Shown piece after piece: positions 1 through 48,863 of a DNA stretch of 48,863 bases (position 1 is its first letter; the number at the start of each line of letters is the position of its first letter). The notes beneath the pieces were generated by a model. The model did not search any database. It saw only the letters and a list, made by a program, of their open reading frames with translations, and was not told where the DNA came from. The position numbers were made by a program, and so were the translations under genes. The DNA is from Candidatus Nanoarchaeia archaeon. GTDB lineage: Archaea > Nanobdellota > Nanobdellia > JAQUSD01. The DNA is taken from contig JAQUSD010000004.1 in the NCBI GenBank assembly GCA_028715295.1, positions 1-48,863 of the forward strand, read 5' to 3'.

Positions 1-1
1 C

Positions 2-1465
2 ACTGGCGGGTACAGGTTCAGGCAGACAGCAGGTTTCAGGATTGAAGGTATAGAAAATAAGATAAAAGATTATGAAAAAGAAATTGATAATCTTGGCAGT
101 AAAATCAAGGAGCTTTCTTCAACCTCTAATGCTCTTGAGTCAACAATAATAACCTTTAGAATAGAAAAGAATAATCTTGAAAATGAAATTAATTTCTTTG
201 AACACAGGGTTTCTGAAATAACAGAAGAAATTAATAAGCTTAAAGATATGCCTGATGTTTCTGAAATAAAGCAAAAAATAAAAGAACTTGAAGACAAGAA
301 AAAAACACTCTCTGTAAACAGGAAAAAAGTTGATGATGACGAAATTGAAAAGCTGAAGCAGGAAATCACTGAACTTAGGAAAAACGAAGAATTGATTTCA
401 GTAGATTTTCATAAAATTTCAGTCAGGTATGAGATGCTTAATAATGAAAAAGAAGGGCTTTTCAAAAATGTAATGCCTGGCATAAAGAAGGATATGCAGT
501 CTTTCAGGGACGAACTTTCTGAACTTAAAGAAAAACTTGAACAGATTAAAAAAGAGCTTGCTGAAAAAGATAAAGCTACAAAATCTCTTAGAAAAGAGAG
601 AGAATCCCTTTTAGATGAGAAAGACAAGATTGAAGAGAAAAATGAGAAATTACTTTCTGAAATAGATAAAATTGAAGATAAAAAACATAACATAGAACTG
701 AACAACCAAAAGTTTGAAGTCCAAATGGCTAATCATAAAGCAGTACTGGACACTTTAAAAAATAAATTTGAGGAGTATAAAGGAATAAAGATAGAAATAG
801 AAATAACAAAGAAACCAGAAGCAATAGAACAGGAAATAAGGAAGATAGAGGATAAAATAATAGAACTTGGAAATGTAAACATGCTTGCACTTGAAGAATA
901 CAAAAAAATAGAACAGCAGTATCTTAAAATTGAAAGCCAGGTTAAGGTTCTTGAGTCAGAGAAGAATGATGTTTTAAAAATGATTGAAGAAATTGAATCA
1001 AGGAAAAAACATACTTTTATTGAGTCATTTAACGGCGTTTCTAAAAGCTTTGAAAGTCTTTTCTCTCAACTTTCACCAGACGGATGGGGCAAACTTGTCC
1101 TTGAGAATGCAGAAGACCCTTTTTCAGGAGGTATTGAGATTGAAGCAAAGCCAAGGGGAAAGAAAGTTATGACTTTAAATCTTCTTAGCGGCGGGGAGAA
1201 AACAATAACAGCATTAGCGTTTATATTTGCAATACAGGAATCTAAGATGTCCCCTTTCTATGTGATGGATGAAATAGATTCTGCTCTTGACAAGGAAAAC
1301 TCAAAGAGATTAGCAGTTCTTATTGAAAAATATTCAAGTGAGTCTCAGTTCATTGTGATAAGCCACAATGATACTCTTATAGGCTCTGCTGACAGGCTTA
1401 TTGGTGTTTCAATGGATGCAAAATCCGGAGAATCCAAAATAGTTGGAATTAAAATGCCTAATTAA
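2..1465 (+). CDS. smc: SMC chromosome segregation ATPase, C-terminal part (5' truncated by window edge)
   Basis: Open frame continues from position 2 (TGGYRFRQTAGFRIEG...) through the listed ORF. Long coiled coil, then SMC C-terminal signature LNLLSGGEKTITALAFIFAI and Walker B FYVMDEIDSALD. Confidence 0.95.
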   Translation, partial: TGGYRFRQTAGFRIEGIENKIKDYEKEIDNLGSKIKELSSTSNALESTIITFRIEKNNLENEINFFEHRVSEITEEINKLKDMPDVSEIKQKIKELEDKKKTLSVNRKKVDDDEIEKLKQEITELRKNEELISVDFHKISVRYEMLNNEKEGLFKNVMPGIKKDMQSFRDELSELKEKLEQIKKELAEKDKATKSLRKERESLLDEKDKIEEKNEKLLSEIDKIEDKKHNIELNNQKFEVQMANHKAVLDTLKNKFEEYKGIKIEIEITKKPEAIEQEIRKIEDKIIELGNVNMLALEEYKKIEQQYLKIESQVKVLESEKNDVLKMIEEIESRKKHTFIESFNGVSKSFESLFSQLSPDGWGKLVLENAEDPFSGGIEIEAKPRGKKVMTLNLLSGGEKTITALAFIFAIQESKMSPFYVMDEIDSALDKENSKRLAVLIEKYSSESQFIVISHNDTLIGSADRLIGVSMDAKSGESKIVGIKMPN

Positions 1466-2040
1466 ACAATAATTGTGCTCCCGAAAATAAAAAGCTCCAT
1501 TATAATTATTGACATTACTCCTACAAGGACAATCAGCGAATTGATATTTTCAGTTTTATATGCAATTTTTGGAAAAATGTAGAACTGCATAAAAACAGAA
1601 TAAACTGCAAGGAATACTGAAATAATAGGAATATAACCCCCTATTACACAGGGAGCAATGCCGTAACATGCACACCTTAAGGCGTCAGTAAAAGTTCCTG
1701 TTCCTTTCAGGATTTTTTTGTAAATTATATGGATTATCAAGGCAGTTATCGGCAATATGATAAATGAAAAGAAAACAATCCATGTGGGCATAAACATAAA
1801 AACAACACTTCCATAAGTGGGCAGTATTGCTTCAGCGATTTTATACGCTAAAATTTGGGATTGCAATGAAGAGGTTAAATCAGTATTTCTGACACCCATT
1901 ACATTAAACAAAGGAGTCACAAGCGCAATAAAGAGTAATGATGCTGTGAAAAAAATAAATGGCTGCTTCCAGCCCTCTTTTTTTGTTTTTTCAAATGTTT
2001 TTTCAGGATTAAATATAAACTCCAACAGTCTTGTGTTCAT
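1462..2040 (-). CDS. YIP1-family-like multi-pass membrane protein
   Basis: Start MNTRLLEFIFNPEKTFEKTKKEGWKQPFIFF followed by about 5 TM segments, typical of archaeal Yip1-domain proteins. Confidence 0.6.
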   Translation of the reverse strand: MNTRLLEFIFNPEKTFEKTKKEGWKQPFIFFTASLLFIALVTPLFNVMGVRNTDLTSSLQSQILAYKIAEAILPTYGSVVFMFMPTWIVFFSFIILPITALIIHIIYKKILKGTGTFTDALRCACYGIAPCVIGGYIPIISVFLAVYSVFMQFYIFPKIAYKTENINSLIVLVGVMSIIIMELFIFGSTIIV

Positions 2041-2066
2041 TATTTATTATGATTATTCCACTTAAT

Positions 2067-2792
2067 TTAACTGTTTCTCTGTCTCACAATCTCATATAAA
2101 ATTATCCCTGCTGAAACAGAAACATTAAGGCTTGTTACTTTCCCCTGAACAGGTATTCTTACAATAAAATCACATCTCTGTTTTGTTATTCTTTTCAAAC
2201 CAGTATCTTCTCCGCCAAGTACGACAGCAACAGGCCCCTTATATTTTATGTCAGTGTATGGAACTTCACCATCCATATCTGCTCCAATCACCATAAAACC
2301 CCTTTCCTTAAGATATTCAGCTGTTTTTGTTGTGTTGCTGGATTTTATTATGTTTATATACTCTGTTGCTCCTGTGCTTGCTTTTATTGCGTCTGTATTG
2401 AGAGGTGCAAAATCTTTTTCAGGAACAACCAGCGCATTGACCCCCGCTGTTTCAGCTGTTCTTATTATTGAACCGTAATTTCTTGGATCTTTTATCCCTT
2501 CAAGTATCAGCACAAGCGGATTTTTTAATTTCAAAATTCTTCTTAGTCCTATCTGGCTTCTACCGCCTGCTTTTGCAATTATACCCTGATGGTTTTTGCT
2601 TTCTGAAAGCTGGCTAAGCTGTTTTCTACTCACATATTTTACCTTAACATCTTTTTCTTTTGCAAGGTAAAGAATTTCTTTTAATTTTGAATCTTTTTTA
2701 ATCCCTTCGTAAATAAATATCCGGTATAATTTTCTTTTTCCTGCTTTCAGGCTTTCAAGAATTGGGTTTTTTCCATAAAGCATTATATACAT
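2067..2792 (-). CDS. TrmH/SpoU-family 2'-O-methyltransferase (RlmB-like)
   Basis: LYGKNPILESLKAGKRK N-terminus; LILEGIKDPRNYGSIIRTAETAGV; VVLGGEDTGL; IPVQGKVTSLNVSVSAGIILYE SPOUT motifs. Confidence 0.93.
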   Translation of the reverse strand: MYIMLYGKNPILESLKAGKRKLYRIFIYEGIKKDSKLKEILYLAKEKDVKVKYVSRKQLSQLSESKNHQGIIAKAGGRSQIGLRRILKLKNPLVLILEGIKDPRNYGSIIRTAETAGVNALVVPEKDFAPLNTDAIKASTGATEYINIIKSSNTTKTAEYLKERGFMVIGADMDGEVPYTDIKYKGPVAVVLGGEDTGLKRITKQRCDFIVRIPVQGKVTSLNVSVSAGIILYEIVRQRNS

Positions 2793-2793
2793 T

Positions 2794-3432
2794 TTAAGCT
2801 CCCGCAGTTCTATTACTTAAATTAGCAAAAGCATCCTGCAAATCAGCATAGCCTGAAAAGAAGTTTATCCAGTTAAGCGTGTATATGCCTGCATACCAGG
2901 GTTCTATAACAAAGTCTCCTGTGAAAAAACCGCCTATGAATGTTCTTGGTATATCTCCTACAGCAAAAACAATCCACTGCCACCAGACATATTTGCCATC
3001 CACAAGGTTATTTAATTTAAGCGATAGAGTATAAACCAATGACAAATCAAATTTAACATAAATCTTTTTCAGTTCTGTTCTTTGTTCAATGTCAAAAACC
3101 AATGACTTTATTGAAGAGTCTTCAATAGCCATTCCAGCCTGAAAAATCGGCTCTTTTTCATATCTTATGTCTATTATAAACTCATAGCCGTCCCACGCTT
3201 TGATCGCATTTTTTAGTTTTTCATTGCTGTTTATTTTTTCATTTAGGTTTTCCATAATAACTATGTCAGCCTCCTGAGATTTAAGAGAATTATATGTATT
3301 GTTTAATTTTTCAACAATTTCAATTATCTGGGCGTCCAGATGCACTCCCTCTGTTTGGCTGTAAGCAATCGGCATGCTGGATAAAAAAATTAGCCCTGAA
3401 ATAATAAAAGCAATGACTGAGATTTTTTTCAT
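2794..3432 (-). CDS. hypothetical secreted/anchored protein with N-terminal signal peptide
   Basis: MKKISVIAFIISGLIFLSSMPIAYSQ signal-like start; full-length ORF; no recognised domain. Confidence 0.6.
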   Translation of the reverse strand: MKKISVIAFIISGLIFLSSMPIAYSQTEGVHLDAQIIEIVEKLNNTYNSLKSQEADIVIMENLNEKINSNEKLKNAIKAWDGYEFIIDIRYEKEPIFQAGMAIEDSSIKSLVFDIEQRTELKKIYVKFDLSLVYTLSLKLNNLVDGKYVWWQWIVFAVGDIPRTFIGGFFTGDFVIEPWYAGIYTLNWINFFSGYADLQDAFANLSNRTAGA

Positions 3433-3475
3433 AATAATATAACCATAACCTTATGTGCTTAAAAATCTTTCAGAA

Positions 3476-3549
3476 TGGGCGCACCCGGATTCGAACCGGG
3501 GACCTCCGCCACGTCAAGGCGACGTCATAACCAACTAGACCATGCGCCC
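3476..3549 (-). tRNA. tRNA-Val(GAC)
   Basis: Reverse complement GGGCGCA...CGCC TTGACGT GGCG...GGTTCGAATCC...TGCGCCC A; cloverleaf, 7-bp acceptor, loop TTGACGT. Confidence 0.95.
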
Positions 3550-3576
3550 GTATACTAAACTCTTTAAGAATTGTAT

Positions 3577-4002
3577 TTATAATTGTTTTGATTGCAGATG
3601 CGCAATAAATTTTTTATTTTTAGGAACCTCAACTTCTTTTTCATCTATAAACATCTTGAGATTCTTTATTTCGCCTTCAATATGTGCTTTGCATCTGTCA
3701 ATTCTTCCTTCAGGGTATGTTGTACACCCAAGCAAATCAAGTATGCCCATATCTTGTCTCTGGTTGTAAACAGAACATCTGAAATAAAATTCATCACCGT
3801 CTGTTACCCTATCCAGGTATTTGCATCTATACGCCTTTTCTTTAACCCATTTCCCTTTTGAATTTAATACATCATATTCAATTCTTATATCCCACCTTGT
3901 TCCAGGGCCATAACTCTTTCTCCATCCAATCCAGTCTTCTGCCTGCGGGTCGTCTAAAAAACAGCAAAGCCCGTCAAAACATGGGCCAATCTTCATTTTC
4001 AT
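3577..4002 (-). CDS. hypothetical protein, Cys-containing
   Basis: 141 aa ORF, PCFDGLCCFLDDPQAEDWIGWRKSYGPGTRWDIRIEYDV; no confident family. Confidence 0.6.
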   Translation of the reverse strand: MKMKIGPCFDGLCCFLDDPQAEDWIGWRKSYGPGTRWDIRIEYDVLNSKGKWVKEKAYRCKYLDRVTDGDEFYFRCSVYNQRQDMGILDLLGCTTYPEGRIDRCKAHIEGEIKNLKMFIDEKEVEVPKNKKFIAHLQSKQL

Positions 4003-4083
4003 AAGAATTTTTTGAGCAACAAGGTTTTTAATGCTTTTTAATTTATCAAAACCTTTAATTTATCATGCATATTATATGTTCTC

Positions 4084-4545
4084 ATGAAAGCCTTGATTAT
4101 ATGCAAATCAATATGCCACAACAACACTATTAAGGTTTCAGAAGCAATTTCAGAAGTTTTGAATGCAAATATAATAACCCCTGATAAGTTCAGTAAAGAA
4201 ATGCTAAAGAAATATAGTGTTATTGGGTTTGGTTCAGGCATATTTTATATGAAGCACCACAAAGAACTGCTTGAACTTGCTGATTCGCTTCCTTCTGATA
4301 TAAAACTAAAAGCTTTTGTGTTTTCAACAAGCGGTTGGGCTCAGAAAAAACCTATTGATGTTCATGCATCCTTGAGGGAAAAGTTGAAATCAAAAGGGTT
4401 TGAAATTATAGGTGAATTCTACTGCAAGGGTTATGACACCTGGAGTCCGCTTAAACTTGTGGGGGGTATAAGCAAAGGGCATCCTGACAAAAAAGATTTG
4501 GACCATGCAAGAAAATTTGCTGAAAAAATAAAAGAATCTTTTTAA
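4084..4545 (+). CDS. flavodoxin family protein
   Basis: MKALIICKSICHNNTIKVSEAI...YSVIGFGSGIFYMKHHKEL...AFVFSTSGWAQ flavodoxin-like fold pattern. Confidence 0.8.
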   Translation: MKALIICKSICHNNTIKVSEAISEVLNANIITPDKFSKEMLKKYSVIGFGSGIFYMKHHKELLELADSLPSDIKLKAFVFSTSGWAQKKPIDVHASLREKLKSKGFEIIGEFYCKGYDTWSPLKLVGGISKGHPDKKDLDHARKFAEKIKESF

Positions 4546-4547
4546 TC

Positions 4548-4709
4548 TCAAACTTTTTTATTTTCCAAATCAGAAATTCTTTTCTGGACAGATTTCATAT
4601 CTCTTTTAAGAACGCTCAGCTGGCTGAGTATATCATCAATATCCCTTGAGAAAGTCTTAATCATTCCATCAGTTAATTTTTCTTTTTCTTTTGATTTTCC
4701 GAAAATCAT
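4548..4709 (-). CDS. small coiled-coil protein (53 aa), not in supplied ORF track
   Basis: Manual translation: MIFGKSKEKEKLTDGMIKTFSRDIDDILSQLSVLKRDMKSVQKRISDLENKKV*; fills the gap between neighbours. Confidence 0.5.
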   Translation of the reverse strand: MIFGKSKEKEKLTDGMIKTFSRDIDDILSQLSVLKRDMKSVQKRISDLENKKV

Positions 4710-4742
4710 AGTGATGACATAAGTTTGTTTTAATTTTTATAC

Positions 4743-5213
4743 TTATCTGTAATTCCATAAACCTATTTTCAGGGAAGATTCCTTACCGCATGTAAGATTC
4801 AGCTTATAATCAGCTTCAACAACATCCTTTACTATTATCTTTTCATTGCAGTCTGTTCCACTGTCACATATTTTAAGTTCTCCATTTGAAGTCCATATAA
4901 CATAACTAAAATCTTTTTTGAGGGAATAGTAATCAGTAATTTCTTTTATATTGCTCTCAATAATTTCTTTTAATCCGCTTTCTCCACAAATAAACATAGA
5001 TATGTAATCATGCATTGGTACTTCCATGTATTCATAATTCATAACCACATCAAGAATTCTCCTTGAGTAAAGTGAAATGTATGACTGTTCAAATGCATTT
5101 TTTGTTTTTTCACCAGAAAATATTCCAATAACAAGCAATATTGTGATACATGCAATAATTACAGTGAGCATTTCCATTGCAGACGTCTGGGCTTTATTTG
5201 TATGCATATACAT
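4743..5213 (-). CDS. pilin/pseudopilin-like protein with class III-like signal
   Basis: N-terminus MHTNKAQTSAMEMLTVIIACITILLVIGIF: basic residue plus A/Q cleavage-like site, then hydrophobic helix. Confidence 0.55.
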   Translation of the reverse strand: MYMHTNKAQTSAMEMLTVIIACITILLVIGIFSGEKTKNAFEQSYISLYSRRILDVVMNYEYMEVPMHDYISMFICGESGLKEIIESNIKEITDYYSLKKDFSYVIWTSNGELKICDSGTDCNEKIIVKDVVEADYKLNLTCGKESSLKIGLWNYR

Positions 5214-5529
5214 TTACCTCACTGTAATTTGTGCTACTGCCAGTAAGAGCTGGAAGAGATATAATAATAAGCTCTTCATAGTTTTCAGGAAGAATTTTAG
5301 AAAAACCATATCCGGAAACCTTTAATGAAATTTCTTCTGATTCATATTCTGTTAAATTAACAAAGCTTTTTCCATATGTTCCTTGATGCAGTATTGTAAG
5401 TGCTGTTCTGTAAATATATGCTTCTCCTGATTTTGAAACATAATCTTGCAGAACATAAAACATCATGATAATGAAGAAAATTATAATCATTGATGTGAAT
5501 ATCAAAGCAGGCAAATCTTCGCTAACCAA
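5194..5529 (-). CDS. pilin-like/secretion-associated membrane protein
   Basis: Single N-terminal TM helix (ALIFTSMIIIFFIIMMFYVLQDYV), extracellular remainder, overlapping ORFs in operon with 4743..5213. Confidence 0.5.
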   Translation of the reverse strand: MVSEDLPALIFTSMIIIFFIIMMFYVLQDYVSKSGEAYIYRTALTILHQGTYGKSFVNLTEYESEEISLKVSGYGFSKILPENYEELIIISLPALTGSSTNYSEVNVYAYK

Positions 5530-5911
5530 TTATTTTCACCTCATCATTTGATTTTGATATGTTTATTGTTCCTGAAAAATCAACTGACTGAATCCCAAAT
5601 TCAGCAATAGATGTTCTTGTCATATTACTGCTGTTGTAAAAAATTGTTATTGTGTTGTTTTTTGTTTCAATAGTACCTTTTATCCCAGTATCATAAATAA
5701 TTGAACCGCCATTAAGCAGGTTTTCCCCTATTTTTGCTATGTTCTCGCACTGCTTTGCAATAATATCCTCCTGTGTAAATGATGCCTGCAAATTATAGAA
5801 AACTGCAAGACTTGAGAATATGATTATTACATAAAGCATAACCGCAATTTTGCTGAATATTACATTAATCATCTGACTCAACTTTGAAATCAATGCATGT
5901 TCTGTATTCAT
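5522..5911 (-). CDS. pilin-like membrane protein (start may be internal ATG near 5872)
   Basis: TM helix KIAVMLYVIIIFSSLAVFYNLQ; N-glycosylation-like NNTITIFYNSSNMT; same operon. Confidence 0.5.
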   Translation of the reverse strand: MNTEHALISKLSQMINVIFSKIAVMLYVIIIFSSLAVFYNLQASFTQEDIIAKQCENIAKIGENLLNGGSIIYDTGIKGTIETKNNTITIFYNSSNMTRTSIAEFGIQSVDFSGTINISKSNDEVKIIG

Positions 5912-6707
5912 ACGGCTTTCTCTGTCCGCACGTTTTTTTTGAAATTATTTTTGCTTTTGCTTTCAGGGATTTAATCCAGTTTTCCGCCTTTGAATACATA
6001 TCAGATGAGTCAAGAAAATGATAAAAATGTATCATAGTTCCATTTTTTGATATTTTTAATGCGTCTTTCAGGAAATTTTCCGAACTTTCGGGAAGATTCA
6101 TAATTATTCTGTCTGCTTTTACACCCTTTTTTCTTAATTCAGAGGTTATTTTTTTAGCATTACCAAGAATAGGGATTACTTTATCTTCAACTTTGTTTAT
6201 CTTTATGTTTTCCTTGAGATATTTGAATGCCGAGCGGTTTATATCAACAGAATATATTAATTTTGGATTTGAATTTTTTGCACATTCAACTGAAAAAGCA
6301 CCAACACCAGCAAACATATCCACAATAATTTCCCCCTTTTTTACTTTCTTGTAAATTCTTTCTCTTTCAGATACAAGTCTTGGTGAGAAATATGTTTTGT
6401 TTATGTCAAGCTTAAATCTGCAGTTGTTTTCTTTGTGGATTGTTTCAGTTCTTTTATCCCCTGATATAACTTCAACTTTTCTTATTCTTGTTTTGCCCTT
6501 TGTTTTGCCCTTCCACTTTGCAACAACTTTTATGTTTTTATAATGTCCAAGAATAACTTCCCCTATTTTTTTTTCTTTTTTGGAAATTGATTTTTGGGTG
6601 GATAATATCATTATTTCTCCCACTGTATCAAATGAACGCCCTAACTCAGAAAGCTCTTTGTCGTTCAGCATGTCTTTTAATATAGTTTTTATATTCATTT
6701 GAGCCAC
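5865..6707 (-). CDS. trm5: Trm5-like tRNA (guanine37-N1)-methyltransferase
   Basis: INKTYFSPRLVSERERIYKKVKKGEIIVDMFAGVGAFSVECAK and IIMNLPESSENFLKDAL motifs of the Trm5/TYW2 family. Confidence 0.88.
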   Translation of the reverse strand: MAQMNIKTILKDMLNDKELSELGRSFDTVGEIMILSTQKSISKKEKKIGEVILGHYKNIKVVAKWKGKTKGKTRIRKVEVISGDKRTETIHKENNCRFKLDINKTYFSPRLVSERERIYKKVKKGEIIVDMFAGVGAFSVECAKNSNPKLIYSVDINRSAFKYLKENIKINKVEDKVIPILGNAKKITSELRKKGVKADRIIMNLPESSENFLKDALKISKNGTMIHFYHFLDSSDMYSKAENWIKSLKAKAKIISKKTCGQRKPYEYRTCIDFKVESDD

Positions 6708-7558
6708 TCTTTTATTTTAGCAAGACTCTGCTTCTTTTCTCCCCACCCCATTTCTTTCTGGCTTTTAAGCGAAAAAGATGAAAAAGCTTCTTCAGAAACC
6801 AAATATTTAACTCCTGATTTCTTAGCTTCTTTAAAAAAACTTTCAAAGTCAAAATCACTTTTACCAATTTTCATGTGGTGTGTTATAAGTTTGTTTGATT
6901 TGGAAATATCAGAATAATGCACTGTAAGAATTCTACTATTGTATGTTTTAAACCAGTCCTTCCATGTGGAATTTCTTTTTAATTCAGCATCATCAAGCAT
7001 GTTAATCCCTATATCAAAGCAGACATTAATGTTTTCTGATAAACCAACAAATTCCTTCATTATTTCAATAGGACTGTCAAAATAAGGGACTATATTTTCC
7101 ATACAGAGTTCTATGTTTTTTTTATGGCACAAAAGCTCAACTTCTCCTGCAAGAGTTTTTGCAATTGACAATATATCAAAATAGATTTCATCATTTATTT
7201 TTCTGTTTGTTATAAACTGCATTACTGGGTGGTGCACACTGTATTCAGCATTTATATCCCCTGCAAATTTTATCGCCTTTTTTATTGAATTTATAAAATA
7301 ATCTCCCTTGCTTTCGTTTATTACAGAATATTTCCCATTGTCGTCAACAATTAGGTAATTAAAAGGAAGATGAACTCCAACAGGAATCTTTGCTTTTTTA
7401 ACAGCAGTAATCTCTTCTTTTTTGATTTCCTCAGGCCATTTAACTCCGTCTAAACCAATTTCTATTCCGTCGTATCCTGATTTTAAAGCTGATTCTGCAA
7501 ATTCAGCAAGCTTCATCTTTGAACCGTAAAAAGGCCCTACTGAACACATATGCTTCAT
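6695..7558 (-). CDS. sugar phosphate isomerase/epimerase-type TIM barrel protein
   Basis: LAEFAESALKSGYDGIEIGLDG; ...ELCMENIVPY; NVCFDIGINML; AP-endonuclease-2-like TIM barrel pattern. Confidence 0.75.
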   Translation of the reverse strand: MKHMCSVGPFYGSKMKLAEFAESALKSGYDGIEIGLDGVKWPEEIKKEEITAVKKAKIPVGVHLPFNYLIVDDNGKYSVINESKGDYFINSIKKAIKFAGDINAEYSVHHPVMQFITNRKINDEIYFDILSIAKTLAGEVELLCHKKNIELCMENIVPYFDSPIEIMKEFVGLSENINVCFDIGINMLDDAELKRNSTWKDWFKTYNSRILTVHYSDISKSNKLITHHMKIGKSDFDFESFFKEAKKSGVKYLVSEEAFSSFSLKSQKEMGWGEKKQSLAKIKEWLK

Positions 7559-7579
7559 TGATGAGTAATTAAAATATTA

Positions 7580-8008
7580 TCATTTAAATGTTATGCTGTG
7601 ATTTGTTTCCTTAAGTGATCCCCCATACTGAAGTATTATTTCATGAGTTCCTCTCCCAAGGGTTTCAATGCTGTTTACCTTTGTTATATTAATATACACT
7701 GATTTAAGATTTATTGTATTAACAACAGAATCTTCATTCAATACTTCTATTTTATCGTCTTCATTAAACCTTACATAATGCCCTGAAGGAACATAAAGCG
7801 TAATTCTATTAAAGCTCCCATAATCTGATGAAGCCTTCATAATCTGCATTTTGTCAATCATGGTTTGAAGAGAATCATACATTTCTTTCTGTTCTTTAAA
7901 TGATGTTAAGTCATTCATCTGCATGCTGAATATTGAAACAGCAAACAGGATTATGAATATTGAAATAAGAAGAACATAAGGCATTGATTCTATACCCTTT
8001 TGATTCAT
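7580..8008 (-). CDS. pilin-like protein with class III signal peptide
   Basis: MNQKGIESMPYVLLISIFIILFAVSIFSMQ: K-G|I-E cleavage-like motif plus hydrophobic helix. Confidence 0.65.
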   Translation of the reverse strand: MNQKGIESMPYVLLISIFIILFAVSIFSMQMNDLTSFKEQKEMYDSLQTMIDKMQIMKASSDYGSFNRITLYVPSGHYVRFNEDDKIEVLNEDSVVNTINLKSVYINITKVNSIETLGRGTHEIILQYGGSLKETNHSITFK

Positions 8009-8040
8009 GAAGTTAAAGAACTGGTTAAACCTTTTAAATC

Positions 8041-8676
8041 CTATTGCCTTATAAAAATTGGTATGCTTGTTTCTGTATAATCTATGCTGTCTGATACTCT
8101 TACAATCACATGTCCTTCAACAGTTGGATTAAAGTGACAATTCCCTTTATTTTCAGGATTTATGTATAATTCTGGAGAAAGCACGCATTTTACAGCTTCC
8201 TGTCCGTTTATCAATATGCTTTCTGTTTTGGTGCATACTGCTACAGGCGATTCTGTAGATTCATATGTGCCTCCACTTACAGAGGGGTTGATTATTTTTT
8301 TTGCATAAATTTTTACTTCATATGAAAGAGCATCATTATCCAAATCTTTTGCTGTGACGCCTATTGTTATGTTTCTTGGTTTTGTGTCTCCAGCTTCACA
8401 TATATAAACACTGTATCTGTTGTCTTCTGTGCTTGCTGTGAGATTTACTGTTTCACTCCCTCTAAGCCAGAAAACTCCATTTATCAAAGGAGCTCTGTTT
8501 TGAGGTGTTATTGAAGAAAGTTCTTTGTTCAGTGTTGCTCCAAAAAGTCCTGTTGCAGAAGTTATGTCTAATTTAAGAGATGTTATTACTTCAAGAGTCA
8601 AACCGATTACAAGAGCAGCCATAAGAACAATAACAAGGTATTTCAGCGGTAATCCTTCAATAGCCCTTTTGTTCAT
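8041..8676 (-). CDS. pilin-like protein with class III signal peptide and Ig/cadherin-like ectodomain
   Basis: MNKRAIEGLPLKYLVIVLMAALVIGLTLEV; ectodomain contains AKDLDNDALSYEVKIYA and paired Cys. Confidence 0.65.
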   Translation of the reverse strand: MNKRAIEGLPLKYLVIVLMAALVIGLTLEVITSLKLDITSATGLFGATLNKELSSITPQNRAPLINGVFWLRGSETVNLTASTEDNRYSVYICEAGDTKPRNITIGVTAKDLDNDALSYEVKIYAKKIINPSVSGGTYESTESPVAVCTKTESILINGQEAVKCVLSPELYINPENKGNCHFNPTVEGHVIVRVSDSIDYTETSIPIFIRQ

Positions 8677-8718
8677 TAATGTTTAAAAAAGAGTATACTT
8701 TTATAAAGTTGTTGAAAA

Positions 8719-9225
8719 TCAGTAGCTGCTTCTGAAAATTTCATCAATAAATTTGCAAACAGCAGGATTTCTTTTTTTTGTTTTAATTATGTTTTCAGCA
8801 TGATTTAAAAGAAGCGTGTCTTCAAGAGGCTTATCTTTTTCATCGCATACTTCATGTACTATAGGTATCCCAAGCTCTTTTGCAAGCCTGACTTCCATGT
8901 CTGTTCCAACGCTTCTTTCATTTGACTGATTATGTCTTTCTTTAAGAACGTAAACAATATCGCATCTTGAAAGAAGCTCAAAATCCTGTGCAAGCCAGAA
9001 TTTTCCTGAAAGTTCAGTTTTGCTGTCTTCAATAAACTGTCCATTGTGCTCGTCAAAATATGCTGTATTCATATGGGGTATTATTACTGAATACCCTTTT
9101 TTTGAAAGCCTTATCCCGGCATTTCTTGCATTTTCTATATTTTTTTCAATACTTTCTTTGGTCTTGTCAGTATAAGGGCCTGAAACATAAATCAAAACTT
9201 TGAGTTTTTCTTTAACACCTGTCAT
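8719..9225 (-). CDS. DUF4406 / nucleoside 2-deoxyribosyltransferase-like protein
   Basis: VLIYVSGPYTDKTKESIEKNIENARNAGIRLSKKGYSVIIPHMNTAYFD...FWLAQDFELLSRCDIVYVL. Confidence 0.75.
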   Translation of the reverse strand: MTGVKEKLKVLIYVSGPYTDKTKESIEKNIENARNAGIRLSKKGYSVIIPHMNTAYFDEHNGQFIEDSKTELSGKFWLAQDFELLSRCDIVYVLKERHNQSNERSVGTDMEVRLAKELGIPIVHEVCDEKDKPLEDTLLLNHAENIIKTKKRNPAVCKFIDEIFRSSY

Positions 9226-9264
9226 TATTCTACATTAATATTATGTAAAATTTTTTAAATGCTT

Positions 9265-11157
9265 TTAGGGGACAAGAAAAATTCTTGATAAAATAACAGT
9301 TAGAGTGAAAACAGTGAGCATTATTGGTATGCTTTTCGCAATTTCAATTTTGGTTATTACCTTGTCATCTCCATGCTGTGTTTTTGTAACATATCTTATT
9401 AGTATTACCCCAAGGATAAGAGTGTATATTCCTGTTATTAACTGGAGAATTTCAGATGAGATTACAGGAGCTTCAAGTATCCTGCCGAAAGGAGAAAATC
9501 CAAGCCCTGTTATCTTTGCTGTTGCAGTTGAAATGCTTGACTGCATAAGCTGTTGAAGTGTTACAATTAGTCCACATGAAATTGGGGCAAAAATAAGAAC
9601 AGTAAGCTTCATCATTGAAAGGTTTTTGTAAAGCATGTTTTTAAGTTCGTTCTCAGTTTTTTTAAGTTCAGTAAAATGGTTTGTAAGTGTAAAAAGAGTT
9701 TCAGACGCAGATACTGTTCCTTTTTTAACTGAATTTACAAAAACAGAAATCATTGATTTCACAGTTGGTGAATAAACCTTTTGCAGAACCCCATTTTCCC
9801 CAAAGAATGCTTTTTTAAGAGTCATGTTCTGCTTTCTTATGAGATTTGAGGCGTCTCTGAAAAGATTTCCAGCAGAGGTGTCATTCATTACTTTTGAAAC
9901 AAATTTCAGGGATTCTTCAGGAGAACGGTACTCCCCTATTCTGTTGCCTATCTGGTAAAGCCCGTCAAGTATTTCATCTTCGAGGTTTTTCATCTTTTTT
10001 CTGGTGTTCTGCTTAAAATTTTCAGTTCCATAAAAATAAACTGAAAGTCCTATCCCAAAACCCCAGACAATTGTTATTGTGTTTAGATTGCTGAGCATAA
10101 GATTTACCAAAAAATTATTTATCACAAAAAAATTGCTTAGCATGAAAATTATTCCTGGCGTAGAAATTGCAAGTCCCACTGCAACTGAATAAACAAATGC
10201 AGGAGCATCTATTTTCTTGTCTCCGTATTCAATCCTTAGATTTCCTGATTTAGGCATTTCTTCAGTCAAAGGTATATTCAAAGGAGCAAACGTGGCTGGC
10301 CTGGTTTTTAGTATTCTTTCTGAGTAGATATAAACCCCGAGAAGAGTTATGAGCAATAGTAAAAGAATATTGAGTGGACTTAAAACACCTATCCCAAGAA
10401 ATGACATGAGTGGTAGCACAGATATTATTATCAAAGGCAGTATTGTACCAAAAGAGAAAAGTATCATGGTTGGTATCATAAGATTTGAACAATAATCTCT
10501 TGTTTTTTCAATCATACTCTCAAGAGCAACATCAATTGCTTTGTCAAGAGTGTTAAGCCTTCTGCTTTCTGATTTTTCAGAGAAACTGCTCCTTATTAAG
10601 TACATGCTTCTTTTAAATCCTGGAAGGTATCTGCCCCACTTAACACCTAGTTCAGGAAGGCTGTTTTTTAAGTTCGCTTCTTTACCTGACCAGACTTTGT
10701 AAAGAGCCCTGCTCATATCTTTTGCTATTTTTCCTTCTCCGTGTTTTGCTGAAAAAAGCATTGCTTCTTCAAGATTTTTATTTTGTTTTAATGAGATTAC
10801 CAGGTTTGTTATTATTATTGGCGCATATTCAAGTGAACGCATAACTTCAAACTTCGCTGCGCTTTTTGCATAATCAGTTGCAAGACTCATAAGCAGAAAA
10901 GGAACAACAGCACATCCGGCAATAAAAATCAAAGCATTATACTCAAGCAGATATGCTGTTATAGATGCGGATGCGAAACCAATTAATGAGAGAATAAAAA
11001 CAGTTCTGCCAAATATTACAATTTCCCTTGGTGAAATCGTCCAGTCAAGAATTTCAAGACTTTCTTTAAGTGTTTCGCTTACTTTTGGCTCTTCTCTGCA
11101 CAGAAATCCAAATTTATTCGAAGTTGTTTTTACAATAGTTTCATAGTTCATTTTCAT
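9265..11157 (-). CDS. archaeal TadC/FlaJ-type pilus assembly membrane protein (two GspF-like halves)
   Basis: 630 aa, YAPIIITNLVISLKQNKNLEEAMLFSAKHG...; second half repeats EYRSPEESLKFVSKVMN pattern; multiple TM; adjacent to the ATPase. Confidence 0.88.
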   Translation of the reverse strand: MKMNYETIVKTTSNKFGFLCREEPKVSETLKESLEILDWTISPREIVIFGRTVFILSLIGFASASITAYLLEYNALIFIAGCAVVPFLLMSLATDYAKSAAKFEVMRSLEYAPIIITNLVISLKQNKNLEEAMLFSAKHGEGKIAKDMSRALYKVWSGKEANLKNSLPELGVKWGRYLPGFKRSMYLIRSSFSEKSESRRLNTLDKAIDVALESMIEKTRDYCSNLMIPTMILFSFGTILPLIIISVLPLMSFLGIGVLSPLNILLLLLITLLGVYIYSERILKTRPATFAPLNIPLTEEMPKSGNLRIEYGDKKIDAPAFVYSVAVGLAISTPGIIFMLSNFFVINNFLVNLMLSNLNTITIVWGFGIGLSVYFYGTENFKQNTRKKMKNLEDEILDGLYQIGNRIGEYRSPEESLKFVSKVMNDTSAGNLFRDASNLIRKQNMTLKKAFFGENGVLQKVYSPTVKSMISVFVNSVKKGTVSASETLFTLTNHFTELKKTENELKNMLYKNLSMMKLTVLIFAPISCGLIVTLQQLMQSSISTATAKITGLGFSPFGRILEAPVISSEILQLITGIYTLILGVILIRYVTKTQHGDDKVITKIEIAKSIPIMLTVFTLTVILSRIFLVP

Positions 11158-13312
11158 TCAGCTGTGATTTAATCCAGTTTGTCCAGTCATCATAAAGTTT
11201 TTCATAATTGATGGTTTCAGACGTTTTTTTCTGTGTTCTTACAAGTTCTATAAGCTTGTTGTTGCTTTTTGCATTGAATTCAACTTCTAAAAATTCAGGA
11301 CGGTTTCTTGACTGGCTGTAGTAAACCAAGGAATGTTTTATTTTAGTTCTTAGTTCTATGCTTTTTGCAATCTCCGTCATGGTCATACCTTTTGCTTTTG
11401 CAATATTCTGGAATATTTCTGATTCATACCATGTTGGATTAAATTCCATTTTGTTGGTTCTTGTGTTGTATGTCATTAAGTCATTAAATCCCTTTTCTAC
11501 ATAAGGATCCAGACTCCAGTGTTTTTTAATCTCAGTTATCCTTGTAACTCTCCTTGAACGCTTTATATCTTCTCCTGAACGAAGTCCGGCAACACTTACC
11601 ACAATATCAGTAGCTTTGAATGATGTTGAAGGAACTTTCAAGTCGTTTACTATCCTGTCCCATGTGTCATAAGGAGATGAACCATGTATTGTTCCAAAAA
11701 CACAATTCCCAGCAGCACCTATTCTCATTGCTTCAAAAAGAGCTCTTGCTTCTTCACCTCTTACTTCCCCAAGCACAAGAACACTTTCTCCAAGTCTGAG
11801 TGCATTTCTAAGGGCCGTTGTTGCATTTACTTCATAACCTTTCTGGTCATCAAAAGGAGAAGTTCTTATATGCTGTATCTTATAGCCTTTTTCCCTCATC
11901 ATTTCAACAGGAATTTCAGGAGTGTCTTCAATTACAATCGCCCTGCTGTTCTGAGGTATTTCACTTATCAGAGCCATTAAAACAGAAGTTTTTCCAGCAC
12001 CCCTTGAACCAGTAACAAGAATTGAACACTGTGAGTCAACTAAAAAAGAGAGAAGTCCTGCTGTTTCACTTGAAATCATATTATTTGCTATAAATTTGGA
12101 TAACGTCCATGGCTGAAGGCTGTGCTTTCTAAAAGCAAATCCCGTGCCATTGAAGGTAAGTGGAGAACGGACTCCACAGACTCTTATACCAATATCGCTC
12201 AGTTCAGAATGGAATGCAGGAGATGATTCATCAAAAGGACGCCCTGAAAGTCCCCTAAACCTGGTTGATAATTTTTCTAAGTCGTCTTCTCCAAGAGTGA
12301 TATTTGTCATGCAATCTTCGTAATCCTGGTGGTAGGTATAAAGAGGGTAATCTCCGGGAGAGTCAATATACACATCCTGTATTTTTTCGTCATTAAGAGG
12401 TATTTCAAGAAGTCCATACCCAGCAGTATATCTCACAATTATCTTATTTAATGTCAGCATCCTTTCTCCATCAATTTCTATTTTGTTTTTCTCGCATATT
12501 TCCTTAAGCAGTTTCATACCCATTTTTTTGAAAGTTGTTCTTGCTTTTGTCGGTTGCAGAAAATCCACTTCAATATCCTCTTTTCTTCCAATTTCATTCA
12601 TGACTTCATTTAGAATTTTTAATTCAGTGTTTGAAAGTTCAAATTCAGGGGCATTTATGTGGTAAACATAATCCGGACGCTCTGGATTTTCATAAATTAT
12701 AATCTCAGAATCATCAACCATATATGATTCAACAACTCTTGCATTTTCAGGTATGCTGTAGTCAACAAGAGAGGTTATAAAATCAGGTTTTATGTGTTCA
12801 TGAAAAATTATATGATATATTTCATTTGTTTTTACATTTCTTCCATTAACTTCTTTTGCATATTTTATGAGCTGGAGCTTGTCCATGGCGTCAAAGGAGT
12901 CTTTTATGAAATTACTATATTTTTCACCGCATTCACCGCATTTGTTCTTGTTCTCTAATTCTTCTTTTATCCTGTTATATGCTTTTAACGGGTCTGTATA
13001 CAAGTCACTTTTGATATTTTCAAGATTTTTTAAATATTTAGAACATTTTGAACATAAGTGCAGATTGGCTTCCGAAAATTTAAGTATGAATTTTTTAAGT
13101 TCAACAAGGATTTTTACTGAATTAAAGTCAAAAACCTTCTTGAAGTTTCTGTTGAGTATTATTTTGTTTATGTTGTCCTCAACCTCAATTTTTTCTAATA
13201 TGCTTCTGAAGCACACCGGATTGCCAAAGCTGGCGCTTTCACTGCATTTACTGCATCTTAAATTTAGAATTTTATTTTTTCCATAAGTTTCAAGCCTATG
13301 AATGCATGACAT
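11141..13312 (-). CDS. archaeal TadA/GspE-family secretion ATPase with Cys-rich N-terminal region (track ORF extends to 13363)
   Basis: CSILVTGSRGAGKTSVLMALISEIP Walker A; VIVIEDTPEI-like; LVLGEVRGEEARALFEAMRIGAAGNCVFGTIHGSSP. Internal ATG at 13312 (MSCIHRLET) leaves room for a divergent promoter. Confidence 0.92.
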   Translation of the reverse strand: MSCIHRLETYGKNKILNLRCSKCSESASFGNPVCFRSILEKIEVEDNINKIILNRNFKKVFDFNSVKILVELKKFILKFSEANLHLCSKCSKYLKNLENIKSDLYTDPLKAYNRIKEELENKNKCGECGEKYSNFIKDSFDAMDKLQLIKYAKEVNGRNVKTNEIYHIIFHEHIKPDFITSLVDYSIPENARVVESYMVDDSEIIIYENPERPDYVYHINAPEFELSNTELKILNEVMNEIGRKEDIEVDFLQPTKARTTFKKMGMKLLKEICEKNKIEIDGERMLTLNKIIVRYTAGYGLLEIPLNDEKIQDVYIDSPGDYPLYTYHQDYEDCMTNITLGEDDLEKLSTRFRGLSGRPFDESSPAFHSELSDIGIRVCGVRSPLTFNGTGFAFRKHSLQPWTLSKFIANNMISSETAGLLSFLVDSQCSILVTGSRGAGKTSVLMALISEIPQNSRAIVIEDTPEIPVEMMREKGYKIQHIRTSPFDDQKGYEVNATTALRNALRLGESVLVLGEVRGEEARALFEAMRIGAAGNCVFGTIHGSSPYDTWDRIVNDLKVPSTSFKATDIVVSVAGLRSGEDIKRSRRVTRITEIKKHWSLDPYVEKGFNDLMTYNTRTNKMEFNPTWYESEIFQNIAKAKGMTMTEIAKSIELRTKIKHSLVYYSQSRNRPEFLEVEFNAKSNNKLIELVRTQKKTSETINYEKLYDDWTNWIKSQLNENEL

Positions 13313-13391
13313 GGTGCTTATATTAGTCTGTGTAAAATTATTTAAAGGGTTCACTAAAAACATTATAAATGTTGATATCTAAGTTCTGATA

Positions 13392-13964
13392 ATGAAAAAA
13401 GGCTTTTTTGTGTCTCCTGTTATCATACTCTTCTTTTTTGTAATTGCAGGTATAGTTTCAATATATTTCAACAGCGCTGATTCTGAGGTTTCAAGAGGCA
13501 TAAGTGCAGAATCATTGATAAGAAAGAACAATATCCAGATTTGGAATATGGAAAACTCTTTTGCATCCAATTTGAGAATTAGAACTTATGAGTTGAGCAG
13601 AAATTCTTCCCTAACTAATGAAATTTCTGAAAATTTAAAATCAATTTTTAATCTCGAATATGTTAGTATTATAAATGATTCCTATCCTTATCTTAAAATT
13701 AAATATACCTCTCCTCACTTTGTTTCAGATGATGGAATATCTTTTTCAGAAATTAAAAACAAAACAATTTATGTTAATTATCCTTTTCTGGAAGCTGTCG
13801 AACTAATTGGAAAGTATAATGAAGAAGAATTTGAGTCTCAAGGCATGGACTACAGAATTAGCAACAACTGGCTTGTGAAGGATTTTGACACAGTTTATGT
13901 GTATTTTTACAATGAAAACTACAATATAACAAATATTTACCCTTTCAAAGTCAAAAGAGGCTAA
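13392..13964 (+). CDS. membrane-anchored protein, pilus-cluster associated, pseudopilin-like N-terminus
   Basis: MKKGFFVSPVIILFFFVIAGIVSIYFNSADSEVSRG single TM and extracellular remainder; divergent from the TadA gene. Confidence 0.55.
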   Translation: MKKGFFVSPVIILFFFVIAGIVSIYFNSADSEVSRGISAESLIRKNNIQIWNMENSFASNLRIRTYELSRNSSLTNEISENLKSIFNLEYVSIINDSYPYLKIKYTSPHFVSDDGISFSEIKNKTIYVNYPFLEAVELIGKYNEEEFESQGMDYRISNNWLVKDFDTVYVYFYNENYNITNIYPFKVKRG

Positions 13965-14395
13965 TTTTTGATTTTATAAAATCCATCACCTATATTTTTA
14001 ACTTCTTTTTCCTTAAATCCTGACTTTACAAGAATCTCTTCGATATCCTTTTTCTTAAAGTTTTTTCTCTTGAGATTTTTGATTAGGTTTAATATAATTG
14101 ATTCATTAATTTTTACCTCTTTTTTTTCATTTATCATATTTGATACAAACCCAAATGAAGTTGTTACGGCCCTTATTGAGATTATAATGAAAAATCCAGT
14201 TATAAAATACACAAAAACACTTATAAAAAAAGAATCAAATTCCATTGAAGAAAGAATAATCATTGAAATAATATACAAAATAGTGTCTATAAACATGGAC
14301 TTTGATGTTCCAAAAGCTATTTTTGAAACAAAACCGCCAAGTACAAGTCCTGTTATTGAAACAAATGCTGAGATTATCTGCATTATTATTTCCAT
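13961..14395 (-). CDS. hypothetical membrane protein with C-terminal UBA/HTH-like segment
   Basis: Four TM-like segments; C-terminus FKKKDIEEILVKSGFKEKEVKNIGDGFYKIKN. Confidence 0.55.
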   Translation of the reverse strand: MEIIMQIISAFVSITGLVLGGFVSKIAFGTSKSMFIDTILYIISMIILSSMEFDSFFISVFVYFITGFFIIISIRAVTTSFGFVSNMINEKKEVKINESIILNLIKNLKRKNFKKKDIEEILVKSGFKEKEVKNIGDGFYKIKN

Positions 14396-14476
14396 GGATT
14401 TTAAATAACCAGTGTAATTTATAAGACGAATGTTTTAACAAAATCTTTTAATAACTCAGAGTATTTAGAATAAAAC

Positions 14477-15757
14477 ATGGCTGAAAAACTTTTATTTATA
14501 ATACTTGACGGTGTGGGTGACGAGCCTGTTCCATCTTTAGGCAATAAAACCCCTCTTGAAGCTTCTGAAAAACCTAATATGGACTTTCTTGCAAGAACCG
14601 GACAGACAGGTTCTGTTACTGTTATAGAAGAAGGCATAGCCCCAACTTCTGAAACAGCTACTCTTGCTCTTCTTGGGTATGACCCATTCAAATATTACAC
14701 TGGCAGAGGCCCTTTAGCAGCATATGGGGCAGATATTGGTTTTGAAGAAGGGGATGTTGCTTTGAGGACAAATCTTGGAGTTATTAAAAACGGCAGGATA
14801 TTGGATATTAGAGTTGGCGATTTAACAACAGTTGATGCAAAGCGACTTGCAGATTCAATAAACAGGCAAGTTATACTAAGCGATAGTTCTGTAAGTTTTA
14901 AGTATTACCCTACAATGACCTATCGGGGAATTCTTCTTCTTAAGTCAAAAAAAGAGAAACTTTCAGAACAGGTATCAAACACACATCCGGCATATATTCA
15001 TATAAAAGGAATATCTGCTTCACAGGAGTTTAAGCAGACCGCTTTTAAACAGTGTGTTCCAAAAGCTGATACAAAAAGCGCTGAATTAACAGCAAAGCTT
15101 GTTAATGAGTTTATAATGAAGAGCCACGAAGTTCTTGAAACTCATGAAGTAAATACTAAAAGAGCCAAGGATAAAAAACAAAAAGCAAATATAATTCTTA
15201 CAAGAGAGGCGGGAAACAGACTTCCAAATCTTCCTTCAATAGAAGACAAATACAGCAGGCTTTGGCTTTGCATAGCAGACCTTCCAATGGAAGCCGGAGT
15301 TGCAAAGCTTGCAGGTATGGAAGTTGTTAATGCTGATGAACCAAACCTTGCAAATATTCAAGCAACCCTTAAGGACAGAACAGATACTATACTTAAAAAC
15401 TGGGGTAATTACGACTGTTTTTATGTACATATAAAAGGCCCTGATGTACCGAGTCATGAAAAAGAACCTGAAACCAAAAAGAAAATAATTGAAGCAATAG
15501 ACAAGCACTTTATAGGTGCCCTATTATCAAAGATTAATCTGAGCAAAACCATTATATGTATAACATCTGACCACACCACATCAAGTGTTAAGGGTATTCA
15601 CACTCCAGCGCCTGTGCCTTTACTTATATCCGGTGCAGGGGTAAGAATGGATACTGTTAAAAGTTTTGCTGAAAATACCTGTAAAGAAGGACTTATAGGC
15701 AGTATACGGGGGGTTGATGTTATGCCTCTTGTTATGAAGAAATTTGTAGGTGAATAA
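14477..15757 (+). CDS. apgM: 2,3-bisphosphoglycerate-independent phosphoglycerate mutase, archaeal type
   Basis: KLLFIILDGVGDEPVPSLGNKTPLEASEKPNMDFLARTGQTG; TSETATLALLGYDPFKYYTGRGPLAAYGADI; HIKGPDVPSHE; ITSDHTT. Confidence 0.97.
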   Translation: MAEKLLFIILDGVGDEPVPSLGNKTPLEASEKPNMDFLARTGQTGSVTVIEEGIAPTSETATLALLGYDPFKYYTGRGPLAAYGADIGFEEGDVALRTNLGVIKNGRILDIRVGDLTTVDAKRLADSINRQVILSDSSVSFKYYPTMTYRGILLLKSKKEKLSEQVSNTHPAYIHIKGISASQEFKQTAFKQCVPKADTKSAELTAKLVNEFIMKSHEVLETHEVNTKRAKDKKQKANIILTREAGNRLPNLPSIEDKYSRLWLCIADLPMEAGVAKLAGMEVVNADEPNLANIQATLKDRTDTILKNWGNYDCFYVHIKGPDVPSHEKEPETKKKIIEAIDKHFIGALLSKINLSKTIICITSDHTTSSVKGIHTPAPVPLLISGAGVRMDTVKSFAENTCKEGLIGSIRGVDVMPLVMKKFVGE

Positions 15758-16487
15758 TTTGGATGAGTTTTTAAAAAGACTGGAAAAAATTCATACTCCT
15801 GTCCATGTCGGCATAATTCTTGACGGCAATAGGAGATGGGCAAAACAAAAAGGGTTGAGTTCCAGCCAGGGGCATCTTGCAGGTTATGAATCCCTAAGAA
15901 GGCTTTTGTTTTTCATTGTTGACACCAAAATAAAATATACCACTCTTTACAGTCTTTCAGTTGAAAATATAACTAAAAGAAGCAGAAGCGAGCTTGAAAG
16001 CCTATTTGAACTTATTACAGTAGGCATGGAAGAACTTTCAAAAGAGCCAAAAATAAAAGAAAATAAAGTTAAAATAAATGTTTTGGGGAGAAAATCAATG
16101 CTTCCTGATAAATTAAGGGAAAAAATAGAAAATATAGAAAATTCAACAAAAAACAACAAGGGACATGTTCTTAACTTCTGCATTGCATATGACGGACAGG
16201 ATGAAATTTTAGATGCTGTTAAAAAAATAATAAAACAGAAAATCCCGGAAGATGAAATGACAAAAGAAAAAATAAGGGAAAATCTTTATTCTCCTGAACT
16301 CCCTCCTGTTGATTTTATAATCAGGACAGGCATGGAAGACGGAGCAAGAATATCAGGCTTTATGCTTTGGGACAGTTCTTATGCCGAATTTAAGTTCAGA
16401 AAGGAGTACTGGCCCGGGTATACTAAAGATATGTTTGTAGAGGATATTGAGGACTATGCTAAAAGACAAAGAAGGCATGGAAAGTAA
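15750..16487 (+). CDS. uppS: undecaprenyl/cis-polyprenyl diphosphate synthase (GTG start)
   Basis: HVGIILDGNRRWAKQKG...GHLAGYESLRRLL...YTTLYSLSVENITKRSRSELESLFEL...DFIIRTGMEDGARISGFMLWDSSYAEF. Confidence 0.96.
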   Translation: MNNLDEFLKRLEKIHTPVHVGIILDGNRRWAKQKGLSSSQGHLAGYESLRRLLFFIVDTKIKYTTLYSLSVENITKRSRSELESLFELITVGMEELSKEPKIKENKVKINVLGRKSMLPDKLREKIENIENSTKNNKGHVLNFCIAYDGQDEILDAVKKIIKQKIPEDEMTKEKIRENLYSPELPPVDFIIRTGMEDGARISGFMLWDSSYAEFKFRKEYWPGYTKDMFVEDIEDYAKRQRRHGK

Positions 16488-17562
16488 TCCGGTTATAATT
16501 GGAGCAGGAACAATAGGATGCTATTTAGCAAAAAAATTATCCGCGCTTAATCCTATTTTAATTGAAGAACATAAAAAAATAGGACTTCCTGTACACTGCA
16601 CTGGTTTGATTTCAAAAAGAATTTTTGATATCGCAGAATTTCCTAAAAACATAGTGCTCAATAAGATTAGAAATGCAAGGATATTTTCTCCTGATGGAAA
16701 CTCATGTGTGGTTGGCGGAGAAGAAAGAGCGTATGTTTTTGACAGGCGGAAGCTTGATGAATATCTCTCTAAAGGACTTAGTATATTACATGAAAAATAT
16801 ATTTCTCATGAAGCAGGCAATAATTACATTGAAATTAAAACTTCTAAAAGTAAGATAAAAACAAAACTTATGATTGACTGTTCCGGTGCGAGTTCTGAAG
16901 TTTTCGGGAAAATAAAATCTCTTGTAGGGATTCAGTATGTTGTAAAGATGAAACATATGTTGGATGAAGTTGAACTTCACTTTGGGGATAAAATCTGTCC
17001 TGGATTTTTTGCATGGGTTGTTCCTGTTGATGAAGACACCTGCAGAATAGGGCTTGCAACCGAACGAAATGCTGGCAGTTATATGAAAAAGTTTTATTCA
17101 AAGTTCAATTCAAAAATAATTGAAAAGCAGGCTGGACTTATACCAATGGGAAAAAAGAATTTTTATTCAGACAATTTAATTGCTGTTGGCGATTCAGCAT
17201 CTCACACTAAAAAAACAACTGGTGGCGGTGTGGTAACTGGTATGATTTCAGCAGACATTGCTTCTGAAAGTATAATCAAATCATATCACAGCAATAATTT
17301 TTCATCTAATTTTTTCCGCATAAATTACTACAACCGCTGGAGAAAAGGAATTGGAAAAGAAATTTTAATTCATGAAAAAATAAGAAAATCACTTAACAAA
17401 ATGAGCGATAAAGAGTATGAATCAATGGTTAAATTCCTTTTAGAAAACAAGGATTTAATTAATAAACACGGAGACATGGAACTGATATCTTCATTAATTC
17501 CGAAACTTATAACATTGAAGAATCTTCCTTTTCTTTTAAGTTTTTTTTTAAAAGCACTTTAA
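16477..17562 (+). CDS. geranylgeranyl reductase family FAD protein
   Basis: NPVIIGAGTIGCYLAKKLSALNPILIEEH...GLPVHCTGLIS; GLIPMGKKNFYSDNLIAVGDSASHTKKTTGGGVVTGMISADIAS. ATG 16477 preferred over upstream track start. Confidence 0.9.
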   Translation: MESNPVIIGAGTIGCYLAKKLSALNPILIEEHKKIGLPVHCTGLISKRIFDIAEFPKNIVLNKIRNARIFSPDGNSCVVGGEERAYVFDRRKLDEYLSKGLSILHEKYISHEAGNNYIEIKTSKSKIKTKLMIDCSGASSEVFGKIKSLVGIQYVVKMKHMLDEVELHFGDKICPGFFAWVVPVDEDTCRIGLATERNAGSYMKKFYSKFNSKIIEKQAGLIPMGKKNFYSDNLIAVGDSASHTKKTTGGGVVTGMISADIASESIIKSYHSNNFSSNFFRINYYNRWRKGIGKEILIHEKIRKSLNKMSDKEYESMVKFLLENKDLINKHGDMELISSLIPKLITLKNLPFLLSFFLKAL

Positions 17563-18218
17563 AGATATTCTGCAATTACAGGGATAATCTGCTGTATTTT
17601 AACAAGTTCAGTTGCAGGACTAACCCTCATCTTTGGATTTGAGGAAGTAAGCCATTCTATCATTTGCTGTGCTGTAGCCCTCCCCAAAAGCAAATCCTCA
17701 GCAATACTTATGTCAACTTCAAGCTTTACATTGTAATTGTCAAGAAGTTTTCCTTCTTCAAAACTTTCAATGTCGCCATTGATAATGTTTATTGTCCATT
17801 CAAAAACCTTAAATGTTATTGAGGGTGATTTGTAAACTGAAAACATGTATACTGAATAATTATCGCCAAAAATTCCCTGAACCTCATTTTTTACATTCTG
17901 ATATGCCTGTCCCTGTCTTACATTTTCATCCATTAGGATATTGTTCCATGAATTTAGTGATGACAATGAACTTTCTTTACTAACTGAAATACTTTCATAA
18001 CTCTGCTGTCCAAGTGCATTTACAAGTTCAGTTTCACTGAAACTTGACATAAGTGGGGAATTATCACTCATTTCAAATGAAGCCTTAAATAAGTTGAATA
18101 TTCCAAGCAAACCTACACCAAAATTTTCTTTAAGAAACCAGTCTGTTGAAAAACCTCCTGCAACAAGAACGCCTAAAATAACTCCGATTATAAGAATTGT
18201 TTTATATACTGGCTTCAT
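17559..18218 (-). CDS. hypothetical membrane-anchored protein
   Basis: N-terminal TM (KTILIIGVILGVLVAGGFS); otherwise unrecognised. Confidence 0.55.
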   Translation of the reverse strand: MKPVYKTILIIGVILGVLVAGGFSTDWFLKENFGVGLLGIFNLFKASFEMSDNSPLMSSFSETELVNALGQQSYESISVSKESSLSSLNSWNNILMDENVRQGQAYQNVKNEVQGIFGDNYSVYMFSVYKSPSITFKVFEWTINIINGDIESFEEGKLLDNYNVKLEVDISIAEDLLLGRATAQQMIEWLTSSNPKMRVSPATELVKIQQIIPVIAEYL

Positions 18219-18248
18219 TGTAAAATTTATAATTTAATGGCTTATATA

Positions 18249-18629
18249 TTATTTGATTTTCCAGACAACTTCCGCCCAGTTGCTTCCTATTTTCTTGATT
18301 AGCCCAGAAGCATGCATTTCATCAAGAACCCTGTAAATTTCTTCTTTTCTGTATCCCTGAGCAAATAGAATGTTGACAAGCGATTTATTCTCTATTGAAA
18401 CACTTTTCTCAATGATTTGTATAACTTCACTTTTAAGCTCATTATCCTGATTTTTAAGGGATTTTTCAACCTCTTTGAATATAGATTCCAAATCATTTAA
18501 GTCTTCTATTTTGTCAATTTCAGGAAAATCAGGATATTTTTTTGCAATCCTGTTTAGCTGTACAGGATATAATTTTTTAAGACTCTCATAAAGTTTTTCT
18601 TTCATAATCAAAGCGTCTTTTAATTCCAT
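18249..18629 (-). CDS. winged-helix-like protein
   Basis: C-terminal YRKEEIYRVLDEMHASGLIKKIGSNWAEVVWKIK resembles a winged helix. Confidence 0.5.
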   Translation of the reverse strand: MELKDALIMKEKLYESLKKLYPVQLNRIAKKYPDFPEIDKIEDLNDLESIFKEVEKSLKNQDNELKSEVIQIIEKSVSIENKSLVNILFAQGYRKEEIYRVLDEMHASGLIKKIGSNWAEVVWKIK

Positions 18630-18743
18630 TATTATTCAGGAAAATTACACAGTTAAATAACTTTTTGTAAATTTTTTTATCGGACATTTTTGACACTAAC
18701 CTCCTCTAAGTTTATTAATTTTAACCTTATAATTCTAATTCTT

Positions 18744-19379
18744 ATGAATATGGCTATAAGAATTTCAGATGTTCCTGTTTTTGACATGTGTCCTGTTATG
18801 TATTATTTCCAAAAAATCAAGAAATACATCCCTCTTGAATTAATAAAAAGAATGAATAAAGGCACACTAGCTCATGAAAAGTTTGAAAAAGAACAAAAGG
18901 AAATACATGATTCCCTTCCTGAACCTGAAGATGGAAAACCATACATATACTTGTTTCAGGAACAGAAAATGCATGATAAGGAACTTAATTTAACCGGGAG
19001 GGCGGACCAGATTATATTAAAGGGCTCTGCATTAAACAAGCCTTTTGATAAGAGAATGTTTTTAGTTGTTGATAAAAAACCAAGATTTAATCAATCATAC
19101 CTTTATCAGCTTTGGGGATATGCTTACCTATCTAATAAAAATGAAGAATTTGAAAAATACAAGCCTTTTACACTGCATACTGCCTTTGCATACCAGACAA
19201 TTGATGAAATCTTCCCTTATGAGGAACATCATGAAAAAAAGTTTATCCAAAAAGTAAATGAACTCAGAAGTTCGCATGCAAAAATGCTTGAAGGACAGAT
19301 ACCAAAAATACTTTATACTGAAAAATGTGCAAACTGTTTTTACAGGGACAAATGTTCAGGACTTTTCAAAGAACTCTAA
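18744..19379 (+). CDS. Cas4/RecB-like PD-(D/E)XK exonuclease with predicted Fe-S cluster
   Basis: FDMCPVMYYF N-terminal Cys; KGTLAHEKFE; GRADQI; LVVDKKP; C-terminal CANCFYRDKC (C-x2-C-x5-C). Confidence 0.85.
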   Translation: MNMAIRISDVPVFDMCPVMYYFQKIKKYIPLELIKRMNKGTLAHEKFEKEQKEIHDSLPEPEDGKPYIYLFQEQKMHDKELNLTGRADQIILKGSALNKPFDKRMFLVVDKKPRFNQSYLYQLWGYAYLSNKNEEFEKYKPFTLHTAFAYQTIDEIFPYEEHHEKKFIQKVNELRSSHAKMLEGQIPKILYTEKCANCFYRDKCSGLFKEL

Positions 19380-20491
19380 TGTTTTTTTATTCTTTCTTCA
19401 AGCCATTGTTTTGCAGTACTTGGAGAGATTTCCTTTTTTGATTCAAGCTGTTTCTCCACTGTTTTTCCGTTTTTAAGAAGTTCAATTCCATCGTGCGTTC
19501 TCCAGTACATGCTTATTGCAGTCGCTCCTGAACCATATGAACATAAAAGCAGGTCTTCCTCCCTAACTGACTGTTCAAGCATATTTGAAAAAATTATCCC
19601 TATTGTTGCAGAATATGGATTTCCTGTTCTTGCTCCAGTTTCCCTTGCTATTTTTGTTTTTCTTCTGAAATCCTCTTCCAGAAGTTCTTCAAGAGGGTTA
19701 TTTTCAATTTTAGGTTCTTTGTCATCTCTTCTTAGCCATTCAATTATTTTCGGGAAAGGAGAATGCACCCCAATTTTGCTGAACTGGTTTATTTCATAAC
19801 CTTTATTTAGAAGTCCTTTGATAGAACCAATAACATGATTTTTGTATGCTTTTACAGTTTCCTTGCCTTTGTGAGAAGGGGCTTTGTCACCATTTTCTCT
19901 CCAGAAGTCTTTTGTAGATGAGGTGTATACAAAACTGTCAACAAGTTCAGCAACGGGATTTTCTCCTATTAAAAAAGCACAAGCGCCATCTCCAACCGTG
20001 TTTTCAAGTTCATCTCCAATGTATGCCTGGGCAGTGTCAGAAGATACAACAAGAATGTATTTCCCTCTGTATTTTGGACTGTGCATTTCATTGCACGCTG
20101 TTTCAATTGCAAGCATGCCTCCTGCGCATGTAAAAATATTAAGATGCATTTTTGTTTCATTTTTAAGCCCGAGAGTTTCAATAAGTTCTGTCGGCGGCGC
20201 TACTGCATTTACTGGCGATTCAGTTGCAAAGTATACACATGCAATATCTTCTGGGTTTATCCCCGCCCTTTCTATTGCATTTTTAGAAGCTTTTACTGCA
20301 AGCGTTGTTGAATTATCAGAAGCAGGAACCTTTCTCCTTTCTTTTATACCCAGTCCAAGAGTTATTTTTTCAGGAAGAGTTCTGTCTTCAGGACGTTTTA
20401 CAAGATTTCCTTCTTCAACATATTTGTAATTATCAACAAAAGTTTCTGGTATGTAAACCCCGACACCATTTTTTATTATTCCATAACCCAT
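19376..20491 (-). CDS. hydroxymethylglutaryl-CoA synthase, archaeal type
   Basis: Thiolase-fold: DIACVYFATESPVNAVAPPTELIETLGL; LNIFTCAGGMLAIETACN catalytic Cys; TSSTKDFWRENGDKAPSH; IGVHSPFPKI. Confidence 0.88.
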   Translation of the reverse strand: MGYGIIKNGVGVYIPETFVDNYKYVEEGNLVKRPEDRTLPEKITLGLGIKERRKVPASDNSTTLAVKASKNAIERAGINPEDIACVYFATESPVNAVAPPTELIETLGLKNETKMHLNIFTCAGGMLAIETACNEMHSPKYRGKYILVVSSDTAQAYIGDELENTVGDGACAFLIGENPVAELVDSFVYTSSTKDFWRENGDKAPSHKGKETVKAYKNHVIGSIKGLLNKGYEINQFSKIGVHSPFPKIIEWLRRDDKEPKIENNPLEELLEEDFRRKTKIARETGARTGNPYSATIGIIFSNMLEQSVREEDLLLCSYGSGATAISMYWRTHDGIELLKNGKTVEKQLESKKEISPSTAKQWLEERIKKH

Positions 20492-20524
20492 AGTAATATT
20501 TGAAAAATAACTAAGTTTATAACT

Positions 20525-21262
20525 TTAATCTTTAATCGACTGCTTCTTAATCCATGGAAAATTAAGTTTGTCAAGTATTCCAACTATCCTGTTTTTTTCT
20601 TCTGATTTAAGTTTCCAGTCAATTATTGCGCATGAACTGTTTTTTGTTTTTTCAATCATTTGTTTTATTATTTCTTCATCTGCAAAATCACACGCATATT
20701 TCGGACATATGTGTCCAATTGCATAGTTTTTAACCATAAGTCTTGTTGCTTCTTCGTTATAGTGGGAACCTCCGAAATAAATATATGACTCGTTCTCAGT
20801 AATTTTTGAATTTATAAGTTCAACTATGGTTTCAGCAACAAACCCACAGTATTCTTTGTTTTCCCAATCTTTTTCTTTTGAACCAACTTCTATGAAAATC
20901 ACTGGGGATTTTAAATTTGTTGGACCATGATGTGTTGCTTCCATAACCACAGGCACATTTGTGATATTTTTCTCTTTTAAAATTTTTAAAGCACTTCTCA
21001 TCATAAATGGATTGCAGTAAGCCAGTTCTTTTGGATTTCCTCCATGGCTTGCTTCATCAGAGAAGTTTCCTGTTGTATGTACTGTTAAACAGGTTTCCCC
21101 GCTTTCACTTTTGTGTCGTGATGCAAAAACATAATATTCTGATTTTGGGAGATTTTCAGCTAAAATCTGGCTTTCTTCAATATAATGAACTTTCACACCT
21201 TTTGCTTCAAGAATTTCAGCTATGTTCATGCCGGCAATGTCTTTTTTTGATGCAATAATCAT
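20525..21262 (-). CDS. dtdA: archaeal/plant-type D-aminoacyl-tRNA deacylase
   Basis: MIIASKKDIAGMNIAEIL; FASRHKSESGETCLTVHTTGNF; VVMEATHHGPTNLKSPVIFIEVGS; YFGGSHYNEEATRL. Confidence 0.93.
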   Translation of the reverse strand: MIIASKKDIAGMNIAEILEAKGVKVHYIEESQILAENLPKSEYYVFASRHKSESGETCLTVHTTGNFSDEASHGGNPKELAYCNPFMMRSALKILKEKNITNVPVVMEATHHGPTNLKSPVIFIEVGSKEKDWENKEYCGFVAETIVELINSKITENESYIYFGGSHYNEEATRLMVKNYAIGHICPKYACDFADEEIIKQMIEKTKNSSCAIIDWKLKSEEKNRIVGILDKLNFPWIKKQSIKD

Positions 21263-21306
21263 AAAACATAAGTTTTAAATAAGAATTATTAAATCTTTTT
21301 ATACTT

Positions 21307-22005
21307 ATGAACAAAAAAATAGTTATAGTTGCGCCTCATCCAGATGATGAAGTTATAGGTGTGGGTGGGACTTTGTGCCAGCTTGCAAAAGATACTCATG
21401 TTGTTGTTACATTGGTTACAGACGGAAGGCGTTCTCCAAGTGGAAAATATTTTGATTATGAAATGGCTAAACTGGGTTATTTTGAATCAAAAGACGTTGC
21501 TGAAAAACTTGGATGTTCATGGAATTATCTTGGTTTTGAAAAAATAAATCCTGAAAATATCGAAAAAATTTCTTCAGGACTTGAAAATATACTTTTTATT
21601 GAACAGCCTGATGAAATTTACGTTCCTCATTTTTTTGATGCTCATAAAACTCATAATATTGTTACGGATTTAACAATAAAGGCATTAAGAGTTATGTGTA
21701 AAAAAACCGAGATTTGGGGATATGAGGTTTGGGCCCCAATACAGTCAAGAAGAAGTTCTGATGAACTTAAACTTGTTGAGATAAATCCTGAAGCTAAAAG
21801 AGAACTGATGAATCTTTATAAAAGCAGGTTTGAGGAAACAGATTTTGAGTCAATTCTCGGACTTAATAGATTCAGAAGCGCTTTTAGAAATGATAAACAG
21901 CTTAACACTGGAAAAAAGAATTCTTACTGTGAGATGTTTATAAGATTAAACCCCGAGTATATTGATAATCCCTTGTGGAAGGAAAAAGTCAGTTCTAAAA
22001 ATTAA
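21307..22005 (+). CDS. PIG-L family (LmbE-like) deacetylase
   Basis: KKIVIVAPHPDDEVIGVGGTLCQLAKD...VTLVTDGRRSP; DEIYVPHFFDAHKTHNIVTDLTIKAL. Confidence 0.95.
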   Translation: MNKKIVIVAPHPDDEVIGVGGTLCQLAKDTHVVVTLVTDGRRSPSGKYFDYEMAKLGYFESKDVAEKLGCSWNYLGFEKINPENIEKISSGLENILFIEQPDEIYVPHFFDAHKTHNIVTDLTIKALRVMCKKTEIWGYEVWAPIQSRRSSDELKLVEINPEAKRELMNLYKSRFEETDFESILGLNRFRSAFRNDKQLNTGKKNSYCEMFIRLNPEYIDNPLWKEKVSSKN

Positions 22006-22055
22006 TTTTTAATCAATCAGATAAAATTATAACTTAAAAAATTCAATTTTAGTTC

Positions 22056-22973
22056 ATGATTAAAAAAGCACCCAGTGCTGAAAAAGTTTTAAAAACTTCT
22101 TTTTTAGTTGATTTGCTAGATATATCCTTAAATTTAATTGTCGCCCTGCTTACAGGGAGTATTGTAATGGTTGCTGAAACAATACAGGGTTTTGCAGACG
22201 CTATTTCTGATATTTTTCTTATTATTGGAGTTAATGCTTCAAAAAAAATCAATAAAGCAAAGCACGCTTTTGGTTATGGGAAATCAATTTATTTTTGGGT
22301 TTTTGTTGCGGGTATAATAATACTTTCAATAACTTCAGTAATCACTTTTTATGTTGGTTTAGTAAGATTTTTTAATCCAGAAGTAATTGAAAATGTTTTT
22401 TTAGCCTATATTGTGCTTTCAATATCAATAGTTTCAAACGGATATTCTTTTTCTCTTGGGTTTAGGAGGATTATCCAGAAAGAGAGGTTAAAGAATTTTT
22501 TAAGGGTTTACAGGGAATCACAGATGGTTGAAATAAAAACCACATTTGTTCTTGATTTCATAGGCGTTGCTGTTGCTGTGATCGGGCTCGTTTCACTAGC
22601 AATATATGGATTTTCAGGAGACGCGCGTTTTGACGGAATTGGGGCAATGATTATTGCAGTTCTTCTTGCAATAATGGCTCTAAGCATTCTAAAAAGAACC
22701 CATGAATTGATAATTGGGGCAAGAGCACCTAAATCCATTGAAGAAAAAATAAAAAAAGCAGCACTTTCAGTTAAAAATGTCAGGCATGTTCTTGGATTAA
22801 AAACTATGAATATAGGCATCAAAAAGCTTCTTGTAGCTATTGACATACATGTGAACAGGAATTTAAAAACCAGACAAATAGAACTGCTTACAGATGAAGT
22901 CAAAAGTGTGATTAAGAAAAAAGTTCCTGAAGCATATCATATTCAGGTTGAAATAGAAACCCCAAAACACTAA
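22056..22973 (+). CDS. cation diffusion facilitator (CDF) family transporter
   Basis: LLDISLNLIVALLTGSIVMVAETIQGFADAISDIFLIIGVNASKK...KAKHAFGYGKSIYFWVFVAGI. Confidence 0.93.
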   Translation: MIKKAPSAEKVLKTSFLVDLLDISLNLIVALLTGSIVMVAETIQGFADAISDIFLIIGVNASKKINKAKHAFGYGKSIYFWVFVAGIIILSITSVITFYVGLVRFFNPEVIENVFLAYIVLSISIVSNGYSFSLGFRRIIQKERLKNFLRVYRESQMVEIKTTFVLDFIGVAVAVIGLVSLAIYGFSGDARFDGIGAMIIAVLLAIMALSILKRTHELIIGARAPKSIEEKIKKAALSVKNVRHVLGLKTMNIGIKKLLVAIDIHVNRNLKTRQIELLTDEVKSVIKKKVPEAYHIQVEIETPKH

Positions 22974-23024
22974 CTTATCATAGAAATGCTTTTAAAGAGT
23001 TGAATAAGAGATTATTAACATCTT

Positions 23025-23097
23025 AGTCCCGTCGTCTAGTGGTCAAGGATTCAGGGCTTTGAACCCTGAGACCCAGGTTCGAATCCTGGCGGGACTA
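23025..23097 (+). tRNA. tRNA-Gln(TTG)
   Basis: AGTCCCG...CAGGG CTTTGAA CCCTG...GGTTCGAATCC...CGGGACT A cloverleaf. Confidence 0.95.
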
Positions 23098-23134
23098 CTA
23101 ATATTTAAATTAAAATAAGTTCTAATAAGATGTT

Positions 23135-24130
23135 ATGCAGAAGGAAAATATAATTGAAGTAAGAGGTTTAAAGAAAACCTTTAAGAAATACGAACGTGGG
23201 GCAGGGTTAAAGAGCGCATTGAAATCAGTTTTTAAGAGAAAATACAAAACTGTTGAAGCAGTAAAGGATATTTCTTTTTCAGTAAAGAAAGGTGAAATTC
23301 TTGGTTATCTCGGGCCTAATGGTGCTGGGAAGAGTACTGTAATAAAGATGCTTACAGGTGTTTTATACCCTGAAAAAGGAGAAATCCGATGCCTTAATTA
23401 TGCCCCTTGGGATGAAAGAGAAAAATATGTAAAAAATATAGGTGTTGTTTTTGGACAGAAGAGTTCTTTGTGGTGGGAGCTACCCCCTGTTGACACATAT
23501 AAATTATACAAAGAGATGTATGAGATATCAGACTATAAATTCAATAAAAATCTTAAGTATATGATAAAACTTCTTGATATTAAAGATGTAAGCAAAACAC
23601 CGGTTCTTAAATTAAGTCTTGGGCAGAGGATGAGGTGTGAATTCATTTCAAGTGTTTTACATGAACCTAAGATATTATTTCTTGATGAACCTACAATTGG
23701 ACTTGATATTTTTGCAAAAGAAAAGATAAGACAGTTTATCAAGAAAATAAACAGGGAAAAAGGGACAACAGTTATACTGACAACCCATGACATTAGTGAT
23801 GTTGAAGAATTATGTGACAGGATAATAATTATTGACAAAGGAGAACACATATTTGAAGGTACTATCCAGGAGCTTAAGAACAAGTATGTTTGTGAGAAAA
23901 AAATTTATGTTGAATTTGACGAAAAGCCTGGAAGGATAAAGCTATCAGATTGCAGGGTTATTAGATATGATGCTTGGAGTGCAGATGTATTTGTTGATTT
24001 GAAAAAAAGAAAGGTTAAGGAAGTAGTTTCAGAACTTTTCAGGAAGTATTACATTTCTGATATAACAATAAGCGAAGAAAGTGTTGAGAATATAATCAAG
24101 AGAATTTATCTCGAAGCTGAAAAGAAGTGA
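23135..24130 (+). CDS. ABC transporter ATP-binding protein (ABC-2 exporter)
   Basis: GYLGPNGAGKSTVIKMLTGVL; LSLGQRMRCEFISSVLHEPKILFLDEPTIGLD; TTHDISDVEELCDRIIIID. Confidence 0.97.
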   Translation: MQKENIIEVRGLKKTFKKYERGAGLKSALKSVFKRKYKTVEAVKDISFSVKKGEILGYLGPNGAGKSTVIKMLTGVLYPEKGEIRCLNYAPWDEREKYVKNIGVVFGQKSSLWWELPPVDTYKLYKEMYEISDYKFNKNLKYMIKLLDIKDVSKTPVLKLSLGQRMRCEFISSVLHEPKILFLDEPTIGLDIFAKEKIRQFIKKINREKGTTVILTTHDISDVEELCDRIIIIDKGEHIFEGTIQELKNKYVCEKKIYVEFDEKPGRIKLSDCRVIRYDAWSADVFVDLKKRKVKEVVSELFRKYYISDITISEESVENIIKRIYLEAEKK

Positions 24131-24936
24131 GTATTATGGGAATTAAAAAATATACGGCTTATATTGGTATTGAGTTTAAGCATTCTATTTCCCACAGGAG
24201 TCTTTTAATCGCAAAAATAGTTGCAATACCACTCTCAATTTTTGTAATGGTTGCTATATGGAATGCAATATATTTGAATAATGATGCGGAGATAATAGGT
24301 TATTTTACTAAAGAACAGATGGTTAATTACAGCATACTTTCAGTAATAGGCAGTTACTTATTGGCTAATCGAAGCGATATGGAACTTGGCAGAATAATCA
24401 GGAATGGAAAATTGACTAATGAATTAATCCGCCCTAACCAATACTATCTGGTTCAATTTTTTAAGTCATTGGGTTTTAGAACCGCTGATTTTGTTGTTGC
24501 TGCACCCATTTCAATTGCACTGGGAGTCATATTTTTTGGTTTTAAACAGTATGATTATGTTTTTACTTTAATGAGTGTTTTGTCTTTTAGCCTTTCATTT
24601 TTGCTTATTTTTTTGTTTAACATGATTTTTGGGCTTATTGCTTTTAAGGTTATTGATTATGATAATTTTGGGTGGCTTAAGAATACCCTAGTTTCATTTT
24701 TTTCAGGAGGCATTATTTCATTAAGTGTTTTCCCTTTGTTTTTCCAAAATACCATGATGTTTCTTCCATTTCAGCATATGCTTTACACTCCAATTAGGAT
24801 ATTTGTTGGGGGTTATGTTTTGGAACAGTGTATTTTATTTATTTTTGTACAGGCAATTTGGGTTGTTTCAATGTTTTTTATAATGAAGTTTGGTTGGAAA
24901 ATGGCTGTAAAGAATTTTTCAGGGGTTGGAACATGA
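24127..24936 (+). CDS. ABC-2 family permease
   Basis: Six-TM-like profile, overlaps ATPase stop by 4 nt; GRIIRNGKLTNELIRPNQYYLVQFFKSLGFR typical of ABC2_membrane_6-type proteins. Confidence 0.88.
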   Translation: MSIMGIKKYTAYIGIEFKHSISHRSLLIAKIVAIPLSIFVMVAIWNAIYLNNDAEIIGYFTKEQMVNYSILSVIGSYLLANRSDMELGRIIRNGKLTNELIRPNQYYLVQFFKSLGFRTADFVVAAPISIALGVIFFGFKQYDYVFTLMSVLSFSLSFLLIFLFNMIFGLIAFKVIDYDNFGWLKNTLVSFFSGGIISLSVFPLFFQNTMMFLPFQHMLYTPIRIFVGGYVLEQCILFIFVQAIWVVSMFFIMKFGWKMAVKNFSGVGT

Positions 24937-25730
24937 ACATTACAAAATATGTTAAGATTTTTAGAGAAATATCTGCTTTAAGAATCTCGCAAGTAGCTGC
25001 ATTTGGGGCAAGTTTTTTTGTCAATGTTTTAACATCAATTATATCTAATTTTCTTTGGCCCATAGTTGCTGTAGTTTTATACGCACAGACAAGCGGGTTT
25101 CCTGGTTGGAGCATTGGAGAGTTTATACTGCTTCAAGGAACAATACTTCTTTCATTTGGTATTGCTGGCTCAAGCATTTTTTCAATAGTGTGGGATATTG
25201 GATGGCAGATTGATGAGGGTTTGTTTGATATGACTCTTTTAAAACCTATGGGGGTTATCCCCGGGATAATTGCTACAAGTTTTAATCCTTGGTTTATTGC
25301 AGATATTGCTTCAGGAGCAGTTCTTGTGGTAACAGGCATTATTTCATCAGGTGCTGTAATAAGTCTTCTAAATATCTTATCTTATACTATTTTAATAGCA
25401 TCAAGCATGTTGGTGTGGTTTTTCTTTGCATCATTAATTTTGTCGCTTAATTTTAAATATCTTGAAGCATGGGGGATATTCGAATTGTTTTGGACTGTTA
25501 AAAGACTTGGGGAATACCCTATTGATATATATGGTGGCTTTCTTAAATTCTTACTAACTTTTGTAATTCCTTTTGGACTTGCGGGTTTTTATCCTGCACA
25601 GATACTTCTTGGAAGAATCACAGACTGGACACAGATTCTTATTTTGATTGTTTCTTCATTTGTGTTCGGAATTGTAGGTTATTTGATTTTGAACAGGAGT
25701 ATTAAAAATTATTCGAGTGCTGGTGGTTAG
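24933..25730 (+). CDS. ABC-2 family permease (second subunit; internal ATG start)
   Basis: MNITKYVKIFREISALRISQVAAFGASFF...; IDEGLFDMTLLKPMGVIP; ATG 24933 overlaps preceding stop, coupled. Confidence 0.88.
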   Translation: MNITKYVKIFREISALRISQVAAFGASFFVNVLTSIISNFLWPIVAVVLYAQTSGFPGWSIGEFILLQGTILLSFGIAGSSIFSIVWDIGWQIDEGLFDMTLLKPMGVIPGIIATSFNPWFIADIASGAVLVVTGIISSGAVISLLNILSYTILIASSMLVWFFFASLILSLNFKYLEAWGIFELFWTVKRLGEYPIDIYGGFLKFLLTFVIPFGLAGFYPAQILLGRITDWTQILILIVSSFVFGIVGYLILNRSIKNYSSAGG

Positions 25731-25766
25731 AAAGATTTAAAAGCAACTTAAAATAGTTTTTTTAAT

Positions 25767-26531
25767 ATGAATGTACAAAAAAACAGTAATTTAAATCCTT
25801 CAGAGTTAACAAGAAAGCTTTATGGTGAATTGGCATCATTAGTTGGAATTTCAAAACCTTTTTTTCCAAATGTTGAATTTTCAACATACAGCTATTATAA
25901 TCCGCAGTCACATACAATTTTTCTTAACGAAAATTTAAGTTTTGACGGGCTCAAAGGAGACATTGCATGCGAATTAGGACATGCTTTGAGAGCTGATTTG
26001 AGAGGTTATGCTGGCTCTTTTTACAACTGCGCCAGTGATGTTAGAAAAATGAAATTTAAACTACCTCCAGAAAACGAAAAATGCATAAGATTTACAAAAT
26101 CAATAGACTGCAGTGAATTTTATGACTTCTTAACTTATCTGCTTATCATAGCAGATAATTCAGAAATAAAAGCAGGAAATTTCTTAATGGATTATTTGCA
26201 TTTTGAAAAAAACTGGCTTGAACACATAGTTGATAAAATCCCAGAGCTTTCAGGAACTAATGCATTTTCTAAAATGGCACAGGCAATATCTGAGGGCAAA
26301 AAATGTTCTGAATTGGAATGTTTTGCAGAACATCTGCCTTATTTTGCAGTTTTACCCTGCTTAATAAGAAAAGATATTGTAAAAATAACAAGAGCAAAAA
26401 GACTTTTGGTTGACAGTGACAGCTTAAAAAGAAACTATTCTGGTTTGCTAAGAATGACGCCTGAGGATATAATTAGTTATACTGCTGAGGGTATAGAACT
26501 TTACCTAGAACAATCTGTGGATATTTTATAA
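25767..26531 (+). CDS. hypothetical protein with degenerate zinc-metallopeptidase-like motif (CELGH)
   Basis: YYNPQSHTIFLNENLSFDGLKGDIACELGHALRADLRGYA resembles HExxH peptidase context with first His replaced by Cys. Confidence 0.55.
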   Translation: MNVQKNSNLNPSELTRKLYGELASLVGISKPFFPNVEFSTYSYYNPQSHTIFLNENLSFDGLKGDIACELGHALRADLRGYAGSFYNCASDVRKMKFKLPPENEKCIRFTKSIDCSEFYDFLTYLLIIADNSEIKAGNFLMDYLHFEKNWLEHIVDKIPELSGTNAFSKMAQAISEGKKCSELECFAEHLPYFAVLPCLIRKDIVKITRAKRLLVDSDSLKRNYSGLLRMTPEDIISYTAEGIELYLEQSVDIL

Positions 26532-26585
26532 AATAGCAATTAAAGAAAAGCTTTAAAAAAATAATTAGTGTTGTATGTTTTGATT

Positions 26586-27044
26586 AAAATGATGCAAATT
26601 ATAGGAACAAATTTTACAGAAGTTTCAGCTAAAAAGAACAAACTAGAGGGAAAGGAAATACAGCTTGGCCCTGTTCAGAATAATGTGAAAATTGAGGATG
26701 TTTTTATGAGGCCTTTGAATGTAGGCTCAATTGATGAAGCAATGGTTTTTAATTACCTTTTCACATCAAAATACACTCTTGAAAAGCCAAAAGATGAAAA
26801 CCTGGGAGAAATAAACATACTCGGAGAAATTGTTATTATTGATGACAAGAAAAAAATGAAGGATACCTTAGCAGCATGGAAGAAAGACAAAAAACTTGAT
26901 GAAGCTATTATGGCTGATTTGCTTTCAGTTGCTTTGGGCAATGCACAGATTGAAGCAATTTCAATGTCAAGAAAGATTATGCTTCCTTCACCAATACCTC
27001 TGCCTCAATTTCCAAGAGGGGAACAGCCTAAAAAAGCCCAGTAA
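26586..27044 (+). CDS. conserved-looking hypothetical protein
   Basis: MMQIIGTNFTEVSAKKNKLEGKEIQLGPVQNNVKIEDV...; track ORF begins at 26568 but ATG near 26589 likely (start uncertain). Confidence 0.55.
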   Translation, partial: KMMQIIGTNFTEVSAKKNKLEGKEIQLGPVQNNVKIEDVFMRPLNVGSIDEAMVFNYLFTSKYTLEKPKDENLGEINILGEIVIIDDKKKMKDTLAAWKKDKKLDEAIMADLLSVALGNAQIEAISMSRKIMLPSPIPLPQFPRGEQPKKAQ

Positions 27045-27074
27045 TTAATTCTCTTTATTTTTAAAATTATTTTT

Positions 27075-28250
27075 TTATTTATAAGTAAAATAAGGCATTA
27101 AATCTATTAAGAATTTAATTGATTTTAATTTTGATATTATACCTGTTTTTTTGATTTTTTCATCACGCACTCTTAAATTAGGAACATAGAGCTTGAATTC
27201 TCCATTATTAACCTCTCCAAAAGTATCAATATAACCATATTTATCAGACATTTCGTTCCAGATTTCAAGAGGTTCTTTGTTTTCTTTTTTGCTTATGATT
27301 ATTTTCTTTGGATAACCCGCTTCAAAAGCGATTAACAAGACTACATTATCTATAATAATTCCTGCTTTTTCACATTGGGAGATAAAAAATCTGTATCTTT
27401 CAAATATGTCTTCGTCAATTCCGTTTATTTTTTTCTTAAAATAATCCCATAATCCAAAACTCGGCGAAATTTTTAATGCATCGTCTTTCAATGACTGAAT
27501 TGCTATTTTTGAAAAATTAGACACTGCTTCATTTGAGTCTTTGGATTTTGCAAGACTTTCCATAAAAGGAGCCATTTTTTCAAGATTTATCTCAGCTTTA
27601 AGGAGTTTATTTCCTACATCAACAAAAGCGTCTTTGTATTTTGCCCTGTATGAAACAGGAGAATTCCTGATTTTTATGTCAATCAGCGAGTTGTCCTCTT
27701 CAAAACCCTCTATTTCAACTGTATCAGCAATTTTTTTTACAGCAGACATTGCCCCACATTCAGGGATTAATTTTATATATCCTTTTTTTAGGGAATATAA
27801 AAGTACAAGCCCAAAAGTCAGGAATTTTTCTTCAGGGGTTGTTTTATCCTTGATTTTTTCGTAAAGAATATCCGCAAACCTTACATCAACTTGTTTTATA
27901 AGTCCTGGTTCAAGTTCTTTAATCAGTTTTTCAAGTTCTTTTTTACCTTTAGGATAGTACTCCTGAAAATCAACTATAACGCCATTTTTCATTGGTTCAT
28001 AATAAACAACAATGGGCTTTTCATTTTCAACCACAACATTCATAATTGATTTTAGATTTTCTCCAAATGAGAATTCAAGTATTTTTCTTAGAACTGCAAA
28101 ATAGGGCTCTGAATCAACTACAGACATTGCAACAGGAATATTGAGCTTTTTTACTGCAAGAAATCCGTCTCTCACAAACATTTTTTGAGATATAGCAAAT
28201 TCCTTCCATGGTTCTTTTATGTTTTTTTTACACCATTCAATCCCATTCAT
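27075..28250 (-). CDS. hypothetical protein in operon with DUF362 gene
   Basis: 391 aa ORF overlapping the upstream DUF362 stop by 4 nt; no recognised motif. Confidence 0.65.
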   Translation of the reverse strand: MNGIEWCKKNIKEPWKEFAISQKMFVRDGFLAVKKLNIPVAMSVVDSEPYFAVLRKILEFSFGENLKSIMNVVVENEKPIVVYYEPMKNGVIVDFQEYYPKGKKELEKLIKELEPGLIKQVDVRFADILYEKIKDKTTPEEKFLTFGLVLLYSLKKGYIKLIPECGAMSAVKKIADTVEIEGFEEDNSLIDIKIRNSPVSYRAKYKDAFVDVGNKLLKAEINLEKMAPFMESLAKSKDSNEAVSNFSKIAIQSLKDDALKISPSFGLWDYFKKKINGIDEDIFERYRFFISQCEKAGIIIDNVVLLIAFEAGYPKKIIISKKENKEPLEIWNEMSDKYGYIDTFGEVNNGEFKLYVPNLRVRDEKIKKTGIISKLKSIKFLIDLMPYFTYK

Positions 28251-29491
28251 TGTTTTGCAATCTCCATAAGTGATTTTACAATTTCAAGTTCTAGAGGTCC
28301 CCCAAGTTCTTTACATATTGTTTGAAAAAGGCTTATCCATGAATCAGTAGCAGGACACTCAATTGGTTTTTCTTCCCCTTTTGCTTTAACACCGCATTGT
28401 TTTTGTATTTTGATTATTTTTTCTCCATTTCCTGAGTAACTTGCACAGGCACAATCCCCCACAAGTATTGTAATGTCACCTTGTCTTGTTTCTCCCTTAT
28501 AGTTCCCTGAAACTATATTTATCTTTTTTTCTGAATTGCTGAAAAGATACGGAAACATCTTTGACAGAGAAATAAGAACTGAATTTGATATCCTTAATAC
28601 TGACGGACATCCGCAGTTTTCATTTGAAATATAATGTTTTATGCCCCCCACATCTTTAATCTCTTTTGAAGGTATTTTAAACCTTTTTGCCAGGTTTTCT
28701 ATTTTCTCTCCTGAAACTCTTGGATTTGATGTTCCATCCCCTAATTTTTCTCCAGCTACTATTGATTTTATATCAGAAGGTTCAATACCCATTAACTTAC
28801 AGCACACAGAATCAACTGCAATAACATCATTGCCTACAACTGAGTATCCTGTTTTTACAGGTTCTCCAAGAATGGGGCCCTCTCCTTCCATTGCAATATA
28901 GGAATCAACAATTACTAAATCAGGCTTTCTCGCTCTTACTATATCAAGAAGCTTTAAATCCAACCTTTCAAAAGAGTGGTTTGTTCTTTTATCGTTATCC
29001 CTTAGAAGTCCAAGCGAGTTTTTAATCCCGCCAGTGAATTTTGTTATACAGTGCGTTTTCATTTTAGGCATGTTTATGTATACATCACTTTCAAGAAATT
29101 CTTCAGGAAGCATTATTTTTTTTGAAAGTATGCCGTTGAATTCTTTTTCTTTATAAACACTTGATTCAAGATTTAGCATTGTGCCACCATGCCTTTCAAC
29201 ATACTCTTTTATTTTTGTCCATGAAAATGCTTTTTCTCCGTCTATCTGGGACATAGCAGTATCCCCAACATAGATTTTTTTTGCTCCTGATTTAAGGCAT
29301 TTATGCACTGCAAATCTGACTAGATCAGGATGTGTGTTGGCCAGCATGCCGATTCCAGACATAAAATTCGGCTTGATAAACACAGTATCTCCTTTATTTA
29401 CATACCTTGCCATGCCTCCAAGCAAGTCCAGAGCCTTGTTTGCTGAATCAAGCCTGTTAATTCCTTTTGAAATAGCCACTCTGCTTATCAT
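28247..29491 (-). CDS. DUF362 domain protein
   Basis: FIKPNFMSGIGMLANTHPDLVRFAVHKCLKSGAKKIYVGDTAMSQ...INMPKMKTHCITKFTGGIKNSLGLL. Confidence 0.9.
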   Translation of the reverse strand: MISRVAISKGINRLDSANKALDLLGGMARYVNKGDTVFIKPNFMSGIGMLANTHPDLVRFAVHKCLKSGAKKIYVGDTAMSQIDGEKAFSWTKIKEYVERHGGTMLNLESSVYKEKEFNGILSKKIMLPEEFLESDVYINMPKMKTHCITKFTGGIKNSLGLLRDNDKRTNHSFERLDLKLLDIVRARKPDLVIVDSYIAMEGEGPILGEPVKTGYSVVGNDVIAVDSVCCKLMGIEPSDIKSIVAGEKLGDGTSNPRVSGEKIENLAKRFKIPSKEIKDVGGIKHYISNENCGCPSVLRISNSVLISLSKMFPYLFSNSEKKINIVSGNYKGETRQGDITILVGDCACASYSGNGEKIIKIQKQCGVKAKGEEKPIECPATDSWISLFQTICKELGGPLELEIVKSLMEIAKQ

Positions 29492-29611
29492 AGATTAGGT
29501 AATTTAATAAGAAAAAATTATTAAAGGGTTTGATAAAAAAGATTTATTTAGTATGTCTGCTTTCAGCACATTAAAAATATTTATTAATCTATCAATCATT
29601 TAGCATTAAGG

Positions 29612-30988
29612 TTGATGTATTTGGACTATGATGTTGTTATAATTGGTGCAGGACCTGCAGGCTTGTTTGCAGGGTATACCCTTCTTGGCAAAAAAGTTGC
29701 TATAATTGAAAAAGGAAAAGCACCTCATGACAGAAACTGCCCTTTAAAGAATAATTACCATTGTGGTTGCTGTAATCCATGCAATATTATGTCAGGCGTT
29801 GGTGGGGCAGGGCTTTTTTCTGATGGAAAATTGAATTTCATACCAAAACTTGGAAAAACAAACCTTGTTAAAATACTTGGAGATGGAGAAAAAGCGAAAA
29901 AGCTTATTGAAGATACTGAAGATATATTCAATGAATTCGGCATGAATGGGGATGTCTACCCAAAAGATATGCAGAAAGCACTTGAAATCAAAAAAAAAGC
30001 TCTTAAAGAAGGAGTAGATTTGCTTCTTATTAAACAAAAGCATCTTGGTTCAGATAAACTTCCTGAGTATATCACAGAAATGATGGATTATCTTAAAAAA
30101 GGAGGTTTGGAGTTTATCCTTAATGAAGAAGTGAAAGAGTTCATTGTTGAAGATAACCAGATTAAAGGAGTCAAAACCAATAAACAGGATATTAAATCAA
30201 AATATGTTATTGCTTGTCCAGGGAGAGTTGGTGAGGGGTGGCTGTATAAGGAATGCCAGAAATTAGGGATACTGGTGAATTATAGGGGTGTTGAAATTGG
30301 AGTTAGGGTTGAAGTTCCAAATGAAATCATGGACGAAATCACTGATGTTATATATGACCCAACTTTTTTTATAAATTCAAGCTGTGATGATCAGGTAAGG
30401 ACTTTCTGCACTAATAAAGGCGGTTTTGTTTCACAGGAATATTACAAGGATTTTGTATGTGTTAACGGACACGCTGAAAAAGACAGAAAATCAAAAAACA
30501 CTAACTTTGCACTTCTTTCAAAAGTCACTCTTACTGAACCTGTGACTGATGGTTATAAGTATGGCGCAAGTATAGGACAGCTTGCAACAACAATTGGTGG
30601 TGGAAAACCTATTATTCAGAGATTTGTAGATTTAAAAAAATCAAGAAGAAGCACACCTAAAAGGCTAAGTAAAAGTTATGTTGAACCAACTCTTACGGAT
30701 GTAACTCCCGGGGATATCTCAATGGCAATGTCCAAGAGAATTGTTACAAACATAATTGAGGGGATTGAGAAACTTGATAAAGTAATCCCAGGCATAGCTT
30801 CTGATGCAACTCTGCTTTATGCTCCTGAAATTAAATTCTTTTGCAATGAAATTGAAAACGAATGTCTTAAGACAAGTATTGATGGGTTGTATGTTGCAGG
30901 AGACGGAGCTGGTGTTTCAGGGAATATAGTTAGTTCAGCAGCAACGGGTGTTCTTGCAGGAAGAAGAATTCTCGAAGAAATCAATTAA
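29612..30988 (+). CDS. COG2509-like FAD-dependent dehydrogenase
   Basis: YDVVIIGAGPAGLFAGYTLLGKKVAIIEKG; GVGGAGLFSDGKLNF; LYVAGDGAGVSGNIVSSAATGVLAGRRILEE. Confidence 0.9.
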   Translation: MMYLDYDVVIIGAGPAGLFAGYTLLGKKVAIIEKGKAPHDRNCPLKNNYHCGCCNPCNIMSGVGGAGLFSDGKLNFIPKLGKTNLVKILGDGEKAKKLIEDTEDIFNEFGMNGDVYPKDMQKALEIKKKALKEGVDLLLIKQKHLGSDKLPEYITEMMDYLKKGGLEFILNEEVKEFIVEDNQIKGVKTNKQDIKSKYVIACPGRVGEGWLYKECQKLGILVNYRGVEIGVRVEVPNEIMDEITDVIYDPTFFINSSCDDQVRTFCTNKGGFVSQEYYKDFVCVNGHAEKDRKSKNTNFALLSKVTLTEPVTDGYKYGASIGQLATTIGGGKPIIQRFVDLKKSRRSTPKRLSKSYVEPTLTDVTPGDISMAMSKRIVTNIIEGIEKLDKVIPGIASDATLLYAPEIKFFCNEIENECLKTSIDGLYVAGDGAGVSGNIVSSAATGVLAGRRILEEIN

Positions 30989-31054
30989 AATAATGCCTAT
31001 TTTTTGTTTTAGAAAACTTTTTTAATACATATGTTGATAATAAGAATATAATGC

Positions 31055-31102
31055 AGCAAAGCTATTCAACTAAGTATAAGTGTTGATTTTTGTAGCTTTG
31101 CT
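31055..31102 (+). promoter_or_regulatory. 10-bp perfect inverted repeat in leader of amino acid kinase gene
   Basis: AGCAAAGCTA (31055-31064) and TAGCTTTGCT (31093-31102) 22 bp upstream of the predicted ATG. Confidence 0.45.
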
Positions 31103-31123
31103 CGTTTTTCTCGGTGATTTGCG

Positions 31124-31822
31124 ATGATAAATGGGCTTAGTGATGGGACTATTGTAATTAAAATTGGGGGAAGCCAGCAGAAATCCCATGAGGATATTCT
31201 AAACCAGGCATTAAATATAAAAAAACTATATGAAGAAGGACACAAAGTTGTTGCTGTTTTGTCTGCACATAACGGCAATACAGAGGGTATTATTAAGAAT
31301 TCAGATAACCCTTGGGATTGGATAAAGGGAGAATGGTTCGCTGTTGATTATATGAGGGATTTGCTTCAAAAAGTTGGTGTTTCATGTCTCACTTTTAAGC
31401 AGAATAATGGGTTCCCCTTGATTGGAGACATAAACGCTCCGGAAGGTGTTGAAGCTAATCTTGAACATCTCATGGCTGACAACTTACCAGCACTTGTTGC
31501 TGGGTTTGGATTAATAAATTATGATGGAACTCTTAGTCTTGTGAGAAATGGTAGTGATGATGTTGCAGCAATACTTGCAAGCAAGTTAAAAAATTCAACG
31601 CTTATTTATCAAAAAGATGTTAGAGGGATATATTACCCATGGCCTGATGGTGAGCTTTTGAGAGAAGTGGATAGTTCATGGTTGTTGGATAAAGTAGAAT
31701 CTGGTGAGATTAGTAAAGTTATGAGTATGGGAGCAATTAAGGTTATACATGCTCACAGGATAAATACTCATGTGTGCAACTTAGAATACTGGCTGGACGG
31801 AACTGAAATTTACTGGAAATAA
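31124..31822 (+). CDS. amino acid kinase family protein (aspartokinase-like, catalytic domain only)
   Basis: TIVIKIGGSQQKS...VVAVLSAHNGNTEGI; LVRNGSDDVAAILASKL; KDVRGIYYPWP; MSMGAIKVIHAHRI. Confidence 0.8.
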   Translation: MINGLSDGTIVIKIGGSQQKSHEDILNQALNIKKLYEEGHKVVAVLSAHNGNTEGIIKNSDNPWDWIKGEWFAVDYMRDLLQKVGVSCLTFKQNNGFPLIGDINAPEGVEANLEHLMADNLPALVAGFGLINYDGTLSLVRNGSDDVAAILASKLKNSTLIYQKDVRGIYYPWPDGELLREVDSSWLLDKVESGEISKVMSMGAIKVIHAHRINTHVCNLEYWLDGTEIYWK

Positions 31823-31919
31823 TTTTAATTTTATCCTCACTTTTCAGCAATTTACTTAAAGATTTTCAATTCTTTAATCTCCCATATCTTCAGGAAATCT
31901 TTAAATGTCAAATAAAAGG

Positions 31920-31965
31920 GTGATTTAGAAGCTCTTTCAAAGCCGCGAATAGAGTTCTAAATCAC
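31920..31965. repeat. long imperfect hairpin (11 bp + bulge + 4 bp stem)
   Basis: GTGATTTAGAA-g-CTCT ... AGAG-TTCTAAATCAC. Confidence 0.75.
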
Positions 31966-32301
31966 ATCTAAAAAGTGTGTTATATTGTTTATATATTTAT
32001 TGGTTTGTTCTCACTTTAGTTTATTAATTTAACAGGTATATTTTCGCTCACTTTTTTTAAAAACCCAAAAACTAAATAATATATACTGCAATATATATTA
32101 TACATTATAATATACTCTAATATATACTTTTGATGTTATATAGTTAGTGATATAAAAATATGTCTCACTTGATATGTATTAAGTGATATATATCCTGTGA
32201 AGTATATGTTGGAGAATAGTTTAAAGTGTTGTTATGTTTGATGTTGGATGTGTTTAACAAGTGTTGAATATGTTGTGCTTTTATACAGAAATCTTTATAA
32301 G

Positions 32302-32316
32302 TTTCCTAATAGGAAA
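32302..32316. promoter_or_regulatory. dyad TTTCCTA-A-TAGGAAA overlapping probable promoter of 32381 gene
   Basis: Perfect 7-bp arms, just downstream of TATA-like CTTTATAA. Confidence 0.45.
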
Positions 32317-32380
32317 TATATATGTTGAATGTGTTGGATATGTGTTCAACACTTCAGCAATGGGCTTATGTTGAACTAAA

Positions 32381-33118
32381 ATGGGAATGTTGAATAAGTT
32401 GAAGGAGCTGGTTTCATCTGAAGAAGAAAATAATAAGCATCAAAAAAAGGCAAAAAACACCCCTAAAAAAGCCAAAAAAATGGCTAAATTAAAGAAAACC
32501 AAATCAGTAAAAAAAACAACAAAATCAACACAAAATCAACAGATAAACCAACAGATATTAACACAAACACAAACATTCCCAACAGTTCAACAATTACACT
32601 CACAAAATAATCAACAAACCCAACAGGAAATCCAACACTTTGACCAAAATATGCCTCAAATTGGCCAGGAAAACTATTCAGATATGGTTTCTGAATGGGA
32701 AAAACAAGTCACACTCGTAAAACAACACCCCCTTTCACAGGTTCGCGTTATAAACGCAACCCTGTTGGATACCCTGACAGAAGTGCTTAAGAGCATGGAT
32801 GGAAAGCTTACCAATCTTGGAAAGCTTGATGACATCTTGGGTATTCTTAAAGATACCAAACACTCACTTTCCCAGAAAGGTATAAGTTCAAGAAAACTTG
32901 ATGATGCAATAAAGGAAATTGAAGATATTACAATAAAGGATGAACAGGTAATTAAGATTCTTATGGAAAATGGAAAGAAGACTGCAAATGAAATTTCTAA
33001 AGAATTGGGGATTACTCGTTCGACCGCAAGTTTAAGACTTAATAAATTATATGCTTCTGGGATTCTTGATAAAAAACCCAGTGGTAAAAAAATATTTTTT
33101 GTGTATAAGTCTGATTAA
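32381..33118 (+). CDS. winged-helix protein with Lys- then Gln-rich low-complexity N-terminus
   Basis: KKAKNTPKKAKKMAKLKK; QNQQINQQILTQTQTFPTVQQLHSQNNQQTQQE; C-terminal NGKKTANEISKELGITRSTASLRLNKLYASGILDKKPSGKKIFF. Confidence 0.82.
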   Translation: MGMLNKLKELVSSEEENNKHQKKAKNTPKKAKKMAKLKKTKSVKKTTKSTQNQQINQQILTQTQTFPTVQQLHSQNNQQTQQEIQHFDQNMPQIGQENYSDMVSEWEKQVTLVKQHPLSQVRVINATLLDTLTEVLKSMDGKLTNLGKLDDILGILKDTKHSLSQKGISSRKLDDAIKEIEDITIKDEQVIKILMENGKKTANEISKELGITRSTASLRLNKLYASGILDKKPSGKKIFFVYKSD

Positions 33119-33293
33119 AACTTTTAATCATTGCTTAAAAGTTATATACATATGTTAGATTAAAACATTTAGGCAAAACTTAAAACATTTAAACATAAGA
33201 GTCACTCTAAGTAGGTAAAAATCAACGTGGAAGCTATACTCCACGGCACTTTTATGCCTATTTAATGGCTCTAAAATAAGGTTAATTTGTATA

Positions 33294-33435
33294 GTTCACA
33301 ACATTGTAGATAAAATTCACTTAAAATAATAACCTTGGTTAAAAAGCCAGCTTGTACCCCACTATAGTAGAAATATACACTATGTTGTGAACTTACTTCA
33401 TGGATTAATTTAAAGTTAATTCGCAACATTGTGAA
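33294..33435. repeat. three copies of TTCRCAACATTGTGAA-like operator element
   Basis: 33294-33309 GTTCACAACATTGTAG; 33380-33392 CTATGTTGTGAAC (reverse); 33420-33435 TTCGCAACATTGTGAA. Confidence 0.65.
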
Positions 33436-33469
33436 AAAGAATATAAACCTAAAATGACTAAAAATAGGT

Positions 33470-33949
33470 ATGGGTGAAACAGCTTTTGGAGACATAAACT
33501 GGAAGGAATATTGGAAGCACAGAAAAAATAACCTTCTTTATTGCTTTATGCAGATTGATTATAATAGATTCAGGGAATTATATAGGGACAGGGCATTTAC
33601 AATTGATTCTTTATTAGGGCTTTTGTTTAAGACACCTGAATCCAGGCTTCTTGCAAAGAACATGATTGACAAAATAGTTGAATTAAGGCTTAAAACTAAG
33701 GATGCGAATGAGGAGTATACCCTTGATTTTACTCAATTATGCGGACTTTTAGGCACTCCAAAAAGCAGTACTTGGAACGTTTATAAGGCACTTTTAAGAG
33801 CAGGGATTCTTGATAGAACCACTAAAAGAGCTCCTATAAGGCTTTCCGCAAAGTTTTCAAGCATGTTAAGGGATTTATCATACTGGTATGACCTATTTTT
33901 GGAGAGAAGCGGGTTTACAGTTCGTAATGATAAGCAGGATTTTGATTAA
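33470..33949 (+). CDS. winged-helix DNA-binding protein
   Basis: YTLDFTQLCGLLGTPKSSTWNVYKALLRAGILDRTTKRAPIRLSAKF. Confidence 0.7.
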   Translation: MGETAFGDINWKEYWKHRKNNLLYCFMQIDYNRFRELYRDRAFTIDSLLGLLFKTPESRLLAKNMIDKIVELRLKTKDANEEYTLDFTQLCGLLGTPKSSTWNVYKALLRAGILDRTTKRAPIRLSAKFSSMLRDLSYWYDLFLERSGFTVRNDKQDFD

Positions 33950-34132
33950 ATATTTTAATCATTGATTATAATATTTATTTGTTCTAAAATATATATTAGG
34001 TAATATATCACATTATATATATTTTATTTGATATATGTTGTTAAATATATGTCATTTAAGTATTAATTAAGTGATATATATCGCTCTTGACATATAATCA
34101 CACAGAAAGTGAGATATGTTGTTTCCGATATA

Positions 34133-35188
34133 TCACTTATCATACTGGAGAATGTTCTCGAGTCCGCTTTCTCCAAGCACATTATATAACTTATGAACAG
34201 CATTCCTTATTGTTACTGTTGTTTTTTCAGCTTTTTTAGCAAAATAATCCTGTGTAATATTAAGGGAATTGTTTATTTTGCTAAGTTCATGTTTAACCTG
34301 ATTAAGTTTGTCTAAAAGCAGATTTTCTTCTGTTTTTGTAAGGGTTAGGTGCATTCTATTTTCAAGATTTTTTTTCTCTTCTTTAATTTCTTCACCAATT
34401 TCTTTTTTTCTCTTATTTATTATTAAATAAGCTACTGCTGCATAAATACCTCTGGGGCTACTGCCCTGCAACAAATTATTATCAGCTATATACTTAAGAA
34501 TAGAATCAACTGAGTCTGTGAGTTCTCCATAAGGTATGTAATTTGTTATATTTGGGTTTTCTTTTAATACATTTTCAATAAAACTTCTTCCTTCATCAAT
34601 CATTCGTTCTTCTGTTGAATAAATCTTGATTTTGTTCTTTTTTAAGTATTCTTTAAAATCAGAATGCCTGATAATTGAACTTATTGCCCTATATTTGTTT
34701 TTTTTGTCATACTCTACATTACCTGTTGGTTCAGGCATTTTAAATATCCTGTATGCAATTGAAGAACAGGCGTCTGCAACATCTTTTATGCTCTTGCCTG
34801 CATTTAGCTTGTTTTTCTGAGCCACATTCTTGAAGATATACATTGCAGTTTCAAAAATAAAATTAGGAATTTCAGGGTTTACTGTTTTAATTCTTGTTGC
34901 TAAAACATATCTTGCTTGTTCTTCCCACCCCTCCCCATCAATGGTTCTTCCGTTAATTCTTTTTATTCTATTTGGGTTTAATCTTCTTGGCATAACTTCA
35001 TAGTGTCTTCGGGTTCTGATTTCTTCAGGAGTGTAGGCTTTTCTTTGTTCAAATGAAACATTTGATTCTTCAGAAACAAGTCCGCATGAATAACAGACTT
35101 TTTTACCTTGAGGGATGTCAATAAGCCCTCCATTACATTCAGGGCATACACTTTCATTTGTGCTTTTTCCAATAAGTATATTTTTCAT
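34133..35188 (-). CDS. tfb: transcription initiation factor TFB-like protein, divergent
   Basis: Zinc ribbon SVCPECNGGLIDIPQGKKVCYSCGLVSEE; SIKDVADACSSIAYRIF; SPRGIYAAVAYLI; C-terminal KTTVTIRNAVHKLYNVLG. Confidence 0.85.
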   Translation of the reverse strand: MKNILIGKSTNESVCPECNGGLIDIPQGKKVCYSCGLVSEESNVSFEQRKAYTPEEIRTRRHYEVMPRRLNPNRIKRINGRTIDGEGWEEQARYVLATRIKTVNPEIPNFIFETAMYIFKNVAQKNKLNAGKSIKDVADACSSIAYRIFKMPEPTGNVEYDKKNKYRAISSIIRHSDFKEYLKKNKIKIYSTEERMIDEGRSFIENVLKENPNITNYIPYGELTDSVDSILKYIADNNLLQGSSPRGIYAAVAYLIINKRKKEIGEEIKEEKKNLENRMHLTLTKTEENLLLDKLNQVKHELSKINNSLNITQDYFAKKAEKTTVTIRNAVHKLYNVLGESGLENILQYDK

Positions 35189-35277
35189 TTTAGGGAGAAT
35201 TGTTCTATTGGCTTAAATTTTTAAAACTTTTCATTAATCAATAATTAAATCCGAAAGAGAAGAGGGTTTCTACTATG

Positions 35278-35293
35278 TTTGTTAATTAACAAA
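35278..35293. promoter_or_regulatory. perfect 16-bp palindrome TTTGTTAATTAACAAA
   Basis: Read directly; intergenic between TFB start and 35309..35962 stop. Confidence 0.5.
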
Positions 35294-35308
35294 TAAATTT
35301 AGCAATTA

Positions 35309-35962
35309 TCACTTACTTAGCGAATCTATTAATGCTTTTTCTGTTTTTTCAAGTGAAGGACTTTCTCTCATAACTTCTTTCCTAATTTTTAAGTTTTTAA
35401 GGTTTTTCTGTCCTGATATCATGGCCGTTAATGTATCATTAAATTCTATCATAAGGACACTTAGCTCTTTTTCAAGTGATCTTTTAATCGCATCCCTTGT
35501 CTTATTTGTTAATCCTAATATGCTAATTCTTTTTGCACCCTTTATGATATCAACTCCACTTATGATATTACGATATATGCCAAACCATTGATTCAACTCA
35601 AAAAACCTCTCATCAGTATCAAGATTTATGGATGTGTTCTCTATGTTAAAAAACCTTACCCAAAGTTTACCTTCCCTTACAGCTAAATCATTTGAATTTA
35701 TGTTTCTTAATGTATTCTCTAAAATATCACTTCTACATCTAAGCTCATATACAATCGGGCCCTTTACCATCCCTACATGCGCGACCCCACGCATGGTTTG
35801 ATTTGGGATAGCTAATATTTCAGGAGGTTTATTGTTGTAAAGCGTGATAGCCAATTCTTTTAATTGTTCAAATATGCTTAGTATTCTAGTTTTAACAATC
35901 TTAAAATTAGTTAAAAATTCTACAGAATCTTTTAATTTTTGTAAATCTTCTTTGTTTGACAT
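35309..35962 (-). CDS. hypothetical protein
   Basis: 217 aa ORF preceded by TATA-rich promoter region; no recognised family. Confidence 0.6.
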   Translation of the reverse strand: MSNKEDLQKLKDSVEFLTNFKIVKTRILSIFEQLKELAITLYNNKPPEILAIPNQTMRGVAHVGMVKGPIVYELRCRSDILENTLRNINSNDLAVREGKLWVRFFNIENTSINLDTDERFFELNQWFGIYRNIISGVDIIKGAKRISILGLTNKTRDAIKRSLEKELSVLMIEFNDTLTAMISGQKNLKNLKIRKEVMRESPSLEKTEKALIDSLSK

Positions 35963-35978
35963 AATTTAAGTTTATACT

Positions 35979-35997
35979 TATATATATATATATATAT
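35979..35997. repeat. (TA)n dinucleotide tract
   Basis: tatatatatatatatata, immediately upstream of the 35962 start. Confidence 0.8.
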
Positions 35998-36015
35998 TTT
36001 TCTATTATTCTTCTA

Positions 36016-37122
36016 TTAAACCCAGTGAAATTCAACAATATCTTTATCAGTTAATTTATGGTTTTTTCCAACCTGCTGTCCTCCGAATTTTGCTGATTCC
36101 CCCCATATTTTTGCAAACCTTAACTTTTTTGCAAAAGAAGTATGTATTTTATTGCAAACATCACCTACTGTTGATTCGCTTTTTCTAATAATAAGTGGTT
36201 CTTCCATGTCTGGTTTTTGGTTTGGTTTTTTAAGAAAAATCCTGATAAAACCAAGTCTTTCAATTATTTTGTCCTTAAGTTCGCTAATGTTTATTCCACT
36301 CTCTGCCGATATAAACACAGCATCAGGATATTTTGCTTTTAACATTCTTATCTCTGTATCATTTAATAAATCCATTTTATTAATTACAACCAATGAAGGA
36401 ACATAATAGATATTCTTTGAAAGCAAATCTATAAATCTGTCAACAGAAACATCTTCTCTTATTACCACGCTTGCATTTATATGTCCATACTCATTTAGTA
36501 TTGATTTAATTGTTTCTTTAGTCAGTTTTGTTAGTGGGAGCGTAGAACCTATATCTATGCCTCCTTTACTTTTTTTCTGGATTTTTATATCCGGCCTATA
36601 GCCGTCAAGTCTTATGCCTAAATCATAAAGTTCTTTTTTAATTATGTCATATTTATCCGTTTCAAAAGCCTCAATCATAATCAGGATTAAGTCAGAACTC
36701 CTTGCAACAGAAACTATTTCCTTGCCCCTTCCCTTTCCTTCTGATGCACCTTCAATTATACCTGGCAAATCAACAATTTGTATGTCCATATTCTTGTACT
36801 GCATTGTTCCTGGAATTGAAGTTGTTGTTGTGAATGCATAATGCGCAACTTTTGATTTTGTATTTGTAATTTTGTTTATCAGGGTTGATTTTCCAACAGA
36901 AGGAAACCCGACAAGAACCACTGTTGCATCACCTGTTTTCTTAACATTATACCCTTTTGCTCCACCTGCCTTACTTGAAGCCTGTATCTCTAGTTTTTCT
37001 TTTAATTTAGCTATTTTCCCTTTTAAGGTTCCTATGTGGTGTTCAGACGCCTTGTTATAGGGGGTTTTTGCTATTTCTTCTTCTATTTCCTTTATCCTAC
37101 TTTTAATTTCTTCTTCTCCCAT
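36016..37122 (-). CDS. DRG/Obg-type GTP-binding protein with TGS domain
   Basis: VVLVGFPSVGKSTLINKITNTKSKVAHYAFTTTTSIPGTM; VDLPGIIEGASEGKGRG; VVINKMDLL; C-terminal TGS-like GDVCNKIHTSFAKKLRFAKIWG. Confidence 0.96.
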   Translation of the reverse strand: MGEEEIKSRIKEIEEEIAKTPYNKASEHHIGTLKGKIAKLKEKLEIQASSKAGGAKGYNVKKTGDATVVLVGFPSVGKSTLINKITNTKSKVAHYAFTTTTSIPGTMQYKNMDIQIVDLPGIIEGASEGKGRGKEIVSVARSSDLILIMIEAFETDKYDIIKKELYDLGIRLDGYRPDIKIQKKSKGGIDIGSTLPLTKLTKETIKSILNEYGHINASVVIREDVSVDRFIDLLSKNIYYVPSLVVINKMDLLNDTEIRMLKAKYPDAVFISAESGINISELKDKIIERLGFIRIFLKKPNQKPDMEEPLIIRKSESTVGDVCNKIHTSFAKKLRFAKIWGESAKFGGQQVGKNHKLTDKDIVEFHWV

Positions 37123-37162
37123 TGCTATTCAATAAATCCACTTATTTTAAATAGTTTATTTA

Positions 37163-37444
37163 TTATTTCGGGTAAACCTTAAATTCACCATATTCATCAA
37201 CAGCTTCAGGAGGTTTTTCTTTTTTGAAGAACCAGGTGTATAAAATAATTATAATGCCTCCTACATAACCTGCAGTTATTATTAACAGTGAAAAATCATA
37301 CACATATGTATCTGTTCCAGTAAAGATGCTCCCCTGTGTTATGCTGATAGCGCTGTTTTTTGCATCAAGTATAAATACATAAGAAAAAAATACCATAACT
37401 CCTCCAAGAGTTATTATTAGCAAAGCAAGCATCTTTTTGTTCAT
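37163..37444 (-). CDS. small two-TM membrane protein
   Basis: MLALLIITLGGVMVFFSYVFIL ... LLIITAGYVGGIIIILYTWFF. Confidence 0.6.
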   Translation of the reverse strand: MNKKMLALLIITLGGVMVFFSYVFILDAKNSAISITQGSIFTGTDTYVYDFSLLIITAGYVGGIIIILYTWFFKKEKPPEAVDEYGEFKVYPK

Positions 37445-37487
37445 GGTTTATTTTTGTATTTTTAGAATTATATTATTATCCATATAC

Positions 37488-37844
37488 TTACCCTTGCGGA
37501 GGGGGCCCATATTCACCGAACGAACCTGTTCCCTGCGAGCTTTCAAATATACCTTCTAGCTCGGGGTACTCAGGATATGCTTTTCCGCTACCTTTTGAAC
37601 CCCTGTAAATTAAATAGTAAATTACTACAAAAACAATTATTATGTATATGACTGTTATTGCTGTTGGAAGAATCTTGAAAATCTGGAGTGTTGCTTCAAT
37701 TTCAGGGTTTGATTCTAAACCTATTGTTTCCAGCATTTGGTTGTAGGTGCTGTATCCATAGAATGCAACAGAGAATACTATTATACCTGAAATAAATATT
37801 GAAGTTGCTGCAAGCATTAACTTTGAAATGTCTACATCTGCCAT
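37488..37844 (-). CDS. small two-TM membrane protein
   Basis: LAATSIFISGIIVFSVAFYGY ... TAITVIYIIIVFVVIYYLIYRG. Confidence 0.6.
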   Translation of the reverse strand: MADVDISKLMLAATSIFISGIIVFSVAFYGYSTYNQMLETIGLESNPEIEATLQIFKILPTAITVIYIIIVFVVIYYLIYRGSKGSGKAYPEYPELEGIFESSQGTGSFGEYGPPPQG

Positions 37845-37883
37845 TAATTATATTTAAACAGCTTTAGGTATATAAAAATAGTT

Positions 37884-38513
37884 TTATTTACGTTGGTAAG
37901 TAGCAACCACTTCATGGTTTCTTATTTTTTCAATTTTGGAAGCATATTCTTCTTTCTTCCATCCTCTTTTTTTATAATAAGTAGTTTTACTTACACGATC
38001 TAACAAACCTTTGTGGTATTCTTCACATTTAGCTATATGCACTTTTATTTTATCGCCTTTTTCAACAGGAACAACCCCCCCAAATATAATCTTTTCAACA
38101 GGAATTTCTTTATCTTCTGGCTCAATTAATATTTCAAGCACTGATGATGTTCCTGAAAAATTATGAGATATTGAACTGCCAAAAGGAACCATATACATTG
38201 GAACAGCAGGTGTATAAACGTCTTTAATAAAACCATTAACTAATACTACATCAGCTTTAATAGTATCTAAATAATCTTCTGGTTTTTTTGAAGGGATATA
38301 TCCTAACTCTCCATAAGCTTCGATAATGCCCAAAGTAATATCTTCCTCTGTTAAATTAGGATGTTTTTCAAGAATTTCCTTTTTTAGAGTTTTTTGTCTT
38401 TCCACTCTTTTGTTTAATCTCTCCTTAAATTCTTCATCAGACACAATGTTTTTTTTAAGTTCATTTAGCTCCTCAGTTATATTTTTTTTGATACTTTTTT
38501 CCATTTTGCTCAC
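37884..38513 (-). CDS. hypothetical protein, paralogous core with 38510..38959
   Basis: VLEILIEPEDKEIPVEKIIFGGVVPVEKGDKIKVHIAKCEEY shared beta-rich core. Confidence 0.65.
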   Translation of the reverse strand: MSKMEKSIKKNITEELNELKKNIVSDEEFKERLNKRVERQKTLKKEILEKHPNLTEEDITLGIIEAYGELGYIPSKKPEDYLDTIKADVVLVNGFIKDVYTPAVPMYMVPFGSSISHNFSGTSSVLEILIEPEDKEIPVEKIIFGGVVPVEKGDKIKVHIAKCEEYHKGLLDRVSKTTYYKKRGWKKEEYASKIEKIRNHEVVATYQRK

Positions 38514-38959
38514 CAGTGAATATATTCTACTGCAATATCAAGGCTTTTTAATTCCTGTTTTATCTTTTGTATTTTGAAAGCTGTTTCTGTTTCTTTAAGC
38601 TCTTTTCTTGTTATATATTTGGCCTCTACATGTTGGCTTAAAGGATAACATCTATGGAAGCTTAAGGCTTCTTCGTTTACTATGATTCCTGTAAATATAT
38701 ACACCCTTATCAAGTCGTGTTTTTCAATAGGTATTACGGCGGGGTAAATGACTCTTCTTACAGGACACTCTTCATCCTCAACAGGATTTACAAGCAATTC
38801 TAATCTGGAAAATTTTGTGTTGGCTGTTGCTTTTTCAACAATAACATTAAAACTCACAACATAATTATCGCGGTTTGTTGTTGGAATTTCTCTACCCTCG
38901 CATATCCTTTTTATCAATGCATTAACAGTTTCGTTTAGCCCTGTGTCATGGGTGTTCAT
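38510..38959 (-). CDS. hypothetical protein, paralogous core with 37884..38513
   Basis: RLELLVNPVEDEECPVRRVIYPAVIPIEKHDLIRVYIFTGI; overlaps next gene by 4 nt. Confidence 0.65.
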   Translation of the reverse strand: MNTHDTGLNETVNALIKRICEGREIPTTNRDNYVVSFNVIVEKATANTKFSRLELLVNPVEDEECPVRRVIYPAVIPIEKHDLIRVYIFTGIIVNEEALSFHRCYPLSQHVEAKYITRKELKETETAFKIQKIKQELKSLDIAVEYIHW

Positions 38960-38967
38960 ACATATAC

Positions 38968-39108
38968 CTAAGAAGCAGCATCTTTTAATAGTTTCTTCGC
39001 GAGATTATTTTTAATTTTATTTAGTCCTGGTGTTTTTGTTTTTTCTTTTACATTATGTCCATTGGGTCTTAATGCTCCTGGAGACTCGCGTATGTGTCCT
39101 GAACCCAT
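38968..39108 (-). CDS. small basic protein (46 aa), not in ORF track
   Basis: Manual translation MGSGHIRESPGALRPNGHNVKEKTKTPGLNKIKNNLAKKLLKDAAS*; heads the paralog operon. Confidence 0.45.
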   Translation of the reverse strand: MGSGHIRESPGALRPNGHNVKEKTKTPGLNKIKNNLAKKLLKDAAS

Positions 39109-39238
39109 TTCACTTTCTTTTTATTTTTACATTTAAAAACCCTACTGTTCCTAGAATAAAAATCTTGTAAAACACAATTAATGTCACTTAACCTTAAATC
39201 CACAAGTATTTTATTTTATAACATACTATATTTGGTTA

Positions 39239-39685
39239 ATGAGAACGGTATCAAAAGAAACACCAATATCAGAAATTACTTTAAGAAAATTTGAAAAGCC
39301 TTATGTTAATGAACCAAGGCAGTTAATGAGGAAATTCTGCATTTCATTGGGGTTACTTCAGCCAGGGGACAGCAGGGATATTATTGTGGATTTAATGCTT
39401 TTATTCAATGCAGCAAAAAAGCAGAAAGTTATTCTTACTCCTGATGTTATTTACAAGAATATGGCCAACCATTCAGTTGATAAGATCGGTATGGCACCTT
39501 CAAACATAAGGAGACACCTTAAAAGACTTAAAGACATGAAATTTATTGAAAAATACGGTATAGGCTACAGAACATGTGAATGGATGAGTTTTGAAGAAAT
39601 GGTAGACAGACACATCCATGAGTTTTTAATAAAGCCTGCTCTTGAAAGAATAAAGGAATATGCTTCCAAAATTGAAGAATTTTAA
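39239..39685 (+). CDS. winged-helix-like regulator
   Basis: KIGMAPSNIRRHLKRLKDMKFIEKYGIGYRTCEW. Confidence 0.6.
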   Translation: MRTVSKETPISEITLRKFEKPYVNEPRQLMRKFCISLGLLQPGDSRDIIVDLMLLFNAAKKQKVILTPDVIYKNMANHSVDKIGMAPSNIRRHLKRLKDMKFIEKYGIGYRTCEWMSFEEMVDRHIHEFLIKPALERIKEYASKIEEF

Positions 39686-39975
39686 TCAGTTTCAAATGTT
39701 TTAAGTAATGTTTGGAAGGCTTCTGCAATGTCTTTTCCTTTTTTTGTTAAACCAATTAGCTTAATTCTTCCTTTTTCAGTGAAATTAACAAGCTTCATAC
39801 TTTTTAAGTCCTGTATAACTCTGACTGTGTGTGAGTATGTGCAGTCAACCTGCTTTGCAAGAACTGACGCATACATCTCTTTCTGGGAATTAAGCTTAAC
39901 CATCATCATCACTGGTTTTTTTCTGAGAAACAGGTTAATCAGTTCCCCTTCTCTACTAACAGGTTCTTTGTTCAT
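39682..39975 (-). CDS. MarR/winged-helix-like regulator
   Basis: MYASVLAKQVDCTYSHTVRVIQDLKSMKLVNFTEKGRIKLIGLTKKGKDIAEAF. Confidence 0.8.
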   Translation of the reverse strand: MNKEPVSREGELINLFLRKKPVMMMVKLNSQKEMYASVLAKQVDCTYSHTVRVIQDLKSMKLVNFTEKGRIKLIGLTKKGKDIAEAFQTLLKTFETD

Positions 39976-40024
39976 CAGTTAATTACTCATTACCTGCATA
40001 TAAAAATTTTACTAATATATGATA

Positions 40025-40098
40025 TGGCCCCACAGGGATTTGAACCCTGGTCTCAACCTCCGCAAGGTCGTATTCTATCCAAGCTGAACTATGGGGCC
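40025..40098 (-). tRNA. tRNA-Arg(GCG)
   Basis: Reverse complement GGCCCCA...CGACC TTGCGGA GGTTG...GGTTCAAATCC...TGGGGCC A. Confidence 0.93.
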
Positions 40099-40138
40099 TT
40101 ACAGAAGTTTAATATTTGTTCACTTATTTAAATACGTT

Positions 40139-40510
40139 ATGCTTAGGTTTTTTCCAGCTCCTGAAATAAAAGTACAAATGAAAAACATAATAGATAAATT
40201 AGGCATGGGGTATATAAAACCTGATAATGTTGTTGTTTTCAAGAGCGAAGGAAGCACTTCAAATGCAATTGCAAGATGCTGGGAACTTCCAAGAATATGG
40301 CAGGAAGCACTTACAATAGAACCTCATTATGTGATTGAATTTTGCTCTGAAAGGTATAATAATCTTTCTGAAGAAGAAAAAGAAAAAGTGATAATCCATG
40401 AACTACTTCACATACCAAAGACATTTTCAGGAGCGTTAAGACCTCACAAAGGGTATGTGAACGAAAGAATAGTAAGCAAACTTCATAAGGCGTTCAAGGA
40501 CTCAGTCTAG
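40139..40510 (+). CDS. COG4900/phage-type putative metallopeptidase
   Basis: KEKVIIHELLHIPKTFSGALRPHKGYVNERIVSKLHKAF; ATG at 40139 clears the tRNA (track start overlaps it). Confidence 0.82.
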   Translation: MLRFFPAPEIKVQMKNIIDKLGMGYIKPDNVVVFKSEGSTSNAIARCWELPRIWQEALTIEPHYVIEFCSERYNNLSEEEKEKVIIHELLHIPKTFSGALRPHKGYVNERIVSKLHKAFKDSV

Positions 40511-40913
40511 ATTTTGTGATAAATTCTTCTATTGTTTTAAACTTGAAAGGACATATTTTATGTTGCCTTAAAATAGCTGATATTAGTTCTTCAAAAGCAA
40601 GTTTTTTTTCCAATGAGTAATTATGGTATGCCCTCTGTTTTTTTGCTGTGTCAGGATTGTTGAGTATATCTACTACTCTGTAAGAAGGCAGATTTTCCTC
40701 AAATTTTATATCTGACAAGAGGTTAGTAAATAAAGAACGTATTGTTAATTTAAGTTTGTCAAGTTCTTCATAGCTTAGATTTATTGGAAGGAATCTCTCT
40801 ATCCTTTCGTAAGCATCATTCAATGAGTACAATCCTCTTTCTGGACGCAGAGCTATGTTCAAAAGAGTGTATACTTCAGGATACTTTTCTTTTAGTGGTT
40901 TTAGCAAATCCAT
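40494..40913 (-). CDS. hypothetical protein
   Basis: 139 aa ORF, ATG start, tightly upstream of next gene's stop. Confidence 0.55.
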   Translation of the reverse strand: MDLLKPLKEKYPEVYTLLNIALRPERGLYSLNDAYERIERFLPINLSYEELDKLKLTIRSLFTNLLSDIKFEENLPSYRVVDILNNPDTAKKQRAYHNYSLEKKLAFEELISAILRQHKICPFKFKTIEEFITKSRLSP

Positions 40914-40920
40914 ATTATTA

Positions 40921-41580
40921 TCACCTCAACATTATTGTTTTTTTATTAGGTATATCATAAATTTCAGTTATGCTTTTGTTAGGTATAATTCCTAAATAAG
41001 TCCACTCAAGCTCATTATCAAAAACACCAATTAATTCCCCTTCACCGTCAATATTTCCTGTTCTAAACACCTTATTTTTGTCAAGATTAACAGTAATCTG
41101 GTATTGTCTTGCTTTAAAAAATGACCACCCTAATTTACCGTTTCTAATGTTAAAAGTGGTTAAATATTGTGCTAAATCGTATTCATTGCCTCCCCCGCTA
41201 AATTCAGCATGTCTGCAGATAAATTCAGAAATGTTTTCCCCTTTTTCACACTTTCTGAAAGCTTTGAGGACATCATCCATACGTTCTGCTTTCCATGTTG
41301 CTTTTGATTCTATTTTTTTTATAACTCCTTCTAAACTACCCTGCACAATCGCGCCATGAGGAAGCAAATCTTTTCCATTTATTATCTCTTTTATCTGTCT
41401 TTCATCCAGAGTCATATACCTGAAAAGAACAACTTCGCCTGTATTTTGATTGTGGCTTGCAGTCCACCATCTGTTAAATCCCTCCTTAAATAACTCTTTT
41501 GAGGTTTCATTAGACAATTTTCTTCCAAATATTTCTCTTGCTTTTTCAAGTAGACTTATATTATTATAGTCTTTTTCCAT
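40921..41580 (-). CDS. hypothetical protein, possible ADP-ribosyltransferase-like fold
   Basis: MEKDYNNISLLEK start; LFRYMTLDERQIKEIINGKDLLP, AEFSGGGNEYDLAQYL, FDNELEWTYLGIIPNKSITEI fit an R-S-ExE-like ordering. Upstream extension in track runs through tRNA genes. Confidence 0.6.
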   Translation of the reverse strand: MEKDYNNISLLEKAREIFGRKLSNETSKELFKEGFNRWWTASHNQNTGEVVLFRYMTLDERQIKEIINGKDLLPHGAIVQGSLEGVIKKIESKATWKAERMDDVLKAFRKCEKGENISEFICRHAEFSGGGNEYDLAQYLTTFNIRNGKLGWSFFKARQYQITVNLDKNKVFRTGNIDGEGELIGVFDNELEWTYLGIIPNKSITEIYDIPNKKTIMLR

Positions 41581-41621
41581 TTCAATTTCAACTTTTAGGC
41601 GCTTTATAAGTGTTGTGGTAA

Positions 41622-41693
41622 TGGACTGGCCGGGAGTTGAACCCGGACTCTCCCGCATGCGAAGCGGATGTGTTGCCATTACACTACCAGCCC
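41622..41693 (-). tRNA. tRNA-Ala(CGC)
   Basis: Reverse complement GGGCTGG...CCGC TTCGCAT GCGG...GGTTCAACTCC...CCAGTCC A; G3:U70 present. Confidence 0.94.
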
Positions 41694-41709
41694 ATTGGTG
41701 TCTAAAAAA

Positions 41710-41783
41710 AGGACCTGCAGGGATTTGAACCCCGATTAGATGGTCCGAAGCCACCTGTTCTATCCAGATTAAACTACAGGTCC
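41710..41783 (-). tRNA. tRNA-Arg(TCG)
   Basis: Reverse complement GGACCTG...GGTGG CTTCGGA CCATC...GGTTCAAATCC...CAGGTCC. Confidence 0.92.
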
Positions 41784-41877
41784 ATTTTAGAAGGATTTAT
41801 TGCGCTTTTTAAAGTTTTTTGTTTTTTAGTTTAATGAACATAGATTTATAACTAAAAAATGATTTTAGTTTACTACA

Positions 41878-41988
41878 ATGTCATGCGGATGTTGCGGAAT
41901 TGAAAAAACAGCTAAAAAAAAGCCAGCTGTTAAAAAGAAAACAGCCAAAAAAACCAAAGCAAAGAAAAAAACAACAAAAAAGAAATGA
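41878..41988 (+). CDS. 36-aa Cys-cluster/poly-Lys small protein, not in ORF track
   Basis: Manual translation MSCGCCGIEKTAKKKPAVKKKTAKKTKAKKKTTKKK*. Confidence 0.5.
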   Translation: MSCGCCGIEKTAKKKPAVKKKTAKKTKAKKKTTKKK

Positions 41989-42075
41989 TTTTGGCTTTCT
42001 TCTAAATCCTTGTTTTTTATTTTTAATTTAAAAAAAGAAAAAAACAGGGCCGGAGGCAGAATGAGAGAAAGAGCC

Positions 42076-42210
42076 TTAAGTTATGATCACCCACTGTGAA
42101 CCGCAGAACGATTCCATGTGCGGATTAAATCCTGCACCTCTTAGTTTTTTAAACATAGTATAGATTTGGTAAACAGACTCCCCCTCAATTTTGATTTTTT
42201 TCTTCAACAT
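42076..42210 (-). CDS. 44-aa small protein, not in ORF track
   Basis: Manual translation MLKKKIKIEGESVYQIYTMFKKLRGAGFNPHMESFCGSQWVIIT*. Confidence 0.45.
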   Translation of the reverse strand: MLKKKIKIEGESVYQIYTMFKKLRGAGFNPHMESFCGSQWVIIT

Positions 42211-42339
42211 TTTTATCACCCAATACTATACATTACAAGTGCTGTAAAAAGCATTCCATGTGTTTGTCATGCCTGTCCGTAAATCATCAGCCAACCCCAT
42301 GTCCTAAAATTAATAAATGTGAACCTGCTCACTTATAAT

Positions 42340-43389
42340 ATGGGTATATTTGACCAGATAGTTTGGGAAAAAAGTGTTTTTAGGAATGAAGGCGTTCTTG
42401 ATTATACATATATGCCTAGCCAGGTTCTTTTTAGGGAAAATGAACAAAAAGAAATAGTAGGTTCACTAAAACCCCTTATTTTTGACAGACTTCCAAGAAA
42501 CATGTATATTTATGGACAGCCTGGTGTTGGAAAAACAGTTTGTGTTAAAAAAGTTCTTGAGGATTTAGGTGAATTTACATCAGACATATATTCTACATAT
42601 GTTGATTTATGGAGCTATAGGACAACAAATGCAATCTACACTGAAATTGCGAGGCAGATGAAAATGCCTTTTGTTTCAGGAAGAAGTTCTGAATTTATAG
42701 CTGAAAGAATAAAAGAAAGAATAACTGCAAAAAAAGGAGCTGTTTTTGTTTTTGATGAGGTTGATAAGGCAAAAGACCAGATGTTTTTGTATAATGTCCT
42801 TACTAATTTTGATAAAGTCTGTACAATAATAATAACAAATGACCAAACATATATGCAGGCTGTTGATGCAAGAATATCATCTAGATTAACGCCTTATTAT
42901 ATGGAATTTAAACCTTACACTATTGAGCAGATTAATGAGATACTTGCTGAAAGAAAAAGAGCAGCTTTTATGTCAGGAGTTATGCCTGAAGAAGCATTTG
43001 ACTTGATTGTTGAGGAAACTTTTAAGTATAACGACATTAGACTGGGGCTTTTCCTTCTTTCTGAATCTGGTAAAATAGCTGATTATAATAACAGTGATAA
43101 AATAAGTGCTGATTATGTAAGCGAAGCAGTTAAGAGAATTGGAACTTTCAAAAACAAGACTTCTTCTGTTGGTTTGAACAAGGAGGAAAAAACAATTTTA
43201 AATATTGTTGGTGAAAATCAGGGACTTACAACAAGCGAACTTTACGGACTTTATGTTGAGCGAGGGGGTAGTCTTTCAGAAAGAAGTTTAAGGAGATATC
43301 TTGAAAAACTGTCTTCTATCAATATGGTTAATGTTAATGAAATCCGTGGCGGGATAAGGGGCAGAAGCTTTCAGGTTTTTATTAAATAA
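42340..43389 (+). CDS. cdc6: Orc1/Cdc6 replication initiator family AAA+ protein
   Basis: NMYIYGQPGVGKTVCVKKVLEDLG; YVDLWSYRTTNAIYTEIARQM; AVFVFDEVDKAK; RISSRLTPYYMEFKPYTIEQINEILAERK; C-terminal wHTH. ATG 42340 preferred. Confidence 0.92.
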   Translation: MGIFDQIVWEKSVFRNEGVLDYTYMPSQVLFRENEQKEIVGSLKPLIFDRLPRNMYIYGQPGVGKTVCVKKVLEDLGEFTSDIYSTYVDLWSYRTTNAIYTEIARQMKMPFVSGRSSEFIAERIKERITAKKGAVFVFDEVDKAKDQMFLYNVLTNFDKVCTIIITNDQTYMQAVDARISSRLTPYYMEFKPYTIEQINEILAERKRAAFMSGVMPEEAFDLIVEETFKYNDIRLGLFLLSESGKIADYNNSDKISADYVSEAVKRIGTFKNKTSSVGLNKEEKTILNIVGENQGLTTSELYGLYVERGGSLSERSLRRYLEKLSSINMVNVNEIRGGIRGRSFQVFIK

Positions 43390-43464
43390 TGGACCCGCGG
43401 GGATTTGAACCCCGATGAGCAGCTTAGGGGGCTGCTGTCCTAATCCAGGTTAGACTACGAGTCC
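43390..43464 (-). tRNA. tRNA-Arg(CCT), non-canonical C33
   Basis: Reverse complement GGACTCG...GCAGC CCCCTAA GCTGC...GGTTCAAATCC...CGGGTCC A. Confidence 0.85.
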
Positions 43465-43499
43465 AATAAAAGTAATTTTTGAATGGTTTAAATATGTTT

Positions 43500-44282
43500 T
43501 TATTCCAGAATTTTCTCAAGAAAGTCTTTTCTGTAGAAAGGCACATCAATGTACAAAGTTAATATTTCTGAATTTTCCATAATCCCCTTAACAAGTGATT
43601 TCAATACATTAAACTCAATACCCCACTTTTTCATATATCTCCTGTCTAAGTTGTTTGAATGGATGTCATATGGGCATAATATGTCGTGGTCAATGCATAA
43701 AACTCCGGATTTTTTATTGCCTTCTTTGTCCTTCAATATTTTTTTTATGTTGTCAAAAGCAAGTTTATTATCCTCCCACTTTTCCTTAAAAACAACATAA
43801 TCAAAATAAATCATGTCTTCTTTTTTATGTGGCTTGAACTGCTCAAAGCAGAACTCTTTGTTGTTATGGCAGTGTTCAGTGTCTAACATAAAAAAAAGCT
43901 TTTTTTTATCTCCGGCAAATTCTTCCATTATGAATTCCCTGTAGTCCCCGCAGTAATATTCAGGTTTTCTAGTCCATATGAAATCTTCTGCAAAATCAAG
44001 ATGTCCGTCAATCCCAAAATAAAAATCCCCTTCAAGAAACAATGCACTTCCATGACACTGCTCATTCCAGTCTTTTGCAAAAACTATTTTTTTATCTCCA
44101 TTTTCAAGAATAACCTTCTCCTCAATAACTCCATTTAGTGTTTTATTTTGTTTTTTTAAAACATTTTTGATGTCTTTTTTTGATATTATTGTTGGACATC
44201 CTATTATCTTATGGTCCTTTCTTTTCAAGTCTATTTCAGAAATCCCATATCCCTTCTCCATACAGTACTCTTCAAGCCTCAT
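43500..44282 (-). CDS. arginase-fold/UPF0489-like protein, tandem paralog A
   Basis: WNEQCHGSALFLEGDFYFGIDGHLDF; GVLCIDHDILCPYDIHSNNLD. Confidence 0.6.
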   Translation of the reverse strand: MRLEEYCMEKGYGISEIDLKRKDHKIIGCPTIISKKDIKNVLKKQNKTLNGVIEEKVILENGDKKIVFAKDWNEQCHGSALFLEGDFYFGIDGHLDFAEDFIWTRKPEYYCGDYREFIMEEFAGDKKKLFFMLDTEHCHNNKEFCFEQFKPHKKEDMIYFDYVVFKEKWEDNKLAFDNIKKILKDKEGNKKSGVLCIDHDILCPYDIHSNNLDRRYMKKWGIEFNVLKSLVKGIMENSEILTLYIDVPFYRKDFLEKILE

Positions 44283-45013
44283 AGCAATTCCTCCAGAAAA
44301 TTTCTTGAAATATAAGGGATTGTCACAAATAAGGTCAGAACATCCGCTTTTTCAAGAATGTCTTTCATTATTCTGCTTAAATCATTAAATCCAATGCCCC
44401 CCAACTTATTGAATGTTGTATCGAGCCTGAATCTTTTAACGTCTTCAGGACACATAATGTCATAGTCCAGACATACAACGCCTTTTTTGCCTTTTATAAG
44501 TTCATCAAGGTTTGGAGTTGAAGAACGGAAAATCCGAATGTAAGCTATGCCTTCAGTAAGACATTTAAGTTCTTTAGTATGGTTTTCAAATTCAGATTCT
44601 GTTGCTGTTGTAAGTAAAATCAGTTTTTTATTGTTTTTTAGCCATTTTTCAGCAATGAATCTTCTGTAATTTGCACAATCATAAATCCCAAACATACCCC
44701 TTCCGTTGCATCCGCTTAAAAAATCAGTATGTCCATCAAGAGCAAGATAAAAATCCCCATCTAAAAAAAGAGAACTTAAGTGGCATTGTTTGTTCCATTC
44801 TGAAGCAAAAACTATTCTTTTTCCATTTTGAGAAGGAACAATAATCCTTTCAACCTCTAATTTTTTCCTTATCTCTGTTTCAGGGTATACTTTGTGGAAC
44901 CTTTTAACAAGTCCTTCTATAAACTCTTCAGTGACATTCATTAAAATGTCCCCCTTATGTCCGTGGACTTCTGAAATCCCATAACCTTTTTCAGTGAATT
45001 CTTCTAAATCCAT
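44279..45013 (-). CDS. arginase-fold/UPF0489-like protein, tandem paralog B
   Basis: WNKQCHLSSLFLDGDFYLALDGHTDF; GVVCLDYDIMCPEDVKRFRLD; overlaps paralog A by 4 nt. Confidence 0.6.
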   Translation of the reverse strand: MDLEEFTEKGYGISEVHGHKGDILMNVTEEFIEGLVKRFHKVYPETEIRKKLEVERIIVPSQNGKRIVFASEWNKQCHLSSLFLDGDFYLALDGHTDFLSGCNGRGMFGIYDCANYRRFIAEKWLKNNKKLILLTTATESEFENHTKELKCLTEGIAYIRIFRSSTPNLDELIKGKKGVVCLDYDIMCPEDVKRFRLDTTFNKLGGIGFNDLSRIMKDILEKADVLTLFVTIPYISRNFLEELL

Positions 45014-45050
45014 AGCTGTTTGATGAGAAGTGCTTTATTTATAAATGTTG

Positions 45051-46088
45051 TTAAAACGGAACACCCTTTTTTATTGCATATACAACCAATTTTACTGCAT
45101 TTTCAATATCTCTTATATTGCATATCTCAACAGGCGAATGTATATTTTTAGAGGGTATACTTATTGATGTTGTTGGTATGCCTTCTCCGGTTATGTTCAT
45201 TATTGCTCCGTCTGTCATACCGCTGTCCATCACTTCGAGTTGTACAGGGATATTGTTTTCTTCTGCAACTTTAATCAGCCATTTGTTAAGCAATGGGTCA
45301 GCAATTAAACCTCTTCCTCCAGCTTCAATATATGTTATAACAGGCCCTTTGCCAGACTTAGCATCTGTTTCCTGTTCTTTAATCCCAGGACACCCTCCAG
45401 CAAGCCCTGTGTCAAGAACAATTCCAACTTCAGGTTTTATTTTAAAAGCAGAAACTTTTGCTCCTTTTAATCCAACTTCTTCCTGCACAGTTGCAACAGC
45501 ATAGACCGTGCCTTTAAATTCATCAAGATGTTTCATTAGTTCAATAAGTGCAACACACCCTGCTCTGTCATCAATAGCTTTTCCAGTGACAAAACCATTT
45601 GGAAGAAACTTCATTTCCTGATCAAAAGTTATTGAATCTCCTATTTTTATCCCAAGAGCTTCAGCATCTTCTTTGTTTTTTGCACCAACATCAATGTAAA
45701 GTTCTTTTTTCTTTATGGGACGCTTTCTTTCTTCTTCCTCCATTAAATGCGGAGGCCTTGAACCCACAACACCAATAACATTCCCTTTTTCAGTGTGTAT
45801 AACAATTCTTGTTCCAAAAATAGCAGGCTCATAAAATCCGCCAATAGTTATAAACCAAATATACCCTTTTTTATCAATGTGTTTTACAACAAAACCTATT
45901 TCATCCATATGGGCAGCAATCATAATCACTGGATTTCCGCTCCCTTTTTTTGCAATTACATTCCCAAGCCTGTCTTTTACAACTTCATCAGAATATTTTG
46001 ATAGTTCATTTTTTATTATTTCAGCAACATTGTCTTCATACCCTGAAGCTCCGTGAGCATCACATAATTTCTTTAAAAGTTCTTTCAT
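45051..46088 (-). CDS. M42 family aminopeptidase/endoglucanase-like (FrvX)
   Basis: MIAAHMDEIGFVVKHIDKKGYIWF; VTGKAIDDRAGCVALIELMK; ATVQEEVGLKGAKVSAF; GIPTTSISIPSKNIHSPVEICNIRDIENAVKLV. Confidence 0.96.
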   Translation of the reverse strand: MKELLKKLCDAHGASGYEDNVAEIIKNELSKYSDEVVKDRLGNVIAKKGSGNPVIMIAAHMDEIGFVVKHIDKKGYIWFITIGGFYEPAIFGTRIVIHTEKGNVIGVVGSRPPHLMEEEERKRPIKKKELYIDVGAKNKEDAEALGIKIGDSITFDQEMKFLPNGFVTGKAIDDRAGCVALIELMKHLDEFKGTVYAVATVQEEVGLKGAKVSAFKIKPEVGIVLDTGLAGGCPGIKEQETDAKSGKGPVITYIEAGGRGLIADPLLNKWLIKVAEENNIPVQLEVMDSGMTDGAIMNITGEGIPTTSISIPSKNIHSPVEICNIRDIENAVKLVVYAIKKGVPF

Positions 46089-46115
46089 AAGAGATAAAAT
46101 TCATTATAAAATTAT

Positions 46116-46994
46116 TTAAATCCTAGCTTTTGCCTTTTCAAGATTTTTCATTCTCTGCCAGCTGTCTTCTATGTCGTTTTCAATATCTTCAATATCTTTT
46201 TTGCTTAAATGGCTGAATCTTTTCTGTGTTTTAAGGTATTCTTCAACAGGAATTCTTTTTTCAGGGGTTCTGTTTATCTTAACAAAGCCGTTTTCAATTT
46301 CATAAAGCATCCATGCTCCTGTTTCAACTGCGAGCCTGCATATATGTATTGTTTTTCTGCTTTCATATTTCCACCCGGGAACACACGGAGAATAAACATG
46401 TATAAATGATGGGCCGTCAAAACTTAATGCTTTTTTAACTTTATCATATAGATCCTTGTGGTAGGCAGGATTTGCTGATGCAACATAAGGGATATGATGG
46501 CTTGCAATTATTTCAGCAACAGGTTTTTTTCTTTCTTTTTTTCCAAGAGGCGTTGTAGTTGTCCATGCATGCAAAGGTGTTGCTCCACTTCTCTGGACTC
46601 CAGTATTCATATATGCTTCATTGTCAAAGCAGACAAAACAGATTCTATGTCCGCGTTCAAGCATACCACTTAATGCCTGCAAACCAATATCAAATGTTCC
46701 GCCGTCTCCTGCAAAAACAAGAATATTTGTTTTCTTCCCTGATTTTTTAACAGCAGCCTCTATACCACTTGCAACAGCAGCTGAATTTTCAAAAGCAGTG
46801 TGTACCCACGGGAGTTTCCATGAAGTATGTGGGTAAGGAGATGTTACTACTTCAAGACAGCTTGTTGCATTCACTATTATTGTGTCCTCTCCTGAAGCTT
46901 TTGTGATTATTCTTGTTATTATTGGCAAAGGACACCCAGCGCACGCCCCGTGTCCTGGAGCAATATATTCTTCTTCAGGCATACCATAAATCAT
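46116..46994 (-). CDS. porB: 2-oxoacid (pyruvate):ferredoxin oxidoreductase beta subunit
   Basis: GHGACAGCPLPIITRII; GIEAAVKKSGKKTNILVFAGDGGTFDIGLQALSGMLERGHRICFVCFDNEAYMNTGVQRSGATP. Confidence 0.95.
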   Translation of the reverse strand: MIYGMPEEEYIAPGHGACAGCPLPIITRIITKASGEDTIIVNATSCLEVVTSPYPHTSWKLPWVHTAFENSAAVASGIEAAVKKSGKKTNILVFAGDGGTFDIGLQALSGMLERGHRICFVCFDNEAYMNTGVQRSGATPLHAWTTTTPLGKKERKKPVAEIIASHHIPYVASANPAYHKDLYDKVKKALSFDGPSFIHVYSPCVPGWKYESRKTIHICRLAVETGAWMLYEIENGFVKINRTPEKRIPVEEYLKTQKRFSHLSKKDIEDIENDIEDSWQRMKNLEKAKARI

Positions 46995-47173
46995 GCTTTC
47001 ACCTTCTTTATTCTTGATATTGCATATATGAAATATACAAATGAGGCTAAATAAATTAAACCAAACATTATTGGTCCTAATGCAGTGTTTTCCCTAATCA
47101 CAACGCTTGTAGTATAAACTAATGCAAGCGCAATTGCTACAAATGCAACTGAAACAAGGTAAAGTTTAACCAT
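46991..47173 (-). CDS. 60-aa two-TM protein embedded between porB and porA
   Basis: MVKLYLVSVAFVAIALALVYTTSVVIRENTALGPIMFGLIYLASFVYFIYAISRIKKVKA; overlaps both neighbours. Confidence 0.65.
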   Translation of the reverse strand: MVKLYLVSVAFVAIALALVYTTSVVIRENTALGPIMFGLIYLASFVYFIYAISRIKKVKA

Positions 47174-48350
47174 TTAAGTTCACCCACACAATTTCATCAC
47201 TGCTTTTTGATTTAACTACATTTATTATATCAATTTTTCTTACATCCCTTCCTCCAAGTCCTATGATGCAATTTTTGAATTCTTTTTTGCTGTTTAAAAG
47301 AGATTTTATTTCTAAACCAAGAACCCCCATGTTGCCTAGAGAACAAGCCCTGTCAAAAACAATTATTTTCTTTGGATTTTTCACAGCTTTAATTATTTCT
47401 TCTTTTGGAAATGGACGGAAACACTTTATCTTTAAAATTCCTGCTTTTATTCCTTTTTTCCTAAGTTCGTCAACAGCAACCCTCATAGTTCCTATCATAC
47501 TCCCCACACCAATTAATAAAACTTCAGCATCAGATGTTCTGTATGTTTCAATTAACCCATTTCCATTCTGCTTTAGAATTGTTTTTGAATATTCACTGTT
47601 AACTTCTTTAATAACTTTCAGTGCATTTTCCATTGCATCGGCCTGCTGTTTCTTAAAGTTCATATAAGAATCAGGATATGCAATTGGGCCCATTGTAACC
47701 GGTTTTTTAGGATCAAGTTTTATTTCTGGGTTCCATTTGGGAAGAAACTTATCAACTTTTAACTGGTAAGGAAACTTTACAACCTCACTTACATGTGAAA
47801 GTGAAAACCCGTCTACACAAACCATTACTGGAAGTTCAACATTTTTGTTTTCTGCTATTTTGTAAGCCTGTATTGTTGTGTCAATTGCTTCTTGAGAAGA
47901 TTCACAGTATAGCTGTATCCAGCCTGAATCTCTTGCACCCATCGAGTCTGAATGGTCACACCATATATTAATTGGTCCGCTTAGTGCGCGGTTTGCCACA
48001 GCCATAACACATGGCATTCTCATTGAAGAAACTATGTAAAGTATTTCATGCATTAAGGCAAGCCCCTGAGCTGCAGTTGATGTAAATGTTCTTGCTCCAT
48101 AACAGGATGCTCCAAGAACAGCAGATATTGCAGAATGTTCCGATTCAACTGCAATAAGTTCAGAATCAAGCTTTCCTGAATCATGCAGTTCTGCTAAATG
48201 TTCAATTATATGTGTTTGCGGGGTTATTGGGTACATACTTATAACATCTGGCTTGCATAACTTTACTGCTTCAGCTATTGCACAAGAACATTCCATTACC
48301 TTTTCAACATCACAATATTTTTTTTCACAATATTTTTTTTCTTCACTCAT
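47166..48350 (-). CDS. porA: 2-oxoacid (pyruvate):ferredoxin oxidoreductase alpha subunit
   Basis: VISMYPITPQTHIIEHLAEL; ESEHSAISAVLGASCYGARTFTSTAAQGLALMHEILYIVSSMRMPCVMAVANRALSGPINIWCDHSDSM. Confidence 0.95.
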   Translation of the reverse strand: MSEEKKYCEKKYCDVEKVMECSCAIAEAVKLCKPDVISMYPITPQTHIIEHLAELHDSGKLDSELIAVESEHSAISAVLGASCYGARTFTSTAAQGLALMHEILYIVSSMRMPCVMAVANRALSGPINIWCDHSDSMGARDSGWIQLYCESSQEAIDTTIQAYKIAENKNVELPVMVCVDGFSLSHVSEVVKFPYQLKVDKFLPKWNPEIKLDPKKPVTMGPIAYPDSYMNFKKQQADAMENALKVIKEVNSEYSKTILKQNGNGLIETYRTSDAEVLLIGVGSMIGTMRVAVDELRKKGIKAGILKIKCFRPFPKEEIIKAVKNPKKIIVFDRACSLGNMGVLGLEIKSLLNSKKEFKNCIIGLGGRDVRKIDIINVVKSKSSDEIVWVNLNG

Positions 48351-48613
48351 TTTGTTTCATCCTCCATTTTTATTGCACTAAATGGACATTCTTCTGCACA
48401 TATCCCGCATCCCTTGCAATAGTTGTAATCAATATAGAACTTGCCTGATTTAGGTTCTTTTTTAATAGCATTGTCCGGACAGAACATCCAGCATTTACCG
48501 CACATATTGCATAAACCAGTATTAACAACAGGACGCTTATCCCTCCAACCACCAGTAGGTTTTTCTGCCGAATTTCCAGGTTCAGTAATTACAGCCCCTT
48601 TATTATGTTTCAT
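48347..48613 (-). CDS. porD: 2x[4Fe-4S] ferredoxin-type POR delta subunit
   Basis: CNMCGKCWMFCPDNAI and CKGCGICAEECPFSAI. Confidence 0.94.
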   Translation of the reverse strand: MKHNKGAVITEPGNSAEKPTGGWRDKRPVVNTGLCNMCGKCWMFCPDNAIKKEPKSGKFYIDYNYCKGCGICAEECPFSAIKMEDETK

Positions 48614-48863
48614 TTTTTAGCACCAACCAGTATTCTTTTTCTTACTTCTTCATATGATTTTTCAGCTGCTTTTATGTTTTTTTCAGCAAGTTCTGTTACA
48701 TCCCCAAATTTGTATTTTATTGCTTCTGCTACTTCATTTATTTTTATCAGGTTTGTTGCTCCTGAGAATGCGACAACCATTGCAGTGTTTGTTATAGGCG
48801 CTTTTATAGTTTCTAATGCTATTTTTGTTAAATCAGCTGTTATTGTCCTGAAATGAAGATTAA
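48610..48863 (-). CDS. porG: POR gamma subunit, C-terminal fragment (5' end beyond window)
   Basis: Manual translation NLHFRTITADLTKIALETIKAPITNTAMVVAFSGATNLIKINEVAEAIKYKFG...VGAKK*; ATGA overlap with porD. Confidence 0.82.
   Translation of the reverse strand, partial: NLHFRTITADLTKIALETIKAPITNTAMVVAFSGATNLIKINEVAEAIKYKFGDVTELAEKNIKAAEKSYEEVRKRILVGAKK

What the first reader, a model, noticed from the sequence alone, without database searches (positions are those of the whole stretch)
43500..45013. Tandem pair of arginase-fold/UPF0489-like enzymes
Two adjacent, translationally coupled paralogs (260 and 244 aa) share WN(E/K)QCH(G/L)S, (F/A)(G/L)(I/A)DGH(L/T)DF and C(I/L)D(H/Y)DI(M/L)CP. The DGHxD plus DxDxxxP spacing resembles metal ligands of the ureohydrolase/UPF0489 fold. 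The UPF0489 family includes peptide arginases that modify RiPP arginines. Both copies keep the motifs, so both may be active. The substrate is unknown, and the assignment is by motif only.
Basis: partly seen in the sequence, partly recalled or inferred. Interest (0 to 1): 0.6.

Follow-up and report, generated by a model that had tools for sequence, protein, structure and literature searches.

The report
Divergent arginase-like gene pair in archaeon
Two overlapping sister genes in a tiny archaeal genome encode a family that no collection searched here contains elsewhere; [quoted passage not shown]

Summary
P0002 (244 aa) and P0001 (260 aa) are an overlapping (ATGA), same-strand pair of real paralogs (32% identity, E 8e-43), both keeping WNxQCH, DGHxDF and DxDIxCP. 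Profile comparison places the pair in the arginase/ureohydrolase superfamily: hhalign against 36 ureohydrolases plus 4 divergent relatives gives probability 92% and P 6e-7, falling to 77% and 2e-5 after removing two proteins that could bias the set. Column shuffles never came near. UPF0489 (PF12640) is not supported: no Pfam hit, no profile match at equal depth, and two of its three motifs absent. Structure prediction was inconclusive (pLDDT 43 and 40; arginases top the Foldseek list for one paralog, not the other). No relative was found in 371 genomes of the phylum, GTDB contigs, viral contigs, phages or plasmids. The pair looks like a two-gene operon (leaderless TATA promoter, internal Shine-Dalgarno), has no Arg-rich precursor or RiPP genes close by, and the genome has a separate conventional arginase-family gene. 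Most likely: a divergent binuclear-metal hydrolase pair, perhaps a heteromer like MetCaCb; substrate unknown.

The parts
44279..45013 (-). P0002, first gene of the pair, 244 aa
   Evidence: ORF; paralog of P0001; alone scores prob 79% (68.7% on the bias-free set) against the ureohydrolase profile
43500..44282 (-). P0001, second gene of the pair, 260 aa
   Evidence: ORF; paralog of P0002; alone only a weak match to ureohydrolases
44279..44282 (-). ATGA overlap of stop and start codons
   Evidence: sequence
44290..44294 (-). GGAGG Shine-Dalgarno for P0001, inside the P0002 reading frame, 7 nt from ATG
   Evidence: sequence
45038..45045 (-). TTTATAAA, archaeal TATA-like box for a leaderless P0002 transcript, in the 37-nt gap after the M42 peptidase gene
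   Evidence: same spacing as many other genes of the window
44780..44797 (-). P0002 WNKQCH (res. 73-78), candidate first metal-ligand site
   Evidence: conserved in both paralogs; hhalign puts H77 of P0001 on His of GGDHS
44720..44737 (-). P0002 DGHTDF (res. 93-98), aligned with DAHxD
44675..44677 (-). P0002 Cys113, at the position of the arginase proton-shuttle His
   Evidence: alignment
44447..44467 (-). P0002 DYDIMCP (res. 183-189), aligned with DxDxxDP
44052..44069 (-). P0001 WNEQCH (res. 72-77)
43992..44009 (-). P0001 DGHLDF (res. 92-97), aligned with DAHxD
43950..43952 (-). P0001 Cys111, at the position of the arginase proton-shuttle His
   Evidence: alignment
43671..43691 (-). P0001 DHDILCP (res. 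198-204), aligned with DxDxxDP

Best explanation
The pair is a two-gene operon encoding two diverged copies of a remote member of the ureohydrolase (arginase/agmatinase/formiminoglutamase) superfamily. Each chain probably folds as an alpha-beta-alpha sandwich and binds a two-metal (Mn-type) centre through D92, H94, D96, D198, D200 and probably H77 (P0001 numbering; all shared by P0002). A metal-bound hydroxide then hydrolyses a C-N bond. A Cys at the place of the arginase proton-shuttle His, and no conserved Glu where arginases hold the guanidinium group, argue for a changed substrate. Coupled translation suggests that the two chains are made together and may form a hetero-oligomer. Shown: gene structure, paralogy, shared motifs, statistically supported profile homology. 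Inferred: fold, metal binding, catalysis, oligomerisation. Unknown: substrate.
For: hhalign of the two-sequence alignment against 36 phylum ureohydrolases: prob 75.6%, P 2.4e-5; with four divergent PF00491 proteins added: 92.1%, P 6.2e-7, score 51.0, against a maximum of 22.5 in 150 column shuffles and 21.8 reversed. After removing L010 and its look-alike L050 (L010 had been drawn in by a weak hit to the query): 77.2%, P 2e-5, score 41.8, maximum of 100 shuffles 21.0. Of 43 window genes tested singly against the same profile, these two rank first and second, although the second only just exceeds the third (26.2 against 25.7). The alignment is collinear and sets DGHxD on DAHxD, DxDxxCP on DxDxxDP and GI-FN on GGL. 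In the first AlphaFold model's PDB search nearly all of the top 50 are arginases, agmatinases or formiminoglutamases, best 1cev E 0.088. As a yardstick, OspR, a crystallographically proven arginase fold (PMC10028609), taken alone scores only 3% against the same profile.
Against: No single-sequence database hit of note. P0001 alone is barely detectable (prob 0.8-8.6%), so the signal rests on P0002 and the pair. The structure models are poor (pLDDT 42.6 and 40.1), and the P0002 model matches mostly phosphoribosyltransferases, not arginases. The first metal ligand is not settled: H77 lies 15 residues before D92, against about 21-26 in the related proteins, and ungapped alignments put W72/N73 there. 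No conserved Glu is seen at the guanidinium-binding place.
Confidence: 0.7

Rival explanations
1. UPF0489/peptide arginase: the pair converts peptidyl-Arg to Orn in a RiPP precursor.
For: DxHxD and DxD motifs in the same order; small size (244-260 aa); UPF0489 proteins do occur in the same phylum (7 of 279 genomes over the cut-off).
Against: No PF12640 match; profile prob 0.6% against eight UPF0489 proteins including OspR, below every equal-size ureohydrolase set; [quoted passage not shown] no Arg-rich short ORF or maturase near.
Confidence: 0.05
2. An obligate heteromeric ureohydrolase of the MetCaCb type, in which the two paralogs form one enzyme (a refinement of the best explanation, not exclusive of it).
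For: Adjacent coupled arginase-like pair at 32% identity; MetCa/MetCb are an adjacent pair at 34% identity, inactive apart and active together (PMC11271267).
Against: Both chains here keep the aligned metal-ligand motifs, whereas MetCb has no metal centre; no direct evidence of interaction; the MetCaCb-like pairs in that paper are bacterial.
Confidence: 0.3
3. A different alpha/beta or other metal-binding family that carries DGHxD and DxD by convergence.
For: No curated family hit; poor models; the P0002 model resembles phosphoribosyltransferases.
Against: Significant collinear profile match over about 130 columns with shuffle, reversal and other-gene controls.
Confidence: 0.2
4. Spurious or decaying ORFs.
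For: No homologs found outside this genome.
Against: Two paralogs held open over 244-260 codons with protein-level conservation, promoter and ribosome-binding site.
Confidence: 0.02

Closest known systems
Conventional ureohydrolases (arginase, agmatinase, formiminoglutamase; Pfam PF00491)
   Same: Collinear profile match; DGHxD for DAHxD, DxDxxCP for DxDxxDP, GI-FN for GGL; five of six metal ligands aligned.
   Different: No PF00491 hit; GGDHS replaced by (D/E)WN(E/K)QCH(G/L)S with about eight residues fewer before DGH; Cys for the shuttle His; Cys for Asp in DP; no conserved Glu at the guanidinium site; own N-terminus LEE(Y/F)..EKGYGISE.
Divergent PF00491 proteins of the same phylum (L068 tandem pair, L069, L072)
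   Same: Similar length, weak arginase hits, tandem arrangement in L068, CG at the shuttle-His position in the L068 proteins.
   Different: Those scanned pass the PF00491 cut-off, and they are not recognisably closer to this pair than conventional members are (prob 43% for those four).
MetCaCb metformin hydrolase
   Same: Adjacent pair of arginase-family paralogs at about one third identity.
   Different: Subunits of 357 and 348 aa, Ni-dependent, one subunit metal-free (PMC11271267).
UPF0489 peptide arginases (PF12640, OspR)
   Same: DxHxD then DxD; OspR also lacks the shuttle His and Glu277 (PMC10028609).
   Different: First and third motifs, profile, and genomic context all differ.

Membership tests
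Ureohydrolase superfamily (arginase-like fold) | Profile-level homology to members | tested here: met
   Prob 77-92%, P 2e-5 to 6e-7, shuffles never close
Ureohydrolase superfamily (arginase-like fold) | DAHxD-type motif | tested here: met
   DGHLD/DGHTD aligned on it
Ureohydrolase superfamily (arginase-like fold) | SxDxDxxDP-type motif | tested here: inconclusive
   Both Asp ligands and Pro kept at the right spacing, but Cys replaces the third Asp and the Ser is absent
Ureohydrolase superfamily (arginase-like fold) | GGDHS-type motif with the first His ligand | tested here: inconclusive
   No GGDHS; hhalign puts H77 there with gaps, an ungapped path puts W72 there
Ureohydrolase superfamily (arginase-like fold) | Alpha-beta-alpha sandwich fold | tested here: inconclusive
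   Models of pLDDT 43 and 40; one matches arginases (not significantly), the other does not
Pfam PF00491 Arginase | Match over the curated cut-off | tested here: not met
   No hit up to E 10; own-genome search finds only another gene
UPF0489 / peptide arginase (PF12640) | Match over the curated cut-off | tested here: not met
   the model does find UPF0489 genes elsewhere in the phylum
[quoted passage not shown]
   Sequences of P0001/P0002 read against the motifs of PMC10028609
UPF0489 / peptide arginase (PF12640) | Arg-containing RiPP precursor and maturases nearby (usual in characterised bacterial members, not strictly defining) | tested here: not met
   No Arg-rich short ORF within 40.0-46.3 kb; neighbours scanned are metabolic, AAA, HTH or unknown genes
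UPF0489 / peptide arginase (PF12640) | Urea release from peptidyl-Arg | not testable with these tools
   needs an enzyme assay
MetCaCb-type heteromeric ureohydrolase | Adjacent paralogous pair | tested here: met
MetCaCb-type heteromeric ureohydrolase | One subunit without metal ligands | tested here: not met
   Both keep DGHxD and DxD
MetCaCb-type heteromeric ureohydrolase | Physical heteromer | not testable with these tools
   needs co-purification

The most novel reading that the evidence does not exclude
A previously undescribed family of the arginase superfamily, confined to an isolated lineage of small archaea, in which two paralogs with complete metal sites form one heteromeric enzyme that uses a Cys in place of the shuttle His and acts on a substrate other than a simple guanidine.
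Probability: 0.2. Interest if true: 0.5.

Novelty: new variant of a known kind. Interest (0 to 1): 0.33.

Why it matters
It appears to be an unannotated branch of a well-studied enzyme superfamily, invisible to Pfam and NCBIfam, in a reduced archaeal genome where two related genes are kept next to each other. If the fold is right, it adds to the few known paired arginase-like enzymes and gives a concrete, cheap test of what a Cys-for-His active site can hydrolyse. Without a substrate or relatives it remains a modest finding.

Tried and rejected
Pfam and NCBIfam and phmmer against PDB: nothing of note. Relatives: 93 class genomes with P0002; 371 phylum genomes with the two-row profile (other than the pair itself only sub-threshold hits, E 0.019 or worse, and the one examined closely, L010, matched out of register); GTDB and viral contigs by peptide patterns and by a spaced WN...H...DGHxDF pattern (read, all chance); phages and plasmids. 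A D-x-D-I-x-C-P codon pattern hit 62 of 371 genomes; of the 30 loci fetched, only the window's own two matches lie in an ORF with D.H.D upstream, the rest lie in short or unrelated frames, probably in many cases antisense to some conserved gene. UPF0489 profile with and without OspR: no match. More UPF0489 proteins from plasmids and viral contigs: none. AlphaFold with P0002 first: low confidence, phosphoribosyltransferase-like hits. Circularity check: L010 had been drawn in by a weak match to the query, so it and L050 were removed; the result weakened but held. Rfam near the pair: only tRNAs.

Full report
Observation. The window belongs to a 777-kb, 42-contig genome with archaeal features in the window (TFIIB-like and Cdc6-like genes). 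In the relatives search all neighbours were only of the same class, so it appears to stand alone in its order in the set held. On the minus strand, 45013-44279 (P0002, 244 aa) and 44282-43500 (P0001, 260 aa) overlap by ATGA. They are paralogs: 32% identity, E 8e-43. Shared blocks are LEE(F/Y)..EKGYGISE, IVFA..WNxQCHxSxLFLxGDFYxxxDGHxDF, YxC..YRxFI, GVxCxDxDIxCPxD and GIxFNxL.

Gene structure. P0002 has TTTATAAA starting 32 nt before its ATG and no Shine-Dalgarno, as do many genes in the window; P0001 has GGAGG 7 nt before its ATG. The pair follows an M42 aminopeptidase gene (37-nt gap) and pyruvate:ferredoxin oxidoreductase-type genes on the same strand and ends before a tRNA-Arg. This fits a two-gene transcription unit with coupled translation, which is inference from sequence.

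Distribution. No relative was found outside this genome: 93 class genomes, 371 phylum genomes with the pair profile, GTDB and viral contigs, phages and plasmids. Peptide-pattern scans miss distant relatives, so absence is not proven.

What it is related to. With only two sequences, I built profiles of conventional ureohydrolases from the same phylum (PF00491 occurs in 61 of 90 genomes) and of UPF0489 proteins (7 of 279 genomes over the cut-off). hhalign of the pair: ureohydrolases prob 75.6%, P 2.4e-5; with four divergent PF00491 proteins 92.1%, P 6.2e-7; UPF0489 0.7%. In 150 column shuffles the best score was 22.5 against 51.0, and the reversed alignment scored 21.8. Removing L010 and L050, which could carry selection bias, gave 77.2%, P 2e-5, score 41.8, shuffle maximum 21.0. 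Testing 43 window genes singly, P0002 scored 40.9 and P0001 26.2, first and second, but the third, a TFIIB-like protein, scored 25.7, so P0001 alone is no evidence. Twenty-five random sets of eight ureohydrolases scored 18.6-45.5, all above UPF0489 plus OspR at 18.0. OspR itself, with a solved arginase fold, scores only 3% alone against the same profile, so the method is conservative.

Active site. The alignments place D92, H94, D96 on DAHxD, and D198, D200 with the following Pro on DxDxxDP, in both paralogs; the Cys before that Pro replaces Asp. For the first ligand, the gapped hhalign path puts H77 on the His of GGDHS, whereas an ungapped path puts W72 there with N73 next to it. Foldseek's list includes a T. 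cruzi formiminoglutamase N114H variant (4myn), a lead, not a test, that Asn may occur at such a position. The arginase shuttle His aligns with C111/C113. OspR also lacks this His (Ile73) and Glu277 (Ser264) and is still active (PMC10028609), so these losses do not show that the window proteins are inactive.

Structure. AlphaFold had only two sequences. The P0001-first model (pLDDT 42.6) retrieves mostly arginases, agmatinases and formiminoglutamases from the PDB, best E 0.088; the P0002-first model (40.1) retrieves mostly phosphoribosyltransferases. Neither result is significant. I count this as weak support at most.

Function. Adjacent arginase-family paralogs have a precedent: MetCa and MetCb, 34% identical, are inactive apart and form a heterohexamer in which only MetCa binds metal (PMC11271267). 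Here both chains keep the aligned ligands. The genome also has a separate PF00491 gene on another contig with DAHSD, SIDIDILDP and a VEV segment (L067), so the pair is not needed to explain ordinary ureohydrolase activity. No Arg-rich short ORF or RiPP maturase was seen nearby, so peptide-arginase activity has no contextual support.

Verdict. A real, coupled pair of orphan paralogs, most likely a new divergent branch of the ureohydrolase superfamily; the UPF0489 assignment fails the tests available; substrate unknown.

Noticed in passing
window 41878-41988 (+): A 36-aa ORF, MSCGCCGIEKTAKKKPAVKKKTAKKTKAKKKTTKKK: a CGCC head followed by a Lys-rich tail with no Arg. Possibly a small basic metal- or nucleic-acid-binding protein.
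   Followed up: no
window 40025-43465: Four tRNA genes in 3.4 kb, three of them tRNA-Arg (GCG, TCG, CCT) and one tRNA-Ala.
   Followed up: no
window 40091-40510 (+): Protein matching Pfam PhageMetallopep (PF18894, E 4.6e-23), whose ORF start as listed overlaps the end of a tRNA-Arg on the other strand.
   Followed up: partly
L068 (G087:C72:13000-20000), ORFs from 2014 and 4210: A second tandem pair of divergent arginase-family proteins (254 and 271 aa from the chosen Met) in another genome of the phylum, with CG at the shuttle-His position.
   Followed up: partly
window 37884-38959 (-): Two overlapping genes (149 and 209 aa) that share a PAVIPIEK/GGVVPVEK-type segment and have no Pfam hit; possibly another diverged paralog pair.
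   Followed up: no
phylum genomes: The D(F/L)DIFCP codon pattern recurs in many genomes in short, often interrupted frames, probably antisense to a conserved gene; a trap for motif scans.
   Followed up: partly
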